Shown here in pieces: positions 1 through 64,000 of a DNA stretch of 64,000 bases (position 1 is its first letter; each line of letters starts with the position of its first letter). Source of the stretch: Psychrobacter urativorans (GTDB lineage Bacteria > Pseudomonadota > Gammaproteobacteria > Pseudomonadales > Moraxellaceae); contig NZ_CAJHBR010000004.1 of assembly GCF_904846695.1 (NCBI RefSeq), positions 62,001 through 126,000 on the forward strand, given 5' to 3'. Under the pieces are notes generated by a model. The model searched no databases. It saw only the letters and a list, made by a program, of their open reading frames with translations, and was not told where the DNA came from. The translations under genes and the position numbers were made by a program.

Positions 1-142
1 TTTGCCACTGATTAGAGTCAGTAGGGATAGTTTGTTTGCTGGGATCGGATTCTGACGTCGAGCAGCCACTGATGGCTGGTATTAATGCCAGAGCGCAAGC
101 GAGTACTAATGCCATAGCCAAACCTTGTTTTAGGACCGTCAT
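1..142 (-). CDS. Lipoprotein, N-terminal part only (gene runs off the window)
   Basis: A minus-strand reading frame begins at ATG 142 and is open to the window edge, giving 47 residues. An AGGAGA ribosome binding site lies a few bases upstream. The N-terminus has a basic residue, a long Ala/Leu-rich hydrophobic stretch and a lipobox-like I-S-G-C near residue 27, followed by a Ser/Asp-rich linker. This is a typical lipoprotein signal peptide, so the mature protein should be lipid-anchored in the envelope. The functional domain lies outside the window and the product cannot be named. Confidence 0.75.
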   Translation of the reverse strand, partial: MTVLKQGLAMALVLACALALIPAISGCSTSESDPSKQTIPTDSNQWQ

Positions 143-548
143 TATTACTCTCCTTGTAAATTATTATTAGCTTTTGCCAATGCTTTATTGGTTAGGGTTA
201 TTAAGCGGTTCAAGATGATGCTTAGCCAATTCAATATTCAGTTGACTCAATTACTTGTGGAAATAAGTAATTATAAATAGCCCCTAGATATTTTGTTGCT
301 GCTATTTAATATACCGTGTTTTTAGTATTTAGCTGTAACTATATATTTTGTTAGACTTCATAGGCAGATGCCTTAGTCTGTTACTAGCTTTCAATGGCTA
401 AAGTTGCCAAAAGACGGACAAAAAAAAGGCTAAGCGCTATTAAGCAAACTTAGCCTTACTGTTTATCTTTTTGAGGCACTGATGGTAACTGTATTTATGC
501 CTACGCCTATACTTAAACTCAATAGCAATAGATAACAGTCAGCTACTA
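143..548. other. Intergenic region
   Basis: This AT-rich stretch lies between the lipoprotein gene and the ribbon-helix-helix gene. It contains the minus-strand terminator at 421-457 and should hold the promoter of the lipoprotein gene. I saw no other gene-sized frame or RNA. Confidence 0.6.
421..457 (-). terminator. Intrinsic terminator of the ribbon-helix-helix gene
   Basis: A perfect 9-bp stem (AAGGCTAAG at 426-434 with CTTAGCCTT at 449-457) is followed on the minus strand by a run of T residues. It lies downstream of the 549-881 gene. Confidence 0.85.
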
Positions 549-881
549 CTATTTTTCTGAATCTTGTAGCTTAGATAGCGGGTGAGTAATATTGTTATTG
601 TGGGTTACGACGATAGCTTCATCGATGATGCGTTGGCTAACTCCGCGCTTACGTAGAGTCTCAATAAACACCTCATCATGCGCTAAGGTATAGTCCTGAT
701 GGTCACGATCGAGACCTTGACGAATATACAAGCGAATCAAACCTTGGATACGTTTAAAGCCAAGCTCCGATGAAGTAGCAGTCAATAGCTCAATCATCTC
801 CTCGGAGAGACGAATACTAATAGGACGCATGACTTTTTGCGGATGATCAGAGAACTTATTTTTTATACGTACAGGTATCAT
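549..881 (-). CDS. Ribbon-helix-helix (CopG-like) protein
   Basis: 110 residues. After a basic N-terminus of 17 residues, MRPISIRLSEEMIELL followed by a helix-turn-helix-like stretch (ELGFKRIQGLIRLYI) fits the beta-alpha-alpha fold of MetJ/Arc/CopG DNA-binding proteins. The remaining 45 residues are of unknown type. The beta-strand region suggests a homodimeric DNA-binding regulator, but targets are unknown. The start at 881 lacks a clear Shine-Dalgarno sequence; an internal ATG at 830, just before the ribbon strand, is an alternative. No toxin partner gene adjoins it, so an antitoxin role is not supported. It ends in its own terminator. Confidence 0.65.
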   Translation of the reverse strand: MIPVRIKNKFSDHPQKVMRPISIRLSEEMIELLTATSSELGFKRIQGLIRLYIRQGLDRDHQDYTLAHDEVFIETLRKRGVSQRIIDEAIVVTHNNNITHPLSKLQDSEK

Positions 882-1100
882 AATAAACCATTACTATTGA
901 TGAGTAGGAATAAATATCTTCAGCGAAAATGGTGGCTAGCTAACATTATAATTTCGGCAGCTATTAGACTAGTAGTCCCAAATATATGGAGACTGCGCCA
1001 TGCAATTTACAGTATGAATAAAGGCGCTAATCAACAGCTCTTAGTTACCATACAACAAAATCAGGCAAAAAAACACCACAGTCGCTAAAATAGCAGACAT

Positions 1101-1130
1101 AAAAAAACCTTCATCATAGTTTGATGAAGG
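1101..1130 (-). terminator. Terminator of tRNA-Asn copy 1
   Basis: A 9-bp perfect stem (CCTTCATCA 1108-1116, TGATGAAGG 1122-1130) is followed on the minus strand by seven T residues. It lies 13 bases beyond the tRNA 3' end. Confidence 0.85.
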
Positions 1131-1142
1131 CTTCTTATAATA

Positions 1143-1218
1143 TGGCTCCTCAACCTGGGCTCGAACCAGGGACACACGGATTAACAGTCCGACGCTCTAC
1201 CAACTGAGCTATTGAGGA
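1143..1218 (-). tRNA. tRNA-Asn (anticodon GUU), copy 1
   Basis: The 76-nt minus-strand sequence folds as a standard cloverleaf: acceptor TCCTCAA/TTGAGGA, D-loop with AGTTGGTAGAGC, anticodon loop CTGTTAA carrying GTT, T-loop GGTTCGAGCCC and an encoded CCA end. It is identical base for base to the copy at 1621-1696. Confidence 0.97.
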
Positions 1219-1285
1219 ATAACTGGTCATAACTAAGAACTTAATAGATGCAAAAATATGATCTAGTCCTCGTTACGTGACGCAC

Positions 1286-1314
1286 ATTTTAGCCAAGTAG
1301 GCACAGACTGTCAA
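1286..1314 (-). promoter_or_regulatory. Sigma-70 promoter of tRNA-Asn copy 1
   Basis: On the minus strand a consensus TTGACA (1314-1309) and TAAAAT (1291-1286) are separated by 17 bases, and the -10 element lies 68 bases upstream of the tRNA. The near-perfect elements fit a highly expressed stable RNA gene. Confidence 0.8.
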
Positions 1315-1466
1315 CCTTATTAATGCATTAATTATAAAAAACTAGCCTTAGCGAATAATAAGTCACTTTTATAAGGTGAAAATCTTAAATAATGAGGTAG
1401 CAGTAGAGTAGTTAAAGCTAATGGACAGCCCAGATAGGTAGCGTGAGGCCTAATGAAAGGTAACTA

Positions 1467-1510
1467 TATACAACATGCATAAGCAACCCTATACAACAGG
1501 CATAAGCAAC
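1467..1510. repeat. Short direct repeat, two 21-bp copies
   Basis: TATACAACATGCATAAGCAA at 1467 recurs at 1490 with one mismatch, a 23-bp period. It lies between the two tRNA genes. No function can be assigned. Confidence 0.7.
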
Positions 1511-1528
1511 ACTGCAAAAAACAGCCAT

Positions 1529-1556
1529 AAAAAAACCCCCATCAAAGTGATGAGGG
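1529..1556 (-). terminator. Terminator of tRNA-Asn copy 2
   Basis: A hairpin (1536-1544 with 1548-1556, one C/A mismatch, 3-base loop) is followed by seven T residues on the minus strand. It lies downstream of the second tRNA-Asn, so the two tRNAs are separate transcription units. Confidence 0.8.
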
Positions 1557-1620
1557 TCTTGGCATATGCCATAATCGAATCAAATATGATTCAATGCAGC
1601 TATAAATAACTGCTAAAATT

Positions 1621-1696
1621 TGGCTCCTCAACCTGGGCTCGAACCAGGGACACACGGATTAACAGTCCGACGCTCTACCAACTGAGCTATTGAGGA
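1621..1696 (-). tRNA. tRNA-Asn (anticodon GUU), copy 2
   Basis: This is an exact duplicate of the tRNA at 1143-1218, including the encoded CCA. Flanking sequences differ, apart from a hairpin terminator at a roughly similar position, so only the tRNA body and a few neighbouring bases are conserved. Confidence 0.97.
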
Positions 1697-1757
1697 ATAA
1701 AAGGTTATTACCTTAAGCTTAGTAACTACTGTTATGAGTTGTTGCTAAGTGGGGCGT

Positions 1758-1785
1758 ATTCTAGCAAAGATAAAAAATAGGTCAA
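1758..1785 (-). promoter_or_regulatory. Sigma-70 promoter of tRNA-Asn copy 2
   Basis: On the minus strand TTGACC (1785-1780) and TAGAAT (1763-1758) are spaced by 16 bases. They are followed by a GC-rich discriminator (ACGCCCC), the pattern of stringently controlled stable-RNA promoters. Confidence 0.8.
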
Positions 1786-1872
1786 GCCTTTTTTTTAAAT
1801 TTTAAATATTTTCAAGCGTTATTAAGCACGATAGCCAGTTAATTCATTGATTTTAATGACTAAATATTCATT

Positions 1873-1899
1873 AAAAAAAGACGCCCTATTTAGGACGTC
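1873..1899 (-). terminator. Terminator of aspC
   Basis: An 8-bp stem (GACGCCCT 1880-1887 with AGGACGTC 1892-1899, one G-T pair, 4-base loop) is followed by seven T residues on the minus strand. It lies 45 bases beyond the stop codon of the aminotransferase. Confidence 0.85.
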
Positions 1900-1943
1900 C
1901 TGATGCAACTATTATAGTAACCGCTAATAAACCCTACTATTAG

Positions 1944-3161
1944 TTATTCAGCAACTTTAAAGCTAGGAACATCTAGATCGGCAACTGCTTTTTCTATACG
2001 AGCTAATGCGTCTTTTAAAGTTGCCTCATCAGTAGCATAAGAGATACGCATAAAGCCACCTAGACCAAAAGCATCGCCAGGAACTACCGCAACGCCTACT
2101 TTTTCTAGTAACCATTCTGAGAATTCAGTACAAGAAGATAGGCCAGCAGCTTTAATTAACGGCTTGATGTTAGGATAAACATAAAAAGCACCGTCTGGAC
2201 GTAAGCAAGTGATGCCTTTGATAGCATTTAAGCCATTCACTACTAAGTCACAGCGTTTTTCAAAAGCTTCGATCATAGGCTGTAATACGCTTTGATCGCC
2301 ATTAATAGCGGCTTCTGCTGCCACTTGGCTGATTGAAGTTGGGCATGAAGTGGACTGTGATTGTACTTTTTTCATAGCACCAATCAATTTAGCAGGGCCA
2401 CCGGCGTAGCCGATACGCCAACCAGTCATTGCATAAGCTTTAGAGACACCATTTAAGATAATAGCGCGCTCTTTAAGCTCAGGTGCTGCGTTTAGGATGT
2501 TATAGAACTTGTCCTTAGTCCAGCGGATATGCTCGTACATATCATCAGACACTACATAGACATGCGGATACTTTTTAAGGACTTCAGCAAGCGCTTTTAG
2601 CTCTTCTAAACTGTAAATCATACCTGTTGGGTTAGAAGGACTGTTAAGCACTAACATTTTAGTTTTGTCAGTGATAGCTTCTTCTAACTGCTCAGGAGTG
2701 ATTTTGAAATCTTGCGCCTCGTCACATTTAACGATGACTGGCACGCCTTCAGCGATGATAACCATATCCGGATAGCTGACCCAATAAGGTGCTGGAATAA
2801 TAACTTCGTCGCCAGCATTAATAAAGGCTTGGGCTAAGTTAAAAAACGACTGTTTTCCGCCTACGGATACTAAGATTTCATTGGGCTCATAGCTGATATC
2901 GTTATCGCGTTTGAACTTCTCGATGATCGCTTTTTTAAGCCCTGGGGTACCATCAACTGCCGTATATTTAGTAAAACCGCTATTAATGGCTTCAATCGCT
3001 GCTTGTTTAACGTGTTCTGGCGTATCAAAATCAGGCTCGCCGGCCCCTAGACCGATGATATCTTTGCCAGCTGCTTTGAGCTCTGAGGCTTTATTGGTAA
3101 TGGCAAGAGTAGGGGAAGGTTTGATACTGTTAACACGGTCAGACAGTTGCAATTCGCTCAT
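1944..3161 (-). CDS. aspC: Aspartate aminotransferase (class I, subgroup Ib type)
   Basis: 405 residues, full length for the family. It should transfer the amino group between aspartate/glutamate and their keto acids, with PLP in the cytoplasm. PLP-site marks are visible: the SNPTG motif at residues 176-180, DDMYE at 206-210, and the Schiff-base lysine in SKAYAMTGWRIGY (Lys241), plus a C-terminal substrate-binding arginine in GGFMRISYA. The sequence style matches the Thermus/Rhizobium Ib subgroup rather than E. coli AspC. An AAGGA ribosome binding site precedes ATG 3161. The gene stands alone with its own terminator. Activity toward other amino acids (prephenate, aromatic) cannot be excluded. 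Confidence 0.92.
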   Translation of the reverse strand: MSELQLSDRVNSIKPSPTLAITNKASELKAAGKDIIGLGAGEPDFDTPEHVKQAAIEAINSGFTKYTAVDGTPGLKKAIIEKFKRDNDISYEPNEILVSVGGKQSFFNLAQAFINAGDEVIIPAPYWVSYPDMVIIAEGVPVIVKCDEAQDFKITPEQLEEAITDKTKMLVLNSPSNPTGMIYSLEELKALAEVLKKYPHVYVVSDDMYEHIRWTKDKFYNILNAAPELKERAIILNGVSKAYAMTGWRIGYAGGPAKLIGAMKKVQSQSTSCPTSISQVAAEAAINGDQSVLQPMIEAFEKRCDLVVNGLNAIKGITCLRPDGAFYVYPNIKPLIKAAGLSSCTEFSEWLLEKVGVAVVPGDAFGLGGFMRISYATDEATLKDALARIEKAVADLDVPSFKVAE

Positions 3162-3678
3162 GAGAAATCCTTGTAAAAATCAGTAAAGTGGATGGATTTG
3201 GATGCTGTAGATACGGCTTATATGGACTTAGCTATTGGCAGAAGGCAATAAAAGCGCTGCAGACTTAGCAAACTATAATAGGAGTCTTATAACCAAGGCG
3301 AAACCCTTGTAAAGAGCTCTTTAGTTTTTAGGTCGCCGTATTGTAGCATGTAGATATTACCCTGTCTTAAGTTGCTACTGACAGAAAACAATGTAGTTAA
3401 TTTGGGCAATATATCAGCAAACGCTCATAGCTTTATAGGCAATATAAAGTTGAGAGTCATAGTATAAATCCCAACTGTAAGTGAAATAACTGGCCGCTCA
3501 TCATTACCTGCAAAGTGACTACAATAACGACACCTTCACTCAAGATTAATTGGCTATGATAAACCATACTCACATTAGCAATAAAGGTTGACACTAATTA
3601 GCTATTGAGCCCCGCTGGCTTCACCCTTAACGGAAGGTAGGGTGATTATCTTAACCGCCCACTAACAGGAAAATTATA
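3162..3678. other. Divergent intergenic region between aspC and the SDR gene
   Basis: 517 bases without a convincing gene. It must carry the divergent promoters. A small hairpin (CACCCT 3622-3627 with AGGGTG 3639-3644) lies in the presumed leader of the SDR gene, and AGGA precedes ATG 3679. I recognised no riboswitch. Confidence 0.5.
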
Positions 3679-4416
3679 ATGACTGACTCTCGCAATAAGC
3701 TTAACATCGTTATTACTGGTGCCACTTCTGGCATAGGTAAGCAGTTAGCAAAAGATTATCTTAGCTCAGCTCATAGGGTCTATGCTGTTGGGCGTGATGA
3801 GGAGTCCTTGGCCGAGCTTAAAGACTTAGGGGCAGTAGCTATTGCTCTCGATTTGATGGATCGGCAAAAGGTAATTACCGCTTTTGCAGAAATTGAGCAA
3901 ATCGATTTAGCAATTTGTGGGGCGGGTACTTGTGAGTATCTGGATATGCCAAACTTCGATAGTGAAGTATTTATGAAGGTCATGTCGGTGAACATGGGCA
4001 CCTTATCGCATGCTATCGAAGGGGTTATACCGAAGCTTATTGCCTCAAAAGGGCGCTTAGTCGGTATCGGCTCAGCCTCCGCTTATGTGCCTTTTGCCCG
4101 AGCAGAAGCTTATGGTAGCTCAAAGGCTGCTATTCACTATCTAATGAAAACCTTGCAAATTAGTCTAGCACCGTACGATGTTGCTGTGAGCCTAGTAGTG
4201 CCAGGTTTTGTAGAAACGCCTATGACTAAGCAAAACGATTTTCCAATGCCGTTTTTGCAAACCCCAGAACAGGCCAGTCAAGCTATTCGAGCCGGTATTA
4301 ATAAGGGCGATGAGGTTATTGAATTCCCTAAAAAACTAACCATCCCCCTAAAAACTTTAGGCACACTGCCCGATATGGTTTGGCAACAAGTCAGTCAAAA
4401 GCTTAATAAAAAATAA
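3679..4416 (+). CDS. SDR family oxidoreductase (start of lipid-modification cluster)
   Basis: 245 residues, a classical short-chain dehydrogenase. The nucleotide-binding GATSGIG is at residues 14-20, a GAG variant of the NNAG motif near 81-83, catalytic Ser about 132-134, and the YxxxK pair at Tyr145/Lys149. It should reduce or oxidise a hydroxy/keto substrate with NAD(P). The substrate cannot be read from sequence. It heads a same-strand row with the FAD protein, DUF1365 protein and CFA-synthase-like enzyme; an SDR is a known companion of those families in other Proteobacteria. A 222-base gap separates it from the next gene. Confidence 0.85.
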   Translation: MTDSRNKLNIVITGATSGIGKQLAKDYLSSAHRVYAVGRDEESLAELKDLGAVAIALDLMDRQKVITAFAEIEQIDLAICGAGTCEYLDMPNFDSEVFMKVMSVNMGTLSHAIEGVIPKLIASKGRLVGIGSASAYVPFARAEAYGSSKAAIHYLMKTLQISLAPYDVAVSLVVPGFVETPMTKQNDFPMPFLQTPEQASQAIRAGINKGDEVIEFPKKLTIPLKTLGTLPDMVWQQVSQKLNKK

Positions 4417-4638
4417 CTCGCGGATGACAAGTTTGTTAGCTCACCTTATTACTATAGTGCTCTAACTGCTAATAAATGCCGCGATAAATTTTACAGCTAT
4501 ATTTGCTCCTTTAAACCTATTTAACTTTAGTCTTTAAAAGATTGAAATATAGCTTTTATTATAGCCATAGTCTTAGCAAGTCAAAACTAGCCAGCTCAGC
4601 TAGAGTGGTAAATTAAAGACAATCAAGGAAAAGTCCGT

Positions 4639-6471
4639 ATGTCGTTTATCGGTGGTAAAAGCAACTCTAAAAAAAACAAGCTTAATAAAGCGGCTCCCAT
4701 AGCAGCGCCAGATAAACAGGGTAAGTCGTCAAGCGCCATGGCTAGTAGCAATAATACAGTCAGTAACACTAGCTCAAAAAAGCGTGTAGCCATCATTGGC
4801 TCTGGGGTTTCAGGGCTGACTTGTGCTCACTATTTGGCTAAGCTGCATGAAGTAACTATATTTGAAGCTAGCGATTATATCGGTGGTCATGTCAATACTA
4901 TCGATGTCGAGTTGCAAGCAGGCAAGAAGTCGAAGCAAGTAGAAAAAAGTGCAATTGATACGGGTTTTATTGTCTTTAATGAGCGCACGTATCCGAACTT
5001 TTTTCGTTTACTGCATGAGTTAAAGGTACCTTTTCAAGCTACTGATATGAGCTTTTCGGTAAAAAACACCGCTCTAAATTTTGAATATAATGGCCATACT
5101 GTTAATACTTTATTGTCACAACGAAAGAACGTATTGAATCCTAAGTTTTGGCGCTTTATAAAAGATATATTGCACTTTAATAAGCATGTGCAGCAGCTAC
5201 GTAAAGACTTTGAGAGCGCCCGCATGGCAGGGCAAGATATTAATCAATACACTGAGCAAACTCTTGGTGATTATCTAGCCAGTAAACGTTACGGCAAGCT
5301 ATTTACTGATAACTACCTGCTGCCTATGGTGTCAGCGATTTGGTCAACTAGCTTAGAGGAAGTAGCTGACTTTCCTTTAGTGTTCTTTGCGCAATTCTTC
5401 GATAATCATGGCTTGTTAGATGTGGTCAATCGCCCACAGTGGTTCACCATAAAAGGGGGTTCTAAACATTATGTCAATAAGCTTATTCCACGCTTTATAA
5501 AAGCTGGCGGCACAGTGCGGATCAACACCCCAGTACAGTCAGTAACTCGTCAAGACGGTAAAGTTGCTATCGTTATAAACACGGTCTCTAATAGCGAAAG
5601 TGATACCGCCAGCACTAATACAAAAGCTAACAAGGACATAAACCGTCCTACTGCTAATACTAGTGAAGCACAAGCCCTTATATTCGATGAGGTGATCTTT
5701 GCCTGTCACGCTGATACAGCGCTACGCTTGTTAGCTGATGCTAGTAATATCGAGTCCGAAGTATTGCGTCACTTCCGTTTTACTAGCAATACGGCAGTAC
5801 TGCATACCGATAGCAGTATATTACCAAAAAGACCGTTAGCTTGGGCGAGCTGGAACTACCTGCTTGAGAAGCCAGCCGATGAAAACCGTCAGCCAGCTAC
5901 TAAACCGGTTCTGACTTACCACATGAATATCTTGCAGCGTTTGACTAAGCAGCACAATTATTTGGTGACGCTTAATCCTGCGACCTTAGATACTTCCTTC
6001 AATAAAGGTATTGATGAGGCGCAAGTGATTAAGACTATTGATTATAGCCATCCGGTCTTTGACAATCCTATGATCGCGGCGCAAGAACGATGGGCACAAA
6101 TCTCTGGCAACGGTTCACATAGCCACTTTTGCGGTGCGTACTGGTTTAATGGCTTTCATGAAGATGGGGTACGCAGTGGCCTACGAGTCTGCCAGTCACT
6201 AGGCAGTACTATTACTATCGAAGATGAGGTAGATGCTAGTCACTTACCCGATGCTGAAAGCGCTCACACGCCCTTTCGTTATCAAGACTTACCTATCAAG
6301 GCAGACAAGTCAGCTCGTAAGCTCAGCAAGCGTCAAGTGGTTACTGCGACTACTAACCAAGAGCTAAATGACTATATAGCGGCTCTAAAACCTACTGCCG
6401 ATAAGATGATTGAACAGAAAAAACAAGGTTTGCTGGCCCGCCTTATTAATAAAAAAGCTCTAGCTAAATAA
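4639..6471 (+). CDS. FAD/NAD(P)-binding amine-oxidase-like protein (COG2907 type)
   Basis: 610 residues. After about 48 Ser/Asn/Lys-rich residues without homology marks, the dinucleotide-binding GSGVSG motif appears at 54-59, followed by EASDYIGGH, the FAD-binding fold of amine oxidase/desaturase-like flavoproteins. A low-complexity Asn/Thr insert occupies roughly residues 315-350. Proteins of this family regularly sit beside DUF1365 and CFA-synthase genes. In Rhodobacter, related genes belong to the singlet-oxygen (RpoE/ChrR) response and to furan fatty acid synthesis, where a desaturation step is proposed. The same role here is an inference. AAGGA lies at suitable distance from ATG 4639. 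Confidence 0.85.
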   Translation: MSFIGGKSNSKKNKLNKAAPIAAPDKQGKSSSAMASSNNTVSNTSSKKRVAIIGSGVSGLTCAHYLAKLHEVTIFEASDYIGGHVNTIDVELQAGKKSKQVEKSAIDTGFIVFNERTYPNFFRLLHELKVPFQATDMSFSVKNTALNFEYNGHTVNTLLSQRKNVLNPKFWRFIKDILHFNKHVQQLRKDFESARMAGQDINQYTEQTLGDYLASKRYGKLFTDNYLLPMVSAIWSTSLEEVADFPLVFFAQFFDNHGLLDVVNRPQWFTIKGGSKHYVNKLIPRFIKAGGTVRINTPVQSVTRQDGKVAIVINTVSNSESDTASTNTKANKDINRPTANTSEAQALIFDEVIFACHADTALRLLADASNIESEVLRHFRFTSNTAVLHTDSSILPKRPLAWASWNYLLEKPADENRQPATKPVLTYHMNILQRLTKQHNYLVTLNPATLDTSFNKGIDEAQVIKTIDYSHPVFDNPMIAAQERWAQISGNGSHSHFCGAYWFNGFHEDGVRSGLRVCQSLGSTITIEDEVDASHLPDAESAHTPFRYQDLPIKADKSARKLSKRQVVTATTNQELNDYIAALKPTADKMIEQKKQGLLARLINKKALAK

Positions 6472-6541
6472 AAGATTTGGCCAAATACAGGTCAGCCCAC
6501 TTACAATATAAGCTAATAATATCGCTATAAGAGAGAGTTTT

Positions 6542-7669
6542 ATGTGTGCTGATACCTTCTATGCCTCTGATACTGTACTAGACAATAACAGCTGCTTAGA
6601 CTCGGCTCCTAGTTTGCCTCATTTACTGTTTCATGGCACTACATGGCACAGTCGGCTACTCCCTAGTGTGCACAAATTTGCTTATCCGTACCGCTATTGG
6701 GGGGTCAATATCAGTGCTCTGGCAGCAGGACAGCCATTGCCGGAGGTAGGGTTATACACTGACCCAACATCAGCAACTGAGCCCACCGCAAAGCTTGACT
6801 CTGTAAAGTATAGATTACTAAGCCGTCGGCTGTTTGCTAATAGCAGACTAAACGTATTAGCCTTATTTTCAGCAAAGCACAGCGCTATCCAGCAGTTTTG
6901 TCCTAGCGATTATTTACATCAGCCGGACAACGAAGAAGCGCAAGTCGAGCAAGATAAAAATAAGCGTAAAGCTCGGCGTCATATTAACCGTGATAACAAA
7001 GTGTCACTGCAAGCTGCCAATGAGCAGCTATTAGCCCGCTTAAATGCGGCATTTATTGAGCAGACGGGTAGTGCCCCTACCGGTGATATGCTGGGCTTAG
7101 TGGTGTGTCGTAATGCGGGTTTGTACTTTAGCCCAGTGAATTTTTATTTAGGTTTTGATGAGCTGCAAATACCGAGTCATTTATTGGCTGAAGTATCTAA
7201 TACTCCATGGGATAAGCGTCACTATTATGGATTTTTATTACAAGGTGCAGATAGCGAGTTCTGTCATGACAAAAACTTTCATGTGTCACCTTTTAATCCT
7301 ATCGATCAACAGTATTGCTGGCAAGTTTCCATAAAAAACACTATCAATGATATCAAAAACAGTACCCTGAAAAATACAGCGCCCCGTACTAACGCTGACT
7401 CTCAAGCCAATGAGTCGCTATTAGGCGGTTTGCAAGTTCGTATCGCTATTAATATCAGCGATGTGCGTGGTGAAGTATTGAAGACGGGTATTAAGATGAG
7501 CGGAGTACCGATGAGTGCGCCTGCTGTTCGGGCCAGTTTGGCTAAAAACCCTCTAATGAATATCACCTCGCTAACTCGAATATATTGGCACGCCCTTAAA
7601 CTCTATGCTATCAAAAAAGTACCTTATGTCGGCTATGATGAAAAGTTGGCTGATAGTAAACAGCGCTAA
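6542..7669 (+). CDS. DUF1365 family protein
   Basis: 375 residues. The N-terminal third carries the family pattern (LLFHGTTWHSRLLPSVHKF, followed by YPYRYW) and the middle the SPVNFYLGFD and KNFHVSPFNP stretches. It is longer than most members because of two polar inserts, near residues 125-150 (Arg/Lys/Asn-rich) and 270-290. Its molecular function is not established, but the family almost always accompanies the flavoprotein encoded just upstream and a CFA-synthase-like methyltransferase, so it is probably a partner in fatty acid modification. An AGAGAG ribosome binding site precedes the start; the gap to the upstream gene is 70 bases. Confidence 0.88.
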   Translation: MCADTFYASDTVLDNNSCLDSAPSLPHLLFHGTTWHSRLLPSVHKFAYPYRYWGVNISALAAGQPLPEVGLYTDPTSATEPTAKLDSVKYRLLSRRLFANSRLNVLALFSAKHSAIQQFCPSDYLHQPDNEEAQVEQDKNKRKARRHINRDNKVSLQAANEQLLARLNAAFIEQTGSAPTGDMLGLVVCRNAGLYFSPVNFYLGFDELQIPSHLLAEVSNTPWDKRHYYGFLLQGADSEFCHDKNFHVSPFNPIDQQYCWQVSIKNTINDIKNSTLKNTAPRTNADSQANESLLGGLQVRIAINISDVRGEVLKTGIKMSGVPMSAPAVRASLAKNPLMNITSLTRIYWHALKLYAIKKVPYVGYDEKLADSKQR

Positions 7670-7836
7670 ACCATAAATCTACGACTATTATGTGTAACCA
7701 GCACAGGCTATTTGTTAGCAGCACTTACTTTAGTTACGTTTTTGATAATTAAAACTAAACAGTTATAAGGTATCCTTTTATTGCGTTCTCATTTACTTGT
7801 GCTTTTATATCAATAAGCAATAATCCTAGGATTTTT

Positions 7837-8379
7837 ATGACCCTTTTATCAAAACTACCTAAGCATTTATCTAAAGCTTTATTCGCTGCAGCTGTATTAG
7901 CTAGTGCAACGAATGTGGTAGCAGCAACTACAACTACAAGTGCCAAATCTAAATTAGTATTACAACAGTCAAATATTTCATTAGCCTTAGCCAATCAGCT
8001 GGTTGAAGCGACTATGGAAGCTTGTCATGCAGAAGGTAAGTCTGCGGTAGTAGCAGTCGTTGACCGTGCTGGTAATCTAATTGCCTTGCAACGTGATGAT
8101 AATGTTGGTCCGCACAATACTGATGCAGCTATTCGTAAAGCCTATACTGCTCTATCAACTAAAACCGCTTCACGTACTCTGGCTAACAATGCTCGAGCTA
8201 ATCCAGATTCAAGTAACTTAAATACGGTCCATGACTTGCTACTTATTGGCGGCGGTGTACCGATCAAATTTGCTGGTGAAGTAATCGGCGCTATCGCTGG
8301 TGGGGGCGCAGGTGGTGCTGTACAAGATGAAAGCTGTGCCTTACAAGGTATCGAAAAAGTTTTGCCAAACCAAAAATAG
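7837..8379 (+). CDS. GlcG/HbpS family (DUF336) protein with signal peptide
   Basis: 180 residues. The first about 30 form a signal peptide ending in an Ala-rich AxA region (TNVVAA). The rest is a complete GlcG/HbpS domain with VVAVVDRAGNLIALQRDDN and the Gly-rich IGGGVPI and GAIAGGGAGG loops. Members include heme-binding HbpS, which senses redox stress, and GlcG of unknown role; secretion favours an extracytoplasmic ligand-binding function. It is inserted between the DUF1365 and CFA-like genes and has its own terminator downstream, so it may be a separate unit. Confidence 0.85.
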   Translation: MTLLSKLPKHLSKALFAAAVLASATNVVAATTTTSAKSKLVLQQSNISLALANQLVEATMEACHAEGKSAVVAVVDRAGNLIALQRDDNVGPHNTDAAIRKAYTALSTKTASRTLANNARANPDSSNLNTVHDLLLIGGGVPIKFAGEVIGAIAGGGAGGAVQDESCALQGIEKVLPNQK

Positions 8380-8453
8380 TAAAGCGAGCACTGATTACCC
8401 ATAGGCTCAATGGTGAGACACAATTGAATCACTATAAAAGATTAGGGTAGACG

Positions 8454-8491
8454 AGTGGTAATTACTCTTAGGGTAGTTACCACTTATTTTT
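8454..8491 (+). terminator. Terminator after the HbpS-like gene
   Basis: A 12-bp stem with one G-T pair (8454-8465 with 8473-8484), 7-base loop, is followed by TATTTTT. It lies about 75 bases past the stop codon and separates this gene from the CFA-like gene. Confidence 0.75.
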
Positions 8492-8615
8492 ACTCCCTTT
8501 ATAATTATTGATTACCTTTGTTTTATAAGCATTTTTTTATACTTCCTTTAGCATACTATAGCTTTGTACTAAGCTGTATTAATGCCTAGCCAAACTTAGA
8601 CAGGATACTAGTCAT

Positions 8616-10034
8616 ATGCCAGCAAGCCCTACAAATCGTACGCCCACTTCAAGACTAGGTAAGCTCAATGCCCGTTTAAGCCAGACCGTTAATGATAGCG
8701 CTGTCCTTAAGCCTATGCTGAAGCCGGTAAGTCTTAGTGTTAATTACTTGGCTAGAAAGGCGATATTTCAGGCATTAAAACACCTGCAGTTTGGTAGTTT
8801 GACTCTCATCGAAGATTTTGAGCAAGGGGTGCCTAATAGCCAAACTTTCGGTAGTGCTGAGGCGCAAGCGGTGACTGATACTGTCGCTACCTTGAACAGC
8901 TCGACGGTTGGCCGTCATCCATTGCAGGTGACCTTAACGATCCATGATAGCAGTGTCTATCGTCAACTGTTATTCGGTGGCTCTATTGCTTTAGCTGACA
9001 GCTATATCAATGGCGAATGGGATACTGAAGATCTGACTGGCCTTATAAGATTAGCGGCTCGTAACTTGGCAGTACTCAATAAGCTTGAAAGCCGCTTTGC
9101 TGGGGTTAGCAGGACTTTTGAGAGGGCGAAGCATCAACTGCGTAATAATGATGAGTCAGGTTCAAAGTCAAATATTTTAGCCCATTATGATTTGGGCAAT
9201 GCTATGTACGAGCGTTTCTTAGATGATACGATGATGTACTCATCCGCTGTATATCCAACGCCTGAGACCTCGTTAGCTCGAGCACAGCAGCATAAGCTGG
9301 CGTTGATATGCCAACGGCTGCAACTCAGTGCGGACGATCATGTGATTGAGATCGGTACGGGCTGGGGCGGTTTTGCGATTTATGCTGCGCAGCACTACGG
9401 CTGTAAAGTAACGACGACGACTATTTCTGATGCGCAATATCAAGAAGCGCAACGACGGGTGCAGCAAGCAGGACTAGAGGACAAAGTCACTCTGCTCAAG
9501 CAAGACTATCGTGAGCTGACTGGGCACTATGACAAGCTAGTGAGTATTGAGATGATAGAGGCAGTAGGGCATGAGTATTTACCTACGTTTTTTGCCAAAT
9601 GTAATGAGTTGCTTAAGCCTACTGGCTTGATGGTGCTGCAAGCCATTACCTTTAATGATCAAAACTACCAAGACTACTTAGGTTCAGTAGATTTTATTCA
9701 GACTCATATCTTCCCTGGCGGTTGCTTATTATCGAATCAAGAGCTGAATACTCAGTTTACTGAACAGACTGATATGGTCATCAAGCAATTACATGACTAT
9801 GGCTTTGACTATGCTTACACTTTGCGCGATTGGCGAGCAGCCTTTATGGATCAGCGTCAAGAGATCAAAGCGCTTGGCTATGATGAAGCCTTTATCCGCT
9901 TATGGGAGTTTTATTTCTGTTACTGCGAAGGAGGCTTCTTGGAGCGCACGATTGGGGTAGTACAAGTGACGGCGGTTAAACCTAATAATATTGACACTAT
10001 GCATCTGTCTGCTCTAACCGCTACTGATAATTGA
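8616..10034 (+). CDS. Cyclopropane-fatty-acyl-phospholipid synthase family methyltransferase
   Basis: 472 residues. An N-terminal region of about 180 residues (with GGSIALADSYINGEWDTEDL) precedes a SAM-dependent methyltransferase domain. Visible marks are YDLGN at 191-195, the SAM-binding EIGTGWGGF at 245-253, and MIEAVGHEY with FPGG downstream, all typical of CFA synthases. It should transfer a methylene or methyl group from SAM to unsaturated acyl chains of membrane phospholipids. In this neighbourhood (FAD protein plus DUF1365) the product could be a methylated or furan fatty acid precursor and not a plain cyclopropane. DUF2177 follows after 31 bases and is probably co-transcribed. Confidence 0.9.
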   Translation: MPASPTNRTPTSRLGKLNARLSQTVNDSAVLKPMLKPVSLSVNYLARKAIFQALKHLQFGSLTLIEDFEQGVPNSQTFGSAEAQAVTDTVATLNSSTVGRHPLQVTLTIHDSSVYRQLLFGGSIALADSYINGEWDTEDLTGLIRLAARNLAVLNKLESRFAGVSRTFERAKHQLRNNDESGSKSNILAHYDLGNAMYERFLDDTMMYSSAVYPTPETSLARAQQHKLALICQRLQLSADDHVIEIGTGWGGFAIYAAQHYGCKVTTTTISDAQYQEAQRRVQQAGLEDKVTLLKQDYRELTGHYDKLVSIEMIEAVGHEYLPTFFAKCNELLKPTGLMVLQAITFNDQNYQDYLGSVDFIQTHIFPGGCLLSNQELNTQFTEQTDMVIKQLHDYGFDYAYTLRDWRAAFMDQRQEIKALGYDEAFIRLWEFYFCYCEGGFLERTIGVVQVTAVKPNNIDTMHLSALTATDN

Positions 10035-10065
10035 CACTAGGCTGTCATCATATAAGGATATTATT

Positions 10066-10476
10066 ATGGGTTACTTATTTATTTATCTTGCTGCGGTCGC
10101 CATCTTTTTGGGCATTGATTTCGTTTGGCTAACGACGATGAAAAGCGCGTTCTATGAACAGCGTATTGGTCATTTGTTAGCTGATGAGCCTAATATGATG
10201 GCTGCTGGTGTGTTCTATCTGTTCTATGTCCTAGCGCTGTGCATCCTCATCTTATATCCGCAGATTAAGGCTCAAGCTTCTATTGGCCATATTTTCTTAT
10301 TAGGCGGCTTGATTGGACTGATGGCTTATGGTACATACGACTTTACTAACTTAGCTCTATATAAAGGCTTCACTCTCGATACAGCATTAGTCGACTTTGC
10401 TTGGGGTGGTATCCTAACGGGCACGGTCAGTGCGGTTGTGGCATGGTTGGCCTATCACTTCAATTGGTTAAACTAA
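10066..10476 (+). CDS. DUF2177 family membrane protein
   Basis: 136 residues with four hydrophobic segments covering most of the chain. Family marks include IDFVWLTTMKSAFYEQRIG near the N-terminus, TYDFTNLALYKGF in the middle, and AWGGILTGTVSA before the last helix. The function is unknown. DUF2177 genes commonly stand next to CFA-synthase-like and DUF1365 genes, consistent with a role in the same membrane lipid modification. It lies 31 bases downstream of the CFA-like gene and is followed by a strong terminator, closing the operon. Confidence 0.85.
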   Translation: MGYLFIYLAAVAIFLGIDFVWLTTMKSAFYEQRIGHLLADEPNMMAAGVFYLFYVLALCILILYPQIKAQASIGHIFLLGGLIGLMAYGTYDFTNLALYKGFTLDTALVDFAWGGILTGTVSAVVAWLAYHFNWLN

Positions 10477-10857
10477 ATAGTGTTTTTAATAATTATATAG
10501 TGCTTAGCGCAGGCTAAGCAGTGGTAGCAGCGGTTAAATAGTTGTATGATGGGAAATTCTTTACTACACTCTTAAATAAAATAAGCGTAGCTCAAGGAAC
10601 TGAGTTACGCTTTTTCTATGCAGTGTGCGCTAACGTTAGTCTGGTTTTATAGCGAATAGTAAAATTAAAGCTTAGTGATAATAGCAGCACTGCTGGCAAG
10701 TAGTTTATGGTTAGCCTTATTCAATATTGCCAAAGTTGCAGAGCTGTCAAATCAATATCTATTCACATTGCTAAGTTTTCAATCAGCTACAAGCTAGTAA
10801 TAAAGCCAAGCTAAACTGCGCCCATCTGAGCCTACCTAAACCTCCCTAAGGACTGCT
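10477..10857. other. Intergenic region
   Basis: 381 bases holding the terminator at 10585-10615 and presumably the promoter of the thioesterase gene. No reading frame with a ribosome binding site and no RNA was recognised. Confidence 0.5.
10585..10615 (+). terminator. Terminator of the lipid-modification cluster
   Basis: A 10-bp stem (GCGTAGCTCA with TGAGTTACGC, one G-T pair, 6-base loop) is followed by five T residues. It lies about 110 bases beyond the DUF2177 stop codon. Confidence 0.85.
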
Positions 10858-11409
10858 ATGCCACAATACAACACCTCATCTACTGCCAAAAAAGCGCCCC
10901 TCAATCACGAACTTTACATGTCAGTATTAATGACCCCCGATATGGCTAACTTCATTGGTAATGTCCACGGGGGCGACTTGCTAAAGATGCTTGATCAGGT
11001 GGCTTATGCTTGTGCCAGCCGCTATAGCGGTAGTTATGTGGTCACCTTATCAGTCGATCAAGTTATGTTCCGTGAGCCTATCTATGTAGGTGAGTTAGTG
11101 ACTTTTGCCGCTAGTGTCAATTATGTCGGTAGAACATCGATGGAGGTAGGGATTCGGGTAGAGTCGGAGGATGTACGAGCACGTACTATTCGCCATACTA
11201 ATAGCTGTTATTTCACTATGGTTGCTATCGATGACAACGGTAAACCTACCCCTATACCGCCGCTAGATATTAAGAATCCGATGCAGCAATGTCGTTTTGA
11301 TGCCGCCTTAGATCGTAAACAGCTGCACATGCAAAATTCAAGTCGCCCTAGCTGTGATATCTCTAGCATGGTTGGTGAACTAGCGGTCAATCATGAAAAT
11401 GGTAATTAG
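10858..11409 (+). CDS. Acyl-CoA thioesterase, hotdog fold
   Basis: 183 residues. The single hotdog domain carries the YciA/BACH signature (GNVHGGDLLKMLDQVAYACA, residues 34-53, including Asn35 and His37-Gly-Gly) followed by TLSVDQVMFREPI and the GRTSMEVGIRV strand. Such enzymes hydrolyse acyl-CoA to free acid and CoA in the cytoplasm. The C-terminal about 40 residues are outside the domain. AAGGA precedes the ATG. Chain-length preference cannot be told. Confidence 0.88.
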   Translation: MPQYNTSSTAKKAPLNHELYMSVLMTPDMANFIGNVHGGDLLKMLDQVAYACASRYSGSYVVTLSVDQVMFREPIYVGELVTFAASVNYVGRTSMEVGIRVESEDVRARTIRHTNSCYFTMVAIDDNGKPTPIPPLDIKNPMQQCRFDAALDRKQLHMQNSSRPSCDISSMVGELAVNHENGN

Positions 11410-11506
11410 TCCCATACTGAGCTCAGTAATGAGTCCAAGACTAAAATCGATAGTGACTGATATCCTAAGAGGATTAGTAGCCTACTACTAGTAATAGCCT
11501 ACTAAC

Positions 11507-11535
11507 AGCCAAGCGGTGTAAGCTTGGCTTATTTA
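11507..11535 (+). terminator. Possible weak terminator after the thioesterase gene
   Basis: A perfect 8-bp stem (AGCCAAGC 11507-11514 with GCTTGGCT 11522-11529) is followed by TATTTA, without a long T run. The rest of the 11410-11738 gap shows nothing recognisable. Confidence 0.4.
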
Positions 11536-11738
11536 GCTAAGCATTCACCGTTAGCTACTTATACTAATAAGCATTTAGCAATAAATGCTTGCTGATAGAC
11601 AGGGCTAGTTCGCCCTCTCAAATCACCAGCATCAACTACGAGTCACTAAAAAGTTACTGATAAAATTTGCCACTTATTTTAGGCTAAAGCAACTATAAAG
11701 CTTAGTTTGTCTTATCACCATACTTTATTGAGTCTAGC

Positions 11739-12851
11739 ATGAGTCTAAAACCATCAGTCGCCAAACCGCATTTGCATACTAATAATACCGCTGTAACCCA
11801 TAACGCTCGCGGCGTAGGCGGCATCTACTCTAATAAAGAGTCGGATAACGCCAGCATTACTGATAATACCTCTAACGATGCTCCCAATAACAAGCAACGG
11901 CATTCAGGCTCAGTAATCACCGTATTGATCGCTATTGGTGCCAACTTATTGATCGCTATTGCCAAATCATTTGCCGCTTTTATAACGGGCTCCGCTTCTA
12001 TGATTGCCGAAGCGGCGCACTCATGGGCGGATACCGGTAACGGGGTATTCTTACTTATTGCAGAAAAAAAGGCGGTAAAACCTGCCGATACTAGCCATCC
12101 GCTAGGCTATGGAAAAGAGTCGTATGTCTGGTCAATGATAGCGGCCTTTGGCGTATTTATGGCCGGCTCTATTGTCTCTATTTATACGGGTATTAGCGAA
12201 TGGAATGCGGCCGAGACCGAGACCAATTATACTGTCGCCTTCGTGATTTTGGCAGTCGCCTTTGTACTCGAAGGGTTTTCATTGCTGCAAGCTTATCGAC
12301 AAAGCAAAGAGCATGGGGCAGCGATAAACGTTAGCGCTATTGATTATGTTATCGATACTTCTAATCCTACTTTACGTGGGGTATTCTTCGAAGATTCAGC
12401 GGCAGTCATCGGTCTGCTGATTGCTGCAGCAGCGATGGGGATGCACGCTTATACTGGTAGTCCGATTTGGGATGCTTTAGGTTCTATTATCGTGGGTATA
12501 TTATTAGGGGCAGTGGCGATATTTTTGATCAGCCGTAATCGGGATTTTTTGGTCGGTTATAGAGTATCAGACAGTATTCATCAGTATGTATTAGACAAAT
12601 TATTAGTGTCAGATGACGTTGAAAGTGTCTCTTATTTGCATTTAGAGTGGGTCGGGCCGAAGAAGATATTTATGGTCGCCGCGGTAAACTTCGTTGGTGA
12701 TCAACATGAAGATAGCATCGCTCATAAGTTTGAAACTATAGAAAACCAATTCCGAGCCAATCCTTTATTTCAAGAGGCGATCTTGACCTTATCGGTACCC
12801 AACGCTAAGCCTTTATGTACAAAAGAGGTTGAGCTGCTGCATCACCGATAA
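11739..12851 (+). CDS. Cation diffusion facilitator family transporter
   Basis: 370 residues. About 57 polar residues precede six hydrophobic segments and a cytoplasmic C-terminal domain. Metal-site marks are HSWAD (His94, Asp98) in the second segment, and FFEDSA (near 216-221) with WDALGS (244-249) in the fifth and sixth. HPLGYGKE at 120-127 is a family hallmark. It should export a divalent cation such as Zn, Mn or Fe in exchange for protons. The FFED pattern resembles the ZnT9-like branch rather than the FieF type. The disordered N-terminal extension is unusual. It is a single gene; the ribosome binding site is poor. Confidence 0.88.
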   Translation: MSLKPSVAKPHLHTNNTAVTHNARGVGGIYSNKESDNASITDNTSNDAPNNKQRHSGSVITVLIAIGANLLIAIAKSFAAFITGSASMIAEAAHSWADTGNGVFLLIAEKKAVKPADTSHPLGYGKESYVWSMIAAFGVFMAGSIVSIYTGISEWNAAETETNYTVAFVILAVAFVLEGFSLLQAYRQSKEHGAAINVSAIDYVIDTSNPTLRGVFFEDSAAVIGLLIAAAAMGMHAYTGSPIWDALGSIIVGILLGAVAIFLISRNRDFLVGYRVSDSIHQYVLDKLLVSDDVESVSYLHLEWVGPKKIFMVAAVNFVGDQHEDSIAHKFETIENQFRANPLFQEAILTLSVPNAKPLCTKEVELLHHR

Positions 12852-12936
12852 AACCAATTATTTATACTAATAGTCAGTTTATTAGCTGCAAAGCAGGCAA
12901 ATAATTTCAGTTAAACCATCCAAACGAGAGAGTGAT

Positions 12937-13689
12937 ATGAGCCCTAGAGCTGAGCAGGCACAAGACCTTAGCCTTGATTATTCGCCAGTAGTTGCTAGTC
13001 CTGTGACTACTTCATTGCCATCAGCAAAATCAGCATTCAGATCAGCATTGCTAGTGTCAATAGGGGTAGCTTTTGCCAGTACAGCAGTTATGACCCCAGC
13101 CTATGCTGAATTGATTGTTCATGATCAGCCCAGTCAAAAGATCAATAGCGTAGAGCAAAACATGGGCTCTCAAGTTTATACTCCCCAAGTTAGCAATAAT
13201 CAACCGCCCTCAGACACTTCTATTATTAAGCTGATGCAAGTGATGCATATTGATGAGCAAATAACCGCCATCATCAATGGTCAGCAAGCAGCTATTGATA
13301 TTATCAACAGCCAAGCCACTAATGCCAAGCAACCAACAGCGGGTGATAAATTAAATAAGCGTCAGCGTGAACTACAGGCTAAGATTCAGGGGATTTTAGG
13401 TCAGTATACTAAGATTATGGGCGAGGGTATTGATCAGGCCACTGATGCTGAAACTATGACCCAAGCTTATATCACTGCTGCAAAAGCTTACTATAGCCAA
13501 GCCGAAGTTGATGCGCAGATTAAGTTTTATGATACCCCAGTCGGTCAAAGTATTTTGGCCAAGCGGCCACAAGTAACGGCTGCCTTTTTGCAACAGTCAC
13601 TGCCCAATGAGAGATATATGAGTGCTACTAAAGAGCAGCTTAGTCAATTAATACCGCAAATGAAGCAGATAATTAAAGATATACTGTAG
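12937..13689 (+). CDS. DUF2059 domain exported protein (first of a tandem pair)
   Basis: 250 residues. A long polar N-region (about 30 residues) precedes a hydrophobic core and an AYA cleavage site near residue 57, so the protein is probably exported to the periplasm. The C-terminal half is the DUF2059 domain, including YYSQAEVDAQIKFYDTPVGQS. Family function is unknown. A GAGAGAG ribosome binding site precedes ATG 12937. The long signal N-region suggests that an internal start is possible, but no better-placed Shine-Dalgarno was found. A paralogue follows after 90 bases. Confidence 0.75.
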   Translation: MSPRAEQAQDLSLDYSPVVASPVTTSLPSAKSAFRSALLVSIGVAFASTAVMTPAYAELIVHDQPSQKINSVEQNMGSQVYTPQVSNNQPPSDTSIIKLMQVMHIDEQITAIINGQQAAIDIINSQATNAKQPTAGDKLNKRQRELQAKIQGILGQYTKIMGEGIDQATDAETMTQAYITAAKAYYSQAEVDAQIKFYDTPVGQSILAKRPQVTAAFLQQSLPNERYMSATKEQLSQLIPQMKQIIKDIL

Positions 13690-13779
13690 CAAGTGCTAAC
13701 TAGTTTGTGCTTAACTAAAAACAGCACAAGCTAAGAATTAACAGCCAATAATAGTCAGATATAAAAGCAAGGAAATACT

Positions 13780-14352
13780 ATGAAGTCCTTACTAAGAAAT
13801 AGCGCAGTCGCTCTGTCATTGACAGTAAGTGCGATGACGGTGATGGCAGTACCAACGCTGTCTGCACAAGCTGCTGTCCCAACCGAAGCCTCTTTATTAA
13901 AGCTAATAAAAGTCACTAAAGTGGTCGAAATGATGGATGATATGACTAGCGAAAGCAGAGTGACTGAGCAAGTTATGCAGGGATTGTTAGCAGCGATGCC
14001 CAAGGATGATTTGAATGAAAATCAGCGCCAGCAGTTCGATAATATTGTGAATAAGTATAGCAAAGAGATAGCTAGTAGCTTTGACATGCAGAGCTTTAAT
14101 CAACAAATTATGGGTTTTTATATTGACTCTGCTAAGCAGCATTTTAATCAACAAGAAGTCGATGCTCAAATTACTTTTTATAGTAGCGCTATAGGTCAGA
14201 GCATCATTAACAAACAGCCAGCTATTATGGAAGACTACTTAGCAAAAGTAACTAGCCAAGTTATGCCTACTATTATGAAGACTAGTATACAAAAAACTCA
14301 GGATATCATGCCGCGTATGGCTGCAGATATTAAAGCACTAACTGCTAAATAG
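13780..14352 (+). CDS. DUF2059 domain exported protein (second of a tandem pair)
   Basis: 190 residues: a clean signal peptide (cleavage near AQA-AVP, residue 30) followed by a DUF2059 domain. The shared block HFNQQEVDAQITFYSSAIGQS matches the upstream neighbour closely, while the N-terminal parts differ, pointing to an old duplication. AAGGA lies upstream of ATG 13780. It is probably co-transcribed with the preceding gene and ends at the bidirectional terminator shared with dps. Confidence 0.8.
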   Translation: MKSLLRNSAVALSLTVSAMTVMAVPTLSAQAAVPTEASLLKLIKVTKVVEMMDDMTSESRVTEQVMQGLLAAMPKDDLNENQRQQFDNIVNKYSKEIASSFDMQSFNQQIMGFYIDSAKQHFNQQEVDAQITFYSSAIGQSIINKQPAIMEDYLAKVTSQVMPTIMKTSIQKTQDIMPRMAADIKALTAK

Positions 14353-14393
14353 TAAAGCCAGTAGGTTTTATGGCCAGTCATTATATAAAATAC

Positions 14394-14426
14394 AAAAAAA
14401 GGTTATCAATTAAGATAACCTTTTTT
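14394..14426. terminator. Bidirectional terminator between DUF2059 gene and dps
   Basis: A 7-bp G/C-containing stem (GGTTATC/GATAACC) extended by flanking A and T runs gives a T tail in both directions. It separates the convergent genes. Confidence 0.9.
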
Positions 14427-14485
14427 ATTGTCTACGCTTCATTCTAGGTCAGTTATTGATGAAATAAGCGCCCATTAAAATAAAG

Positions 14486-14968
14486 TTATTTTTTTGGAGC
14501 ATTAGCACCGATGAACCAAGCATCTTTATCTACTATACGACTAACTTCAGTCAATAAGTCAGCAGTATCTTCATCACCAGCATCACCCGCTGCATCAATA
14601 CCTTCACGTAAAGTTTTAGCAACTTGCTTATAACGATTAGTCAGTTCACGTACATGCTGATCAACGTCAGTAATATCAGTAGGGTAAGTCTCTAAAATAG
14701 AATCTTCAACCACACGTTTAGAGATACCATTGGCCTTACCGCCTAGAATAACAATACGCTCAGCAACAGTATCAAAGGCTTCAGTCAAACGGCTATAAGT
14801 ATCATCTAGTAACTGATGCACACCAATAAAACCATTACCTTGTAGATTCCAGTGACATTGTTTGCTATCCATACTTAAGTCAATTAAGTTGGCTAAGTTA
14901 GCATTCAATAAGTTAATCATTTTTTCTGCAGTTGCGTCGTCTATTCCACTTGCGTAACGTTCTCTCAT
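14486..14968 (-). CDS. dps: Dps family ferritin-like DNA-binding protein
   Basis: 160 residues. Dps forms a hollow dodecamer that oxidises and stores iron using hydrogen peroxide and protects DNA. The intersubunit ferroxidase ligands are all present with the spacing of E. coli Dps: His39, His51, Asp66 and Glu70. A GTG four codons upstream would extend the frame, but that GTG is part of the GTGGAG Shine-Dalgarno sequence 6 bases before ATG 14968, so the ATG is the start. The N-terminus is short and weakly basic, so DNA binding may be modest. It is a single gene with a candidate promoter at 15009-15036. Confidence 0.93.
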   Translation of the reverse strand: MRERYASGIDDATAEKMINLLNANLANLIDLSMDSKQCHWNLQGNGFIGVHQLLDDTYSRLTEAFDTVAERIVILGGKANGISKRVVEDSILETYPTDITDVDQHVRELTNRYKQVAKTLREGIDAAGDAGDEDTADLLTEVSRIVDKDAWFIGANAPKK

Positions 14969-15008
14969 TTTAAGCTCCACTATTTATTAGATTATTAGAA
15001 TTTAAATT

Positions 15009-15036
15009 ATTATAGGTTGTCATTTTAACTCAACAA
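15009..15036 (-). promoter_or_regulatory. Candidate dps promoter
   Basis: On the minus strand TTGTTG (15036-15031) and a consensus TATAAT (15014-15009) are 16 bases apart, about 40 bases upstream of the dps start codon. The -35 is imperfect. The rest of the 14969-15364 gap shows only a short CCTAA-GCG-TTAGG inverted repeat near 15152-15164; no OxyR site could be recognised with confidence. Confidence 0.45.
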
Positions 15037-15364
15037 AGACGCTAAGATAATGCTCACTTTTGATAATTGCAGTAAGCAGCTAGTAATAGAATGCTTTGTT
15101 GTCATTGATTAATTCAGTACTGATAATAGCAGCTTGTATCGATGATTAAACCCCTAAGCGTTAGGAGTTAGTTAGTGGTCGTGTAATGACTTTGTTAACC
15201 GTGAAAAGCTTTGTAAATTTGACGACCAACTTATAGATACTATGTAATCAAAGTAAGCCGATCAAGGTAATAAAATCAGCTAAGAACAGCTGGTTAATTA
15301 AAATACATAAGGCTTAATATATAATCACTAAACTTATGAATAATTTTAGCTGTCAATCAGTCTC

Positions 15365-15784
15365 TTAATCCTGTGGTCTAATGCCTTTATCAGCGAACTT
15401 ATCAAATAGTTGCTGTTGAGTCAGGTTTTCGGTGTCGTTAGCGAACTCGTAGTAGGCTGGTTTTTGATCGACAAATATTTGACTGGCAAAATCGAAGTTC
15501 GGATGATCTTGGAATAAGCCTAAAGATAGTACATAGCCTTCAGCACCGAGCTGATGGTAATACAAGTTAGTACCACATTTATTACAAAAGGCGCGCTCTG
15601 CCCAAGCTGAGGATTGATAAACGGTCATCGACTCTTGACCGGTAAAAGTGACTTCTGAATTACTATGTACGGCCATTAGAGGACCGCTACCCCAACGTCG
15701 GCACATACTACAATGACAAGCTTCAAAAGTATTGATGTCTTCTAACTCTACAGTGATGCTACCGCACAAACAATGGCCTTTCAT
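15365..15784 (-). CDS. GFA family (Mss4-like fold) zinc protein
   Basis: 139 residues. Zinc ligands of the glutathione-dependent formaldehyde-activating family are visible: CLCG (Cys5, Cys7), CHCSMC (Cys23, Cys25, Cys28) and CNKCG (Cys67, Cys70). Most family members are not proven to act on formaldehyde, so only the fold and metal binding are safe. AAGGAA precedes the ATG. It is a single gene, transcribed in the same direction as dps but about 400 bases from it. Confidence 0.85.
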   Translation of the reverse strand: MKGHCLCGSITVELEDINTFEACHCSMCRRWGSGPLMAVHSNSEVTFTGQESMTVYQSSAWAERAFCNKCGTNLYYHQLGAEGYVLSLGLFQDHPNFDFASQIFVDQKPAYYEFANDTENLTQQQLFDKFADKGIRPQD

Positions 15785-16094
15785 AATGTATTCCTTGCTG
15801 GTTATTAAATAATAATGGCCTCTAAAATATAACTTACCTTTTAAGCGCTCCTTTTGTAATATAGCACCTATACAACGCTAGTACGCTCTAGTTATTGTTT
15901 ACTATTAGTGACGCTAGTTTTAATATTAATAGCGTTTAAAAGTTAGTATTAACCGCCCTTACTAGTCACTATTAACAAGCTTTAAACAGTACGCTATTTA
16001 TATACTTATAATCCTGATAAACGCTATAAACTACCTTTAAAAATAATGCCTTAGCCCCCACATTGTTATAAACCTATTGACGAAGAAAGACCTT
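15785..16094. other. Divergent intergenic region before uvrB
   Basis: 310 AT-rich bases between the GFA gene and uvrB. They contain several imperfect repeats of GTTAGTATTAA-like sequence but no gene, RNA or clear SOS (LexA) box that I could identify. Confidence 0.4.
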
Positions 16095-18209
16095 ATGCGT
16101 ATGCCCGAACCGCGTTCATCGCGTCAGTTAAATCAATTAGCCACTCAGTTGCAAGGCGAAGCTGAAATTGTTGGTGTTAATGCGTCAGGAACGCAGATAT
16201 CGAGTCGTGCCTTTGAGATGGTTACCGACTTTGAGCCAGCAGGAGATCAGCCACAAGCGATTGAAAAGCTGGTAAAAGGTATTAATAGTGGCATGAAAGA
16301 GCAGCTATTATTAGGAGTAACCGGCTCTGGTAAAACTTTTACGATGGCAAAGGTCATCTCTGAATGCCAGCGTCCCACTATCATTATGGCGCATAACAAG
16401 ACGTTAGCGGCGCAGCTATATGGTGAATTTAAGGCGTTCTTTCCTAATAATGCTGTCGAGTATTTCGTCAGCTATTATGACTACTATCAGCCGGAAGCTT
16501 ATGTGGCGGCTAGTGATACTTTTATCGAAAAAGACAGTGCCATCAACGATCATATCGATCAGATGCGTCTATCGGCGACGCGCGCCTTGCTAGAGCGCCG
16601 TGATGCGATCATTGTAGCTTCGGTATCTTGTATTTATGGTCTTGGTGATCCAGAAAGTTATCTAAAAATGCTACTGCATATCGTAGTTGGCGATATGATT
16701 GATCGTACAGCGATGATTAAGCGTCTGGTTGAGATGCAGTACACTCGTAACGAGCTGGACTTTGGCCGCGGTACTTATCGTTTGCGCGGCGAGATCTTAG
16801 ATATCTATCCAGCAGAGTCTGAACAATTGGCCGTGCGAGTGCATTTATTCGATAATGAAGTGGAAAAAATATCTTGGTTCGATCCGCTCACTGGTAAGAC
16901 GGTGCGTAGCGTGCCCCGCATTACCATCTATCCTAAATCGCATTATGTGACGCCACGCAATAAGCTGGAGGCTGCCAGTCATACTATTCGTGCTGAGCTT
17001 GAGCCACGTTTGGAGTATTTCCGTCAGAACAATAAGCTAATCGAAGCGCAACGTCTCAAAGAGCGTACCCAATACGATTTAGAGATGATTCAGCAGCTTG
17101 GCTACTGTAACGGTATCGAAAACTACTCACAGCATCTATCGGGTCGTCCACCCGGAGAGGCACCGCCGACGTTGTTCGATTATATTCCAGACGATGCTTT
17201 ATTGTTCCTCGATGAGTCGCATGTGACTGTATCGCAAGTAGGGGCGATGTATAAAGGCGATAGATCACGTAAAGAAAACTTGGTCAATTATGGCTTCCGT
17301 CTGCCAAGTGCGATGGACAATCGGCCGATGAAGTTTGAAGAATGGGAGCGTATCAAGCCGACGACTATCTTTGTCAGTGCCACACCTGCCGCTTATGAGC
17401 TTGAGCATAGCGAGCAAGTGGTGGAGCAGTTAGTGCGCCCGACGGGTCTGATTGATCCTGAGATTGAGATTCGTCCAGTACTGACCCAAGTCGATGATGT
17501 GTTATCAGAAATCACTAAGCGCAGCGCCAAAGATGAGCGGGTATTGATTACTACTTTGACTAAGCGTATGTCAGAGGATTTGACGAGCTACCTAAAAGAA
17601 TACGATATCAAAGTCGCTTATCTACATTCTGATATCGATACCGTCGAGCGTACGCAGATTATCCATGAGCTGCGTACTGGTGTTCACGATGTGTTAGTTG
17701 GCATTAACTTGCTGCGTGAAGGTCTTGATATGCCTGAAGTGTCGCTAGTAGCGATCTTTGATGCGGATAAAGAGGGCTTTTTGCGCTCTGAGCGCGCCTT
17801 GATTCAGACTATTGGTCGTGCGGCGCGTCATCTAAATGGTAAAGCCATTCTCTATGCCGATCGTATTACCCCGAGTATGGAACGGGCCATTGAGGAGACT
17901 GATCGTCGCCGTGAAAAGCAGATCGAGTTTAACCTTGAGCATAATATTACGCCGAGGGGCGCACGTCGTAATGTCACTGATAAGATTGATACTGGTGAAG
18001 ACCTCGATGCTAATGATAACCAAGCGATACCGGTTAAGAGTAATCTGCCTGACGTCGATATTAGTATCTTACGCAGTCCTGATTTGCTCGCAAAAGAGAT
18101 CAATCGTTTAGAGAAGCTAATGAAGCAATTCTCACGTGATCTTAAGTTTGAGGATGCAGCGAAGACTCGTGATAAAGTGCTTGAGCTTAAAGCGCATTTA
18201 ATACAGTAG
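16095..18209 (+). CDS. uvrB: Excinuclease ABC subunit B
   Basis: 704 residues from ATG 16095. UvrB is the damage-verifying helicase-like subunit of nucleotide excision repair, loaded by UvrA2 and recruiting UvrC. Visible features: Walker A GVTGSGKT near 74-81, the beta-hairpin region with [14 protein letters not shown] of motif II, the SATPAAYE motif, the QTIGRAAR motif VI, and the C-terminal UVR domain for UvrC contact. A TTG six codons upstream extends the frame but has no ribosome binding site; AAGAAAG stands before ATG 16095. The first about 45 residues, ahead of the usual [11 protein letters not shown] start, are longer than usual. Confidence 0.95.
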
Positions 18210-18231
18210 CATTAGAGTTTAGAAAAGTAGG

Positions 18232-18259
18232 GCGGGTTGCGAAAGTGACCCGCTTTTTT
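18232..18259 (+). terminator. Terminator of uvrB
   Basis: A 9-bp stem closed by a GAAA tetraloop (18232-18240 with 18245-18253) is followed by six T residues, 22 bases past the uvrB stop codon. Confidence 0.92.
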
Positions 18260-18315
18260 GTGCTATCTTTATTTATTTGGCAGCTGTATTTCGTTATTTT
18301 AAAAGAGTAAAAACA

Positions 18316-18801
18316 GTGAATATAAATATCAGTTATTTCTTAGAAGAACAGGGTTGGAGTTATTGTTGGCTATATGCCAATCGTGATTGGTATAAGATTG
18401 TGATAACTCACTCTTTTAACGATCCTATTATAGAATGTATTGATGCTTTAATTGAGCTGATGAGAGGTGATAAAACAAGTAGTTTTAATTGGCATGGCGA
18501 GCCTGGAGGGGTAAGAATAATAATAGATGAAATATCGACACAGCAAAATTACGTTTGGCTAAAGGTAGTAGAGTTCAACGAGGATTATCTGTTTCATACT
18601 AAAGAGCTAATTACACAAAACAAAGAAGCTGTTATGGAGTTTCAAATCGCTAAAATTCAATTAGTCCGAATGTTTTACTATGAGTTCAAAAAAATATCTG
18701 AGCTTATGAAAGATAAATATTTTGCACTCAATAGGAAACATGAGTTTCCTTTCAAACATTTTTTGGAATTTGAGACTATTGCTTTAGAATATATGAATTG
18801 A
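18316..18801 (+). CDS. Hypothetical protein, AT-rich orphan
   Basis: 161 residues from the GTG at 18316, which has AAAGAG upstream; an upstream TTG at 18277 would add 13 residues but overlaps the region just after the uvrB terminator. I do not recognise the family. The protein is acidic and rich in aromatic residues, with no signal peptide or membrane segment, and has a WHGEPGGVRIIIDE stretch near residue 55-68 that resembles the conserved core seen in some small immunity-like or toxin-neutralising proteins. Base composition is clearly more AT-rich than its neighbours, suggesting later acquisition. Its function is left open. Confidence 0.55.
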   Translation: MNINISYFLEEQGWSYCWLYANRDWYKIVITHSFNDPIIECIDALIELMRGDKTSSFNWHGEPGGVRIIIDEISTQQNYVWLKVVEFNEDYLFHTKELITQNKEAVMEFQIAKIQLVRMFYYEFKKISELMKDKYFALNRKHEFPFKHFLEFETIALEYMN

Positions 18802-18954
18802 TGTGGTAAGTTATAACAGCTTGTTTCGGTGCGCGCGGTACACCCTACGACTAGCCTAAAGCGTCAGCCTACGATAAAGTTAGCCTTATATCAGCAATGC
18901 TCCTAATCAAATTAAATCCCATAACCTACCAAAAACTAAGACGGATTATTCATC

Positions 18955-20007
18955 GTGCATACTAATCATTTACTAGAGTTAAACTCTAATGAGAACTCAC
19001 TAGGCATGTCAGCTTCTGCCAGACAAGCTATCATCGACTCTTTAGATATCGGCTTTCGTTATCCAGACGATCAGCGTGCTAAATTAATTAGCAAAATCGC
19101 TGAGATAAATGGCGTAGCAGAAGACCAAGTGTCTTTAGGTAATGGCTCAATCGAAAACGTCGGCACCGTAGTACATATGCTGCAAGATAAAGCCTTAAAT
19201 ACAGCTCAGCAGTTACAAGTTGTAGTGCCTGATCCAACTTTTGACTGTGCACAGCGCAATGCAGAATCTATAGGAGTAGCCGTAGTAAAAGTGCCGCTGA
19301 CTGCTGATGATTACCAACTAGATTTTCACAACCTGCAACAAGCTGCTGAAGAATTTGAAGGTATTAGTCTATTTTATCTTTGCAATCCTAATAATCCAAC
19401 CGCCACTATCACTGCAACAGCAGAGTTAAAAGCTTGGGTGGAGAATGCCCCTGATAATCACTATTTTTTATTAGATGAAGCTTACTCAGAATATATTACT
19501 GACCCAAGTTTTGAGAGCGCTATTGAGTGGGTCAAGCAAGGGCTATCTGACAATATTATCGTAGTCCGTACTTTCTCAAAACTATGTGCGCTAGCGGGTA
19601 TGCGTATAGGTTACGCTATTGCCAATGCACCAACTACGGCTGCTATCAGCTCATTTGTGTCGTTGGACAATACTAATTTAGCCGGTGCGGTTGCAGTGTT
19701 AGCAACGTTAGAGGACCAAGCTTTCTTACAGCTCAGTTTGCAGGTTACCAATCAATCGCGTCAAATGATTGAGACTGAGCTACAGAAGCTAGGTCTGCGT
19801 TATTTGCCTTCACAAGCCAATTTTATCTTCCATGAAATCAAAGGCGATGTAAAAATCTATATCGATAGAATGAGAGAAAACGGCATCTTAGTGGGGCGAG
19901 AGTTTTTGCCTATTACTGGCTATAGCCGCCTGACACTTGGCACTGCTGATGAGATGCAAGTATTCGTCAAAGTATTACAATCTTTTCGGCAAAAGGGCTG
20001 GGTCTAA
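18955..20007 (+). CDS. HisC-like PLP-dependent aminotransferase, copy A
   Basis: 350 residues, GTG start. The fold-type I aminotransferase marks are SNENSLG (residues 11-17), the PLP-binding DEAY (174-177), and the Schiff-base lysine in TFSKLCALAGMRIGY (Lys209, with Arg217). The motif usually written NPNNPTG reads NPNNPTA here. It is related to histidinol-phosphate aminotransferase but is not beside other his genes, so the substrate is uncertain. No ATG lies near the expected N-terminus. The next gene is a gap-free paralogue. Confidence 0.8.
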   Translation: MHTNHLLELNSNENSLGMSASARQAIIDSLDIGFRYPDDQRAKLISKIAEINGVAEDQVSLGNGSIENVGTVVHMLQDKALNTAQQLQVVVPDPTFDCAQRNAESIGVAVVKVPLTADDYQLDFHNLQQAAEEFEGISLFYLCNPNNPTATITATAELKAWVENAPDNHYFLLDEAYSEYITDPSFESAIEWVKQGLSDNIIVVRTFSKLCALAGMRIGYAIANAPTTAAISSFVSLDNTNLAGAVAVLATLEDQAFLQLSLQVTNQSRQMIETELQKLGLRYLPSQANFIFHEIKGDVKIYIDRMRENGILVGREFLPITGYSRLTLGTADEMQVFVKVLQSFRQKGWV

Positions 20008-20069
20008 TGGTTACTCTATAAAGTAGCACTCTTAAAAGACTGATAGGTTAAAACAGGGTAAGAGAACTT

Positions 20070-20106
20070 AAAAAGGTGAGTTGCATATTTGTAGCTCACC
20101 TTTTTT
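20070..20106 (+). terminator. Terminator between the aminotransferase paralogues
   Basis: An 11-bp stem (AAAAAGGTGAG with CTCACCTTTTT), 14-base loop, ends in T6. The two paralogues are thus probably transcribed separately. Confidence 0.88.
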
Positions 20107-20270
20107 GTGCTCTGCTAAGTGGTTGAAAAATATTGATTTTTGCTTATCAGGATTAATAACTAATTTTTAGGTAATACAACACTTGTATTCATACCAAATG
20201 CTCCTTAATATGATATTAAATAATATTGTTAAGCTCATAAACCAATAACAAATTAGGCGGATCATATATT

Positions 20271-21323
20271 GTGCATACGAATAATCCCATAGAGCTAAAT
20301 GCTAATGAAAACTCACTAGGCATGGCAGATTCTGCTAAACGAGCGGTTACAGATTCTTTAGGTTCGGGTTTTCGATATCCGGATAATCCAAGCGCTGCTC
20401 TGATTAGCAAAATTGCCACTCTTCATGGCGTGGCAGAGAATCAGATCTCACTAGGTAATGGCTCAACTGAAAATATTCGAGCTATCTTACAGATGCTGCA
20501 ACACAGAGCATTAGAGGAGGGCAGAAAGTTTCAAATGGTGATTCCTGTGCCAACGTTTGATTGCGCCGAAATGTATGCAGACTCTATTGGCGCACTTGTA
20601 GTAAAAATACCATTAACAGCCGAAAATTATGATTTAGACCTGCAAAGATTGCAAGAAGCTGCCAATGATTTTGACGGGATTAGCTTACTTTATCTTTGCA
20701 ACCCTAATAATCCGACAGGGACGATTACATCAACGGCAAAGCTAAAAGATTGGGTAGGTAATGCACCCGATAATCACTACTTTTTATTGGACCAAGCTTA
20801 CTTAGAATACGTCACAGACCCAAGCTTTGAAAGTGGGATTGAGTGGGTAAAACAGCAGTTATCTGATAATCTTATTGTCATTCATACTTTCTCAAAGCTA
20901 TATGCGTTAGCGGGTATGCGAGTCGGCTATGCCATTTCTAACCCGCAAGCTATTGAAGATGTTGAAGCCTTTATGTCGATGGATAACACCAACTTGTCAG
21001 GTGCAATTGCCGCTATTGCAACGTTAAATGATGCAGAGTTTTTAGCGCTAAGTTTGCGCACTACCAATCAATCGCGTCAGATGATTGAAAGCGCATTGGA
21101 CGAGCTTGGTCTTCGCTACTTACCCTCACAGGCCAATTTTATTTTTCATGAAATAAAAGGCGATTTGAAAACCTATATCGATAGAATGCGAGAAAATGGT
21201 ATCAAGGTTGGTCGCGAGTTTCCTCCTGTTAAAGGTTTTAATCGCTTGACGCTTGGCATACCTGAGGAGATGGAAGTATTTATCGAAGTGCTAAAGTCAT
21301 TTCGTAAAAAAGGCTGGGTTTGA
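20271..21323 (+). CDS. HisC-like PLP-dependent aminotransferase, copy B
   Basis: 350 residues, GTG start, alignable to copy A end to end without gaps at roughly two thirds identity by eye. Lys209 is retained in TFSKLYALAGMRVGY and the NPNNPTG motif is intact, but the usual DEAY reads DQAY. The last 60 residues (LPSQANFIFHEIKGD...) are almost identical between the copies. It presumably acts on an imidazole, aromatic or other amino/keto acid pair; the substrate is unknown. The GTG is preceded by AGGCGG. Both copies share the leader pattern before GTG-CATAC, showing the duplication included the start region. Confidence 0.8.
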   Translation: MHTNNPIELNANENSLGMADSAKRAVTDSLGSGFRYPDNPSAALISKIATLHGVAENQISLGNGSTENIRAILQMLQHRALEEGRKFQMVIPVPTFDCAEMYADSIGALVVKIPLTAENYDLDLQRLQEAANDFDGISLLYLCNPNNPTGTITSTAKLKDWVGNAPDNHYFLLDQAYLEYVTDPSFESGIEWVKQQLSDNLIVIHTFSKLYALAGMRVGYAISNPQAIEDVEAFMSMDNTNLSGAIAAIATLNDAEFLALSLRTTNQSRQMIESALDELGLRYLPSQANFIFHEIKGDLKTYIDRMRENGIKVGREFPPVKGFNRLTLGIPEEMEVFIEVLKSFRKKGWV

Positions 21324-21558
21324 TTGGATGCTTTCTGCTATTAGCAAAGGACAAATAACTTATATCAGCTTTTGCCTACAGGCTATATTTTACTAAGCAT
21401 AAACGCAGTTTTACATATTAGCTGTTAAAAAATAATAGACTTTCAAATACTATATAATAGACTCTCTCATACTATAAATGAGTGCCAATTAAAACTGATT
21501 TAGAGTGTCAGAACCTTACTTAACCTGTTAAATTTTGAACTATAAGGATATAACTATA

Positions 21559-21939
21559 ATGGACGTTGCCTCGTTATTTAAAAAAGGTATAGAGAAACAA
21601 TTACTTGATGTCGATGACTATATTTTTAAGCCTGAACGCATAGATATGGTTATTGATAAAGGTGATCTAAGCTGTGTGCTCAATAGTGATGGTAGTGTTA
21701 ATATCTTTTACACTAAAGATGGCATTACCGATGTAAGAGCAGCCGCTCGTAAGCATCCTTTTACTAATTTTGATACTGAATTGCATCATGGTATTTATGA
21801 TGATGTTATCGAAGATTTGGTCGATGGTGTTAATGATATTCTCAAAAGTCATTCTAAGTATTTTCGTATGAGTAAGATATTGCCAATGGCCGCTGCTTTA
21901 GGTAGCCAAGCCATTATCACAGAAGCAGACAAGTATTAG
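21559..21939 (+). CDS. Hypothetical protein
   Basis: 126 residues from ATG 21559, which has AAGGA at good distance; an upstream TTG at 21535 is less likely. The protein is acidic, soluble, with no signal peptide, and is not recognised. A TATAAT lies at 21453-21458 about 100 bases upstream, without a good -35. It ends 57 bases before a bidirectional terminator. Confidence 0.6.
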   Translation: MDVASLFKKGIEKQLLDVDDYIFKPERIDMVIDKGDLSCVLNSDGSVNIFYTKDGITDVRAAARKHPFTNFDTELHHGIYDDVIEDLVDGVNDILKSHSKYFRMSKILPMAAALGSQAIITEADKY

Positions 21940-21995
21940 ATTGTCGGTTTAAGATGGCTTTGTTTTATAGTTAGTAAAGCTATGATGTTCTGCAT

Positions 21996-22031
21996 AAAAA
22001 AGGCTGCGTGGTCATTAACGCAGCCTTTTTT
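21996..22031. terminator. Bidirectional terminator
   Basis: An 8-bp stem (GGCTGCGT 22002-22009 with ACGCAGCC 22018-22025) is flanked by A6 and T6, serving the convergent genes on both sides. Confidence 0.92.
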
Positions 22032-22079
22032 ATTGACTGTTTTTCAACAACTGGCAATTAGCAGTTAGCAACCAGTAGT

Positions 22080-22466
22080 TTACTTAGTGAAATTGGCATA
22101 ACAACTTTGTAGGGATTTGGCGACAACTTTAGTCACTAATTGACCTCGGTAATTGGCATCTATAGCAGCATTACCTAATTCAATGAGAGTTACTTGCTGC
22201 GGTGCTTGTTCGCTTACACAGCCACAAACTTTGCTCTGTACTGCTTCTTGTTGACTTTCGGTCATAGCCACACTAGCGATGCGCCAAGCTGGCTGCTGTT
22301 GAATTTGGCTACGGCATTGATTATCGATAGCTGCTTTGAAGACATTCATGCCGATTTCGTTTGCAGTACCGATAGCTGTGCCTGCATTATTGTTGGCTCC
22401 AGTAGTCGCGCACCCAGCTAAAGCAAGAGTAGCTAGCACTACAGTTGAGGCTAAGAATTTTTTCAT
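22080..22466 (-). CDS. Small lipoprotein of unknown function
   Basis: 128 residues from ATG 22466, chosen because AAAGGAC stands just before it; the frame opens 21 codons further upstream without a ribosome binding site. The signal peptide ends in a lipobox L-A-G-C with the lipidated cysteine at 19. The mature part has four more cysteines, including VCGCVSEQAP, suggesting disulfides in the periplasm. No family recognised with confidence. Confidence 0.75.
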   Translation of the reverse strand: MKKFLASTVVLATLALAGCATTGANNNAGTAIGTANEIGMNVFKAAIDNQCRSQIQQQPAWRIASVAMTESQQEAVQSKVCGCVSEQAPQQVTLIELGNAAIDANYRGQLVTKVVAKSLQSCYANFTK

Positions 22467-22780
22467 TGGTTTGTCCTTTAAGGGGGTTAAGTAAGTAGGA
22501 GCTTTTAAAGATTTTGCATATTGTCCCATCTAATTCACTGACAATAATGTGCGATTATAATACCTTTTTATAGCTTATAGGGGTTCACTTATATCAGCCT
22601 AATCACAAACCGTTAATAAGCAATCAATCGATATAGTCACAGCAAAGCGCCTGTTTCGACAGTGATAAGCTTCGCTAGAGTTCTTTAGGCTAAAGCCGGT
22701 TATTTTATTTACATCGCTTTTAGCGAAAACTAAAGCCATACTATACTAATCATAATCCGCTATTAGTATTGGAGGCAAGT

Positions 22781-23764
22781 ATGCAACGACATAATCTTCT
22801 GTTATTAGCTGTATTAATGGCGACTAGCTTGAGTGCTACTGCTGAGGTAAAAATCCCAAAATCTATTATCATTGATTTGATTGAGAGTCGCTGTGATAAC
22901 CCTGATCCTAATCCTCGCAAGACAGCCGCATTAGAATACGACTGCTCAGAGAAGTATGAAGATGATGATGGCGAGCAGCAGAGCATGAATTATAGTTTAC
23001 GCTTACATCCTTTACTAGCTATGGATTTTAATCAAGATAGTATAGAAGACTTAGCCATTGAGGTTGAGTCTATGGGACCACTAGGCGGCAGTGTATTTAG
23101 TAACAGTACGGTAGAATATCTACTTTTGGATAGTAAAAAACAAATCGTTGGCAGCCACGAGATATTGCTTTATGCGCCCTTTAGTGAGCACATCGTAACT
23201 TACAAAGTGCTAGGCAAGCAGATTAATTATAGCGCTGTGCCCAATTTTCGCTCGCATCCTGAAGCTTATGAGGATGGTGAGCTGATAGATCCGGCTCTTA
23301 AGTTCACTGTCAATTGGCAGGGCGATAACCCTATAAGTAGTTATTATCGAGATCATTGCCGACTAGCTAATAGTAAAGATAAGGGCTTATTAGACCTCAG
23401 CTTAGGTGGCGCCAGTCATGTTGATATCGATATGCATGAGTATACCCAAGTGGTTACGGAAACGGTTCAAGTAAAAGGCTTGGATATTGAAGCCACTTTA
23501 TCTGGCTGTGATTTATCTAGCGTGACATACGTCATCACTGCGCAACAGGGACACTCATTGCCAGTATTATCAGAAGTTTTAAAAATATTAGTACCTGTAG
23601 CGCATAATAGTAAGCCGCTAATAACCCTACAAAAGCTAGAGCAAAGATCAGAACTTAAATTCGCTGAAAAAGTGCCTTTATACAAAGGCTGGCAAGGTTA
23701 TGTGTTCGTTGATAGAAAGGATAAGATAGCAAATATACGTATTATTATTGAACAAATTAAGTAG
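22781..23764 (+). CDS. Exported hypothetical protein
   Basis: 327 residues from ATG 22781, which has a strong GGAGG five bases upstream; a TTG at 22769 is rejected. A signal peptide with cleavage after SATA (about residue 21) directs export. Three parts are visible: an acidic Cys-containing N-terminal section, a middle section with FNQDSIEDLAIEVESMGP resembling calcium-loop or repeat-like acidic motifs, and a C-terminal section rich in hydrophobic strands. Five cysteines fit periplasmic disulfides. I do not recognise the family. Confidence 0.65.
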   Translation: MQRHNLLLLAVLMATSLSATAEVKIPKSIIIDLIESRCDNPDPNPRKTAALEYDCSEKYEDDDGEQQSMNYSLRLHPLLAMDFNQDSIEDLAIEVESMGPLGGSVFSNSTVEYLLLDSKKQIVGSHEILLYAPFSEHIVTYKVLGKQINYSAVPNFRSHPEAYEDGELIDPALKFTVNWQGDNPISSYYRDHCRLANSKDKGLLDLSLGGASHVDIDMHEYTQVVTETVQVKGLDIEATLSGCDLSSVTYVITAQQGHSLPVLSEVLKILVPVAHNSKPLITLQKLEQRSELKFAEKVPLYKGWQGYVFVDRKDKIANIRIIIEQIK

Positions 23765-23846
23765 CGTAACGATTTAAAAAGCTAGGGCTAAAATGAGTTG
23801 CTCTAGCCATTACTGCTTTTGTCCTACTTGTAACTGTTAAAGCAAG

Positions 23847-23885
23847 TAAAAAGCCAGCTAAGATAAATAGTCTTAGCTGGCTTTA
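23847..23885. terminator. Bidirectional terminator
   Basis: A 14-bp perfect stem (23850-23863 with 23871-23884, 7-base loop), with T runs stronger on the minus strand, separates convergent genes. Confidence 0.85.
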
Positions 23886-23927
23886 TGCTTGTAAACTGTC
23901 AAGAGCTTTTAAATAAGCTGCTAAAAG

Positions 23928-24443
23928 TTAAACGTTTTTACTATGTTGCTTAGTTTGAATGTCTTTTGCCAATTCATAGCACTGATTGATATGATCAACA
24001 GCGATTTTTTTGAAAATCATATAGCCCATAGTAGCGGCGACCAATTGACCACCAAGTGGGATAAATTTAGTGACTTGCTTAGCGGCGATACGACCACCAA
24101 AGCCTTGCACTGTCTTTTTGACAATGCCACGAGTAGCCATTAAGCCTGCAAAATCAACCGTACGATTTTTAAGCTCATTCCAATGTATTTCACGTGACTC
24201 TAAGTCGACAGCGCCCTGACGGTTTTCGAGCAAGCCAAAACGTTCACTAATATCAGGTAGCAGTTGGGTTAACATCCCAGCATCGACGGCGACATCAAAG
24301 AAAGGTACAGGAACAACCGCTACACCAGCAGAATATCTAGCACGTTTTTTCACTAAGGCGATACATTGCTTTCTAACTTGTTCAAGATCTAAATTGGGAT
24401 CAATAGTGTTGGGTAGCTTTTCAACAGCTGGGGTGGTTTTCAT
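23928..24443 (-). CDS. Putative membrane-associated protein, DUF697-like
   Basis: 171 residues from ATG 24443, with AAGGAAA upstream; the TTG at 24467 is disfavoured. The segment AGVAVVPVPFFDVAVDAGM near residues 40-58 and a second Gly-rich hydrophobic stretch (GGQLVAATMGYMIFKKIAV) near 132-150 resemble the paired hydrophobic segments of DUF697/YcjF-type proteins. This similarity is weak and by eye only. It is probably peripheral or integral inner membrane. It is a single gene with its own terminator. Confidence 0.55.
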   Translation of the reverse strand: MKTTPAVEKLPNTIDPNLDLEQVRKQCIALVKKRARYSAGVAVVPVPFFDVAVDAGMLTQLLPDISERFGLLENRQGAVDLESREIHWNELKNRTVDFAGLMATRGIVKKTVQGFGGRIAAKQVTKFIPLGGQLVAATMGYMIFKKIAVDHINQCYELAKDIQTKQHSKNV

Positions 24444-24852
24444 ATAGTTTTCCTTAAGATCGTTCAATAATTTTGGTTTAGTAGCTTTTAGTTTAGTAAA
24501 TTTAGCTTAATGGCTTTTAGCTTAATACTTTTTAGCTTAATGAGTAGGGTTGAAACAAACGCTAAAAGAAGATTAAGGCTGATATCAACACTATCAAAGT
24601 TAGTTATCATTTTAGGGATTTATGCGCGCTATACAATCATAGCTTTGTATCAAAATAATAAGAAACCGCTTATCTTTATACGGTTTTTGTAAATAATACT
24701 GGCTAGAGCCACTAAGCTGTATAGGGCTGTCATTGTCAAAAATAATAAACTCCAATCACAATTACTATCGTCAACAGTCTAGCAATCATCGCTAAACGAA
24801 TTGCCTATAAATTCACATTGTGACCTGACGTCAAAGCCAGTAGAATGGCCCT
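24444..24852. other. Divergent intergenic region with short repeats before recJ
   Basis: 409 bases. Between 24484 and 24541 the sequence TTTAGCTTAAT occurs three times along with looser variants. A 60-codon frame at 24510 has no ribosome binding site and runs through the repeats, so I do not call it. The recJ promoter should lie in the right-hand part. Confidence 0.5.
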
Positions 24853-26703
24853 ATGCTAAATTTAACTCCCCGATATACTGGCACTCGCATCGACGAGCTG
24901 CCCACTGCGCTACAACCACTAGCCGCCCAATCCTTCACTCTAGCTCGCCTCTATGCCGGTCGTGGTATCGTGCAGCCTGATGAGCTCGAAACGGGGTTAG
25001 CAGGTTTGTTGCCAGCCGAAATGCTCCATGGCGTCACTGAAGCGGTACGCCTGCTAGATGTGGCAATTGATAAAGGGCAACGTATTTTGATCGTTGGCGA
25101 CTTTGACTGTGATGGGGCGACTAGTACCGCGCTGATGATGCGAGCGCTGACTAAAATGGGCGCAGACGTTAATTTCTTAGTGCCCGATCGCTTTAAGTAC
25201 GGTTATGGCCTGACCCCTGAAATCGTCGAATTAGGTATTGAGACTTATCAGCCACAAGTGATCGTCACTGTCGATAATGGCATCTCTAGCCATGAGGGGG
25301 TAGCACGGGCCCAAGCTGAGGGTATTATTGTTATTATCACTGACCATCATTTGACTACTAAGCAAGTGCCACCAGCAGAAGCGGTAGTTAATCCTAATCA
25401 GATAGACTGTGACTTTAGTAGTAAAGCATTAGTCGGAGTCGGGGTAGCTTTTTATGTGCTTGGTCGTCTGGCAAAACTGCGCCGTGAGGCAGGTAAGTCA
25501 ACCGTACAAGTGAGTCAATATTTAGACTTAGTGGCCTTAGGAACTATTGCCGATGTGGGGGTTTTGGATAAAAACAACCGCATCTTAGTGCATCATGGAC
25601 TGAATGCTATCCGTCAGGGGCGGTGCTGTATAGGTATCTTAGCATTACTCGAGCAGGCTGGTCGTGATCCTAAGCAGTTGCATGCGCAAGACTTTGGTTT
25701 TGTACTAGGCCCACGTATTAACGCCGCTGGGCGTATGGATAATATGCGTATCGGTATTGAGTGCTTATTGACTGATGATTGGGGCAGCGCCCAACGTTTA
25801 GCCCATGAGTTAGAGCAGCTTAATCGTAATCGCCGGCAAGTTGAAGGCGAGATGCGTAATCAAGCCGATAGCATTGTCGAGCAGCTAGCTGGCAGCAATG
25901 AGTCTGACAATAATGCTGTTGATGGCAGTAATAAAGTCGATGACAGTAATGACTCAATCTTAGTGGATAAAACTACCAGTCAGCCAGTGGCTGCTAATGA
26001 TCAGCTTAATAGTCAGCGCAGTATTGTGCTTTATCAGGATAACTGGCATCAAGGAGTTATCGGTATTGTCGCTGGACGCTTAAAAGAAAGCCATTATCGG
26101 CCCAGTATAGTATTTGCCCCTGCTGACACTCAAAACACTAGTGATGATGACGCTATCAAAGGCTCGGCACGTTCGATCGCTGGCGTGCATATTCGCGATG
26201 CTATTGAGCAAGTTGCTGAGCAAAATCCTGCGTTGATCAGCCATTTCGGTGGCCATGCTATGGCAGCAGGCTTGACCTTGAAACGTAGCAATTTTGAGAG
26301 TTTCGTTACGGCCTTTAATGAAGTAATGGCGCAATTAGATGCTGAAGTGTTCGCTGAGCAAAAATTCACTGATGGCGCTCTACAAGCCTGTGACTTTAGC
26401 TTATATTTCGCTGATAACTTAGCTGATGCTAGCATTTGGGGTCATGGTTTTGCACCGCCAATATTTGATGGGGTATTTGAAGTATTGAGCTTTAAGATAC
26501 TCAAGGATAAGCACTTAAAGTTGTCGCTACGTTATCCTGATGTACAGTATCCTATCGATGCTATTTATTTTAATTATGATAGTGCCGCTTGGGACTACCG
26601 AGCTGAGCAAGTGCATATCTTATTTGAGCTAGGTATCAACGAGTGGAATGGTAAACAGAGCTTACAGTTAATGGTCAAGGATTTAGCCGTTATTAGCGCT
26701 TAG
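24853..26703 (+). CDS. recJ: Single-stranded-DNA-specific exonuclease RecJ
   Basis: 616 residues. RecJ is a 5'-3' exonuclease on single-stranded DNA, acting in RecF recombination and mismatch/base excision repair. DHH phosphoesterase motifs are present: GDFDCDG (82-88), VDNGIS (141-146) and DHH (165-167), and the DHHA1-type GGHAMAAG occurs near 473-480. Compared with the usual about 575 residues, the extra length is a Ser/Asn/Asp-rich insert around 347-386 between the two halves. No strong ribosome binding site is seen before ATG 24853. It ends in a strong terminator. Confidence 0.95.
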   Translation: MLNLTPRYTGTRIDELPTALQPLAAQSFTLARLYAGRGIVQPDELETGLAGLLPAEMLHGVTEAVRLLDVAIDKGQRILIVGDFDCDGATSTALMMRALTKMGADVNFLVPDRFKYGYGLTPEIVELGIETYQPQVIVTVDNGISSHEGVARAQAEGIIVIITDHHLTTKQVPPAEAVVNPNQIDCDFSSKALVGVGVAFYVLGRLAKLRREAGKSTVQVSQYLDLVALGTIADVGVLDKNNRILVHHGLNAIRQGRCCIGILALLEQAGRDPKQLHAQDFGFVLGPRINAAGRMDNMRIGIECLLTDDWGSAQRLAHELEQLNRNRRQVEGEMRNQADSIVEQLAGSNESDNNAVDGSNKVDDSNDSILVDKTTSQPVAANDQLNSQRSIVLYQDNWHQGVIGIVAGRLKESHYRPSIVFAPADTQNTSDDDAIKGSARSIAGVHIRDAIEQVAEQNPALISHFGGHAMAAGLTLKRSNFESFVTAFNEVMAQLDAEVFAEQKFTDGALQACDFSLYFADNLADASIWGHGFAPPIFDGVFEVLSFKILKDKHLKLSLRYPDVQYPIDAIYFNYDSAAWDYRAEQVHILFELGINEWNGKQSLQLMVKDLAVISA

Positions 26704-26786
26704 CTTTATTATGATGGGTGCAACATGCATCAATAAACACTGCTGATAGATCAAGCGTTTGTAGAGCAGCAGTTATAGTTAGGCAT

Positions 26787-26826
26787 AAAATAAGGGCACT
26801 TGATTATCCAAGCGCCCTTATTTTTT
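26787..26826. terminator. Bidirectional terminator between recJ and TRIC gene
   Basis: A long hairpin (AATAAGGGC-A-CTTG with CAAG-C-GCCCTTATT, 6-base loop) has an A run on the left and T6 on the right. It serves the convergent genes. Confidence 0.9.
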
Positions 26827-26855
26827 ATCAAAATTTATTCTATACCAATATAGAA

Positions 26856-27659
26856 TTACATATTAGGCTTTTTTATCAGTCCAATATCTGGAAAGTGCCA
26901 ATCATAATGCACAGCCAGCATACGAATCACAAAGATAGTAATCATAGTACAAGATTCGGTAATCCAAGGAGTCACGCCCATGCCATCCATCGCAAAATAC
27001 AAAATACCACCTATGATCGCTGCGGTAACGTAAATCTCGCGCTGTAATACTAACGGAATCTCATTACACAGCATATCGCGGATGACGGTACCAAACAAAA
27101 TATTCAATACCCCAAGCAAGATACAGATGGGGATATTGGCGCCCATTTCTTGCGCTACTTGAATACCAATCAAAGTGAAAATCGCCAGAGCCATACCATC
27201 AAATAGTTTTAGTAAACCGTCGACATGGCGAGCTTTTGGATTACAGAACATCTGAAAGCCAATAGAGGTAATAGTGATAATTAATAGATAGTTCATGTTG
27301 ACCATCCAAAACAGTGGATAGCGATCTAAGATAATATCACGTGCAGTAGGACCGCTAATAGCAGCAATCATCGCCACCAAGATACAGCCAAAAACATCGA
27401 ATTTTTTATATTTAGCTAGGATAGTTCCTGAGACACTACAAGCAAAAATACCAAACATCTCTAACCAGAACATAAACGAGGTTGGCTCGAATCTAGTTAC
27501 AAATTCTGGAGTAAGAGCAGCACGATTATCGGTTAAAAGGGCTGTAGGTGCGGTTACAGCAAGAGCAGGGGCCAATAGCATATCGAAAGATTTGCCAAAT
27601 ATTGCCATACAGTAAGTGTTGAGCACAGCATAAAGGTTGACACTAATAATACTGATCAT
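26856..27659 (-). CDS. TRIC channel family protein (UPF0126/YicG-like), N-terminally extended
   Basis: 267 residues. About 60 residues precede the seven-helix TRIC unit, which has two inverted halves; each begins with a Gly-rich helix and the first includes GPTARDIILDRYPLFW, the second GTVIRDMLCNEIPLVLQ. Bacterial TRIC homologues are trimeric monovalent-cation channels of the inner membrane. The extension (one hydrophobic stretch) is absent from the adjacent paralogue, and no Shine-Dalgarno is visible before ATG 27659 or the internal ATG near residue 63, so the start is uncertain. It lies 43 bases after its paralogue. Confidence 0.8.
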   Translation of the reverse strand: MISIISVNLYAVLNTYCMAIFGKSFDMLLAPALAVTAPTALLTDNRAALTPEFVTRFEPTSFMFWLEMFGIFACSVSGTILAKYKKFDVFGCILVAMIAAISGPTARDIILDRYPLFWMVNMNYLLIITITSIGFQMFCNPKARHVDGLLKLFDGMALAIFTLIGIQVAQEMGANIPICILLGVLNILFGTVIRDMLCNEIPLVLQREIYVTAAIIGGILYFAMDGMGVTPWITESCTMITIFVIRMLAVHYDWHFPDIGLIKKPNM

Positions 27660-27702
27660 AAGGATTCACATAAAGAATTCACGCAAGCCAACAGAATGAA
27701 GG

Positions 27703-28338
27703 TCAGTTGACCAAGCGAATGGAGGGAAGATGCCAATCGAAGCGCAGTGCTAACATTCGCACCGCAAAGATGACGCCAAGCATAATAAATTCATTGAAGC
27801 TTGAATTAAAGCCCCAGTATTCCAGTAGCAAGTAAGTCACTGAACCGGCGATACTAGCAGAGATATAGATTTCACGCTGAAGAAGCAGGGGTATTTCATT
27901 GCAGATAATATCGCGTAGTAAGCCACCAATAATAGCTGTCCAAACGCCCATCATTACCGCAATCATTGGTGATAAGTCTTGATCCAAAGCAACCTTAAAA
28001 CCAATGACGCTAAAAGCGGCCAGCCCAATTGCATCGAACAGTTTGAGGGCATTATCAATTTTGGGATAAAGATGAAAGAATATTTGCAATATGAGTGAAG
28101 TAGCAGTGATTACTAGGACGTAATTAAGATCGGTCATCCAAAATAACGGGTGTCGATCTAATGCCATGTCACGTAAGGTGCCACCACCAATAGCATTAAC
28201 CATAGCTACTAAAATGCAGCCAGCAATATCAAAGCCTTTGTGCTGCGCTAGTAAAGTCCCAGCGATAGCACAAGCGACTATACCAATCATATCTAATAAA
28301 TACAGCAGAACATCAGGAAAAATTAAATTATTGATCAC
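27703..28338 (-). CDS. TRIC channel family protein (UPF0126/YicG-like)
   Basis: 211 residues, the usual size, with seven hydrophobic segments and the repeated half-motifs GGGTLRDMALDRHPLFW and GGLLRDIICNEIPLLLQ. It should form a trimeric cation channel in the inner membrane. The start is GTG 28338 with AGGAAG six bases upstream. It is the upstream member of a tandem pair with the 26856-27659 gene and is probably co-transcribed with it, perhaps also with the transporter gene upstream (53-base gap). Confidence 0.88.
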   Translation of the reverse strand: MINNLIFPDVLLYLLDMIGIVACAIAGTLLAQHKGFDIAGCILVAMVNAIGGGTLRDMALDRHPLFWMTDLNYVLVITATSLILQIFFHLYPKIDNALKLFDAIGLAAFSVIGFKVALDQDLSPMIAVMMGVWTAIIGGLLRDIICNEIPLLLQREIYISASIAGSVTYLLLEYWGFNSSFNEFIMLGVIFAVRMLALRFDWHLPSIRLVN

Positions 28339-28391
28339 AATGCTTCTTCCTGTAGCTGTCTTATAAATAATAGTTTTTATAAACAGCGCTA

Positions 28392-29501
28392 TTAGCCATC
28401 CTTAGCAAACAGTACCAATCCTAACATAATTAATCCGATACCAATTAGACCCATTGCTGACGGTAAGGCATTATTTAACAATAATATACCGCCGATTAAG
28501 GCAAAGATTACTTCACTGGCTTGAGTGGAGTCAACGCCAGCAACTTCGCTGGAAGTCTCAGCACGCTCACGAGCATATAAGAAGATACTGGTAGCCCCGA
28601 CGCCTGCGAGTAAAGCTACTAGCAAGGTGTTAAAAACCTGTGATGAGCTGGGTGCTTCAGGATGGACTATGATGCCTAAAATTAACCAAAATGGCAAACT
28701 ACCAAGGGTCATGAGCCACACTTTATTAAAAGCATTTTGTAGCAGCTCAGTTTCGATGGCTGGAATGCGGCTAATTAGCTTTTGTAGCGTAGATTGTGCT
28801 GCGGTTTCAGCCACAAGTAATGGATCGCTATTAGCGCTATTGCTAGACGCATAGCTTTGGGTGACTGAGCGGGCATTATCGTTATGATCGCTATTACTTT
28901 CTTGCCACTTACGTCGCTCAGCATTTTGCATGCGAGTATTATAAGACACTTGCCAAACTAACTGATTGCCGATGGGATAACAAAAAGCGGCTACTAATGC
29001 AGGCAATGCGCCATAAAGGAGCATTTCTAGCATCGGCGTAGAGGCAACCTCAGAGGCAGTTAAGCCTTCGCTAACGTTAACTAACAATACCCCTATAAAG
29101 ACTAGCAGGGCATAAAAAATAAACTTCTTATCGAAGCGCTGACCAAAAGCTATCAGTACTAGTAAGCTTGTGACCACCGTAAACATAAAAGTCGCCGCTA
29201 CTACCCAGCCGGCAACGTGATCCCCAGCGTAGCAAATACCCGTATAGAATAGGCCAAAGCCGATACTGCCAGTAATGCACCAAAAGCGCCAATGGGCAGA
29301 AAAAATAGCCGTCAGCTCTTTGATGCGGCCAAAGCCATGCTGCATGGTGATAATAACCGTGAGCAATAACCACATAAACAAGTAACGTAGGCTAGCTGAC
29401 CAAAACCAATGACCGCCAGCGCTGCTCATAAATTCGTTTAAGATAAAGGTTGAGCTAAATAGCGCTCCTGCTAATAAGCCGAATAATATTAACTTAACCA
29501 T
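28392..29501 (-). CDS. DMT superfamily multidrug-efflux-type transporter
   Basis: 369 residues from ATG 29501, which has AAGGA seven bases upstream; the frame opens 12 codons earlier without a ribosome binding site. About ten hydrophobic segments form two five-helix halves separated by a polar loop (about residues 190-250, Asn/Ser-rich). The first segment has GALFSSTFILNEFMSSAGGHW, typical of the multidrug resistance efflux (EmrE-like, PF13536) branch. The substrate is unknown. Confidence 0.8.
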   Translation of the reverse strand: MVKLILFGLLAGALFSSTFILNEFMSSAGGHWFWSASLRYLFMWLLLTVIITMQHGFGRIKELTAIFSAHWRFWCITGSIGFGLFYTGICYAGDHVAGWVVAATFMFTVVTSLLVLIAFGQRFDKKFIFYALLVFIGVLLVNVSEGLTASEVASTPMLEMLLYGALPALVAAFCYPIGNQLVWQVSYNTRMQNAERRKWQESNSDHNDNARSVTQSYASSNSANSDPLLVAETAAQSTLQKLISRIPAIETELLQNAFNKVWLMTLGSLPFWLILGIIVHPEAPSSSQVFNTLLVALLAGVGATSIFLYARERAETSSEVAGVDSTQASEVIFALIGGILLLNNALPSAMGLIGIGLIMLGLVLFAKDG

Positions 29502-29596
29502 CCCTGCATCCTTGCACTTTTTAGCTTTGACAATCATGATAGCAACTTATAAATAATCAGCTATTTATAGGTTTCTATTAGCATTGACGGTATGTT

Positions 29597-30319
29597 TTAT
29601 TTACCTTTGGCATCAGCCCAGATGATCTTGTGCAATTGCAATTGGAAGCGAACCGGCAGCGCATCAGCCAATATCCATTCAGCCAATTGGCGAGCCAATA
29701 CTGGCACCTCAGGACTACTGTCATTTTCTTCGACATTGAACATTGGCGAGAACCATACTGTACAGACGAGTTTGTCTAGCTGGTGCTCAACTAGTTTGGC
29801 TTTTGCCCAGTCGTAATCAGTGCGATTCATGATTACGAACTTTAACTGATCATGTTGGGTTAGATAAGCCAAATTTGACCATAAGTTTTTATCGACTTCC
29901 CCTGAGCTTGGGGTTTTCAAATCCATAACTTTGCTTACTGCTGGCGGTACCTTTTGTACCGATAACGCCCCTGCAGTCTCAAGCGATATCTCACAGTCAT
30001 CGGCAAGCAAACGTTTAATTAGCTCAATGGCATTAGGCTGGGCTAAAGGTTCGCCACCAGTAATACAAATACGCTTACAAGGGAAGCTTTTGATAGTCGC
30101 TACGATAGTCTCTAGCGACTGACGCTCGCCACCACTAAAGGCGTATTCAGTATCGCAATAGACGCAGCGTAGGGGACAACCAGTCAAGCGCACGAATATC
30201 GTCGGCAAGCCTGAGGTTAGCGCTTCTCCTTGTAAAGAATAAAAAATCTCAGTAATTCGTAACCCAGCTTCAGGGTCAGTGACAGCAATAGCGGATGTGC
30301 GTAGTGATAGCTCAGTCAT
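29597..30319 (-). CDS. queE: 7-carboxy-7-deazaguanine synthase
   Basis: 240 residues. QueE is a radical SAM enzyme converting 6-carboxy-tetrahydropterin to 7-carboxy-7-deazaguanine in queuosine synthesis. The cluster motif is GCPLRCVYC (Cys48, Cys52, Cys55), the family CxxxCxxC arrangement, preceded by FYSLQGEA and followed by ITGGEPL. No other queuosine gene is in the window. A hairpin with a short T run at 30400-30429 lies upstream in its leader. Confidence 0.93.
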   Translation of the reverse strand: MTELSLRTSAIAVTDPEAGLRITEIFYSLQGEALTSGLPTIFVRLTGCPLRCVYCDTEYAFSGGERQSLETIVATIKSFPCKRICITGGEPLAQPNAIELIKRLLADDCEISLETAGALSVQKVPPAVSKVMDLKTPSSGEVDKNLWSNLAYLTQHDQLKFVIMNRTDYDWAKAKLVEHQLDKLVCTVWFSPMFNVEENDSSPEVPVLARQLAEWILADALPVRFQLQLHKIIWADAKGK

Positions 30320-30399
30320 AACAATTTCAAATAAGGTAAGGTGTCGATCATCTATCTCGACAAAAAGATTAAAAATTAAGGTTTTTTTATAACAGAAAA

Positions 30400-30429
30400 C
30401 AATAAAAATACCGCGATAAGGGCGGTATT
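30400..30429 (-). terminator. Hairpin with T run in the queE leader (terminator or attenuator)
   Basis: An 8-bp stem (AATACCGC 30407-30414 with GCGGTATT 30422-30429) is followed on the minus strand by TTTATTG, about 80 bases before the queE start codon. Confidence 0.55.
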
Positions 30430-30704
30430 GGATAAGTTTCTTTCATTGCGCTAAATTATAGCGTAAGCCAGCATATTAAGCTGTAAAAATCTCGGCGCAA
30501 TTGCATTAGCGCTCTAACTAGCAATAGTAGGATATTTATGACAGCTGCGACTTAATAGAAGCCGGTATAGGCTAGTGGTTTTGGCTCAGTATTTTGGTTG
30601 CTGTATTTTGATGGGCGTATCTGGTTGCTATGTTTCAATAGCGCACAGCATAGGGTTTATTCTAACAGCTATCTTTTATGCCTTTGAGCGTTTGATTTAG
30701 CTAC

Positions 30705-30737
30705 AAAAAAAGGTGCTTAGACATTCTAAGCACCTTT
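30705..30737 (-). terminator. Terminator of dapD
   Basis: A 12-bp perfect stem (30709-30720 with 30726-30737), 5-base loop, and a T7 run on the minus strand, 35 bases past the dapD stop codon. Confidence 0.92.
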
Positions 30738-30771
30738 GAGTAAGCGGTCAGCGATTAAGCTTTGCTGGTGA

Positions 30772-31593
30772 TTAATCTAAGCGCAATAATTCATTAACGG
30801 CAGTCTTAGCGCGAGTTTGTGCATCAACTTTTTTTACGATAATAGCGGCATATAAGCTATGAGTGCCATCTTCAGAAGGTAAAGAGCCAGGCACTACTAC
30901 TGAACCGGCTGGTACACGACCACGATGGATCTCGCCAGTTTCACGATCATAGATACGCGTTGATTGACCAATGTAGACGCCCATAGAGATTACTGCACCT
31001 TCTTCAACGATAACCCCTTCAACGATCTCAGAGCGGGCACCGATAAAGCAGTTGTCTTCAATGATAGTAGGGTTAGCTTGCAATGGCTCTAACACACCAC
31101 CGATACCTACGCCGCCAGAGAGATGAACGTTTTTACCGATTTGAGCACATGAACCAACAGTAGCCCAAGTATCGACCATTGCACCTTGATCGACATAAGC
31201 GCCGATATTGACGTAAGAAGGCATCAAGATAGCACCCGGTGCGATATATGATCCTTTACGAGCGACAGCTGGTGGTACTACACGTACGCCAGCTTCTTTG
31301 AATTGAGCTTCAGTCCAATCAGCAAATTTAGTCGGTACTTTGTCATAAAACTGTACGTGCTCACCAGCAGCCATCACATAGTTGTCATTGAGGCGGAATG
31401 ATAAAAGCACGGCTTTTTTTGCCCACTGATTAACTACCCATTCGCCATCTTTCTTTTCAGCGACACGTAAAGTACCGTTATCAAGTTGCTCAAGTACTTG
31501 TTCGATAGCCTCTCGGATATCCTGCGGCATATTGGTTGGATTGTATTCGTTGCGGTTTTCAAAAGCTTGTTCAATCGTTTGCTGTAATGACAT
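30772..31593 (-). CDS. dapD: 2,3,4,5-tetrahydropyridine-2,6-dicarboxylate N-succinyltransferase
   Basis: 273 residues, the usual length. DapD transfers succinyl from succinyl-CoA to tetrahydrodipicolinate in the lysine/diaminopimelate pathway and works as a cytoplasmic trimer. The left-handed beta-helix is seen as hexapeptide-type repeats ([20 protein letters not shown] and later turns), including the catalytic-region [14 protein letters not shown] and [25 protein letters not shown] precedes ATG 31593. It is a single gene with a strong terminator. Confidence 0.95.
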
Positions 31594-31791
31594 AAAAATT
31601 CCTAAAAAGAGTAAAGATAAAATAATAGAGGATTTTGCTCATAGTAGTCATTAGCCTCCAGCTAGCCTTTCAATTATAACCAGCCTGACTAACTAGCATC
31701 AATGAACACTAAGTTAGCTTAAATACAGATGCTAAAGACAACGGCTTTTATTGTCGCTAATTTATTGCCCTTTAGCAAATGCCTGGCTAAG

Positions 31792-32742
31792 CTAAATAGA
31801 TAAATTATCTATCCAGTGCAGAATATCATCATATACCAAGTTACGGTCTTGCTCATGTAAAGGCTCGTGACGCATGTTGGGATAGAGTTTAGTGCTTATA
31901 TTAGCGAAACCTTGCTTCTGTAATCTATTGTCGATAGCGCGAATACCACGACCCATATTGCCGATAGGATCATCTTTACCGCTGATAAACAGCATAGGAA
32001 AATCTTTAGTAATGGTTCTAGCCCAGCCTTTATCCAGTCCTGCCTGCATAAGCGCAAATAGGGTATAAAAGCCATTATTGGTAAACACAAAACCGGCTAG
32101 TGGATCGGCTTCGTAGGCGGCGATATTAGCCTTACTTTCGCTCAGCCAAGCAAATTCAGAAGAAGAATCAGTAGCAAGCTTACTATTAAGCAGCTTATTC
32201 ATCAAATCAGAAAATACGCTATTGGGCTTTTTAGCCGCCGCTTTTGCCAAGATCTTATTGATAGGGAGCAAAACCTTTATCAATGGATTGGCATCGGCAG
32301 TACCCATTAGAATAGCCCCTGCAAAGTTATGAGCGTGATGCTTGAGCACGGTACGCACGATAAAAGATCCCATCGAATGACCCATGATGAAGTGGGGCAC
32401 ATCAGGATAGCGAGACTTTATGCTGTCCGCCATAATAATGACATCTTTTAATAACGACTGCATAGGATGTTCGCTACCAAAAAACCCTAATTCGTCAGAC
32501 GATTTAATAGTCTGCCCATGACCGAGCTGATCATAAGTTACTACGGCAACACCGTTATCCGCCAAGAACTGCGCAAAGCTGGCATAACGACCACTATGCT
32601 CCGCCATACCATGAACAATTAATAATGTGGCTCTAACGGTTTTGACGCTATCAGGCTCACTATCAGAGACAGTGGGTTCAAAAAAGGTATGATGCAGATA
32701 ATGGCTGTTGTCAGAGGAAGTGATTTGCTCGTAAGTACTCAT
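31792..32742 (-). CDS. Alpha/beta hydrolase, monoacylglycerol-lipase type
   Basis: 316 residues. It is a serine hydrolase of the S33/Hydrolase_4 (monoacylglycerol lipase) group: oxyanion segment VHGMAEHSGRY near 43-53, nucleophile elbow GHSMGS with Ser123, acid in SGKDDPIG, and the catalytic His in NMRHEPLHE near the C-terminus. It should cleave ester bonds of lipids or lysophospholipids. No signal peptide, so cytoplasmic or membrane-associated. AGAGG precedes the ATG. The flanking gaps carry only weak hairpins. Confidence 0.85.
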   Translation of the reverse strand: MSTYEQITSSDNSHYLHHTFFEPTVSDSEPDSVKTVRATLLIVHGMAEHSGRYASFAQFLADNGVAVVTYDQLGHGQTIKSSDELGFFGSEHPMQSLLKDVIIMADSIKSRYPDVPHFIMGHSMGSFIVRTVLKHHAHNFAGAILMGTADANPLIKVLLPINKILAKAAAKKPNSVFSDLMNKLLNSKLATDSSSEFAWLSESKANIAAYEADPLAGFVFTNNGFYTLFALMQAGLDKGWARTITKDFPMLFISGKDDPIGNMGRGIRAIDNRLQKQGFANISTKLYPNMRHEPLHEQDRNLVYDDILHWIDNLSI

Positions 32743-32831
32743 AGGCCTCTCTTTAAAGGGATAGGTTAAGCAATTGACAGTTTAAAGGGTTCAAAATTAA
32801 AAAGGTAAAAAAGTTAGTCATTATCAAGACA

Positions 32832-32873
32832 GAAAAAAGAAAAACAGTCGAATAACTAAAAGATCCGACTGTT
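32832..32873 (-). terminator. Probable terminator of the amidohydrolase gene
   Basis: An 8-bp stem (AACAGTCG 32843-32850 with CGACTGTT 32866-32873), 15-base loop, is followed on the minus strand by a T-rich tail, 67 bases past the stop codon. Confidence 0.65.
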
Positions 32874-32939
32874 AATACTAGCCAGCAATTTTAAAAAGTT
32901 ATCTAGCATCAGGCAAGCATTACTCATCTACTAATAAAG

Positions 32940-34727
32940 CTAGCGGCGCTGATAAATAGTTTTGCCTGCTTTAATAGTAGTCATCACCTTAATGTCCTTT
33001 ATCTTACTAGCATTAATAGTCAAAGGGTTGCTATCTAAGATCACTAAGTCAGCCAGTTTACCTGGGGTTAGAGACCCTTTGCTGTCTTCTTCATAATACT
33101 CATAAGCTGGGTTAATAGTAATGGCTTTTAGGGCTTGATAAGGGCTGGCACGCTCATCCTTACCGATGATCTGACCGGAGCGTGAAGTGCGATTTACTGC
33201 TGACCAAACCGTAAATAAAGGACTAACTGGGGTCACCGTATCATCAGAGTGGTTAGTGTATCTTAGACCCATCTTATCAGCAGTAGCTATCGGACTAGAA
33301 AAATTAGCTCGTTTTTCGCCTAAGTTTTTGACATGGACATCACCCCAAAAATAAGCGTGATTAGTAAAGAATGATGGCAGCATATTATACTTTTTAAAGG
33401 CTTGTAGTTGATCAGGACGAGCAAATTGCGCATGGATAGGAATAGTACGACGATCTTTATCGGCCGCTTGCCCAGTCTTTTTTACCGCATACTCATGCGC
33501 TTTGATCACCATATCAGTGGCACCATCGCCATTATTATGAATAAATAGCTGATTGTCACGCGCATAAGCTTTGGCAAACATCTCGTTGAGCTGGTCTTGG
33601 CTGACACTAGGCAAACCACGGCAGTCCTTTTGGCAATCTGGTACTGGCGTTAGGTAAGGCTGACTGAAATAAGCCGTTTTGCCTTGTGGCGAGCCATCAG
33701 CGACGATCTTAGTGCCTTGAACTTTAAAGCCATGGTTATAAGTCTTCCAGCTAAAGTTTTTATCGGCCAAGTTTTCATCTAAGTCACTAACGCCTGCTAG
33801 TGCTACTAAATCGATTTTGAGCTTGCCAGCATCTGCCTGCTTTTGGAAGAAAGCAATAGTATCACGAGTCGTCGAACCGTTTTGGGCGGTAGTCAGACCA
33901 TTTTCAGCATAATAATCTTGCGTAGACTCAAAGAACTTAGCTTGATTGGGCTCCAACACTTCTAGCATCTTGCGCACGAAGGGGTACATCGCGGTTTCTT
34001 GTACTAGGCCATTAGGCTCGTTTGAGCCTTTAACTCGTGCAATATTACCACCTTCAGGAGCTTTACTATTAGCCGTTATCTTCAGTGCTGCTAGAGCTTT
34101 ACTATTTGCTACGCCCATATGACCACTAGTATGTTGTAGATAGACTGGGTTATTAGGCAGTACCGTATCGATCTCATCTTTAGTAGGATGGCGATCCTCA
34201 CTCAATTGAGTTTCATCATAACCCCAGCCGTAGATCCACTCACCATCGGCAATATTATTGTCTTTTTTATAAGCTTTGAGTGCTTGCAGTATGTCATCGA
34301 TGTTAGCCACTTTGCCGACAGGTGACGGGTTAAGATTAACTTGCCCCATAGTGTTCGACACCATATCGAAATGGCTATGCGGATCGATGAATCCTGGTAA
34401 TAGAGTTTGGTTTTTTAGATCGACTTGTGCCGCATTAGTGTATTTTGATTGGGCCGTAGACAAGTTACCAACGTAAGCGATTTTACCTGCTTGTGTCACT
34501 AAGGCTTGTACCATTTGTGGCTGATCGCCTTCCATAGTGATGATATTGCCGTTGTAATATACAGTGGCGGCATTAAGCTCAGTGCTGACAAGATCGGCGC
34601 TAGTATTCTGCATAGCGGTACAACCCATAATGCTCAGTAACGCTACACTAAGTAACGTCGGTTTGATCAAAGGGTTCAAGGTGATTGTCTTATGCATTGT
34701 TTGCTCACAATTTATCGATTTAGTCAT
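32940..34727 (-). CDS. Lipoprotein amidohydrolase (YtcJ-like)
   Basis: 595 residues. A signal peptide ends in a lipobox S-I-M-G-C near residue 36, so the enzyme is probably anchored in the envelope. The rest is an amidohydrolase 3/YtcJ-type metal-dependent hydrolase: PGFIDPHSHFDM carries the HxH metal ligands, WGYDE and QHTSGHMGVANSKAL are family stretches, and TNHSDDTVTP contains the conserved Asp. Relatives are often poorly defined and act on amide or formyl groups. AGGA is seven bases before ATG 34727. The natural substrate is unknown. Confidence 0.88.
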   Translation of the reverse strand: MTKSINCEQTMHKTITLNPLIKPTLLSVALLSIMGCTAMQNTSADLVSTELNAATVYYNGNIITMEGDQPQMVQALVTQAGKIAYVGNLSTAQSKYTNAAQVDLKNQTLLPGFIDPHSHFDMVSNTMGQVNLNPSPVGKVANIDDILQALKAYKKDNNIADGEWIYGWGYDETQLSEDRHPTKDEIDTVLPNNPVYLQHTSGHMGVANSKALAALKITANSKAPEGGNIARVKGSNEPNGLVQETAMYPFVRKMLEVLEPNQAKFFESTQDYYAENGLTTAQNGSTTRDTIAFFQKQADAGKLKIDLVALAGVSDLDENLADKNFSWKTYNHGFKVQGTKIVADGSPQGKTAYFSQPYLTPVPDCQKDCRGLPSVSQDQLNEMFAKAYARDNQLFIHNNGDGATDMVIKAHEYAVKKTGQAADKDRRTIPIHAQFARPDQLQAFKKYNMLPSFFTNHAYFWGDVHVKNLGEKRANFSSPIATADKMGLRYTNHSDDTVTPVSPLFTVWSAVNRTSRSGQIIGKDERASPYQALKAITINPAYEYYEEDSKGSLTPGKLADLVILDSNPLTINASKIKDIKVMTTIKAGKTIYQRR

Positions 34728-34916
34728 GACCTTATCCTTAAGGGTTTAGTTAGTATATTTCGCTATTATTGTTTATTAGCCCTTATTAGCATAACGTATT
34801 TTCAATCATAAATATGCTTAGTGGTTATTTGCCTTATCCTTACAAGAGTATGACTCAAAATTTTATAATTCATGTTCTAATTTGGCTCATCTTAGCTATT
34901 AGTAATAGGGCTGCTT

Positions 34917-36098
34917 ATGAACTGTGTATCGACCAAAAAACTGCTATTAGCTGGAGCCGGTCATGCTCACATTGATCTACTGCGCAGTATTATTAATAGT
35001 AGTGAGCCACCGAAACATTTGCAAATCACTTTAGTTACTGAGCAGCCACAGACTATCTATTCAGGGATGTTGCCGGGTTGGATGGCGGGGCACTATAACC
35101 TTGCTGATATCAGTATTGATGCCCAAGCACTCTGTGAGCAGGCAGGGGTGACTCTCATCCAACAGTCACTAGCCAAAGTAGATGCTGCCTCTGGCATAGT
35201 AACGACTGCTGACGATAAGCAATTGGATTATGACGTTTTGTCTTTAAACACCGGTGCCAATACAGATTTGCGGTGGCTCAACAAAGCGCAAGATCAGCTG
35301 CCAGCTAATACTGAAACAGCCGTAGTTCCTACACAATCTCCTACACAACTTCCTACACAAGTGGTTGCTGTGCGTCCGATATCGTTGTTTATCGAGCGTT
35401 GGCAGCAGATTATCGAAGAGGCTAAACAGTCTGCATGCTACCGGCTGGCTGTAGTCGGTGCTGGGGCTGCTGCTACAGAGTTGGTGCTGGCAGCACAGTA
35501 TGCTTTGCGGCGTATCAATCCTAATCACCAAGCTTATTTGGTCTGTGGGGAGGAGCTATTATCGGGCTTTAATCAACGCTTTAAAAAACAAGTTATCAAG
35601 CAGCTACATAGATATAAAGTACAGATAGTTTACGAGCGTGCTTTGGGCTATAGCGAAGGTCAGTTGCATACTAGCCGTCAACCATTAGCTATTGATGCGC
35701 TGATAGCTGCTACGGGAGTCACTGGTTCTGCTTGGACAAAACATACTGATCTTAGTACTGTCGATCATGGCTTTATCGCCGTCAATGAGGTGCAGCAAAG
35801 TATCTCGCACCCGAATGTATTTGCAGTGGGCGATGTGGCTACTCGAGTGGACCAAAAGATGGCGCACTCAGGGGTGCATGCGGTACGTGGCGGGGCAGTA
35901 GAAGCGGACAACTTGCTCGCTTATTTAGCAGATCAGCCTTTACATAGCTATGATCCAAGGCTCCGTACTTTGTACTTATTATCTTGTGGGGATAAATATG
36001 CCATCGCCAGTTGGGGCGATTATAGCTTACAAGGCCGTTGGGTTTGGCAGCTAAAAAAACGTATTGATAAACGCTTCGTAAAGGTAGGATTTAACTAA
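34917..36098 (+). CDS. FAD-dependent pyridine nucleotide-disulfide oxidoreductase, SelD-associated type
   Basis: 393 residues. The N-terminal dinucleotide-binding motif is LLLAGAGHAHIDLLRS; this GGGHAH-type signature marks NDH-2-like flavoproteins that in many organisms are fused to selenophosphate synthetase (SelD). A second nucleotide-binding loop is VVGAGAAATEL, and the C-terminal FAD contact is VFAVGDVAT. The SelD half is absent. Next to two transferases of the former rSAM/selenodomain-associated families and ArsS, it is likely part of, or a partner to, the arsenosugar gene group, but a 261-base gap separates it from arsS. Confidence 0.8.
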   Translation: MNCVSTKKLLLAGAGHAHIDLLRSIINSSEPPKHLQITLVTEQPQTIYSGMLPGWMAGHYNLADISIDAQALCEQAGVTLIQQSLAKVDAASGIVTTADDKQLDYDVLSLNTGANTDLRWLNKAQDQLPANTETAVVPTQSPTQLPTQVVAVRPISLFIERWQQIIEEAKQSACYRLAVVGAGAAATELVLAAQYALRRINPNHQAYLVCGEELLSGFNQRFKKQVIKQLHRYKVQIVYERALGYSEGQLHTSRQPLAIDALIAATGVTGSAWTKHTDLSTVDHGFIAVNEVQQSISHPNVFAVGDVATRVDQKMAHSGVHAVRGGAVEADNLLAYLADQPLHSYDPRLRTLYLLSCGDKYAIASWGDYSLQGRWVWQLKKRIDKRFVKVGFN

Positions 36099-36295
36099 AA
36101 GGTGGCTAGTTAGATAGAAAAAATAACGTTATTAGACATAAATTGTCATTAACAATAAGCTATTATTGATTAGATAAACTATACATTAGTTAAGATCCTT
36201 AGTGCCTTTTTTTCATATTTTTTTGTGTGCTTTTTTATACATTTTAGCTTTGTGCTAATAAAGTTTGTACGCTACTGGTTATAACTAATTACTAA

Positions 36296-36307
36296 TAGCC
36301 GCGGCTA
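36296..36307. promoter_or_regulatory. Perfect 12-bp palindrome upstream of arsS
   Basis: TAGCCGCGGCTA lies 52 bases before the arsS start, just downstream of a TATAAC. Position and symmetry fit a repressor site, but no ArsR-type gene is in the window and no known consensus is matched. The rest of the 36099-36359 gap is AT-rich with T runs. Confidence 0.35.
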
Positions 36308-36359
36308 AAAGGCTATCCTGTTATCATTAAATATATTATTAATAAGGTTTTATACCATT

Positions 36360-37340
36360 ATGAAATCTACCATAAAGTTACTAGAGCATACTGATTTCCC
36401 TGCTATTAAACGACGAGAGTTAAAGATTCTGCAAGTTAATATGGGGTATTTGTGCAATATGTCCTGCGTGCATTGTCATGTCGCAGCTAGTCCTTATCGT
36501 ACTGAAATGATGTCACGGGCATTAGTGGAGCTGATACCCCAAGTGCTACAAGCGCAGAATATCGATACGTTAGACTTAACCGGCGGTGCACCTGAGATGC
36601 ACCAAGACTTTAAATATCTCGTCAAAGCTGCCCGAGCCTTGGGGGTGAAAGTAATTGACCGTTGTAACCTGACTATTCTGATGGAAGAAGGTTATGAGGA
36701 TATGGCAGGTTTTTTAGCTGATAATCAAGTGGAAGTAGTGGCTTCGCTACCTTGTTATTCGCTAGAAAACGTCGATAAACAGCGTGGCAAAGGGGCCTTT
36801 GATGGCAGTATTTTGGGCTTACATAAGCTTAATGCTTTGGGTTATGGAAAAGCGGACTCTGAGCTTGTCTTAAACTTAGTCTATAACCCGCAAGGGGCTA
36901 CATTGCCACCTAATCAGCAACAGTTAGAAGATGATTATAAGCATGAGCTAAAACAGCATTTCGATATTGAGTTTAATCAATTATTTGCGCTAACCAATAT
37001 GCCTATTCAGCGTTTTGGCGCCGTATTATTGGCTAAGAATGAGTTTCATCCTTATATGAACTTGCTCAAAGACAATTATATGGCTGACAATCTAAAAGAT
37101 GTGATGTGCCGTGAGACTATTAGCGTTAACTGGCTGGGGGAGCTATTCGATTGTGATTTTAATCAGCAATTAGAGATCCCAGTGGCTAATAAATCGCGCC
37201 GACATTTAGCTGATTTACTGATTAAGAACCCTAGCGGTGATGATATCGCTATTGCTGATCATTGCTATGGCTGTACTGCTGGGCAAGGCAGTAGCTGTGG
37301 CGGCGCTCTAGACGAGGAAGCAGAAAAAGCTCAAGCCTAG
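36360..37340 (+). CDS. arsS: Arsenosugar biosynthesis radical SAM protein
   Basis: 326 residues. The [4Fe-4S]/SAM motif is CNMSCVHC (Cys32, Cys36, Cys39), with DLTGGAPEM for SAM binding, and the C-terminal Cys-rich domain (DUF3641 type) ends in HCYGCTAGQGSSCGG. ArsS is reported to attach the 5'-deoxyadenosyl group of SAM to dimethylarsenic, making the arsenosugar precursor dimethylarsinoyl-adenosine. The same-strand run down to arsM supports the assignment. An AAGG lies a little far (12 bases) from the ATG. Confidence 0.92.
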   Translation: MKSTIKLLEHTDFPAIKRRELKILQVNMGYLCNMSCVHCHVAASPYRTEMMSRALVELIPQVLQAQNIDTLDLTGGAPEMHQDFKYLVKAARALGVKVIDRCNLTILMEEGYEDMAGFLADNQVEVVASLPCYSLENVDKQRGKGAFDGSILGLHKLNALGYGKADSELVLNLVYNPQGATLPPNQQQLEDDYKHELKQHFDIEFNQLFALTNMPIQRFGAVLLAKNEFHPYMNLLKDNYMADNLKDVMCRETISVNWLGELFDCDFNQQLEIPVANKSRRHLADLLIKNPSGDDIAIADHCYGCTAGQGSSCGGALDEEAEKAQA

Positions 37341-37399
37341 TTTTATGCTCTATAGCAATAATCTAGGCCTACTAATATTTTATATATAAAGGACAACCT

Positions 37400-39589
37400 A
37401 TGAAAAAGCTATTGATTGTCCTAGTGGTTATTTTGGTTATCGCTGGATTCTTTTTATCTGGCTTCAATGATTTGTTAACCTTAGAGGGTATCCAAGCGCG
37501 TTTAAGCCAATTCTATCAATGGCGCGATGACACGCCACTGCTTGTTGGTGGTCTATTCTTCTTAGCTTATGTACTCATCGCCGCCTTTTCGTTACCGGGC
37601 GCTGCGCTGATGACGTTGCTGGCTGGGGCGTTATTTGGCTTGTGGTGGGGTTTATTGTTAGCCTCATTCGCTTCTAGTATTGGGGCGCTGTTTGCATTTT
37701 TAGCCTCACGTTATCTGTTACGTGACAGCTTTCAAACGAAGTTCGCCAGCAAACTAGATAGTATCAACCAAGGTATAGAAAAAGACGGTGGCTTTTATTT
37801 ATTTACCTTACGACTGCTACCTTTATTCCCATTTTTCTTAGTTAATATTTTGCTGGGTCTAACCAATATTAAGACTTGGACTTACTATTGGGTCAGTCAA
37901 TTAGGCATGATCGCAGGTACTTTTGTCTACGTCAATGCTGGAGTGCAGTTGGCACAAATTGATAGTCTTAAAGACATCATATCGCCAATGTTACTGGTCT
38001 CCTTTGCCTTATTAGCAGTGTTTCCATTACTTGCCAAAAAAGGTCTAGATTGGTACAAAGCTCGGCAGGTTTATAAAGGCTGGCATAAGCCAAAATCTTT
38101 TGATCGTAATATGGTGGTTATCGGTGCCGGTGCGGCCGGATTAGTATCGTCGTATATTGCCGCTACTGTAAAAGCCAAAGTTACTTTAGTCGAAGCGCAT
38201 AAAATGGGCGGCGATTGTCTAAATTACGGTTGTGTACCTAGCAAGTCGCTGATTAAGAGTGCCAAAGTGGCTCATGACATGCGTCACGCTACTGATTATG
38301 GTCTACAAAATGTAGCCGTTGAATACGACTTTAAGTCAGTGATGGCACGGATACAGCGCATTATTGCGACTATTGAGCCGCATGATAGTGTCGAGCGTTA
38401 TACCAACCTTGGTGTCGATGTGGTCAAAGGCTATGCAACTATTATTGATCCTTGGACAGTAGAGATTGCCAAGGAAGATGGTACTAAGCAGCGACTGAGC
38501 GCTCGTAGTATTGTTATCGCTGCTGGTAGCCAACCCTTTATACCACCGATTGTAGGGCTTGAGAATGTTGATTATCTGACCAGCGATACGCTATGGGAGG
38601 CGCTTAGTCATCAATCAGCGCCTCCTAAGCGCTTAATCATCGTTGGTGGCGGTCCGATTGGCTGTGAGCTGGCGCAAGCTTTTGCCCGTTTAGGCTCTAA
38701 AGTGTCCCAAGTACAACGGGGTACGCAGCTACTGAATAAAGAAGACAGTGAAGTTGCGGATTATGCCAAGAGTTGTCTAGAAGCGGATGGCGTACAAGTA
38801 TTATTACAGCATGATACGCTGCGCTGCGAGCGTGTCGATGGTAGGCAGTATCTGATAGTCAAAGATACTAGCGCCGCTGACAGTATTGCTGATAACGACA
38901 CTGATAACGACACTGAGATCGCACTTGAATTCGATGCGATGATTATTGCTGTTGGCCGTAGTGCCCGTATGAGTGGTTATGGGCTTGAAAGCTTAGGCAT
39001 TGATACTAAAAACACCGTCGTCACTAATGACTATCTCGAGACTAAGTTCCCTAATATTTTAGCGGCAGGTGATGTGGCGGGCCCTTATCAGTTCACTCAT
39101 GTCGCCTCGCATCAAGCTTGGTATGCGGCGGTTAATGCTTTGTTTGGTAGTTTTAAAAAGTTTAAAGTTGATTATCGAGTTATTCCTTGGGTGACCTTTA
39201 TCGATCCTGAAATTGCTCGGGTGGGTCTTAATGAATACCAAGCTAATGAAAAGAATATAAAGTTTGAAGTGACTCGTTACGATATTAGCGATCTAGATAG
39301 AGCTATCACTGACACACAAGCTACTGGTTGGGTCAAAGTGTTGACAGTACCCAATAAAGACAAAATCTTAGGCGTGACCATCGTTGGTACTCATGCTGGT
39401 GAGTTGCTCGCTGAGTATGTGCTGGCTATGAAACATGGTCTTGGACTGAACAAAATCTTAGGGACTATCCATACTTATCCTACTATGAGTGAAGCGAACA
39501 AATACGCAGCAGGTGAGTGGAAACGCAATCATGCACCGCAGAAGCTATTAGCCTGGGTAGAGAAATATCATCGATTTAAACGGAGTTAA
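37400..39589 (+). CDS. TVP38/TMEM64 (VTT) domain fused to mercuric-reductase-like flavoenzyme
   Basis: 729 residues, two modules. Residues 1-230: membrane domain of the TVP38/TMEM64/DedA-like VTT group with SLPGAALMTLLAGALFG and FTLRLLPLFPFF. Residues 235-729: class I pyridine nucleotide-disulfide oxidoreductase, with GAGAAG near 243, the redox-active CLNYGC pair (Cys273, Cys278), a second GGGPIGCE loop, AAGDVAG, and the dimer-side His-Glu pair in IHTYPTMSEAN. It likely carries electrons or reduces a disulfide-type or thiol-bound substrate at the membrane. This fusion occurs next to arsS in other genomes. A low-complexity Asp/Asn insert lies near 490-510. Confidence 0.9.
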   Translation: MKKLLIVLVVILVIAGFFLSGFNDLLTLEGIQARLSQFYQWRDDTPLLVGGLFFLAYVLIAAFSLPGAALMTLLAGALFGLWWGLLLASFASSIGALFAFLASRYLLRDSFQTKFASKLDSINQGIEKDGGFYLFTLRLLPLFPFFLVNILLGLTNIKTWTYYWVSQLGMIAGTFVYVNAGVQLAQIDSLKDIISPMLLVSFALLAVFPLLAKKGLDWYKARQVYKGWHKPKSFDRNMVVIGAGAAGLVSSYIAATVKAKVTLVEAHKMGGDCLNYGCVPSKSLIKSAKVAHDMRHATDYGLQNVAVEYDFKSVMARIQRIIATIEPHDSVERYTNLGVDVVKGYATIIDPWTVEIAKEDGTKQRLSARSIVIAAGSQPFIPPIVGLENVDYLTSDTLWEALSHQSAPPKRLIIVGGGPIGCELAQAFARLGSKVSQVQRGTQLLNKEDSEVADYAKSCLEADGVQVLLQHDTLRCERVDGRQYLIVKDTSAADSIADNDTDNDTEIALEFDAMIIAVGRSARMSGYGLESLGIDTKNTVVTNDYLETKFPNILAAGDVAGPYQFTHVASHQAWYAAVNALFGSFKKFKVDYRVIPWVTFIDPEIARVGLNEYQANEKNIKFEVTRYDISDLDRAITDTQATGWVKVLTVPNKDKILGVTIVGTHAGELLAEYVLAMKHGLGLNKILGTIHTYPTMSEANKYAAGEWKRNHAPQKLLAWVEKYHRFKRS

Positions 39590-39593
39590 AGAT

Positions 39594-40439
39594 ATGTTAT
39601 CAGTTACTCATCTAGTTAGTCGTTCAACCCCACTTGTAGTCAGTAGCATAATAGCAAAAACGGCTATGGCCACTTCTATACTGCTAGCGAGTGCCGCCGC
39701 TTATGCTGACTTTAATCATAGCAGTTGGGATAGCTTGTTAAATAAAAACGTTACTATGACCAACAGTAGCAAAGCCTCAGTAGTTAATTACGCGGGCATG
39801 AAAGCTGATAAAAGCAAGCTTGATAGCTATATGGATGCCACTAGCAAAGTCAGCCAGTCACAATTCAATGCTTGGAGCAAAGATGAGCAGTTGGCATTTT
39901 TGATCAACGTTTATAATGCGGGCACCGTAGAGCTAGTGTTGACTAAATATCCCAATATTAAGTCTATCAAAGACATCGGTGGGGTGTTTGGCTCCCCATG
40001 GAAGCAGAACTTTATCTCCCTATTAGGGAAAACGCGTTCACTCGATGATATAGAACACAATCTCATTCGCGGCTCTAAACGCTATAACGAACCACGCATT
40101 CACTTTGCAGTAAACTGTGCTAGTATCGGCTGTCCGGCGCTATTAAACGATGCTTTTACTGCCAGTAAATTGGACAAGCAGTTAGAGCAAGTGACTAGTA
40201 GTTTCTTAGCAGATACTAGCCGTAACCGTCTCCAAGGCAATACATTACAGGTCTCGCCAATTTTTAAATGGTATAAAGAAGATTTTGCTACTAGCTGGCG
40301 TGGTACTAATGATTTAGCAGGATTTTTGTCTCGTTATAGTCCTTCTTTAGGGCTTAATAGCGGCCAAGCAGCCCAGCTAAAAAACGGCAAAATCAAAATT
40401 GGCTATAGTAGTTATAACTGGAATTTAAATAAAAAATAA
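39594..40439 (+). CDS. DUF547 exported protein
   Basis: 281 residues, starting 4 bases after the previous stop codon with GGAG upstream. A signal peptide with cleavage near AAAYA (residue 38) precedes the DUF547 domain: FLINVYNAGTVELVLTKYP, GSPWKQNF, LDDIEHNLIRG and HFAVNCASIGCPAL. DUF547 has a papain-like/transglutaminase-type appearance with the conserved Cys in NCASIGCP, but its activity is not established. It is a frequent partner of the TVP38 fusion gene. Located in the periplasm. Confidence 0.88.
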   Translation: MLSVTHLVSRSTPLVVSSIIAKTAMATSILLASAAAYADFNHSSWDSLLNKNVTMTNSSKASVVNYAGMKADKSKLDSYMDATSKVSQSQFNAWSKDEQLAFLINVYNAGTVELVLTKYPNIKSIKDIGGVFGSPWKQNFISLLGKTRSLDDIEHNLIRGSKRYNEPRIHFAVNCASIGCPALLNDAFTASKLDKQLEQVTSSFLADTSRNRLQGNTLQVSPIFKWYKEDFATSWRGTNDLAGFLSRYSPSLGLNSGQAAQLKNGKIKIGYSSYNWNLNKK

Positions 40440-40459
40440 TTTACAAAAGTAAAATTACT

Positions 40460-41044
40460 ATGGATTTAGCGTTATTCGACTTTGATGGCACTATTACTGA
40501 TAGCGATGCTTTCACAAAATTTGTATTTTTTGCTGCTGCTAAACAGCGCATAGCTACCGGTAAGCTGTTGCTATTACCAGAAATCATAGCTTATAAAGCT
40601 CGATTAACGACTGGTAAACGTATTCGGCGCAAGATATTTAGCCATGGCTTTAAAGATACCTTTGCTGTGGATATAGCAGCGCAAGCTGAGAATTTTGCCG
40701 CAGAAATTTTGCCAAATTTAGTACGCCCAGAGGCATTGGATAGAATCTATTGGCATCAAGATAGGGGCGATGAGGTTAGAGTAGTTTCCGCCTCGCTAGA
40801 TTTGTATCTAACGCCTTGGTGCGCGCAACATAATATCGCCTTATCCTGCAATCAAGTTGAAGTAATCAACGGCAAGCTGACCGGTAATTTTATCGGCAAT
40901 GATTGCAGTGCTGAGGAAAAAAGACGCCGGGTTGAAAGCGCTTATGAGCTAGACGCTTACGCAAAGGTTTATGCTTATGGCGATACTTCTGAGGATAGAG
41001 CGTTGCTAGAACTAGCGGATTATGCTTTTTATCGTCATTTTTAG
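40460..41044 (+). CDS. HAD-IB family phosphatase-like protein
   Basis: 194 residues. HAD motif I is FDFDGTITDSD (Asp7 nucleophile, Asp9), motif II the VVSASLDLYL serine, motif III a lysine in EEKRRR, and motif IV YGDTSEDRALL. Family IB members hydrolyse phosphoserine-like or other small phosphate esters. It starts 20 bases after the DUF547 stop codon and lies in the arsenosugar run, where a phosphatase step after adenine removal is conceivable (inference). Confidence 0.88.
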   Translation: MDLALFDFDGTITDSDAFTKFVFFAAAKQRIATGKLLLLPEIIAYKARLTTGKRIRRKIFSHGFKDTFAVDIAAQAENFAAEILPNLVRPEALDRIYWHQDRGDEVRVVSASLDLYLTPWCAQHNIALSCNQVEVINGKLTGNFIGNDCSAEEKRRRVESAYELDAYAKVYAYGDTSEDRALLELADYAFYRHF

Positions 41045-41107
41045 AGCATTACTTTTAGAGCAGCACTTTTATCGAGGATTGCAGGCTATGCTGGTGTTAA
41101 ATATAGA

Positions 41108-42004
41108 ATGGGTATTATGCTGATAAAAAAAAGCTGGCGCTGTTTTACAGTATTACCGCCCTCAATGGCTAAATGGATAGCGAGGGTGAATAACAATTCG
41201 GTAACTGCCCAAGGTAGCAGTAGTCAAATTAACAGCAGCGCCTTTAATAGCAGGGCAGCAGAAGCAAGCGGCGTGTCCATTATTATCCCCCTCCTTAATG
41301 AAGCGGATAATCTGCCTCGATTGTTTAATAATATCACTAGCCTCAAGCCATTAGCGCAGCAAGTGCTACTAGTCGATGGCGGCTCTACAGACCAATCGCT
41401 TAGCGTTGCTGAGCGTCTCATTAAGCAGTACAACCAGCAACTAGCTAATAAAGACTCTACTATTGAGTGGCAAATTATCGATTCTGCTGCTGGTCGGGCT
41501 ATGCAAATGAATACTGGGGCCGCACAAGCTACAGGCAATATATTATTGTTCCTACATGCCGATACGCAGCTGCCAGAAGACGCTATTAGTCATATCAAGC
41601 AAGTACTGAATCAAGCTAATAGTAATTATAAGTGGGGGCGTTTTGATGTGCGTCTAAACAGTCGCCAGCCGTTGCTATGGCTAGTCAGTACTATGATGAA
41701 TGCTCGTTCACGCTTGACTGCAATTGCTACCGGCGATCAGGCTATTTTTATAACAAAATCGCTATTTGAGCAAATCGGTGGCTATCCTCAGCAGCCTTTA
41801 ATGGAAGACATACAGCTATGCAAAAATTTAAAAGGCATAGCTAAGCCTGCTTGCTTAACCCTTAGAGTGACTACCTCAGCTAGGCGTTGGCAGCAACACG
41901 GCACTTGGCGAACGATACTGCTCATGTGGCATCTGCGCTTCGACTACTGGCGTGGCGTGTCAGCTGAAGCGATAAAACAGCGCTACTATAAAACCAATAA
42001 TTAG
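41108..42004 (+). CDS. TIGR04283-family glycosyltransferase (arsenosugar-associated)
   Basis: 298 residues. The GT-A core starts near residue 57 with SIIIPLLNEADNLPRL, then VDGGSTDQS, the NTGAAQATGNILLFLHADTQLP stretch with the HAD metal-binding acidic site, and the C-terminal MEDIQLCKNLK. This matches the family formerly named rSAM/selenodomain-associated transferase 2, now linked to arsenosugar synthesis. About 54 residues precede the core, longer than usual, and no clear ribosome binding site was found before ATG 41108 or ATG 41117, so the start is uncertain. Confidence 0.85.
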   Translation: MGIMLIKKSWRCFTVLPPSMAKWIARVNNNSVTAQGSSSQINSSAFNSRAAEASGVSIIIPLLNEADNLPRLFNNITSLKPLAQQVLLVDGGSTDQSLSVAERLIKQYNQQLANKDSTIEWQIIDSAAGRAMQMNTGAAQATGNILLFLHADTQLPEDAISHIKQVLNQANSNYKWGRFDVRLNSRQPLLWLVSTMMNARSRLTAIATGDQAIFITKSLFEQIGGYPQQPLMEDIQLCKNLKGIAKPACLTLRVTTSARRWQQHGTWRTILLMWHLRFDYWRGVSAEAIKQRYYKTNN

Positions 42005-42129
42005 AAAACAATAACTAGAAACTAATGATTAGAAATTAGAAATTTTAATGCTCAGCTTATAAACAGCATAGTACTTATATCGAGTGCAGGAACAGTGGTG
42101 AGCAGAGAAAAACAGGCAACAGGATAGCT

Positions 42130-42837
42130 ATGGCAAAACCAGTCGCAACATCAATAGCGCAAACTAAGGTGCAGCAAATAAATAACCGAACTTGCATCAT
42201 CATCTTTGCTAAATATCCAGCTAAAGATAAGGCTAAGACCCGTCTACAACCAGCATTAGGTGTTGACGGTGCAGCAAAGATGGCACGGCAGTTATTATTA
42301 CATAGTATTGAGCAAGCAGTAGCTAGCGGATTTAGCGTAGAGTTATGTGTCAGTCCAGCGCCAACAGATCGCTGCTGGCAAGACCTTGAGTTGCCGGCAA
42401 GCTTATGCTGGTCAGCACAAGCATCAGGTGACTTAGGATTACGTATGCTAACTGCTAGTGAGAATGCCTTAAAGAGCTTTGATAAGGTGTTGCTAATAGG
42501 TAGCGATTGTCCTGATTTGACAGCCGAACGATTGCAAAAATCAGTGCAACAACTACAGCAGCATGATACGGTAATGATTCCAGCGTTCGATGGCGGTTAT
42601 GTGTTACTTGGCTTTAAGCAAGTCGCTGCTAGCTTATTCTCGGATATCATTTGGAGTACCAGTAGCGTCGCTAAGATAACTCAGCAGCGTATTGCGGCGC
42701 TGCATTGGACATTAGCACTATTAGAGCCTTTGGCTGATATCGATGAGCCTACCGATCTACAATATTTACCACTAGGCTGGCTCGATAGCGAGATTAAGGT
42801 TAATAACCATAGTGAAGTTAATGCCCCTGTTCATTGA
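42130..42837 (+). CDS. TIGR04282-family glycosyltransferase (DUF2064, arsenosugar-associated)
   Basis: 235 residues. Family marks: IIFAKYPAKDKAKTRL near the N-terminus (the FAKxPxxGxxKTRL-type nucleotide-sugar loop), the GDLGLRM helix, IGSDCPDL and DGGYVLLGF, all typical of the DUF2064 nucleotidyl-/glycosyltransferase fold formerly called rSAM/selenodomain-associated transferase 1. It is paired with the TIGR04283 protein upstream. AGGAT precedes the ATG. It probably activates or transfers the sugar moiety in the same pathway. Confidence 0.87.
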   Translation: MAKPVATSIAQTKVQQINNRTCIIIFAKYPAKDKAKTRLQPALGVDGAAKMARQLLLHSIEQAVASGFSVELCVSPAPTDRCWQDLELPASLCWSAQASGDLGLRMLTASENALKSFDKVLLIGSDCPDLTAERLQKSVQQLQQHDTVMIPAFDGGYVLLGFKQVAASLFSDIIWSTSSVAKITQQRIAALHWTLALLEPLADIDEPTDLQYLPLGWLDSEIKVNNHSEVNAPVH

Positions 42838-42924
42838 TAATGAAGGAAGTAATTTGACCCTATCGTCTGGATGAATAAAGTATTTCACTAACTGAAATCA
42901 ATACCCCTTAAAAGGCAATGCAAT

Positions 42925-44010
42925 ATGTATGATGTTGTGCAAGATTATTATGGCAAACAGCTACAGAGCACTGATGATTTAAAAACCTCGGCTTGCTGTG
43001 ATATCAGCAATATGCCCAGTTGGCTCAAGCCGCTACTAGCTAATATTCACCCTGAAGTACTAAGTCGCTATTATGGCTGTGGTTTAGTATGCCCGGCGCT
43101 GCTACAAGGTTGTCGAATCTTAGATTTAGGCTGTGGCTCAGGACGTGACGTTTATGCTCTAGCCCAATTAGTGGGTGCGACTGGGCAAGTAGTGGGTGTC
43201 GATATGACCGCTGAGCAGTTAGCAATCGCTAAGCAGTATCAGGACTATCACAGTGACAAATTTGGCTATGATAATGTGACCTTCTTAGAAGGTTATATTG
43301 AAAAGTTAGATGAGCTAGGTTTAGAAGCTAATAGCTTCGATATTATCGTCTCTAACTGTGTGATTAACCTATCGCCTAATAAAGCTGCGGTGATGGCTAG
43401 TGTCCAGCGTTTACTTAAGCCTGGCGGCGAGTTCTATTTCTCTGATGTCTATGCCGATCGACGCATTCCGCAGCAACTAATAGACGATCCTGTGCTTTAT
43501 GGCGAATGTCTCAGTGGTGCATTATACTGGAAGGACTTCGAACGTTTAGCCGCTAATGCGCAATTCTTAGACCCTAGGCTGGTTGAAGATCGCCCCTTAG
43601 AAATTACTGATCCTGCCCTAGCGGCTAAAATAGGCAATATTCAGTTCTTTTCAGCAACTTATCGTTTATTTAAGAGTACGGCGATAGAGGATGCCTGTGA
43701 GGATTATGGACAAGCGGTTATCTATAAAGGTAGTATCGATCAGTTAGCTCAGCGCTTTGATCTCGACAAGCATCATCGTATTGAAACTGGTCGGGTGTTT
43801 CCTGTTTGTGCCAATACTTATAATATGCTCAAAGAGTCACGTTTTGCGCCGCATTTTGAGTTTATCGGTGATACTAGCCAGCATTATGGAATTTTTGCCG
43901 GTTGCGGTGAGGCCCTACCTTTTGTTCAGCAAGCAGCCATTGAGCAATCAAACATAGCACCAGCACTTAGCCTCTCTAGTAAGTCGAATACGTCAAGCAG
44001 CTGTTGTTAA
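42925..44010 (+). CDS. arsM: Arsenite S-adenosylmethionine methyltransferase
   Basis: 361 residues. The SAM-binding motif is ILDLGCGSGRDVYAL. Arsenite-binding cysteines are represented by the N-terminal Cys24-Cys25 pair, the Cys in YGECLSG (in the 190s), and others. The chain ends in SSSCC, a C-terminal double cysteine common in ArsM of marine and cyanobacterial types. ArsM converts As(III) stepwise to mono- and dimethylated species in the cytoplasm; the dimethyl product feeds ArsS. It is the last plus-strand gene before the bidirectional terminator. Confidence 0.93.
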   Translation: MYDVVQDYYGKQLQSTDDLKTSACCDISNMPSWLKPLLANIHPEVLSRYYGCGLVCPALLQGCRILDLGCGSGRDVYALAQLVGATGQVVGVDMTAEQLAIAKQYQDYHSDKFGYDNVTFLEGYIEKLDELGLEANSFDIIVSNCVINLSPNKAAVMASVQRLLKPGGEFYFSDVYADRRIPQQLIDDPVLYGECLSGALYWKDFERLAANAQFLDPRLVEDRPLEITDPALAAKIGNIQFFSATYRLFKSTAIEDACEDYGQAVIYKGSIDQLAQRFDLDKHHRIETGRVFPVCANTYNMLKESRFAPHFEFIGDTSQHYGIFAGCGEALPFVQQAAIEQSNIAPALSLSSKSNTSSSCC

Positions 44011-44101
44011 TTGTTTATGGGTAACTGTCTATTTTGACAAGCTTATTACTTATGCTGTTTTTGCGCATTGATGGTTAGCTAAAAATTGCATAGTGCACAA
44101 T

Positions 44102-44134
44102 AAAAAAGGCCATCGATTAATTTGATGGCCTTTT
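44102..44134. terminator. Bidirectional terminator between arsM and the phosphorylase gene
   Basis: An 11-bp stem (AAAAGGCCATC/GATGGCCTTTT) with an A run on the left and T4 on the right closes both convergent genes. Confidence 0.9.
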
Positions 44135-44156
44135 ATGCTACATAGTAGAAGTTAAA

Positions 44157-45053
44157 TTACTCAGGTAATAGGGCAATGAGCTTAGCTCTAATGGCTTCAT
44201 CCATATCTTGAACAGGAGTGACTAAAGCTTGTGCTAGAGCATTATGAGCAATGGATTCAGGCTGTTCAGCAGCTAGTAATGCTACTGCTTGTTTGATCAC
44301 ATGCTGAGCATTGTCAGCATTTTTTATAAGGTTTTGAATAGCGTAATCAGCACTGACTGCTTGCTCAGTAGGATGCCAACAGTCGAAGTCGGTGACTAAA
44401 GCTAAGGTAGCATAAGCGATGCTAGCTTCGCGTGCTAATTTGGCCTCGGGCATATTAGTCATACCGATAATATCTGCTTGCATCTGTCGATACCAGTGCG
44501 ACTCAGCACGGGTAGAAAACTGCGGGCCTTCGATACAGACATAAGTGGCTTTTGCATGGCATTGACCGTCGTTGACTTTGGCTTGCGCATAAGCCCGTTG
44601 CAAAATGTCGGCTACCGCAGGGCACAGAGGATCAGCCATCGACACATGAGCCACTGCACCAGTACCGAAAAAAGTGCTAGCACGGTGTTTGGTTAAGTCG
44701 ATCATCTGATCAGGTACTACCATGTCTAGAGGCTTTAGCGATTCTCTCAATGAGCCAACCGCTGACACTGAGATTATATAGCGCACCCCCAAGGTTTTAA
44801 GGGCGTAGATATTGGCACGATAAGGAACCTTAGAAGGAGTGAATCTATGCCCTTGACCGTGGCGAGTCAAAAAAGCCACGGTAACCCCATTTAGTTCACC
44901 AAGGACGATATCGTCTGACGGCTTACCATAAGGTGTCGCTATACTAACGCTACGTTTATTGGTTAGATCCTGCATTTGATACAAGCCGCTACCACCAATG
45001 ATGGCAATCGTAGCAGTATGTGGCGCTGGGTCGTCGATTAATGGAATGGTCAT
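44157..45053 (-). CDS. mtnP: S-methyl-5'-thioadenosine phosphorylase-type nucleoside phosphorylase
   Basis: 298 residues from ATG 45053, which has AGGA eight bases upstream; the frame opens 12 codons earlier. It is a family 2 phosphorylase: IIGGSGLYQM, TRHGQGHRF, IEGPQFSTRAES, MTNMPEA. The specificity loop reads TDFDCW; the Asp-x-Asp matches MTAP enzymes that hold the 6-amino group of adenine, not the inosine-type MTIP enzymes. It should split methylthioadenosine into adenine and methylthioribose-1-phosphate. It is convergent with arsM. Confidence 0.88.
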   Translation of the reverse strand: MTIPLIDDPAPHTATIAIIGGSGLYQMQDLTNKRSVSIATPYGKPSDDIVLGELNGVTVAFLTRHGQGHRFTPSKVPYRANIYALKTLGVRYIISVSAVGSLRESLKPLDMVVPDQMIDLTKHRASTFFGTGAVAHVSMADPLCPAVADILQRAYAQAKVNDGQCHAKATYVCIEGPQFSTRAESHWYRQMQADIIGMTNMPEAKLAREASIAYATLALVTDFDCWHPTEQAVSADYAIQNLIKNADNAQHVIKQAVALLAAEQPESIAHNALAQALVTPVQDMDEAIRAKLIALLPE

Positions 45054-45122
45054 TAAGGTTTTCCTAAGGATGAATAAGTGACTACTCATTCTCGCACAGA
45101 ACAGACAAAAAACAGATGTTAT

Positions 45123-45392
45123 TTAACACAGAGCCTTTAATTCCACTTTTAGCTTTTTAGCGCATTCAATTATCTTTTTTCTATCGGCAGCAAGGGCACC
45201 ATTTTCGATAGCGGTCAGTCGCATTTGTAGCGTGATATCATAATGAGGATAGCTAGCGTTACGATGAAATAGGCGCTTATCTACTTCGATAAGCTCAGCA
45301 AAATCATGCAATTCTTGCAGGCTGTCCGCTAGCATATGGCACCACTTATGCCCTTTAAATTCTATACTGACAAAATCTACATAGATGGCCAT
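45123..45392 (-). CDS. DUF4031 domain protein
   Basis: 89 residues, the full domain: YVDFVSIEFKGHKWCHMLADS, ELHDFAELIEVDKRLFHRN and YPHYDIT are conserved family stretches with several histidines. Function is unknown. AGGA precedes ATG 45392; an in-frame TAG upstream confirms that the start cannot be further left. The 9-bp tandem repeat at 45427-45462 lies in its leader. Confidence 0.8.
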   Translation of the reverse strand: MAIYVDFVSIEFKGHKWCHMLADSLQELHDFAELIEVDKRLFHRNASYPHYDITLQMRLTAIENGALAADRKKIIECAKKLKVELKALC

Positions 45393-45426
45393 TTGCTTAT
45401 TTCCTATATGCTTACCAGCTTGCTAA

Positions 45427-45462
45427 TGATCAAAGTGATCAAAGTGATCAAAGTGATCAAAG
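45427..45462. repeat. Four tandem 9-bp repeats (TGATCAAAG)
   Basis: Four perfect copies of TGATCAAAG in a row, immediately upstream of the DUF4031 gene. It may vary in copy number by slipped-strand replication. The remaining 45393-45629 gap is otherwise unremarkable. Confidence 0.9.
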
Positions 45463-45629
45463 TGCCAGCCTGTTTACCTAAGATTTGACTGTTGATAACT
45501 CTTAACAAATACTAAGTAAAACAATTCAATAAAAGGGCCGAACTGTCGTCATAGCAAAGCGCTAATCTAGTGGCGAAAACGATCAGTCTGAGCGGGTTTT
45601 TATTAGATGTTATTTAACTTACTACCAAA

Positions 45630-46070
45630 CTAACTCAATCCTGTACGAAATAAGCTACCAACAATCAGCAAGCTTACTGATAGAAGAGTAATCAAAATAA
45701 TATTAACAGAAAAAGCCTTTAGCGTATTAGCAGATAGGGTTGGAATCACCCAAAAGCGGGCATGTAGCGCTACTAGAATAGTCGCTAATAACAATGATAA
45801 TTTAAGACTAATTAGAATGCTCAAGTCATTATCTAAAGTGAACCAAGCGCTAAAAGTAGGCATTATCCGCTGTGCCATCCACAGACCAGTAACTATTTGT
45901 ACCGCTAAAGCCGGTAGACCTACTTTTTCGAACTGCTGCTCGAATTGTAGCAGCATTGCCAGATCACGGTTAGCTAGGACTTTAGGTAAAATGGCTAGTG
46001 ATAAAATCAGATGACCACCAGTCCAAATCGTAGCTCCTAATAAATGCGCAATTAATATATAGTTGAGCAT
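45630..46070 (-). CDS. CopD-family membrane protein
   Basis: 146 residues, four hydrophobic segments. The N-terminal HLLGATIWTGGHL and a His-rich loop between helices (ALHARFW) resemble the CopD copper-resistance membrane domain, where histidines could bind copper or heme. AGGA precedes ATG 46070. No partner copper gene lies next to it, so the assignment is to the fold only. Confidence 0.7.
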   Translation of the reverse strand: MLNYILIAHLLGATIWTGGHLILSLAILPKVLANRDLAMLLQFEQQFEKVGLPALAVQIVTGLWMAQRIMPTFSAWFTLDNDLSILISLKLSLLLATILVALHARFWVIPTLSANTLKAFSVNIILITLLSVSLLIVGSLFRTGLS

Positions 46071-46322
46071 AGCTGCAAATTCCTAAAATTGGATGTTGTC
46101 AATAAAACAGCAAGTTATAAAGCGTACTATAAAATTTACTAAGCAATTACCGCCTTTGTCACCGCCGCATTATTTTGGCTGATAAGATGTATTCATTGCA
46201 CTGCTAAGCCAATCTGACAAATAGATAGACTAAATAGCGACTTTGTAGGACACTATAAAAAATACTGATCTACTGTATTTCTATATAACAGTGCAAACAT
46301 AATACTAACAAGGATGACTATT

Positions 46323-47141
46323 ATGACTAACTACAGCTCTGCTAACCATACTAATAATGCTAACCGTACTAATAATGCTAATAGTGCTAATAATGGCAAA
46401 AATATCAAGACTAGCCAACAACGACCTGCTTTTTCTACTATTAAGCTAATGGTAGGCGGCGCAGCCCTTAGCGCGCTCCTAGCCAGTTCAGGCTGTGCCA
46501 CTAACGAATTATTAGAAAGTGGTACTAGAGTCAGTAGCAAAACCGTTAACAGCATCATATCTCAAGATCAGATTATCGCTTTTGGCCGTCCTGCAACGGC
46601 CTTACCTAATGTGCCAATGGCGAGTATGGTGATCGTCGGCGCTAAGAACAGTTATGTGCTGACCCAAGGCGGTACAGAAATGGTCAATCTGTTGACTAAT
46701 TTGTCAGCGAAAAATATTCAAGTCGAAAATGACATGACTTTTAATGTGCCAAAGAATGATGGTTATTTTCAAGGTCAAATGAAAATGTCCTATGCTAAGC
46801 TCAAGGATGAGTTTGCCCGCTCCGATTATCAGTTCTTCTTACAGAATGGCGGCAAAGAGTGTACTTCAGCTAGTGACTTGCGCATTAATGCTCAGCGTTT
46901 TTGTTTTACGGTTCCAGTGCAAGGGGCTATCTATCCGCAAGTTAGTAACTTGAGTATGATTCAGTCAAAGTATCAGCCATTAAGCAAACCTTATACCGTG
47001 ACTTTTTATGGTCAAACTCAGCAGACTCAAGCTACTAGTAGCGGGGCTAATACCGGGCAAAAGTTAGTCCTACTACCGTTTGCATTGGCCTTTGACGTCA
47101 TAACTCTACCGTTCCAGATTTTAGGTGCTGTTGCCAATTAA
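46323..47141 (+). CDS. Lipoprotein with Asn-rich N-terminus, unknown function
   Basis: 272 residues from ATG 46323, which has AAGGA at 8 bases; an ATG at 46314 overlaps the ribosome binding site. About 40 Asn/Thr/Ser-rich residues precede a hydrophobic core and a lipobox-like A-S-S-G-C near residue 56, so the signal peptide has an unusually long polar N-region. Three imperfect 18-bp repeats encode part of it. The mature part has two cysteines, GGKECTSASD and RFCFTVP, and a hydrophobic C-terminus. Not recognised. Confidence 0.65.
   Translation: MTNYSSANHTNNANRTNNANSANNGKNIKTSQQRPAFSTIKLMVGGAALSALLASSGCATNELLESGTRVSSKTVNSIISQDQIIAFGRPATALPNVPMASMVIVGAKNSYVLTQGGTEMVNLLTNLSAKNIQVENDMTFNVPKNDGYFQGQMKMSYAKLKDEFARSDYQFFLQNGGKECTSASDLRINAQRFCFTVPVQGAIYPQVSNLSMIQSKYQPLSKPYTVTFYGQTQQTQATSSGANTGQKLVLLPFALAFDVITLPFQILGAVAN
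46349..46402 (+). repeat. Three imperfect 18-bp repeats within a coding region
   Basis: The unit TACTAATAATGCTAACCG occurs at 46349 and 46367 and more loosely at 46385. It encodes an Asn-rich repeat ahead of the lipoprotein signal. Confidence 0.7.
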
Positions 47142-47165
47142 CTCCATCTCTAGCGCAGTTAGCAT

Positions 47166-47196
47166 AAAAAAAGCACTCAATCTTGAGTGCTTTTTT
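47166..47196. terminator. Terminator of the Asn-rich lipoprotein gene
   Basis: An 8-bp stem (GCACTCAA/TTGAGTGC, loop only 2 bases) is flanked by A7 and T6. It acts for the plus strand and could also act for minus-strand transcripts. Confidence 0.88.
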
Positions 47197-47405
47197 AGCG
47201 GGAATTTTTACCATGTTGTTTAAGGCTAAGTAGTTGATTGCTATTACTTAGGTTTTAGTACGGAAGTTTTACTACTTAGCATGCATGACTTAACCTTAAT
47301 TGATTAGCTTTTATTACCCCACATCTATCATCTTAAAGGGCAGTTAAACCTGAAAGCTAAGTTCTACCAATAATCACTTTTAAACAACCATACTAACCAC
47401 TGGCT

Positions 47406-48713
47406 TCACCATGAAGTTAAAGATGAGGCGCTGTTTTGAGTGATGAATCCATCTGGCGTTTGCCCATTAACGGCTTGCCAGCGTTGAAAAGCTTTGCGGG
47501 TGTTAGTGCCGATAACCCCATCTGAACCTTTGGTATCGAAACCTGAACTAGTCAAACGCTGCTGCAAGCGCATAACTTGCGAGGTTGATAGTGGACGCTC
47601 ATAGCGCGGCCATGATTTGCGCAGACCGCTTTGACCAGCAATAGCTTTGCCCAGTAAGCTGACGCCGAGCGCATAATTTGAAGAGTTATTATAGACTTTG
47701 ATCACGTCAAAGTTAGGGCTTAGTAGTAGCACAGGACCGTCTTTACCAGCGGGTAGCCATAGCTCCATCTGAGTATTGGCATCTAAAGATATATTATCTA
47801 TAGTGTCGACACCTAGCGCTGCCCATCTAGCGGCAGATTGCTTACTACCGACAGTATTATAGTCAAACGAGGCGGGCAAAGATGCCTCATAAAATGGAGC
47901 AAGGCCACGTACCCAACCAGAATTACTTAGATAGTTGGCAGTAGAGGCTAGGGCGTCAGCAGTAGACCATGGATTACGATGTCCGTCTCTATCGCCATCT
48001 ACCCCGTGCTTGAGCCACGTATCTGGGATAAATTGCGTCTGTCCCATGCCACCGGCCCAAGAGCCATCGAGCTGCGACCAAGACACATCACCACGTTGTA
48101 ATAGAGTCATCAACGCTAGTAGTTGAGACTCAGCGAACTCTTGACGACGCCCATCATAAGCTAGGCTCGCCAGCGAACTTGGGATATGACTGTTGCCAGT
48201 TACTGCCCCAAATGAAGACTCCATACCCCAAATCGCTGCTATTATTTCGCTACTGACCCCATACTGTGACTCTAAGTTTGAGAGGTATGAGCGCTGCTGT
48301 GAAAACTTACTCTTGCCACTGCTGACTCTACCACTAGACACCGCAGAGTCCGCATAGTCCCAAGGCATCTTAGAAAATTCTGGCTGGCTTGAATCCAGAG
48401 AAATAACTTGTTGATTCAGATAAGTGGAGTCGAGCAAGCGTTGCACATCTGAAGGGCTTTGACCGGCAGCGATAGCCCGCATTGAAAAGTCTGACTTCCA
48501 ATCTGCAAAGTTACGATAACTAGGCTGCGGAGCTGGTATTGGCTTTACTACGGCAGGCTTCACAATGACCGGTCTAGGCTTGATGGTCTGCGTTTGAGTC
48601 ACTTCAACCGTACCCTGACGTACAGGTTTGCTTTGCTGCTGCATTGCTTGCTGGCCAGTACAACCAGCTGCTAAAAGGATAGGAAGAATAGCAATATAAT
48701 GCTTGTTTAACAT
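47406..48713 (-). CDS. Lytic murein transglycosylase (MltB-like) with peptidoglycan-binding domain
   Basis: 435 residues from ATG 48713; the TTG at 48752 has no support. A lipobox L-A-A-G-C near residue 18 anchors it in the outer membrane. The MltB-type lytic transglycosylase domain contains AAIWGMESSFG with the catalytic Glu and GGMGQTQFIPDTW. A C-terminal PG_binding_1 repeat (MRLQQRLTSSGFDTKGSDGVIGTNTR) follows. It cleaves glycan strands with 1,6-anhydro formation during wall remodelling. A single gene; the ribosome binding site is weak. Confidence 0.88.
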   Translation of the reverse strand: MLNKHYIAILPILLAAGCTGQQAMQQQSKPVRQGTVEVTQTQTIKPRPVIVKPAVVKPIPAPQPSYRNFADWKSDFSMRAIAAGQSPSDVQRLLDSTYLNQQVISLDSSQPEFSKMPWDYADSAVSSGRVSSGKSKFSQQRSYLSNLESQYGVSSEIIAAIWGMESSFGAVTGNSHIPSSLASLAYDGRRQEFAESQLLALMTLLQRGDVSWSQLDGSWAGGMGQTQFIPDTWLKHGVDGDRDGHRNPWSTADALASTANYLSNSGWVRGLAPFYEASLPASFDYNTVGSKQSAARWAALGVDTIDNISLDANTQMELWLPAGKDGPVLLLSPNFDVIKVYNNSSNYALGVSLLGKAIAGQSGLRKSWPRYERPLSTSQVMRLQQRLTSSGFDTKGSDGVIGTNTRKAFQRWQAVNGQTPDGFITQNSASSLTSW

Positions 48714-48919
48714 AACAGGAGTCTCGTGTATTGATAGGAGGCTATAGGCCAAGCGCTATACAAATAGGTCAAATTTAATACAAGATAAAAACTAAAGAGA
48801 GCTTATAGTAAAGGTATATATTCACTAAGATCGAAATTACTTTAGCAATAAATATCCTTAAAGTCGATAACTAAGTAAAGTTGTGGTAGACATAGTTGCT
48901 AGAGTAATCCTCTAAACCC

Positions 48920-48954
48920 AAAAAACCTCAAGGCTTTTAAGCGCGTGAGGTTTT
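48920..48954 (-). terminator. Terminator of the cytochrome operon
   Basis: A 9-bp stem (AAAACCTCA 48922-48930 with TGAGGTTTT 48946-48954, 15-base loop) and a T run on the minus strand follow the tsdA stop codon by 33 bases. Confidence 0.8.
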
Positions 48955-48986
48955 AGTAGATAAGAGCACTAACTGATATCTCGCTA

Positions 48987-49949
48987 TCAGTAACGAGCAT
49001 CTTTTGGTTTTTTGGCAGTAGGCCAGTCGCCGTCTTTTTTGGCGAAGTCAGGACGTGGCTTATGAGTAAAAAACTCAGCTACGTCGACTGCATCTTGATC
49101 AGTTAACACATTACCATGACCCCACAATCCTTTAGTTTGGATACCCATTGGCATGTTGTACTTAACGAAGGCAGCAGCCTTATAAGTGCGCGCTATACCA
49201 GCACCTATATTAAAGGATTCGTCGCCCCATAGTGGCGGGAAGACAATGTCACCACGGCTGTCTTTTATCCCTTCACCGTTGTCACCATGACAAGTAGCAC
49301 ACTGAGCATAATAGATCTGCTCACCATGTATAGGGTCTGGAATCAATGACTCATCTACCTTACCAGCATTATTAATAGCAACCTTTTGCGTCTTAGGCGT
49401 TTTCTGCGCTAACCATTCCATATAAGCCAAGATGGCGAGCATCTCCTCTGATTCAGGTTGCAGAGGCTTCCCATTCATTGAACGCTGGAAACAACCATTG
49501 ATGCGTTGGGTTAAATCAATCTCTTTACCAGCTCGAGGCATCACGCGCGGGTAGAAGTTGGCACTATTAATATAAGGGTCGCCAAGAGGAATTTTACCTT
49601 GCGCAATGTGGCAGCTATTACAGTTCATTTCAGCGCCAACGTGATCAGGCAACAGACGCTTAGTTTCGTTTAACAAGCGTTTACCATAGATAATCTGCTG
49701 AGCATTAGGCTCATCGGCAATAGAAGTATCTTGTGGTAGCACATAAGTACCAATATCTTGGTTAGCATCGTCAGCGGTTACTAGCTGGTACTCAACTGGG
49801 TTACGCTCGGCAGGTTCGGGCTGCGAGCAACCGCTGGCAGTCAGGGCTATAAGAGCAGCAGCTAATAGGCCAGCGTTCAAATGATGAAGAGTGGCTTTAC
49901 TACAGTCAGTAGCAGCAATATTAGGCAAGTTACGTGAGTGCTTTTTCAT
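48987..49949 (-). CDS. tsdA: TsdA-type diheme cytochrome c (thiosulfate dehydrogenase / tetrathionate reductase)
   Basis: 320 residues. Two heme motifs: CNSCH (110-114) and CATCH (217-221). The stretch RINGCFQRSMNGKPL carries Cys153, the unusual thiolate ligand of heme 1 in TsdA, at family spacing; YMEWL follows. TsdA joins two thiosulfates to tetrathionate, or runs in reverse in some organisms. The N-terminus ends in a lipobox-like T-A-S-G-C (Cys41), so it may be lipid-anchored, which is not usual for the soluble TsdA. It overlaps the upstream gene's stop by one base (TAATG), and AAGGAG precedes the ATG. Confidence 0.87.
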   Translation of the reverse strand: MKKHSRNLPNIAATDCSKATLHHLNAGLLAAALIALTASGCSQPEPAERNPVEYQLVTADDANQDIGTYVLPQDTSIADEPNAQQIIYGKRLLNETKRLLPDHVGAEMNCNSCHIAQGKIPLGDPYINSANFYPRVMPRAGKEIDLTQRINGCFQRSMNGKPLQPESEEMLAILAYMEWLAQKTPKTQKVAINNAGKVDESLIPDPIHGEQIYYAQCATCHGDNGEGIKDSRGDIVFPPLWGDESFNIGAGIARTYKAAAFVKYNMPMGIQTKGLWGHGNVLTDQDAVDVAEFFTHKPRPDFAKKDGDWPTAKKPKDARY

Positions 49950-51340
49950 TATTTTGCTCCTTTTGCAGCAGCATCAAGGCTTAGATCTGGGGCAATGTCT
50001 GTACCTGTTTTTGGCTTCTTGGCAAGGAAAGCTCGCATTTTTACTACATCAGTAACGCTGATGTCTGGTGCTTGGTTGCTCCAACTATTACGCACATAGT
50101 TAACCACTTCTGCAATGTCAGCATCGGCTAAATTAGTGAACTCTGGCATAGTAAATGCCATACGGTCATGCGGTGTATCGGGCATGCGGCCACCACCTAG
50201 AGTTATTTGCAGCACAGAGTCAGCATTTCTAGCGAATACCGCACTATTGCCATCGAGCGCTGGGAAGATGCGTGGTACGCCTTTACCGTCAGCACGGTGA
50301 CAGACAGTGCAATACTCAACATAGAGTAGAGCGCCACGTGAGTCATAGTTACCCGCCAATAGCTTTTCGGTAGTAACGTCCTTTTTGATAGGTAGCGTTA
50401 CCTCCTTATTAGGAGCAGGAGACAAGGTTTTTAGATACGATGACATAGCATTCAAATCATTATCAGTCATGTATTGAGTACTGTGCTCAACCACTTCAGC
50501 CATAGCACCAAAGGCGGCTGTAGTATCGGTACGACCGGTTTTGAAAAATAGATTTAAATCAGCGACATTCCAAGTACCTAGACCGCGATGCTCACCGCGA
50601 ATACTTTTTGCCCGCCAGCCATCGATAACGGCACCGCTTAAGTACTCTGCAGAGTCAGCGTTGGTCAAGGCAATCTCTTGGAAGCCAATACCGCGTTCTG
50701 TATGGCAAGAGCCGCAGTGACCAGGACCTTCAACTAAGTATTGACCACGAGCTAAGACCACATCATCAGTTTCAGCAACGAAGTCACGCTTAGGGTCAAA
50801 TAAGAGTTGCCAATAAGCCAAAGGCCAGCGCCAATTGGCAACGGGTGGTAGTTCACTTTTGATATTTGGCTCATTTACGGCTTTTACTTCGGACATAAAG
50901 TAGGCGTACATCGCTGCCATATCTTCATCAGGCATAATTTGATAAGAAGGGTAAGGCATAGCAGGATATAAAGCTTTATTACCAGGGGCTACACCGTGTT
51001 TGACGGCATTAGTGAAGTCAACAAGGCTATAATTACCGATACCAGTGTCTTTATCTGGAGTAATATTAGTCGAATAAATTGCCCCAAGTGGCGTTAGCAT
51101 CGGTAAGCCACCAGCGTAGTCTTTACCACCTAGCGTAGTATGACAAGCGACACAGTCAGCCGTACGTGCCACGTATTCACCCTGCTTAATCAACGCCGGA
51201 TCCTTTACATCGACAGCAATAGTATTGCTTGTCGTACGCATATTTGGTAAAAGCTGTCCAATAATAAACGCTACTGCTAAGCCGATAATTGCGATCATCA
51301 GGATAATGAATGGCCATTTCTTCGCCAGCCCCTGTCTCAT
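49949..51340 (-). CDS. Membrane-anchored triheme cytochrome c
   Basis: 463 residues from ATG 51340, with AGAGGA seven bases upstream; an ATG 12 codons earlier lacks a ribosome binding site. One N-terminal membrane helix is followed by three cytochrome c domains with CVACH, CGSCH and CTVCH, each with a downstream Met-bearing loop. The layout matches the cytochrome subunit of membrane alcohol dehydrogenases, which hands electrons to quinone or oxidase. Translationally coupled to tsdA, it is probably the electron partner of TsdA, in place of the usual diheme TsdB. Confidence 0.85.
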   Translation of the reverse strand: MRQGLAKKWPFIILMIAIIGLAVAFIIGQLLPNMRTTSNTIAVDVKDPALIKQGEYVARTADCVACHTTLGGKDYAGGLPMLTPLGAIYSTNITPDKDTGIGNYSLVDFTNAVKHGVAPGNKALYPAMPYPSYQIMPDEDMAAMYAYFMSEVKAVNEPNIKSELPPVANWRWPLAYWQLLFDPKRDFVAETDDVVLARGQYLVEGPGHCGSCHTERGIGFQEIALTNADSAEYLSGAVIDGWRAKSIRGEHRGLGTWNVADLNLFFKTGRTDTTAAFGAMAEVVEHSTQYMTDNDLNAMSSYLKTLSPAPNKEVTLPIKKDVTTEKLLAGNYDSRGALLYVEYCTVCHRADGKGVPRIFPALDGNSAVFARNADSVLQITLGGGRMPDTPHDRMAFTMPEFTNLADADIAEVVNYVRNSWSNQAPDISVTDVVKMRAFLAKKPKTGTDIAPDLSLDAAAKGAK

Positions 51341-51768
51341 AAGCCAATCCTCTGTAATAATATGTTTTTCTAGCATGATAATCGCTTACTAGTTAACGAT
51401 TACCATACTGGGTGTGATACGGGTTGTTAGAGCGGTTTACTGCAAATATTTTCTAGTCAACATCTAATCAATACTTTTTATAATTAAGCTTTGCTAAATA
51501 AAACTGTACTGTTGCTATTTAGTATAGATTAGCTAACAGAAGAGTGATATTGTGGAAAACCACATTATTTGTAGGGCTATATTTTTATAAGGAATTTTCT
51601 TTAGGTTTGCCCCAAAATGGTCTATAAAAACCAGCGCTAAAGAATGACGAATAGCGAAAAAGGGTGAAAAACAGCGGCAAAAAATGGTGAATAAAAATGA
51701 CTTAGCGCTTGTTTATAACCCTAATATTTGCAGTCCATTGAACAAGTGATGTTTTGAAATAGTGAGTA
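51341..51768. other. Divergent regulatory region between the cytochrome operon and the sensor kinase gene
   Basis: 428 bases. It holds TGTGG-AAAA-CCACA (51551-51564), a perfect 5-bp inverted repeat with a 4-base spacer, a good candidate operator, and an A-rich tract with imperfect GGTGAA-like repeats (51650-51700). No gene is seen. The region must carry both promoters. Confidence 0.5.
51551..51564. promoter_or_regulatory. Candidate operator, inverted repeat TGTGG-N4-CCACA
   Basis: Symmetric site midway between the divergent cytochrome and two-component genes; the downstream response regulator is the obvious candidate ligand, which is an inference. Confidence 0.4.
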
Positions 51769-54069
51769 ATGATGCATATTGAGGACTACGGGCAACGGCC
51801 CAACTTATCAAGCAGAGTGAAGATCTTTAGGGCAACATCTGCCCCGGCTATTGATATGAATGCCGTGAGCGCTATGGCGTCGTTGTTGGCGATTGGTTTT
51901 TCAGTAATTGCTTTTTATGTGACTGCTATGTCCATTATGTCAACGCTTGCTGTTTTAGCGCTAATGCCTACGCATAAGGCCAATGCCCAGACTTATTACT
52001 TAGGAGTGTTAGCACCGCAAGGAGAAGCGGCCGCTCAACAGCGTTGGCAGCCTTGGTTGGACAGTGTTAATGCTAACTTAGCAGATGACACCTTAGTGTT
52101 AGTACCATTAGCGCTTGAGAATTGGCAGCAGCAAATAGAAGCGCAGCAATTCGCCATGGTATTAGGCCCACAAGTACAGCTGATAAAAATGGATACCTTA
52201 GGATGGCGTTGGCTAGCTACTTTACAAAACTATAGTGCAACCGCTAAGCCCACAATATTTAGGATGGCTGATGTCAAACAGTCTGATTTTCAGACTTATG
52301 AACAATATAAGTTATATAAGCAGCTGCAAGCTGAGTTGGCACTAAGCGAAGGAGTCGAAGGGCAACCATTAGCTAATGAGACTAGTGCTACTGAGCAAAT
52401 TGCTAGCGCATTATGGGTGGCTAGAGACAGTAATATTGAGCAAATAAAAGATCTTCAACAGCGTAAAATAGCGGCGGTCACCGCTGATGCTTTTGGTGGT
52501 TATTTACTCATAGCCCATTTATTACAAGACAATGGACTATCAGCAAATGATTATCAGGTGCAGTTCGTTGGTTATCCTATTGAGCTGACTTTATATAGGC
52601 TTGCTAGTGGCGCAGTAGATGCGGCCATAGCACCCTTATGTTTGATGGAGCAGATGAACCGTCAGGGCAAAATCAATTTGGCCCAATACCGACTCCTTAA
52701 TCCGGTAGCAACAAGTTCTAACTGTCAGTCTTCTACCAAAATTTATCCCAACTGGACTTTAGCCGCGACAGCGCAAGCCCCAGCGTCCTTAGTAGAACAG
52801 ATCAATCAGCAGTTATTTGCTGTACAGCTGTCCAGTAAGGCTAATGACAATACTAATGCTGGTGGCAATACTAATGCCGGTGGCAATACCCAAAGTAATA
52901 CTGAGAGCAGTGCATTACGTTGGTTACCACCAGAGTCTAGTATCGAGGCTGAGCGTATCTTATATGAGTTAGGTCGTCACCCCTCACAGCAGACGCTAGG
53001 CGCACAAGTGCTGGATTGGATACAATCGCATCGCTGGTGGATGAGCGTTATAGTTTTTATCGTTTTGATATCGATGATCAATTACGCTTGGATGAGCTGG
53101 CTGGCATGGCGTCGTCGGCAACAGTTAATCAAGCAGAATCGTCTAATTAGTGATTATGATCAGCAGCTGCGGCGCTCAGAGCGTTTTGCAGTTATTGGAG
53201 AGATGAGCGGGGCTATCGCTCATGAAATTAACCAGCCGTTAGCCACTATTCAAAACTATGCACAAGGCTTACTAATCCGTAGTCAAAACTCAAACTCTTA
53301 TCAAGAAATATCAGCAGAACAAATACTAGCAGAGCGGGTAGCTGAAAGACAAGTGTCAGAAAAAGCCTTACAACAGATTGTCAGCGAGACTGAGCGCGTC
53401 GCCGCAGTGATCACTAATATTCGACGTTGGGCAGGGCGCTCAACGACTGATGAAACCAAGGTCAATATTGCCGAGACTTATCAGCAGTGCATCACTCTTA
53501 TGGGAGATAAGGCTATAGGTATTAGCTTTGGCTATGCTAGCAACTATCAGTATTTGCAATTGCCCAGCTTAGTACTCGATCAGCTATTGATCAATGTCAT
53601 GCTTAATGCGCAGCAACAAGGGGCCAAGCATATAATGCTGCGTTGTCAGAAGGTATTCTATAAAGAGCTAAGTTGGTTGGCTTTAATCCTCTCTGATGAC
53701 GGTGGCGGCTTTGACCAAGATCGTTTGACGGCTAAGCAGCCCACTACTATGAGTAGTCAGCAGCCACACTATGCCGCGCCCTCAAGTAAAGCGGAAGGTC
53801 TAGGGTTAGGGTTAATGATTTGTCAGCGCTTATGTAAGTCGCTTGGTGGTATGATGCAGCTAAGGAATACTGATAGCCAGCAAGAACTTGCTGATATGCA
53901 AAAATTAGCTATTCATTATCAACTGCATCTTAAACATCCTTCATTAAATCGACAAATACAGCTGAGTAAAGCGATTGATGGCTCGTCCTTAAATAACCAA
54001 GTCGGGGCGCAAGTTAAGATATATCTACCATTGAACTTGGTGAGAGATAATCAAAATATAACCGACTAA
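51769..54069 (+). CDS. Sensor histidine kinase with PhnD-like periplasmic domain (TtrS-like)
   Basis: 766 residues. The first about 75 residues hold a membrane/signal segment ahead of a periplasmic PhnD-type ligand-binding domain (about 75-410), interrupted by Asn/Gly-rich repeats near 360-375. A second membrane helix lies at about 425-445. The kinase follows: phospho-acceptor His485 in AIAHEINQPLATIQNYAQG, N-box NVMLNAQQQG, G-boxes DDGGGFD and GLGLGLMIC. The PhnD-plus-HisKA plan is that of TtrS, the tetrathionate sensor. It pairs with the regulator 95 bases downstream and is divergent from tsdA. Confidence 0.87.
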   Translation: MMHIEDYGQRPNLSSRVKIFRATSAPAIDMNAVSAMASLLAIGFSVIAFYVTAMSIMSTLAVLALMPTHKANAQTYYLGVLAPQGEAAAQQRWQPWLDSVNANLADDTLVLVPLALENWQQQIEAQQFAMVLGPQVQLIKMDTLGWRWLATLQNYSATAKPTIFRMADVKQSDFQTYEQYKLYKQLQAELALSEGVEGQPLANETSATEQIASALWVARDSNIEQIKDLQQRKIAAVTADAFGGYLLIAHLLQDNGLSANDYQVQFVGYPIELTLYRLASGAVDAAIAPLCLMEQMNRQGKINLAQYRLLNPVATSSNCQSSTKIYPNWTLAATAQAPASLVEQINQQLFAVQLSSKANDNTNAGGNTNAGGNTQSNTESSALRWLPPESSIEAERILYELGRHPSQQTLGAQVLDWIQSHRWWMSVIVFIVLISMINYAWMSWLAWRRRQQLIKQNRLISDYDQQLRRSERFAVIGEMSGAIAHEINQPLATIQNYAQGLLIRSQNSNSYQEISAEQILAERVAERQVSEKALQQIVSETERVAAVITNIRRWAGRSTTDETKVNIAETYQQCITLMGDKAIGISFGYASNYQYLQLPSLVLDQLLINVMLNAQQQGAKHIMLRCQKVFYKELSWLALILSDDGGGFDQDRLTAKQPTTMSSQQPHYAAPSSKAEGLGLGLMICQRLCKSLGGMMQLRNTDSQQELADMQKLAIHYQLHLKHPSLNRQIQLSKAIDGSSLNNQVGAQVKIYLPLNLVRDNQNITD

Positions 54070-54163
54070 AAGTACTCCCTTACAAAATACTATCTAAGAA
54101 ATTGCTCCTATTAAAAACATTACCCTTATTGAAAATATTAATATAAAAAGTAACAGGTAGCCT

Positions 54164-54820
54164 ATGACTTCTTTGCCTACGCCAAGCGACCCGCCTGATC
54201 CTTTGACGGGCGATGATAGATTTTATGATGAGCAGCTGCTGATTCATATTATTGATGACGAGGAGAGTGTGCGTACTTCTTGCGAGTTTTTGTTGAGCAG
54301 TCTAGGGTTAGTGACCCAACTATGGGCGAGCGCAGTGACGTTTTTGGCTGAAGTAGATATTTATAGTCCTGCGGTCGTTATCAGTGATTTAATGCTGCCT
54401 GATATGAGTGGGCAGGAGCTACAAGCTCATCTTAATAATAAAAAAAGTCCTATAGCTTTGATTGCTCTAACGGGCAATGGTGAAATTAGCGATGCAGTAA
54501 TGATGTTGAAAGAGGGGGCGGCAGATTATTTAGAAAAGCCTATTAATAGCCGTCGTTTGCAAGAAGCACTGGCCAGTGCGCAAGCCTTGACCTGCAAACG
54601 TGCCAAGCTTTATTATATTCGTAAGCTCTATACTCAGCTGACTGATAAAGAGAAACAAGTCGCCAATGAGCTTATGCAAGGTAATTTAAATAAAATAATT
54701 GCTGATCATCTAGATATAGCAGTACGCACAGTAGAAGTGCATCGCTCACAAGTAATGAAGAAGATGGAAGCGCAGCACGTTAGTGAGTTAATTCAAAAGT
54801 TGGCACTATTGGATTTGTAA
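54164..54820 (+). CDS. FixJ/TtrR-type response regulator
   Basis: 218 residues. The receiver domain has the acidic pair IIDDEES, phospho-acceptor Asp75 in SDLMLPDMSG, Thr in ALTGNGE and Lys in LEKPIN. The C-terminal LuxR-type helix-turn-helix (LTDKEKQVANELMQGNLNKIIA, then VRTVEVHRSQVMKKM) binds DNA. Partner of the upstream TtrS-like kinase. It likely activates the divergent cytochrome operon, an inference from position. Confidence 0.9.
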   Translation: MTSLPTPSDPPDPLTGDDRFYDEQLLIHIIDDEESVRTSCEFLLSSLGLVTQLWASAVTFLAEVDIYSPAVVISDLMLPDMSGQELQAHLNNKKSPIALIALTGNGEISDAVMMLKEGAADYLEKPINSRRLQEALASAQALTCKRAKLYYIRKLYTQLTDKEKQVANELMQGNLNKIIADHLDIAVRTVEVHRSQVMKKMEAQHVSELIQKLALLDL

Positions 54821-54902
54821 TTGCTGCTTGCTGTTTGCTAGTAAATACAAAAAACCTAAATATAAATAGTTATACCTTTTATATTTAATATGACTGGCAA
54901 AT

Positions 54903-54936
54903 AAAAAGCCCATTTTCAATTTAGAAATGGGCTTTT
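54903..54936. terminator. Bidirectional terminator
   Basis: A stem of AAAAGCCCATTT with AAATGGGCTTTT (one bulged T) flanked by A and T runs closes the regulator gene and the convergent ABC gene. Confidence 0.88.
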
Positions 54937-54961
54937 GGTTAAGCGGATTATTGGGCTAGAT

Positions 54962-55756
54962 CTAGCTCAATATCAAACTATCATCTTCTACTTTTTCACC
55001 ACGGGTTTGCTCAAACATATCGAGCAAATCGTGGACAGTCATCCCTTGGCGAGCATTTCCTGCCACATCCAAAACCACTTGTCCTTGGTGTAGCATCACC
55101 GTTCTAGTACCATGTGCTAAGGCTTGCTGCATAGAGTGGGTGACCATCATTGTCGTCAGCTTATTGTCAGTTACGATCTTGTCGGTCAGCTCTAATACAA
55201 AAGCAGCAGTCTTAGGATCAAGAGCCGCAGTATGCTCATCGAGTAATAGGATCTTTGAGGGTTGTAAAGAGGCCATCAATAGGCTGACTGCTTGACGTTG
55301 ACCACCAGAGAGTAAGCCCATACGATCGGTCAGACGGTTTTCAAGTCCCAGTTTCAATACTGAGAGCTTTTCTTTAAATAGCTCACGGTTAGTGGCGTTA
55401 AGAGCGAAGCTTAGCCCACGTTTGCCACCGCGTTTATAGGCCAAAGCCATGTTTTCTTCAATAGTTAGCGCTTCACAAGTTCCAGCCATGGGGTCTTGAA
55501 ACACGCGAGCCACCCAATGAGCACGTTGATGAGCACTCTTTTTGGTCACATCAAAGCCATTGAGTAAAATGGAGCCACTATCTACCCGTGTAGTACCGCT
55601 GACCGCATTCAAAAACGTCGATTTACCAGCACCATTAGTTCCAATGACGGTGACAAATTCGCCATCAGCAATATTTAAGTTGATACCGCGTAACGCAGGG
55701 TTTTCAATAGGTGTGCCTGGATTAAAGGTCAAGCGCAAATCTGTAGCTTGCATCAT
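54962..55756 (-). CDS. ABC transporter ATP-binding protein (PF04392-associated)
   Basis: 264 residues. Walker A GTNGAGKST near 38-46, signature LLSGGQRQAV, Walker B LLLDEHTAALD and the switch His in MMVTHSMQ are intact. It powers import by the permease encoded 59 bases upstream, together with the two lipoproteins further upstream. ATG 55756 and ATG 55753 are adjacent; AGGAA serves either. Confidence 0.92.
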   Translation of the reverse strand: MMQATDLRLTFNPGTPIENPALRGINLNIADGEFVTVIGTNGAGKSTFLNAVSGTTRVDSGSILLNGFDVTKKSAHQRAHWVARVFQDPMAGTCEALTIEENMALAYKRGGKRGLSFALNATNRELFKEKLSVLKLGLENRLTDRMGLLSGGQRQAVSLLMASLQPSKILLLDEHTAALDPKTAAFVLELTDKIVTDNKLTTMMVTHSMQQALAHGTRTVMLHQGQVVLDVAGNARQGMTVHDLLDMFEQTRGEKVEDDSLILS

Positions 55757-55815
55757 AATCGTGATTCCTTCTACTTGCTTATATACAGTGGCTAATAGGC
55801 TAAAATGGATAGATG

Positions 55816-56715
55816 CTAAGCCCGAAGTTTGCGACTCAAAAATTTATTTTTAGCTTTGGGTAATACTAAAGCAATGACCACCAATAGGGCAGTAATCAAG
55901 TTTAAGTCTTGTGGTCCAAAGCCAATACTGCGTAGAGTATCACTTGATAGCGCCACTTGAATAAATAGCTTATAGAGTATCGCGCCAACGATAACCGCTA
56001 AAGTAATCAACCAAATACGTTTGGCTGGAATGATAGTCTCGCCAATGATAACCGCGGCTAAACCGATGACGATAGTACCAATACCTATAGAGATATCTGC
56101 ACCACCTTGCGTCTGTACAAACAGCGCACCCGCCAAGGCAATCAAGCCATTCGATACTGCCATACCAGTGATAGTCATCCACGAGGTATTGATACCTTGA
56201 GCTTGTGCCATGCGCAAATTGGAGCCAGTAGCCCGCATAGATAGACCGGTTTCTGTACTATAAAACCAATCTAAAAACAGCTTAGCGATGATGATTACTG
56301 CGCCGATAATCACACAGCGCATCCAATAGCCATTGCCATCGGTGACCAATGAGCTAAATACCGTATTCTCACCCAATAGCGGTAAGTTTGGCGCACCCAT
56401 GATACGTAGATTGACTGAATAGAGGGCGACCATTACCAAGATACTGGCTAGCAACTGTAGAATACCCAGCTTGACATGTAGCCAAGCAGTGACGATACCA
56501 GCAACAGAACCAGCGAGCATGCCAAGAGCACAAGCCAACCAAGGATTGATTCCAGCAACGATGGAAATACCCGCAACTGCGCCGCCTAATGGAAAACTAC
56601 CATCAGCAGTTAAGTCGGGGAAGTCTAAGGTTCTAAAGGAGATCAGCACACCTAGTGCTACTAAACCATAGATTAGGCCACTTTCAAGCGCGCCAAAAAA
56701 AGCAATTAAAGACAT
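55816..56715 (-). CDS. ABC transporter permease (branched-chain-like fold)
   Basis: 299 residues with eight to nine hydrophobic segments of the BPD_transp_2 type (ALESGLIYGLVALGVLISFRTLDFPDLTADGSF at the N-terminus, the EAA-like GLSMRATGSNLRMAQAQGI loop in the middle). It forms the channel for the substrate delivered by the PF04392 lipoproteins. No clear Shine-Dalgarno is seen. A hairpin near 56872-56898 stands in its leader. Confidence 0.9.
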   Translation of the reverse strand: MSLIAFFGALESGLIYGLVALGVLISFRTLDFPDLTADGSFPLGGAVAGISIVAGINPWLACALGMLAGSVAGIVTAWLHVKLGILQLLASILVMVALYSVNLRIMGAPNLPLLGENTVFSSLVTDGNGYWMRCVIIGAVIIIAKLFLDWFYSTETGLSMRATGSNLRMAQAQGINTSWMTITGMAVSNGLIALAGALFVQTQGGADISIGIGTIVIGLAAVIIGETIIPAKRIWLITLAVIVGAILYKLFIQVALSSDTLRSIGFGPQDLNLITALLVVIALVLPKAKNKFLSRKLRA

Positions 56716-57179
56716 AAGGAATCAATAAGTCATAGCTACAAGCTACTGAACACTCTCAGTAGCGATTGAGCGGTAAGTTTAACAGATCAGACAATCTGCA
56801 GTTATAGTGAACCAAAACAGTTTACAGTGAGGAATTAACATAAATTTTCAGTTTTAAACCTTAAAAAACAAGCCCAGTCTATTAAAGGATAGCTGGGCGG
56901 CTTCTATATTTTGTGAACTATATTATAACGCTAAAATAGATAATGATAAGAGTAAATATTATCCCTTTTAGGGCAATTAACCGTTAATAGTCGATAATGA
57001 CTGGTTAGTGCTATTACTAGAGCTATTAGCTGCTAGTAACAGCAAGGCGTGGATTGAAAGCGGTTAAACAACTACCTCTAACTTTAAGCTTGCAGCAGTA
57101 ACCTTTTCAAGGGCACTACTATCATAACTCGGCCCACGCCTCTTCTATTAATTACTACTCAGGCAGTAATGACGGTGAG
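56716..57179. other. Intergenic region between the binding protein gene and the permease gene
   Basis: 464 bases without a gene. It contains the hairpin at 56863-56898 and otherwise only AT-rich sequence. The length makes a separate promoter for the permease/ATPase pair likely. Confidence 0.5.
56863..56898 (-). terminator. Hairpin with T run between binding-protein and permease genes
   Basis: CCCAG-T-CTAT pairs with ATAG-CTGGG (about 56873-56897), and TTGTTTTTTAAGG follows on the minus strand. It may end most transcripts of the binding-protein genes or act as an attenuator for the permease. Confidence 0.65.
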
Positions 57180-58208
57180 CTATTTTACTACTTCTTTAGC
57201 TTTGTCGATGACCGCTTGTGGCAAAGTAATACCTTGCTCAGTAGCATGTTTTGGACTGACGTATAAGTTAAGCGCTTGCGGCGTATAAACAGCGATTTCA
57301 CCTGGTTTTTCACCCTTTAAAATACGCGCTACAATTTTGCCTGTTTCGCGACCTAGAGCATAGTAATCAACCCCTAAAGCAGCAATAGCACCACGCTCAA
57401 CAGAACTAGTATCCGAGGCAATCAATGGAATTTTGCTTTCTTTAGCTACTTGATATAAAGACTCATAAGCCGAAACCACGTTATTATCCGTTGAAGTATA
57501 AATCATATCGACTTTACCTTCTAAACTACGAGCAGCCATAGCAATATCAGTACTGCGCTGAGCAGGAGCTTCTAATACATTGATACCGAGCGGCGTAAGC
57601 TTCTCTTTAAGATTCTTTAAGATAATCGTTGAGTTGACTTCACCTGGGCTATAAACATAACCGACATTCTTAAGACTTGGGATAATTTGGCGCATCAATT
57701 CGATCTGTGGCTCATAAGGAAGCGCATCAGAACCACCAGTAACGTTAGTGCCAGAACCGTCAAGCTTAGAGACTAGTTTAGCTTCTACTGGATCGGTAAC
57801 GGCTGAGAATACTAAGGGAATGGTGCTAGTAGCAGCGGCTACTGACTGTGCTGACGGGGTACCAATAGCGACGATAACATCTGCCTGATCTGCGACAAAC
57901 TGCTTAGCAATCTGACCTGCAGTGGCGGTATTGCCTTGCGCACTTTGGAAGTTAACCTTTAAGTTTTCGCCCTCTTTAAAGCCAGCTTCTTTTAACTCAT
58001 CAATAACGCCTTTGCGCACTTCATCGAGTGCTGGATGCTCAACGATAGCAGTAATGGCTACTGTTTTCATAGCTAGGCTAGTGTCAGCACTTGCGGCGCC
58101 ATCGGCACTCTTAGCATCCTCTTTTGGTGCTTGGTTGCAGCCCGTCAAGATAGCAGTACAAACACCGCCCAATAATAAAGCTTTCGCAAAACGATTCTGA
58201 TAGAACAT
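57180..58208 (-). CDS. ABC substrate-binding lipoprotein (PF04392 type), copy 1
   Basis: 342 residues. A lipobox I-L-T-G-C near residue 24 is followed by an Ala/Ser/Asp linker and a two-lobe PF04392 domain: IVEHPALDEVRKGVIDEL, VNFQSAQGNTATAGQIAKQF, IVAIGTPSAQS, the hinge YVYSPGEVNS, and C-terminal LNLYVSPKHA. Family members are poorly characterised; some bind tryptophan or other amino acids. GGAGT precedes ATG 58208. It is 87 bases downstream of a paralogue. Confidence 0.9.
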   Translation of the reverse strand: MFYQNRFAKALLLGGVCTAILTGCNQAPKEDAKSADGAASADTSLAMKTVAITAIVEHPALDEVRKGVIDELKEAGFKEGENLKVNFQSAQGNTATAGQIAKQFVADQADVIVAIGTPSAQSVAAATSTIPLVFSAVTDPVEAKLVSKLDGSGTNVTGGSDALPYEPQIELMRQIIPSLKNVGYVYSPGEVNSTIILKNLKEKLTPLGINVLEAPAQRSTDIAMAARSLEGKVDMIYTSTDNNVVSAYESLYQVAKESKIPLIASDTSSVERGAIAALGVDYYALGRETGKIVARILKGEKPGEIAVYTPQALNLYVSPKHATEQGITLPQAVIDKAKEVVK

Positions 58209-58295
58209 GGGTGTTACTCCTAAAATAATAGTGTATCCATACGATAAATGAAAAAGCGCTAAACTCTAAAAGAGGATTACGGTAACTCCTAGCTG

Positions 58296-59360
58296 CTACT
58301 TAGCAGCGGTCTCAGTACTACTTTTAGTATCAACATTGATAGCTTTTTTGAGCATGTCAGCAGGTAGGCTTACCCCTTGTGCTTTGGCATGCTTAGGACT
58401 GACATATAAAGTCAGATCATTCATAACTTGTGGCTTAATAGTATTGATCGCTTCACCATTTAATATGCGGTAAACCATCTTGCCAGTGACTCGACCGAAG
58501 TCATAATCATTAACCCCAAGAGCTGCTGTTGCACCGCGCTGAACGCTGAACTCATCAGAAGCTACGATGGGCATACGCAGCTCATTAGCTGCTTGAGTCA
58601 TCGCTTCAAAAGCAGAGGCTACATTATTATCAAATGAAGTATAGATGATTTCTGCCCGTCCTTGCAGGCTGCGAGTTGCCATCCCTATGTCAGTTGGACG
58701 ATTGGCTGGGATATCTAGCAACTTGAGACCACGTGCTGGCAGCGCTGCTTTTAGATCATCACGTAATGAAACTGAGTTGGCCTCGCCAGGGCTATAGACG
58801 TAGCCGATAGTCTTAAGATCAGGCTTAAGCTGTTGCAGTAGATCCAATTGAGGCTCTAATGGTAGCTGGCTTGATAGACCGGTTAAGTTATCTTGAAATG
58901 GCTTACCATCAGCAGTGATAAGTTTAGCGCCTAGCGGATCAGAAACCGCAGTATAGACGATAGGTATCGTGGTGGTGGCCGAAACTATAGACTGGGCTGA
59001 TGGGGTGGAAATAGCAACGATAGCATCAGGGTTGTCGCCAACGAATTGTTTGGCGATCTGTCCTGCTGTGGCGGTATTACCTTGCGCACTTTGAAAGTTG
59101 ACTTTTAGATTCTTGCCTTCTACATAGCCATTATCTGCCAGCTCATCAATAATGCCACGACGCATATCATCTAAAGAGGGATGCTCAACGATCTGAGTGA
59201 TGGCTATGGTCTTAATGGGCTTGTCCGCTGTAGTGCTGCTTTGATCAGCAGCCACAGTAGTTTCGGTAGAAGAGTTCGAGCAGCCAATAGCAGAAAATAT
59301 GCTGAGAGCGCTGATGGTAACTCCGTATAAGCTTAGGCGTAGAGTAGAGGCAATAGTCAT
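58296..59360 (-). CDS. ABC substrate-binding lipoprotein (PF04392 type), copy 2
   Basis: 354 residues, the upstream paralogue of copy 1, roughly half to two thirds identical by eye with identical blocks such as VNFQSAQGNTATAGQIAKQF. The lipobox S-A-I-G-C near residue 27 directs outer-leaflet anchoring. The middle differs (GDNPDAIVAISTPSAQS) and the linker is Ser/Thr-rich, as if ligand preference diverged. A weak AAGAG precedes the start. Both probably feed the single permease. Confidence 0.88.
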   Translation of the reverse strand: MTIASTLRLSLYGVTISALSIFSAIGCSNSSTETTVAADQSSTTADKPIKTIAITQIVEHPSLDDMRRGIIDELADNGYVEGKNLKVNFQSAQGNTATAGQIAKQFVGDNPDAIVAISTPSAQSIVSATTTIPIVYTAVSDPLGAKLITADGKPFQDNLTGLSSQLPLEPQLDLLQQLKPDLKTIGYVYSPGEANSVSLRDDLKAALPARGLKLLDIPANRPTDIGMATRSLQGRAEIIYTSFDNNVASAFEAMTQAANELRMPIVASDEFSVQRGATAALGVNDYDFGRVTGKMVYRILNGEAINTIKPQVMNDLTLYVSPKHAKAQGVSLPADMLKKAINVDTKSSTETAAK

Positions 59361-59691
59361 TTTATTAGGTTAACTCTTAAGTTGGAAAGTACTAGTCAGT
59401 CATCTAGCAATACCATAAGTAGATATAAAGTTTTGCTGATGGGCGACCCTTAAAGTAATCGTTTCGTTAATCTGAATAGCTATATTATGACAGTAATGTA
59501 ACTAATCGCAATAAGTAATTAAGCCATAAGGCTTATTGAAGCCAATAGCTGACTATAAGATCATAACCGACCTGATAGTAGACCTAATAATTATTAATTT
59601 ATAATAAATTATCAGCCATAAAAAAGATGCCACAGCGGGCATCTCATTTAGTGTTTTAGGGTGTTTAGCTGCTATTTAAGCCATTAAGCCA
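59361..59691. other. Intergenic region between metG and the binding protein gene
   Basis: 331 bases carrying the metG terminator at 59620-59644 and, on the left, presumably the promoter of the ABC genes. Nothing else was recognised. Confidence 0.5.
59620..59644 (-). terminator. Terminator of metG
   Basis: A 7-bp stem (AGATGCC 59625-59631 with GGCATCT 59638-59644), 6-base loop, followed by T6 on the minus strand; 48 bases past the stop codon. Confidence 0.9.
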
Positions 59692-61788
59692 TTATGCCAA
59701 AAGGTCACCAATGACACAGTTGTCAGGTAGAGTAATAACCGTTAGCTGGGTCTTTGGATTACCAGTAGACAGTACCATACCTTCAGATATGCCGAACTTC
59801 ATCTTGCGTGGTGCCAAGTTAGTAACGCAAATCACTTTTTTATCTACCAGTTGTTCAGGCTCATAAAATTTACGAATACCACTAAATACATTGCGTGGCT
59901 TATCTTCACCAACATCTAAGGTGAATTGCAATAACTTATCTGCGCCTTCGACATGATTACAAGCAATGACATGAGCGACTTTCATCTCAACTTTGCTGAA
60001 GTCATCGATACCGATATAGTCAGTTTGCTCAGCATCAACATTATTGTCGGCTTTAACCGCCGCCATAGTAGCACTAGTAGAAGCCAGCGCAGCTGCCGCA
60101 TCAGGGGTAGGGGCTAACGACGCTTTTGAAGCTTCTACCATAGCCTCTATATCTTTTTCTTCGATACGCTGCATTAAAGGTTTGAACTTATTAATCTGAT
60201 GGCCTAGCAACCATTGGTTACGACTGGCAAAGCTTAGGTCATCGATATTTAAGAATTCTTTAGCGTTAGCAGTAAGCTCAGGCAATACTGGCGCCAAATA
60301 AACCATCAGTTGGCGGAAGATATTGATAGCTACTGAGCAGACATCTTGAACTTCTTGTTCAGCACCTTCTTGTTTGGCTAGCGACCAAGGTTTTTTCTCA
60401 TCGATATATTCATTAGCTTTGTCAGCACATTGCATAATTAAGCGCATGGCTCGGGAGAATTCACGGTTTTCATAAGCTGCCGCAATCTCATCACCGGTCT
60501 TAGTGATGTCTTCTAATAGGCGCGGTTCTGCGCAGATCTCTGATAGTTTACCATCGTATTTTTTTACTAAGAACCCAGCACTGCGACTAGCAATATTGAC
60601 CACTTTTCCGACTAAGTCAGAATTGACTTTTTGCATAAAGTCTTCTAAATCGAGGTTGATATCCTCAACTTTATCAGACAGCTTACTGGCAAAATAATAA
60701 CGCAAGTATTCAGGATGTAAGTGTTCAGCATACGTTTCGGCTTTGATAAAAGTACCGCGCGATTTACTCATTTTTTCGCCATTGACCATCAAGAAGCCAT
60801 GAGCAAATACTCCAGTCGGGGCACGGAACTCACTACCAGCAAGCATCGCTGGCCAAAACAGCGCATGAAAGTACACGATGTCTTTACCGATGAAGTGATA
60901 AACCTCGGTTTTATGCTCGTTCTCTTGCATCCAATAGCGGTCAAAATCTAGAGCATTCTCTGTACCTGCTCGCTGCTCACACAAGTTCTTAAAGCTGGCC
61001 ATATAGCCAACTGGTGCATCTAGCCATACATAAAAGTATTTGTCAGGCTCACCCGCTGGCGTATCGGGTATTTTAAAACCAAAATAGGGCGCATCACGAG
61101 AGATATCCCAACTGGCAAGACCAGCATCGAACCATTCTTGTAGCTTGTTCGCAACTGACGGTTGCAAGCGCTTATCAGTACGTGTCCAATCTCGTAAAAA
61201 CTGATCAAATTCCGGCAAGTCAAAGAAATAATGCTTAGATATTTTTAATACCGGCGTAGCATTTGACAAGGTTGAGCGTGGGTCTTTTAGCTCCATAGCA
61301 TCATAAGTGGTACCACAGACTTCGCAGTTATCGCCATACTGATCGGCAGCTGCGCATTCAGGGCAAGTCCCTTTGACAAAGCGATCGGCTAGAAATAGCT
61401 GCTTTTCAGGATCAAATAGTTGCTCAACATCACGAGTACTAATGTGACCGGCACTCTTTAGGCGACGATAAATCAGTTCTGAAAAATGTTGGTTCTCTTC
61501 TGAATGAGTGGAATAATAATTATCAAAGTCGATCAAAAATTTAGCAAAGTCAGCTTCATGTGAAGCTTTAACAGTAGCGATTTGCTCTTCTGGAGTAACA
61601 TTATTATCTTGAGCTTTGAGCATGATAGCGGTGCCATGGGCATCATCGGCACAGACGTAAGTCACCTGATGGCCTTGCGCTTTCATGGCACGTGCCCAAA
61701 TATCAGTTTGAATATATTCTACAAGATGGCCCAAATGAATATAGCCATTAGCATAGGGCAGGGCACTAGTTACTAAAATCTCACGCAC
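59692..61788 (-). CDS. metG: Methionyl-tRNA synthetase
   Basis: 698 residues, full length. It charges tRNA-Met in the cytoplasm. Class I marks are HLGH (18-21, the HIGH motif) and [11 protein letters not shown] (KMSKS). The zinc knuckle reads [18 protein letters not shown]. The C-terminal EMAP-II-like tRNA-binding domain ([26 protein letters not shown]) gives the dimeric long form. An Ala/Ser-rich linker near 560-590 joins it. Single gene with its own terminator. Confidence 0.97.
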
Positions 61789-62585
61789 AAAATCACCTTT
61801 ATATTAATATAAGTACAGTAGTTATTGGCAGCGGTATAGCTTTAGACATAGTCACTAACCGCCGCTAAGTTATAAAATTTAAAAATGCTGTCTATGATAC
61901 CGTAATTCAGTCAAATTTGTGCTAATGCTTAGTAATTATCTACTGTTAGAAGGCCTAAACAGCATTTAAATGATTACTGATAACTTTTTTTTATCATAGA
62001 GATAACTTTTCCAAGGGATAATTATCGAAAATTAATCTGCATTAGGACGATAAATGGTATATATTAAATCACCGCTTAAATCCAGTCTATGGATGTTCAC
62101 TGTTAATTTAGTTATTAAGACTGCTCTTATAGCGCTCTACTACAGAATATTTATAATACCAATTAACAGCCAATTATTTATTTTGATGCAAAAAATTGCT
62201 TCTTCGAATCATCCGCTGTTTCACAGTTACCGATTATTCTCAATCATCAAAGATATCCAACACTGTTGGCTATGGCATGCTACAACTAGTTACTTCTATA
62301 AATACTCAAGTATAAACATCGAAGGTAATTAGCAGTAGGCATAAGAATAACCCCCTATAGAACCCTGAGCAAAATCATAATTAAAAACTATCTGCACTAT
62401 TCATAAGTAATAACAAGTACTGGTAAACACTATAAGACTCAAGCACACCTCGTAATTGATTTTCATTTCCTCAAATAATAGCAAATGGATTGCTACTATT
62501 TACTCTGCAGCACGTCATAAGAAACCTTTTTAAAGCGTTTCAACTACTACGTGTCAACGACAATCAACCATAATAAGGACAATAT
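61789..62585. other. Intergenic region between metG and the dehydrogenase gene
   Basis: 797 very AT-rich bases. A 92-codon frame at 62054-62332 has AGGA before its ATG, but its composition (Ile/Leu/Tyr/Ser-rich, no recognisable domain) looks like chance in AT-rich DNA. No RNA gene was recognised. Confidence 0.5.
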
Positions 62586-63386
62586 ATGGCGACCCAAGTA
62601 CAACAAGATTTGACTGGAAAAATAGCTTTAATCACTGGTGCAGCAGCTGGTATCGGACGTGATATCGCTGAGACATACGCCAGAGCTGGTGCTATCATCG
62701 GCGTTGCTGATATTAATTTTGAAGGTGCCCAAGAAACCGTCGATATCATCACCAAAGCTGGTGGCAAAGCGTTAGCGATCGATATGGATGTTCGATCTGA
62801 AGATGCCGTTAACAACGGTGTTAAGCAGCTGATTGATACCTTTGGCGGCATTGATATTCTAGTTTCTAACGCTGGTATTCAGCTTATCAACCCTATTAAT
62901 AAGATGACCTTTGATAACTGGAAAAATCTGCTAGCTACCCATTTAGATGGTGGGTTCTTGACTACTAAAGCCGCTGTAGAACATATGTATAAAGATAATA
63001 AAGGCGGCACGATCATCTATATTGGTTCTATTCATGCTCATGATGCATCGCTATTTAAAGCCCCTTATATTACAGCCAAGCACGGACTGTTGGGCTTGTG
63101 CCGTGCAGTCGCCAAAGAAGGCGCACCACATAACGTCCGCTCGCATATGATCTCTCCCGGCTTTGTCAGAACCGCAATGGTTAATGAGCAAATCCCACTG
63201 CAAGCTGCCGAAAAAGGTATTAGCGAAGAGTCCGTAGTGAACGATATTCTATTAGCTAATACCCTTAATAAAGAATTTACTACTATTGAAGATGTCTCAC
63301 AAACGGCACTTTTCTTAGCTGCCTTCCCAAGCAATGTCTTCACTGGTCAGTCTATTAATGCTAGTCATGGCTGGTGCATGAGATAG
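62586..63386 (+). CDS. 3-hydroxybutyrate dehydrogenase-type SDR
   Basis: 266 residues. Classical SDR with GAAAGIG near 18-24, SNAG near 94-97, the Ser in [10 protein letters not shown], and YITAKHG (Tyr/Lys pair) near 160-164. The blocks [20 protein letters not shown] and [18 protein letters not shown] are characteristic of bacterial D-3-hydroxybutyrate dehydrogenases, which interconvert 3-hydroxybutyrate and acetoacetate with NAD in polyhydroxybutyrate and ketone-body metabolism. AGGA precedes ATG 62586. Confidence 0.88.
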
Positions 63387-63435
63387 TTTTTTGCATTAAA
63401 TTTTTAAATTAGAAATCTAAAAGAGTATTTATATC

Positions 63436-63469
63436 ACCACAAGGTCATTCAATGGCGTTGTGGTTTTTT
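63436..63469 (+). terminator. Terminator of the hydroxybutyrate dehydrogenase gene
   Basis: A 7-bp stem (ACCACAA 63436-63442 with TTGTGGT 63458-63464), 15-base loop, followed by T6. Confidence 0.8.
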
Positions 63470-63602
63470 ATTAGCCTCCTGTAGCTTGCTAATAAAAAGT
63501 TAATGCATTAGCATCCTCTTTTCGATCAACTCAAGCCAATACTATTGGTTCTTTTTAGTGATTGCTTGCTGCGCAGATATAAAAGCGCACGGAGTAAAAA
63601 TA

Positions 63603-64000
63603 ATGAAAAATCAAAATCTGGCTTTAGCCTTAAGCAATGCTATCGAACAACAACAATTCGACAGAGCGATCAATCAAATTAAAACGCTGCGCCCCATTGA
63701 TATCGCTGACCTATTGGCGCTAATCAAACCCATATTTGCCTGCCAGCTCTTAGAGCGACTGCCTAATCGATCAAAAGTATTCTCCTATCTAGAAACTGAT
63801 ATTCAAGTAGTACTTGCACAAACCTTTCCTCGAGACAGTTTAGCCAGAATAGTAGGTGAGATGCCTGCTGATGAACGTACTGACTTATATAAAAGTCTAC
63901 AGCAAGATCAGCGTGATGCCCTATTGCCAGCATTAGCTCATGCAAAACGTGAAGATATTCGCCTACTATCCGCTTATGAGGAAGGGACTGCAGGCGCTTT
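63603..64000 (+). CDS. mgtE: MgtE-type magnesium transporter, N-terminal part
   Basis: 132 complete codons from ATG 63603 to the window edge; GGAG stands upstream. The sequence is the all-helical MgtE_N domain: HEAT-like repeats with DIADLLALIKP and AARIVGEMPADERTDL-type turns, ending in YEEGTAGA, which corresponds to the (E/D)xxAG junction before the CBS domains. MgtE imports Mg in response to low cytosolic Mg. The CBS and membrane parts are beyond the window. Confidence 0.85.
   Translation, partial: MKNQNLALALSNAIEQQQFDRAINQIKTLRPIDIADLLALIKPIFACQLLERLPNRSKVFSYLETDIQVVLAQTFPRDSLARIVGEMPADERTDLYKSLQQDQRDALLPALAHAKREDIRLLSAYEEGTAGA

Follow-up and report, generated by a model that had tools for sequence, protein, structure and literature searches.

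In marine algae and seafood, organic arsenic occurs chiefly as arsenosugars. Their assembly begins with ArsM, which methylates arsenite to dimethylarsenic, and ArsS, which adds a 5′-deoxyadenosyl group to yield DDMAA. This pathway is attributed to Synechocystis (Xue 2019, as cited in PMC8552651; Cheng 2021, as cited in PMC12159101), and, as far as the citing passages describe it, ArsM and ArsS are common to Synechocystis and the Psychrobacter urativorans cluster analysed here. Among the literature matches listed, the available excerpts assign no genes to the steps after ArsS. In a scheme for algal arsenolipids, an "adenosyl nucleosidase" removes adenine before the sugar is handed on, and the passage describing it names no gene (PMC10456119). 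A literature search with most subscription journals outside its coverage found no paper pairing "arsenosugar" with "methylthioadenosine"; the titles pairing "arsenosugar" with "phosphorylase" were not on arsenosugar biosynthesis. NCBIfam holds an arsenosugar set of three families (TIGR04167, TIGR04283, and TIGR04282), and the matched names include no adenine-removing enzyme. A cyanobacterial (Pseudanabaena) plasmid cluster differs from the present one in that TVP38 and mercuric reductase are separate genes adjoining ArsM–ArsS, with no TIGR04283, TIGR04282, or MTA-phosphorylase (MTAP) match within 10 kb.

The window, a 64,000-nucleotide stretch of P. urativorans DNA, carries all three members of the NCBIfam set above their curated cut-offs within a single gene run (Table 1), which confirms the arsenosugar type proposed in the initial annotation. 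The eight open reading frames named there were all recovered on the plus strand, with starts as given. The further claim of a nearly complete pathway did not hold: none of the genes listed for it comes from a family of enzymes able to release adenine from the product of ArsS. Convergent with the cluster lies a ninth gene, overlooked in that annotation and encoding an MTAP. It is an enzyme that fits adenine removal, and the gene is part of the system; the coordinates first assigned to the cluster end one gene early. The gaps between genes from arsS to arsM are only 4 to 125 bp, making a single transcript plausible, and promoter and terminator scans of the cluster gave no signal above chance level.

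Table 1. Genes of the P. urativorans arsenosugar-type cluster (window coordinates)
Product	Coordinates	Strand	Basis
FAD/NAD(P)-dependent oxidoreductase, TIGR03169 ("Nterm_to_SelD")-like, accessory	34917..36098	+	295 bits, just below cut-off 310
ArsS, radical SAM DDMAA synthase, Cys form	36360..37340	+	TIGR04167 464 bits, cut-off 300; CxxxCxxC and GSSC tail
VTT (TVP38/DedA) membrane domain fused to MerA-like pyridine nucleotide-disulfide oxidoreductase, accessory	37400..39589	+	Pfam VTT_dom, Pyr_redox_2/Pyr_redox_dim
DUF547 protein, signal-like N-terminus (read by eye), accessory	39594..40439	+	Pfam DUF547 92 bits, cut-off 27
HAD-IB phosphatase, local insertion	40460..41044	+	TIGR01490 122 bits, cut-off 98.3
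TIGR04283 protein, GT2-fold glycosyltransferase	41108..42004	+	268 bits, cut-off 182
TIGR04282 protein, CofC-like	42130..42837	+	198 bits, cut-off 134
ArsM-like arsenite methyltransferase, C-terminal Cys-Cys	42925..44010	+	Best NF008823 168 bits, cut-off 263
MTAP-family nucleoside phosphorylase	44157..45089	−	TIGR01694 325 bits, cut-off 274.85

We lean toward a route in which the cluster makes an oxo-arsenosugar by way of ArsM, ArsS, MTAP, and the TIGR04282 and TIGR04283 proteins. ArsM would convert arsenite to dimethylarsenic, to which ArsS would add the 5′-deoxyadenosyl group, giving dimethylarsinoyl- or dimethylarsino-adenosine (DDMAA). This product would be a near shape-mimic of methylthioadenosine, and MTAP could remove its adenine in a phosphate-dependent manner to leave 5-deoxy-5-dimethylarsino-ribose-1-phosphate. 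The TIGR04282 protein would join this arsenoribose-1-phosphate to a nucleotide, and the TIGR04283 GT2 enzyme would pass the arsenoribose unit of the resulting NDP-arsenoribose on to an acceptor of the glycerol type, be it glycerol itself, its phosphate, or phosphatidylglycerol. In some strains a phosphate may be cleaved off by a phosphatase (in P. urativorans, the HAD protein), and the flavoproteins probably hold arsenic or thiols in the reduced state. The stereochemistry would fit: phosphorolysis inverts to α, nucleotidyl transfer retains α, and an inverting GT2 would give a β-riboside, the natural arsenosugar linkage. The route is based on gene content, linkage, co-occurrence, predicted folds, and a base-site motif; we infer every substrate and the order of steps after ArsS. 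Adenine loss before sugar transfer is common to this route and to the algal scheme, as its passage presents it (PMC10456119); that scheme invokes a nucleosidase in an alga, whereas the present route points to a specific phosphorylase gene, whose reaction would retain an activated sugar.

Of the two enzymes that open the route, ArsS is borne out as first identified, Cys-rich tail included. Its C-terminal tail, CYGCTAGQGSSCGG, contains a GxxC that matches the selenocysteine motif GxxU, which a passage of PMC13188914 gives for TIGR04167. The ArsM claim stands in part: the protein does end in Cys-Cys and is ArsM-like, yet it falls below the cut-off of every named ArsM model matched (Table 1; 94 bits against 400 for the arsenosugar ArsM model NF038099), and its assignment is by similarity.

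The cluster MTAP is the sole match to PF01048 (phosphorylase superfamily) in the P. urativorans genome, and PF01048 is absent from all six ArsS-minus genomes of the genus that were tested. Against the PRK07432 MTAP equivalog it scores 410 bits, below the cut-off of 453. A TDxDxW base-site motif occurs in 19 of 19 cluster MTAP sequences, and its Asp-x-Asp is presumably the MTAP base site for adenine. In a tree drawn from 74 collected MTAPs, with 22 close non-cluster ones excluded, the cluster sequences form two supported clades separate from 28 other MTAPs; one sequence of Burkholderiales type (L110) was taken from a bin labelled Akkermansia and is probably misbinned. The window protein is very close (543.6 bits over 293 residues) to RSFP (PDB 4glf/4glj), a putative MTAP from an Antarctic soil metagenome; the conclusion of its report leaves MTAP activity for later examination, and its text contains no word that begins with "arsen" (PMC3561333).

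Co-occurrence, suggested as a check in the initial annotation, is far above chance. Among 149 genomes of the family, ArsS exceeds the TIGR04167 cut-off in 30 and not in the other 119. TIGR04283 and TIGR04282 are present in all 30 against 2 of the 119, and MTAP and ArsM each in 26 of 30 against 2 of 119, these being raw counts that ignore kinship apart from noting that ArsS presence is mixed inside five genera. The exceptions for these four families are always the same two ArsS-minus genomes, G083 and G116, both of which hold the other cluster genes, MTAP included. In G083, the former arsS place retains the ArsS C-terminal motif (12 of 17 residues), while no arsS remnant was found in G116. A tblastn search with ArsS at 1e-3 gave no match in either genome, and the G083 remnant therefore rests on a short stretch. 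A different enzyme standing in for ArsS in G083 is unsupported, the C-terminal motif being still at the arsS place. Four ArsS-positive genomes lack ArsM (G023, G057, G118, and G126), and four lack MTAP above the cut-off (G017, G019, G029, and G061); in three of the latter the sole PF01048 protein is distant and encoded on a separate contig, and in G019, which is 86% complete, no PF01048 protein was found.

Linkage was followed in mapped loci, whose genes were called at a 100-bit threshold with profiles from near relatives, such that distant or GC-rich genes may be missed. MTAP lies within the mapped stretch of 41 of the 42 named Psychrobacter loci; the one without it, L034, is a 7.5 kb contig. 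Outside Psychrobacter, 38 named loci became 36 once L095 and L111, which have no ArsS call in the gene map, were dropped, and 22 after removal of 14 with less than 8 kb of flank; 14 of these 22, all with flanks of at least 8 kb, hold MTAP. In Cupriavidus, Janthinobacterium, Massilia, and G267, it is a same-strand neighbour of cluster genes, gene order being reshuffled and linkage kept, and in Burkholderia glumae the order runs TIGR04282–TIGR04283–MTAP. Arsenosugar-type clusters also reside on plasmids, the records of which annotate the phosphorylase as MTAP. No MTAP match was found within 10 kb on a Thiodictyon plasmid bearing ArsS, TIGR04282, and a TIGR04283-like gene, nor on Hymenobacter and Pseudanabaena plasmids; ArsS-positive Synechococcus elongatus was the only one of 14 controls without a PF01048 match. 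A phylum-wide link between MTAP and ArsS was considered and set aside. At genome level, MTAP is present in 91 of 117 ArsS-positive and 130 of 281 ArsS-minus genomes, yet within mapped stretches it accompanies ArsS in only 2 of 31 loci (one of the six having both glycosyltransferase families, one of the 24 having neither), these 31 remaining from 40 hand-picked loci, about one per genus of the 117 genomes, after nine with less than 5 kb or no ArsS call were dropped. The claim is therefore limited to the cluster kinds listed above.

The remaining genes are as first identified, though not always in the role proposed. The TVP38–flavoenzyme fusion comprises a VTT domain (residues 70–182) and a mercuric-reductase/lipoamide-dehydrogenase-like flavoenzyme; it occurs in 25 of the 36 other named loci and in 1 of the 42 named Psychrobacter loci, and the idea that it is essential was dropped for Psychrobacter. 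The DUF547 identity is upheld, and its gene is present in 38 of those 42 loci. A TIGR03169-like FAD protein is found in 24 of the 42, and in Limnohabitans (L094) it is fused to SelD. The HAD identity likewise stands, but the phosphatase shows no conservation across loci befitting a pathway enzyme: beyond the window it appears in 1 of 141 mapped loci (L119, from G080), and it was rejected as a core step.

The presence of MTAP beside ArsS admits other readings. That it is an ordinary methionine-salvage enzyme, placed there by chance, would agree with the family call, with the plasmid annotations, and with an Azospirillum relative that adjoins mtnA. We give this very little credence and rejected it on the absence of mtnA, which was found in none of the 149 family genomes, P. 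urativorans included (control detection 9 of 14); moreover, 117 of the 119 ArsS-minus genomes lack MTAP, and the linkage recurs in rearranged gene orders with cluster MTAPs in separate clades. A clean-up role is also unlikely, if less so: MTAP would clear 5′-deoxyadenosine from uncoupled ArsS turnover, or MTA, and return adenine, while the sugar path would run via another enzyme. MTAP-type enzymes are able to use 5′-deoxyadenosine, and linkage to ArsS suits a by-product role; some ArsS-positive genomes manage without MTAP, which also adjoins ArsS in two mapped loci (L082 and L170) without a called glycosyltransferase family. Set against this, ArsS is reportedly redox-neutral and capable of multiple turnover, and ArsS-minus members of the genus have weak TIGR04167 matches, probably other radical SAM proteins, and lack MTAP except for G083 and G116. 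The link to TIGR04282, which by its fold would need a sugar phosphate, is better explained by phosphorolysis of DDMAA within the main pathway.

The two glycosyltransferases claimed initially do belong to TIGR04283 and TIGR04282, both named "arsenosugar biosynthesis glycosyltransferase" in NCBIfam, but the TIGR04282 model resembles nucleotidyltransferases instead. By Foldseek, this AF2 model (pLDDT 91.4) matches 3cgx first, followed by CofC/FbiD, 3-PG guanylyltransferase, KdsB, IspD, and GlmU. Despite the predicted CofC/FbiD fold, the protein stays below the cut-off of the F420 CofC family (40.7 bits against 105), and it is proposed as a putative sugar-1-phosphate nucleotidylyltransferase. The TIGR04283 model (pLDDT 86.7) finds GT2 enzymes, and the protein scores 60.7 bits against Glycos_transf_2 (cut-off 23.3); it is proposed as a candidate transferase that would place the arsenoribosyl unit on a glycerol acceptor. 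It is improbable that both proteins are glycosyltransferases whose substrate is arsenoribose, free or bound in a nucleoside, and that HAD supplies a phosphatase step. The title of 3cgx, "putative nucleotide-diphospho-sugar transferase," would suit that arrangement, and a phosphatase step is possible because Burkholderiales clusters hold a phosphoesterase-like family; however, the remaining named TIGR04282 fold matches are nucleotidyltransferases, and HAD is confined to the window and that single mapped locus. Conceivably, though we rate it as somewhat unlikely, the cluster serves mainly to detoxify arsenic or to store it, in the form of an arsenosugar phospholipid, TIGR04283 using a membrane lipid acceptor. 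This would be compatible with the main pathway: the TIGR04283 model also matches the lipid-phosphate GT2 enzymes ArnC and GtrB, and a membrane VTT domain is close by, but the acceptor cannot be read from a GT2 fold.

A broader reading, offered tentatively, is that bacteria may have recruited MTA-phosphorylase twice to turn the ArsS product into arsenoribose-1-phosphate, which TIGR04282 would activate to NDP-arsenoribose; this nucleotide sugar would serve as donor in making arsenosugars and, possibly, arsenosugar phospholipids. The gap after ArsS thereby becomes a set of named candidate enzymes: a phosphorylase, a nucleotidyltransferase, and a GT2 enzyme. The candidate phosphorylase has a near-twin with a crystal structure (4glf), and the proposed route predicts an arsenic-containing nucleotide sugar, NDP-arsenoribose, which, if true, would be of a new kind.

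The arsenosugar cluster is genuine and belongs to a known kind. All eight genes named in the initial annotation lie on the + strand of the window (64 kb from a genome of 3.46 Mb), and profile matches bear out its family calls for the HAD-IB protein, DUF547, the VTT–flavoenzyme fusion and the FAD protein. The ArsS, TIGR04283 and TIGR04282 proteins exceed NCBI curated cut-offs, and the ArsM-like methyltransferase scores below the cut-off of every named ArsM model it matched. From arsS through arsM the intergenic gaps are 4 to 125 bp; promoter and terminator scans of the cluster performed no better than on shuffled sequence. By ArsS, the nearest named relatives are Psychrobacter. A Pseudanabaena plasmid explains the fusion: there the VTT-type and flavoenzyme halves that are joined in the window are encoded separately beside ArsM and ArsS. 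Missing from the initial list was a gene adjoining arsM, the methylthioadenosine phosphorylase (MTAP).

Features of the window cluster (start positions for the first eight genes) and of related loci (L-handles, with positions in the locus)
Feature	Position	Strand	Remarks
FAD protein	34917	+	
ArsS	36360	+	
VTT–flavoenzyme fusion	37400	+	
DUF547	39594	+	
HAD	40460	+	
TIGR04283	41108	+	
TIGR04282	42130	+	
ArsM	42925	+	
MTA phosphorylase (MTAP)	44157-45089	-	TIGR01694, 325 bits vs cut-off 274.85; convergent with arsM
Phosphoesterase-like family	L089:12713-13732; L094:12351-13361; L202:15327-16346		motifs GGLYGN and NGDFHWFD
FAD protein fused to SelD	L094:7471-9930		Limnohabitans
G083, no ArsS over cut-off	L112:5860-6244		

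Profile searches of 149 Moraxellaceae genomes placed ArsS over its cut-off in 30, and TIGR04283 and TIGR04282 in 32 each. All 30 ArsS genomes fall within both glycosyltransferase-named sets, and the same two genomes, G083 and G116, are the extras in each (Fisher p ~2e-29 over the 149 genomes, kinship ignored). The co-occurrence asked about initially stands for these three families and fails for HAD, which among 141 mapped loci occurs only in the window and in L119, from genome G080. A single inherited event is an unlikely source of the match, since 21 of the 41 genomes in the window's genus have ArsS and five genera include both members with it and members without. Both extra genomes (the G116 locus is L113) retain the other cluster genes, MTAP included. 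In G083, the stretch separating the FAD gene from the VTT fusion still codes a decayed ArsS tail matching at 12 of 17 residues, the sole hit in a six-frame scan of the 19 kb locus; tblastn at 1e-3 did not detect it, and no remnant was found at the G116 locus. The two are natural arsS-minus strains usable for comparison.

MTAP follows the same pattern, exceeding its cut-off in 28 of the 149 genomes: 26 of the 30 with ArsS, G083 and G116, and none of the remaining 117. A role in methionine salvage would call for mtnA, the isomerase acting after MTAP, and mtnA is absent from all 149 genomes in a search that was positive in 9 of 14 controls. Unlike these genomes, Azospirillum carries a relative of the window MTAP adjoining mtnA. 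The cluster MTAP is also the sole PF01048 match in the source genome, and the six ArsS-minus genomes tested from the same genus have none. Given this ArsS-matched distribution, the single PF01048 match and the lack of mtnA, the phosphorylase here belongs with the arsenic cluster rather than with salvage. All 19 cluster MTAPs compared keep the motif TDxDxW at the adenine site.

The linkage recurs in other lineages. Of 42 named ArsS loci from Psychrobacter, 41 have MTAP inside the mapped stretch (the exception, L034, is a 7.5 kb contig), as do 14 of 22 further named loci flanked by 8 kb or more on each side; by our estimate, a lone MTAP in a 3–4 Mb genome would fall within 10 kb of ArsS by chance in less than 1% of cases. 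The arrangement varies: Psychrobacter, Acinetobacter and Marinimicrobium have MTAP in convergent orientation, and in Paraperlucidibaca it diverges from ArsS; in Janthinobacterium and Massilia glaciei it is co-directional with ArsS and immediately upstream of it, in genome G267 it lies 5 bp from ArsS, and in Limnohabitans and Hydrogenophaga it immediately follows a phosphoesterase-like gene. On one strand of a Cupriavidus plasmid lie, in this order, ArsS, flavoenzyme, VTT protein, TIGR04283-like, TIGR04282-like and MTAP genes, and a Burkholderia glumae plasmid has TIGR04282, TIGR04283 and MTAP in direct succession. The ArsS query hits 47 Burkholderia records of the plasmid collection (one only partly), and the MTAP query likewise hits 47. 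A tree of 52 MTAPs gathers 16 cluster proteins (Moraxellaceae, Marinimicrobium, B. glumae and two other families, those of G267 and G511) in a first group with support of 100/99 and eight of Burkholderiales type in a second (96/97), with 28 others apart from both; with its limited sampling of other MTAPs, this tree can be read as two recruitments into such clusters. An Acinetobacter portensis plasmid typed as mobilizable, pJNE5-X3_NDM-1 (L203, NZ_CP096121.1), bears an arsenosugar cluster that includes MTAP, along with a gene for a phosphate transporter. Both this plasmid and that of B. glumae (L202, NC_012718.1) have genes for a sigma-70 factor, CcdA, thioredoxin and a YiiX-like hydrolase near arsS, possibly a shared regulation or redox module. 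A Mycetohabitans rhizoxinica megaplasmid (L254, NZ_CP062173.1) has an MTAP relative in a co-directional series of genes, with aminotransferases, NUDIX and HAD but without an annotated ArsS; this is perhaps another dedicated use of MTAP.

The MTAP–ArsS link has exceptions: within the family, 4 of the 30 genomes with ArsS have no MTAP that exceeds the cut-off. ArsS exceeds its cut-off in 115 of the 398 genomes of the phylum sample, from which 40 loci were fetched, about one per genus; among the 31 with enough flank, MTAP is present in 2, TIGR04283 in 6 and TIGR04282 in 7. Split by the latter two families, MTAP occurs in 1 of the 6 loci that have both, in 0 of 1 that has a single one and in 1 of the 24 that have neither; genome-wide, it is found in 91 of 117 ArsS genomes vs 130 of 281 others. 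The control Synechococcus elongatus has ArsS and no PF01048 match, and no MTAP match lies within 10 kb in the plasmid-borne clusters of Pseudanabaena, Hymenobacter and Thiodictyon. The Hymenobacter volaticus plasmid (L258) combines ArsS with TIGR04283, DUF547 and epimerase/SDR genes; with neither TIGR04282 nor MTAP matched within 10 kb, it possibly represents a different pathway branch.

Other components vary as well. In Burkholderiales, the phosphoesterase-like family adjoins MTAP or ArsS; it gave no NCBIfam match in the one member scanned and no Pfam match in two (L089, L079). With HAD confined to two loci, a phosphatase step served by unrelated enzymes may exist. ArsM is absent at E <= 1e-30 from 4 of the 30 ArsS genomes (G023, G057, G118 and G126), which may take up methylated arsenic made by neighbours; ArsS, both TIGR families and MTAP are all present in these four. 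The FAD–SelD fusion of Limnohabitans is fitting for the selenocysteine ArsS forms of other bacteria.

The product of ArsS is 5'-dimethylarsinoyl-adenosine. In its trivalent form, As(CH3)2 replaces the SCH3 of methylthioadenosine, a mimicry that would make MTAP a natural enzyme for adenine removal. A radical SAM enzyme that adenosylates arsenic has been described (PMC12159101). The window MTAP matches PDB 4glf/4glj at 543.6 bits over 293 residues; that protein came from an Antarctic soil library, where rhodamine B fluorescence revealed it, and the text of the paper contains no word beginning with "arsen" and leaves MTAP activity for later examination (PMC3561333). For the predicted TIGR04282 model (pLDDT 91.4) the first match is 3cgx, whose title names a putative nucleotide-diphospho-sugar transferase; those that follow are nucleotidyltransferases (Rv2983, MM2497, 3-phosphoglycerate guanylyltransferase, KdsB, IspD, GlmU). 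Against the database name of TIGR04282, sugar phosphate activation is more likely than sugar transfer, judging from the modelled fold. The TIGR04283 model (pLDDT 86.7) matches GT2 enzymes, ArnC and GtrB included. In the proposed route, MTAP would remove adenine to leave a ribose-1-phosphate, the kind of substrate that a sugar nucleotidyltransferase, proposed to be TIGR04282, would need to form an NDP-sugar, itself the donor required by a GT2 enzyme, here TIGR04283. Two inversions, by the phosphorylase and then by an inverting GT2 enzyme, would yield a beta-riboside, the configuration of natural arsenosugars.

Adenine loss as an idea is not new, since a review of microalgal glycoconjugates presents an algal arsenolipid scheme that invokes an "adenosyl nucleosidase", with no gene given in the passage concerned (PMC10456119). 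For the gene, the phosphorolytic route and the activation step, no precedent turned up among the open-licence literature matches listed. The new content is the dedicated MTAP together with the re-read TIGR04282, which offer a predicted route after ArsS that is chemically consistent and directly testable.
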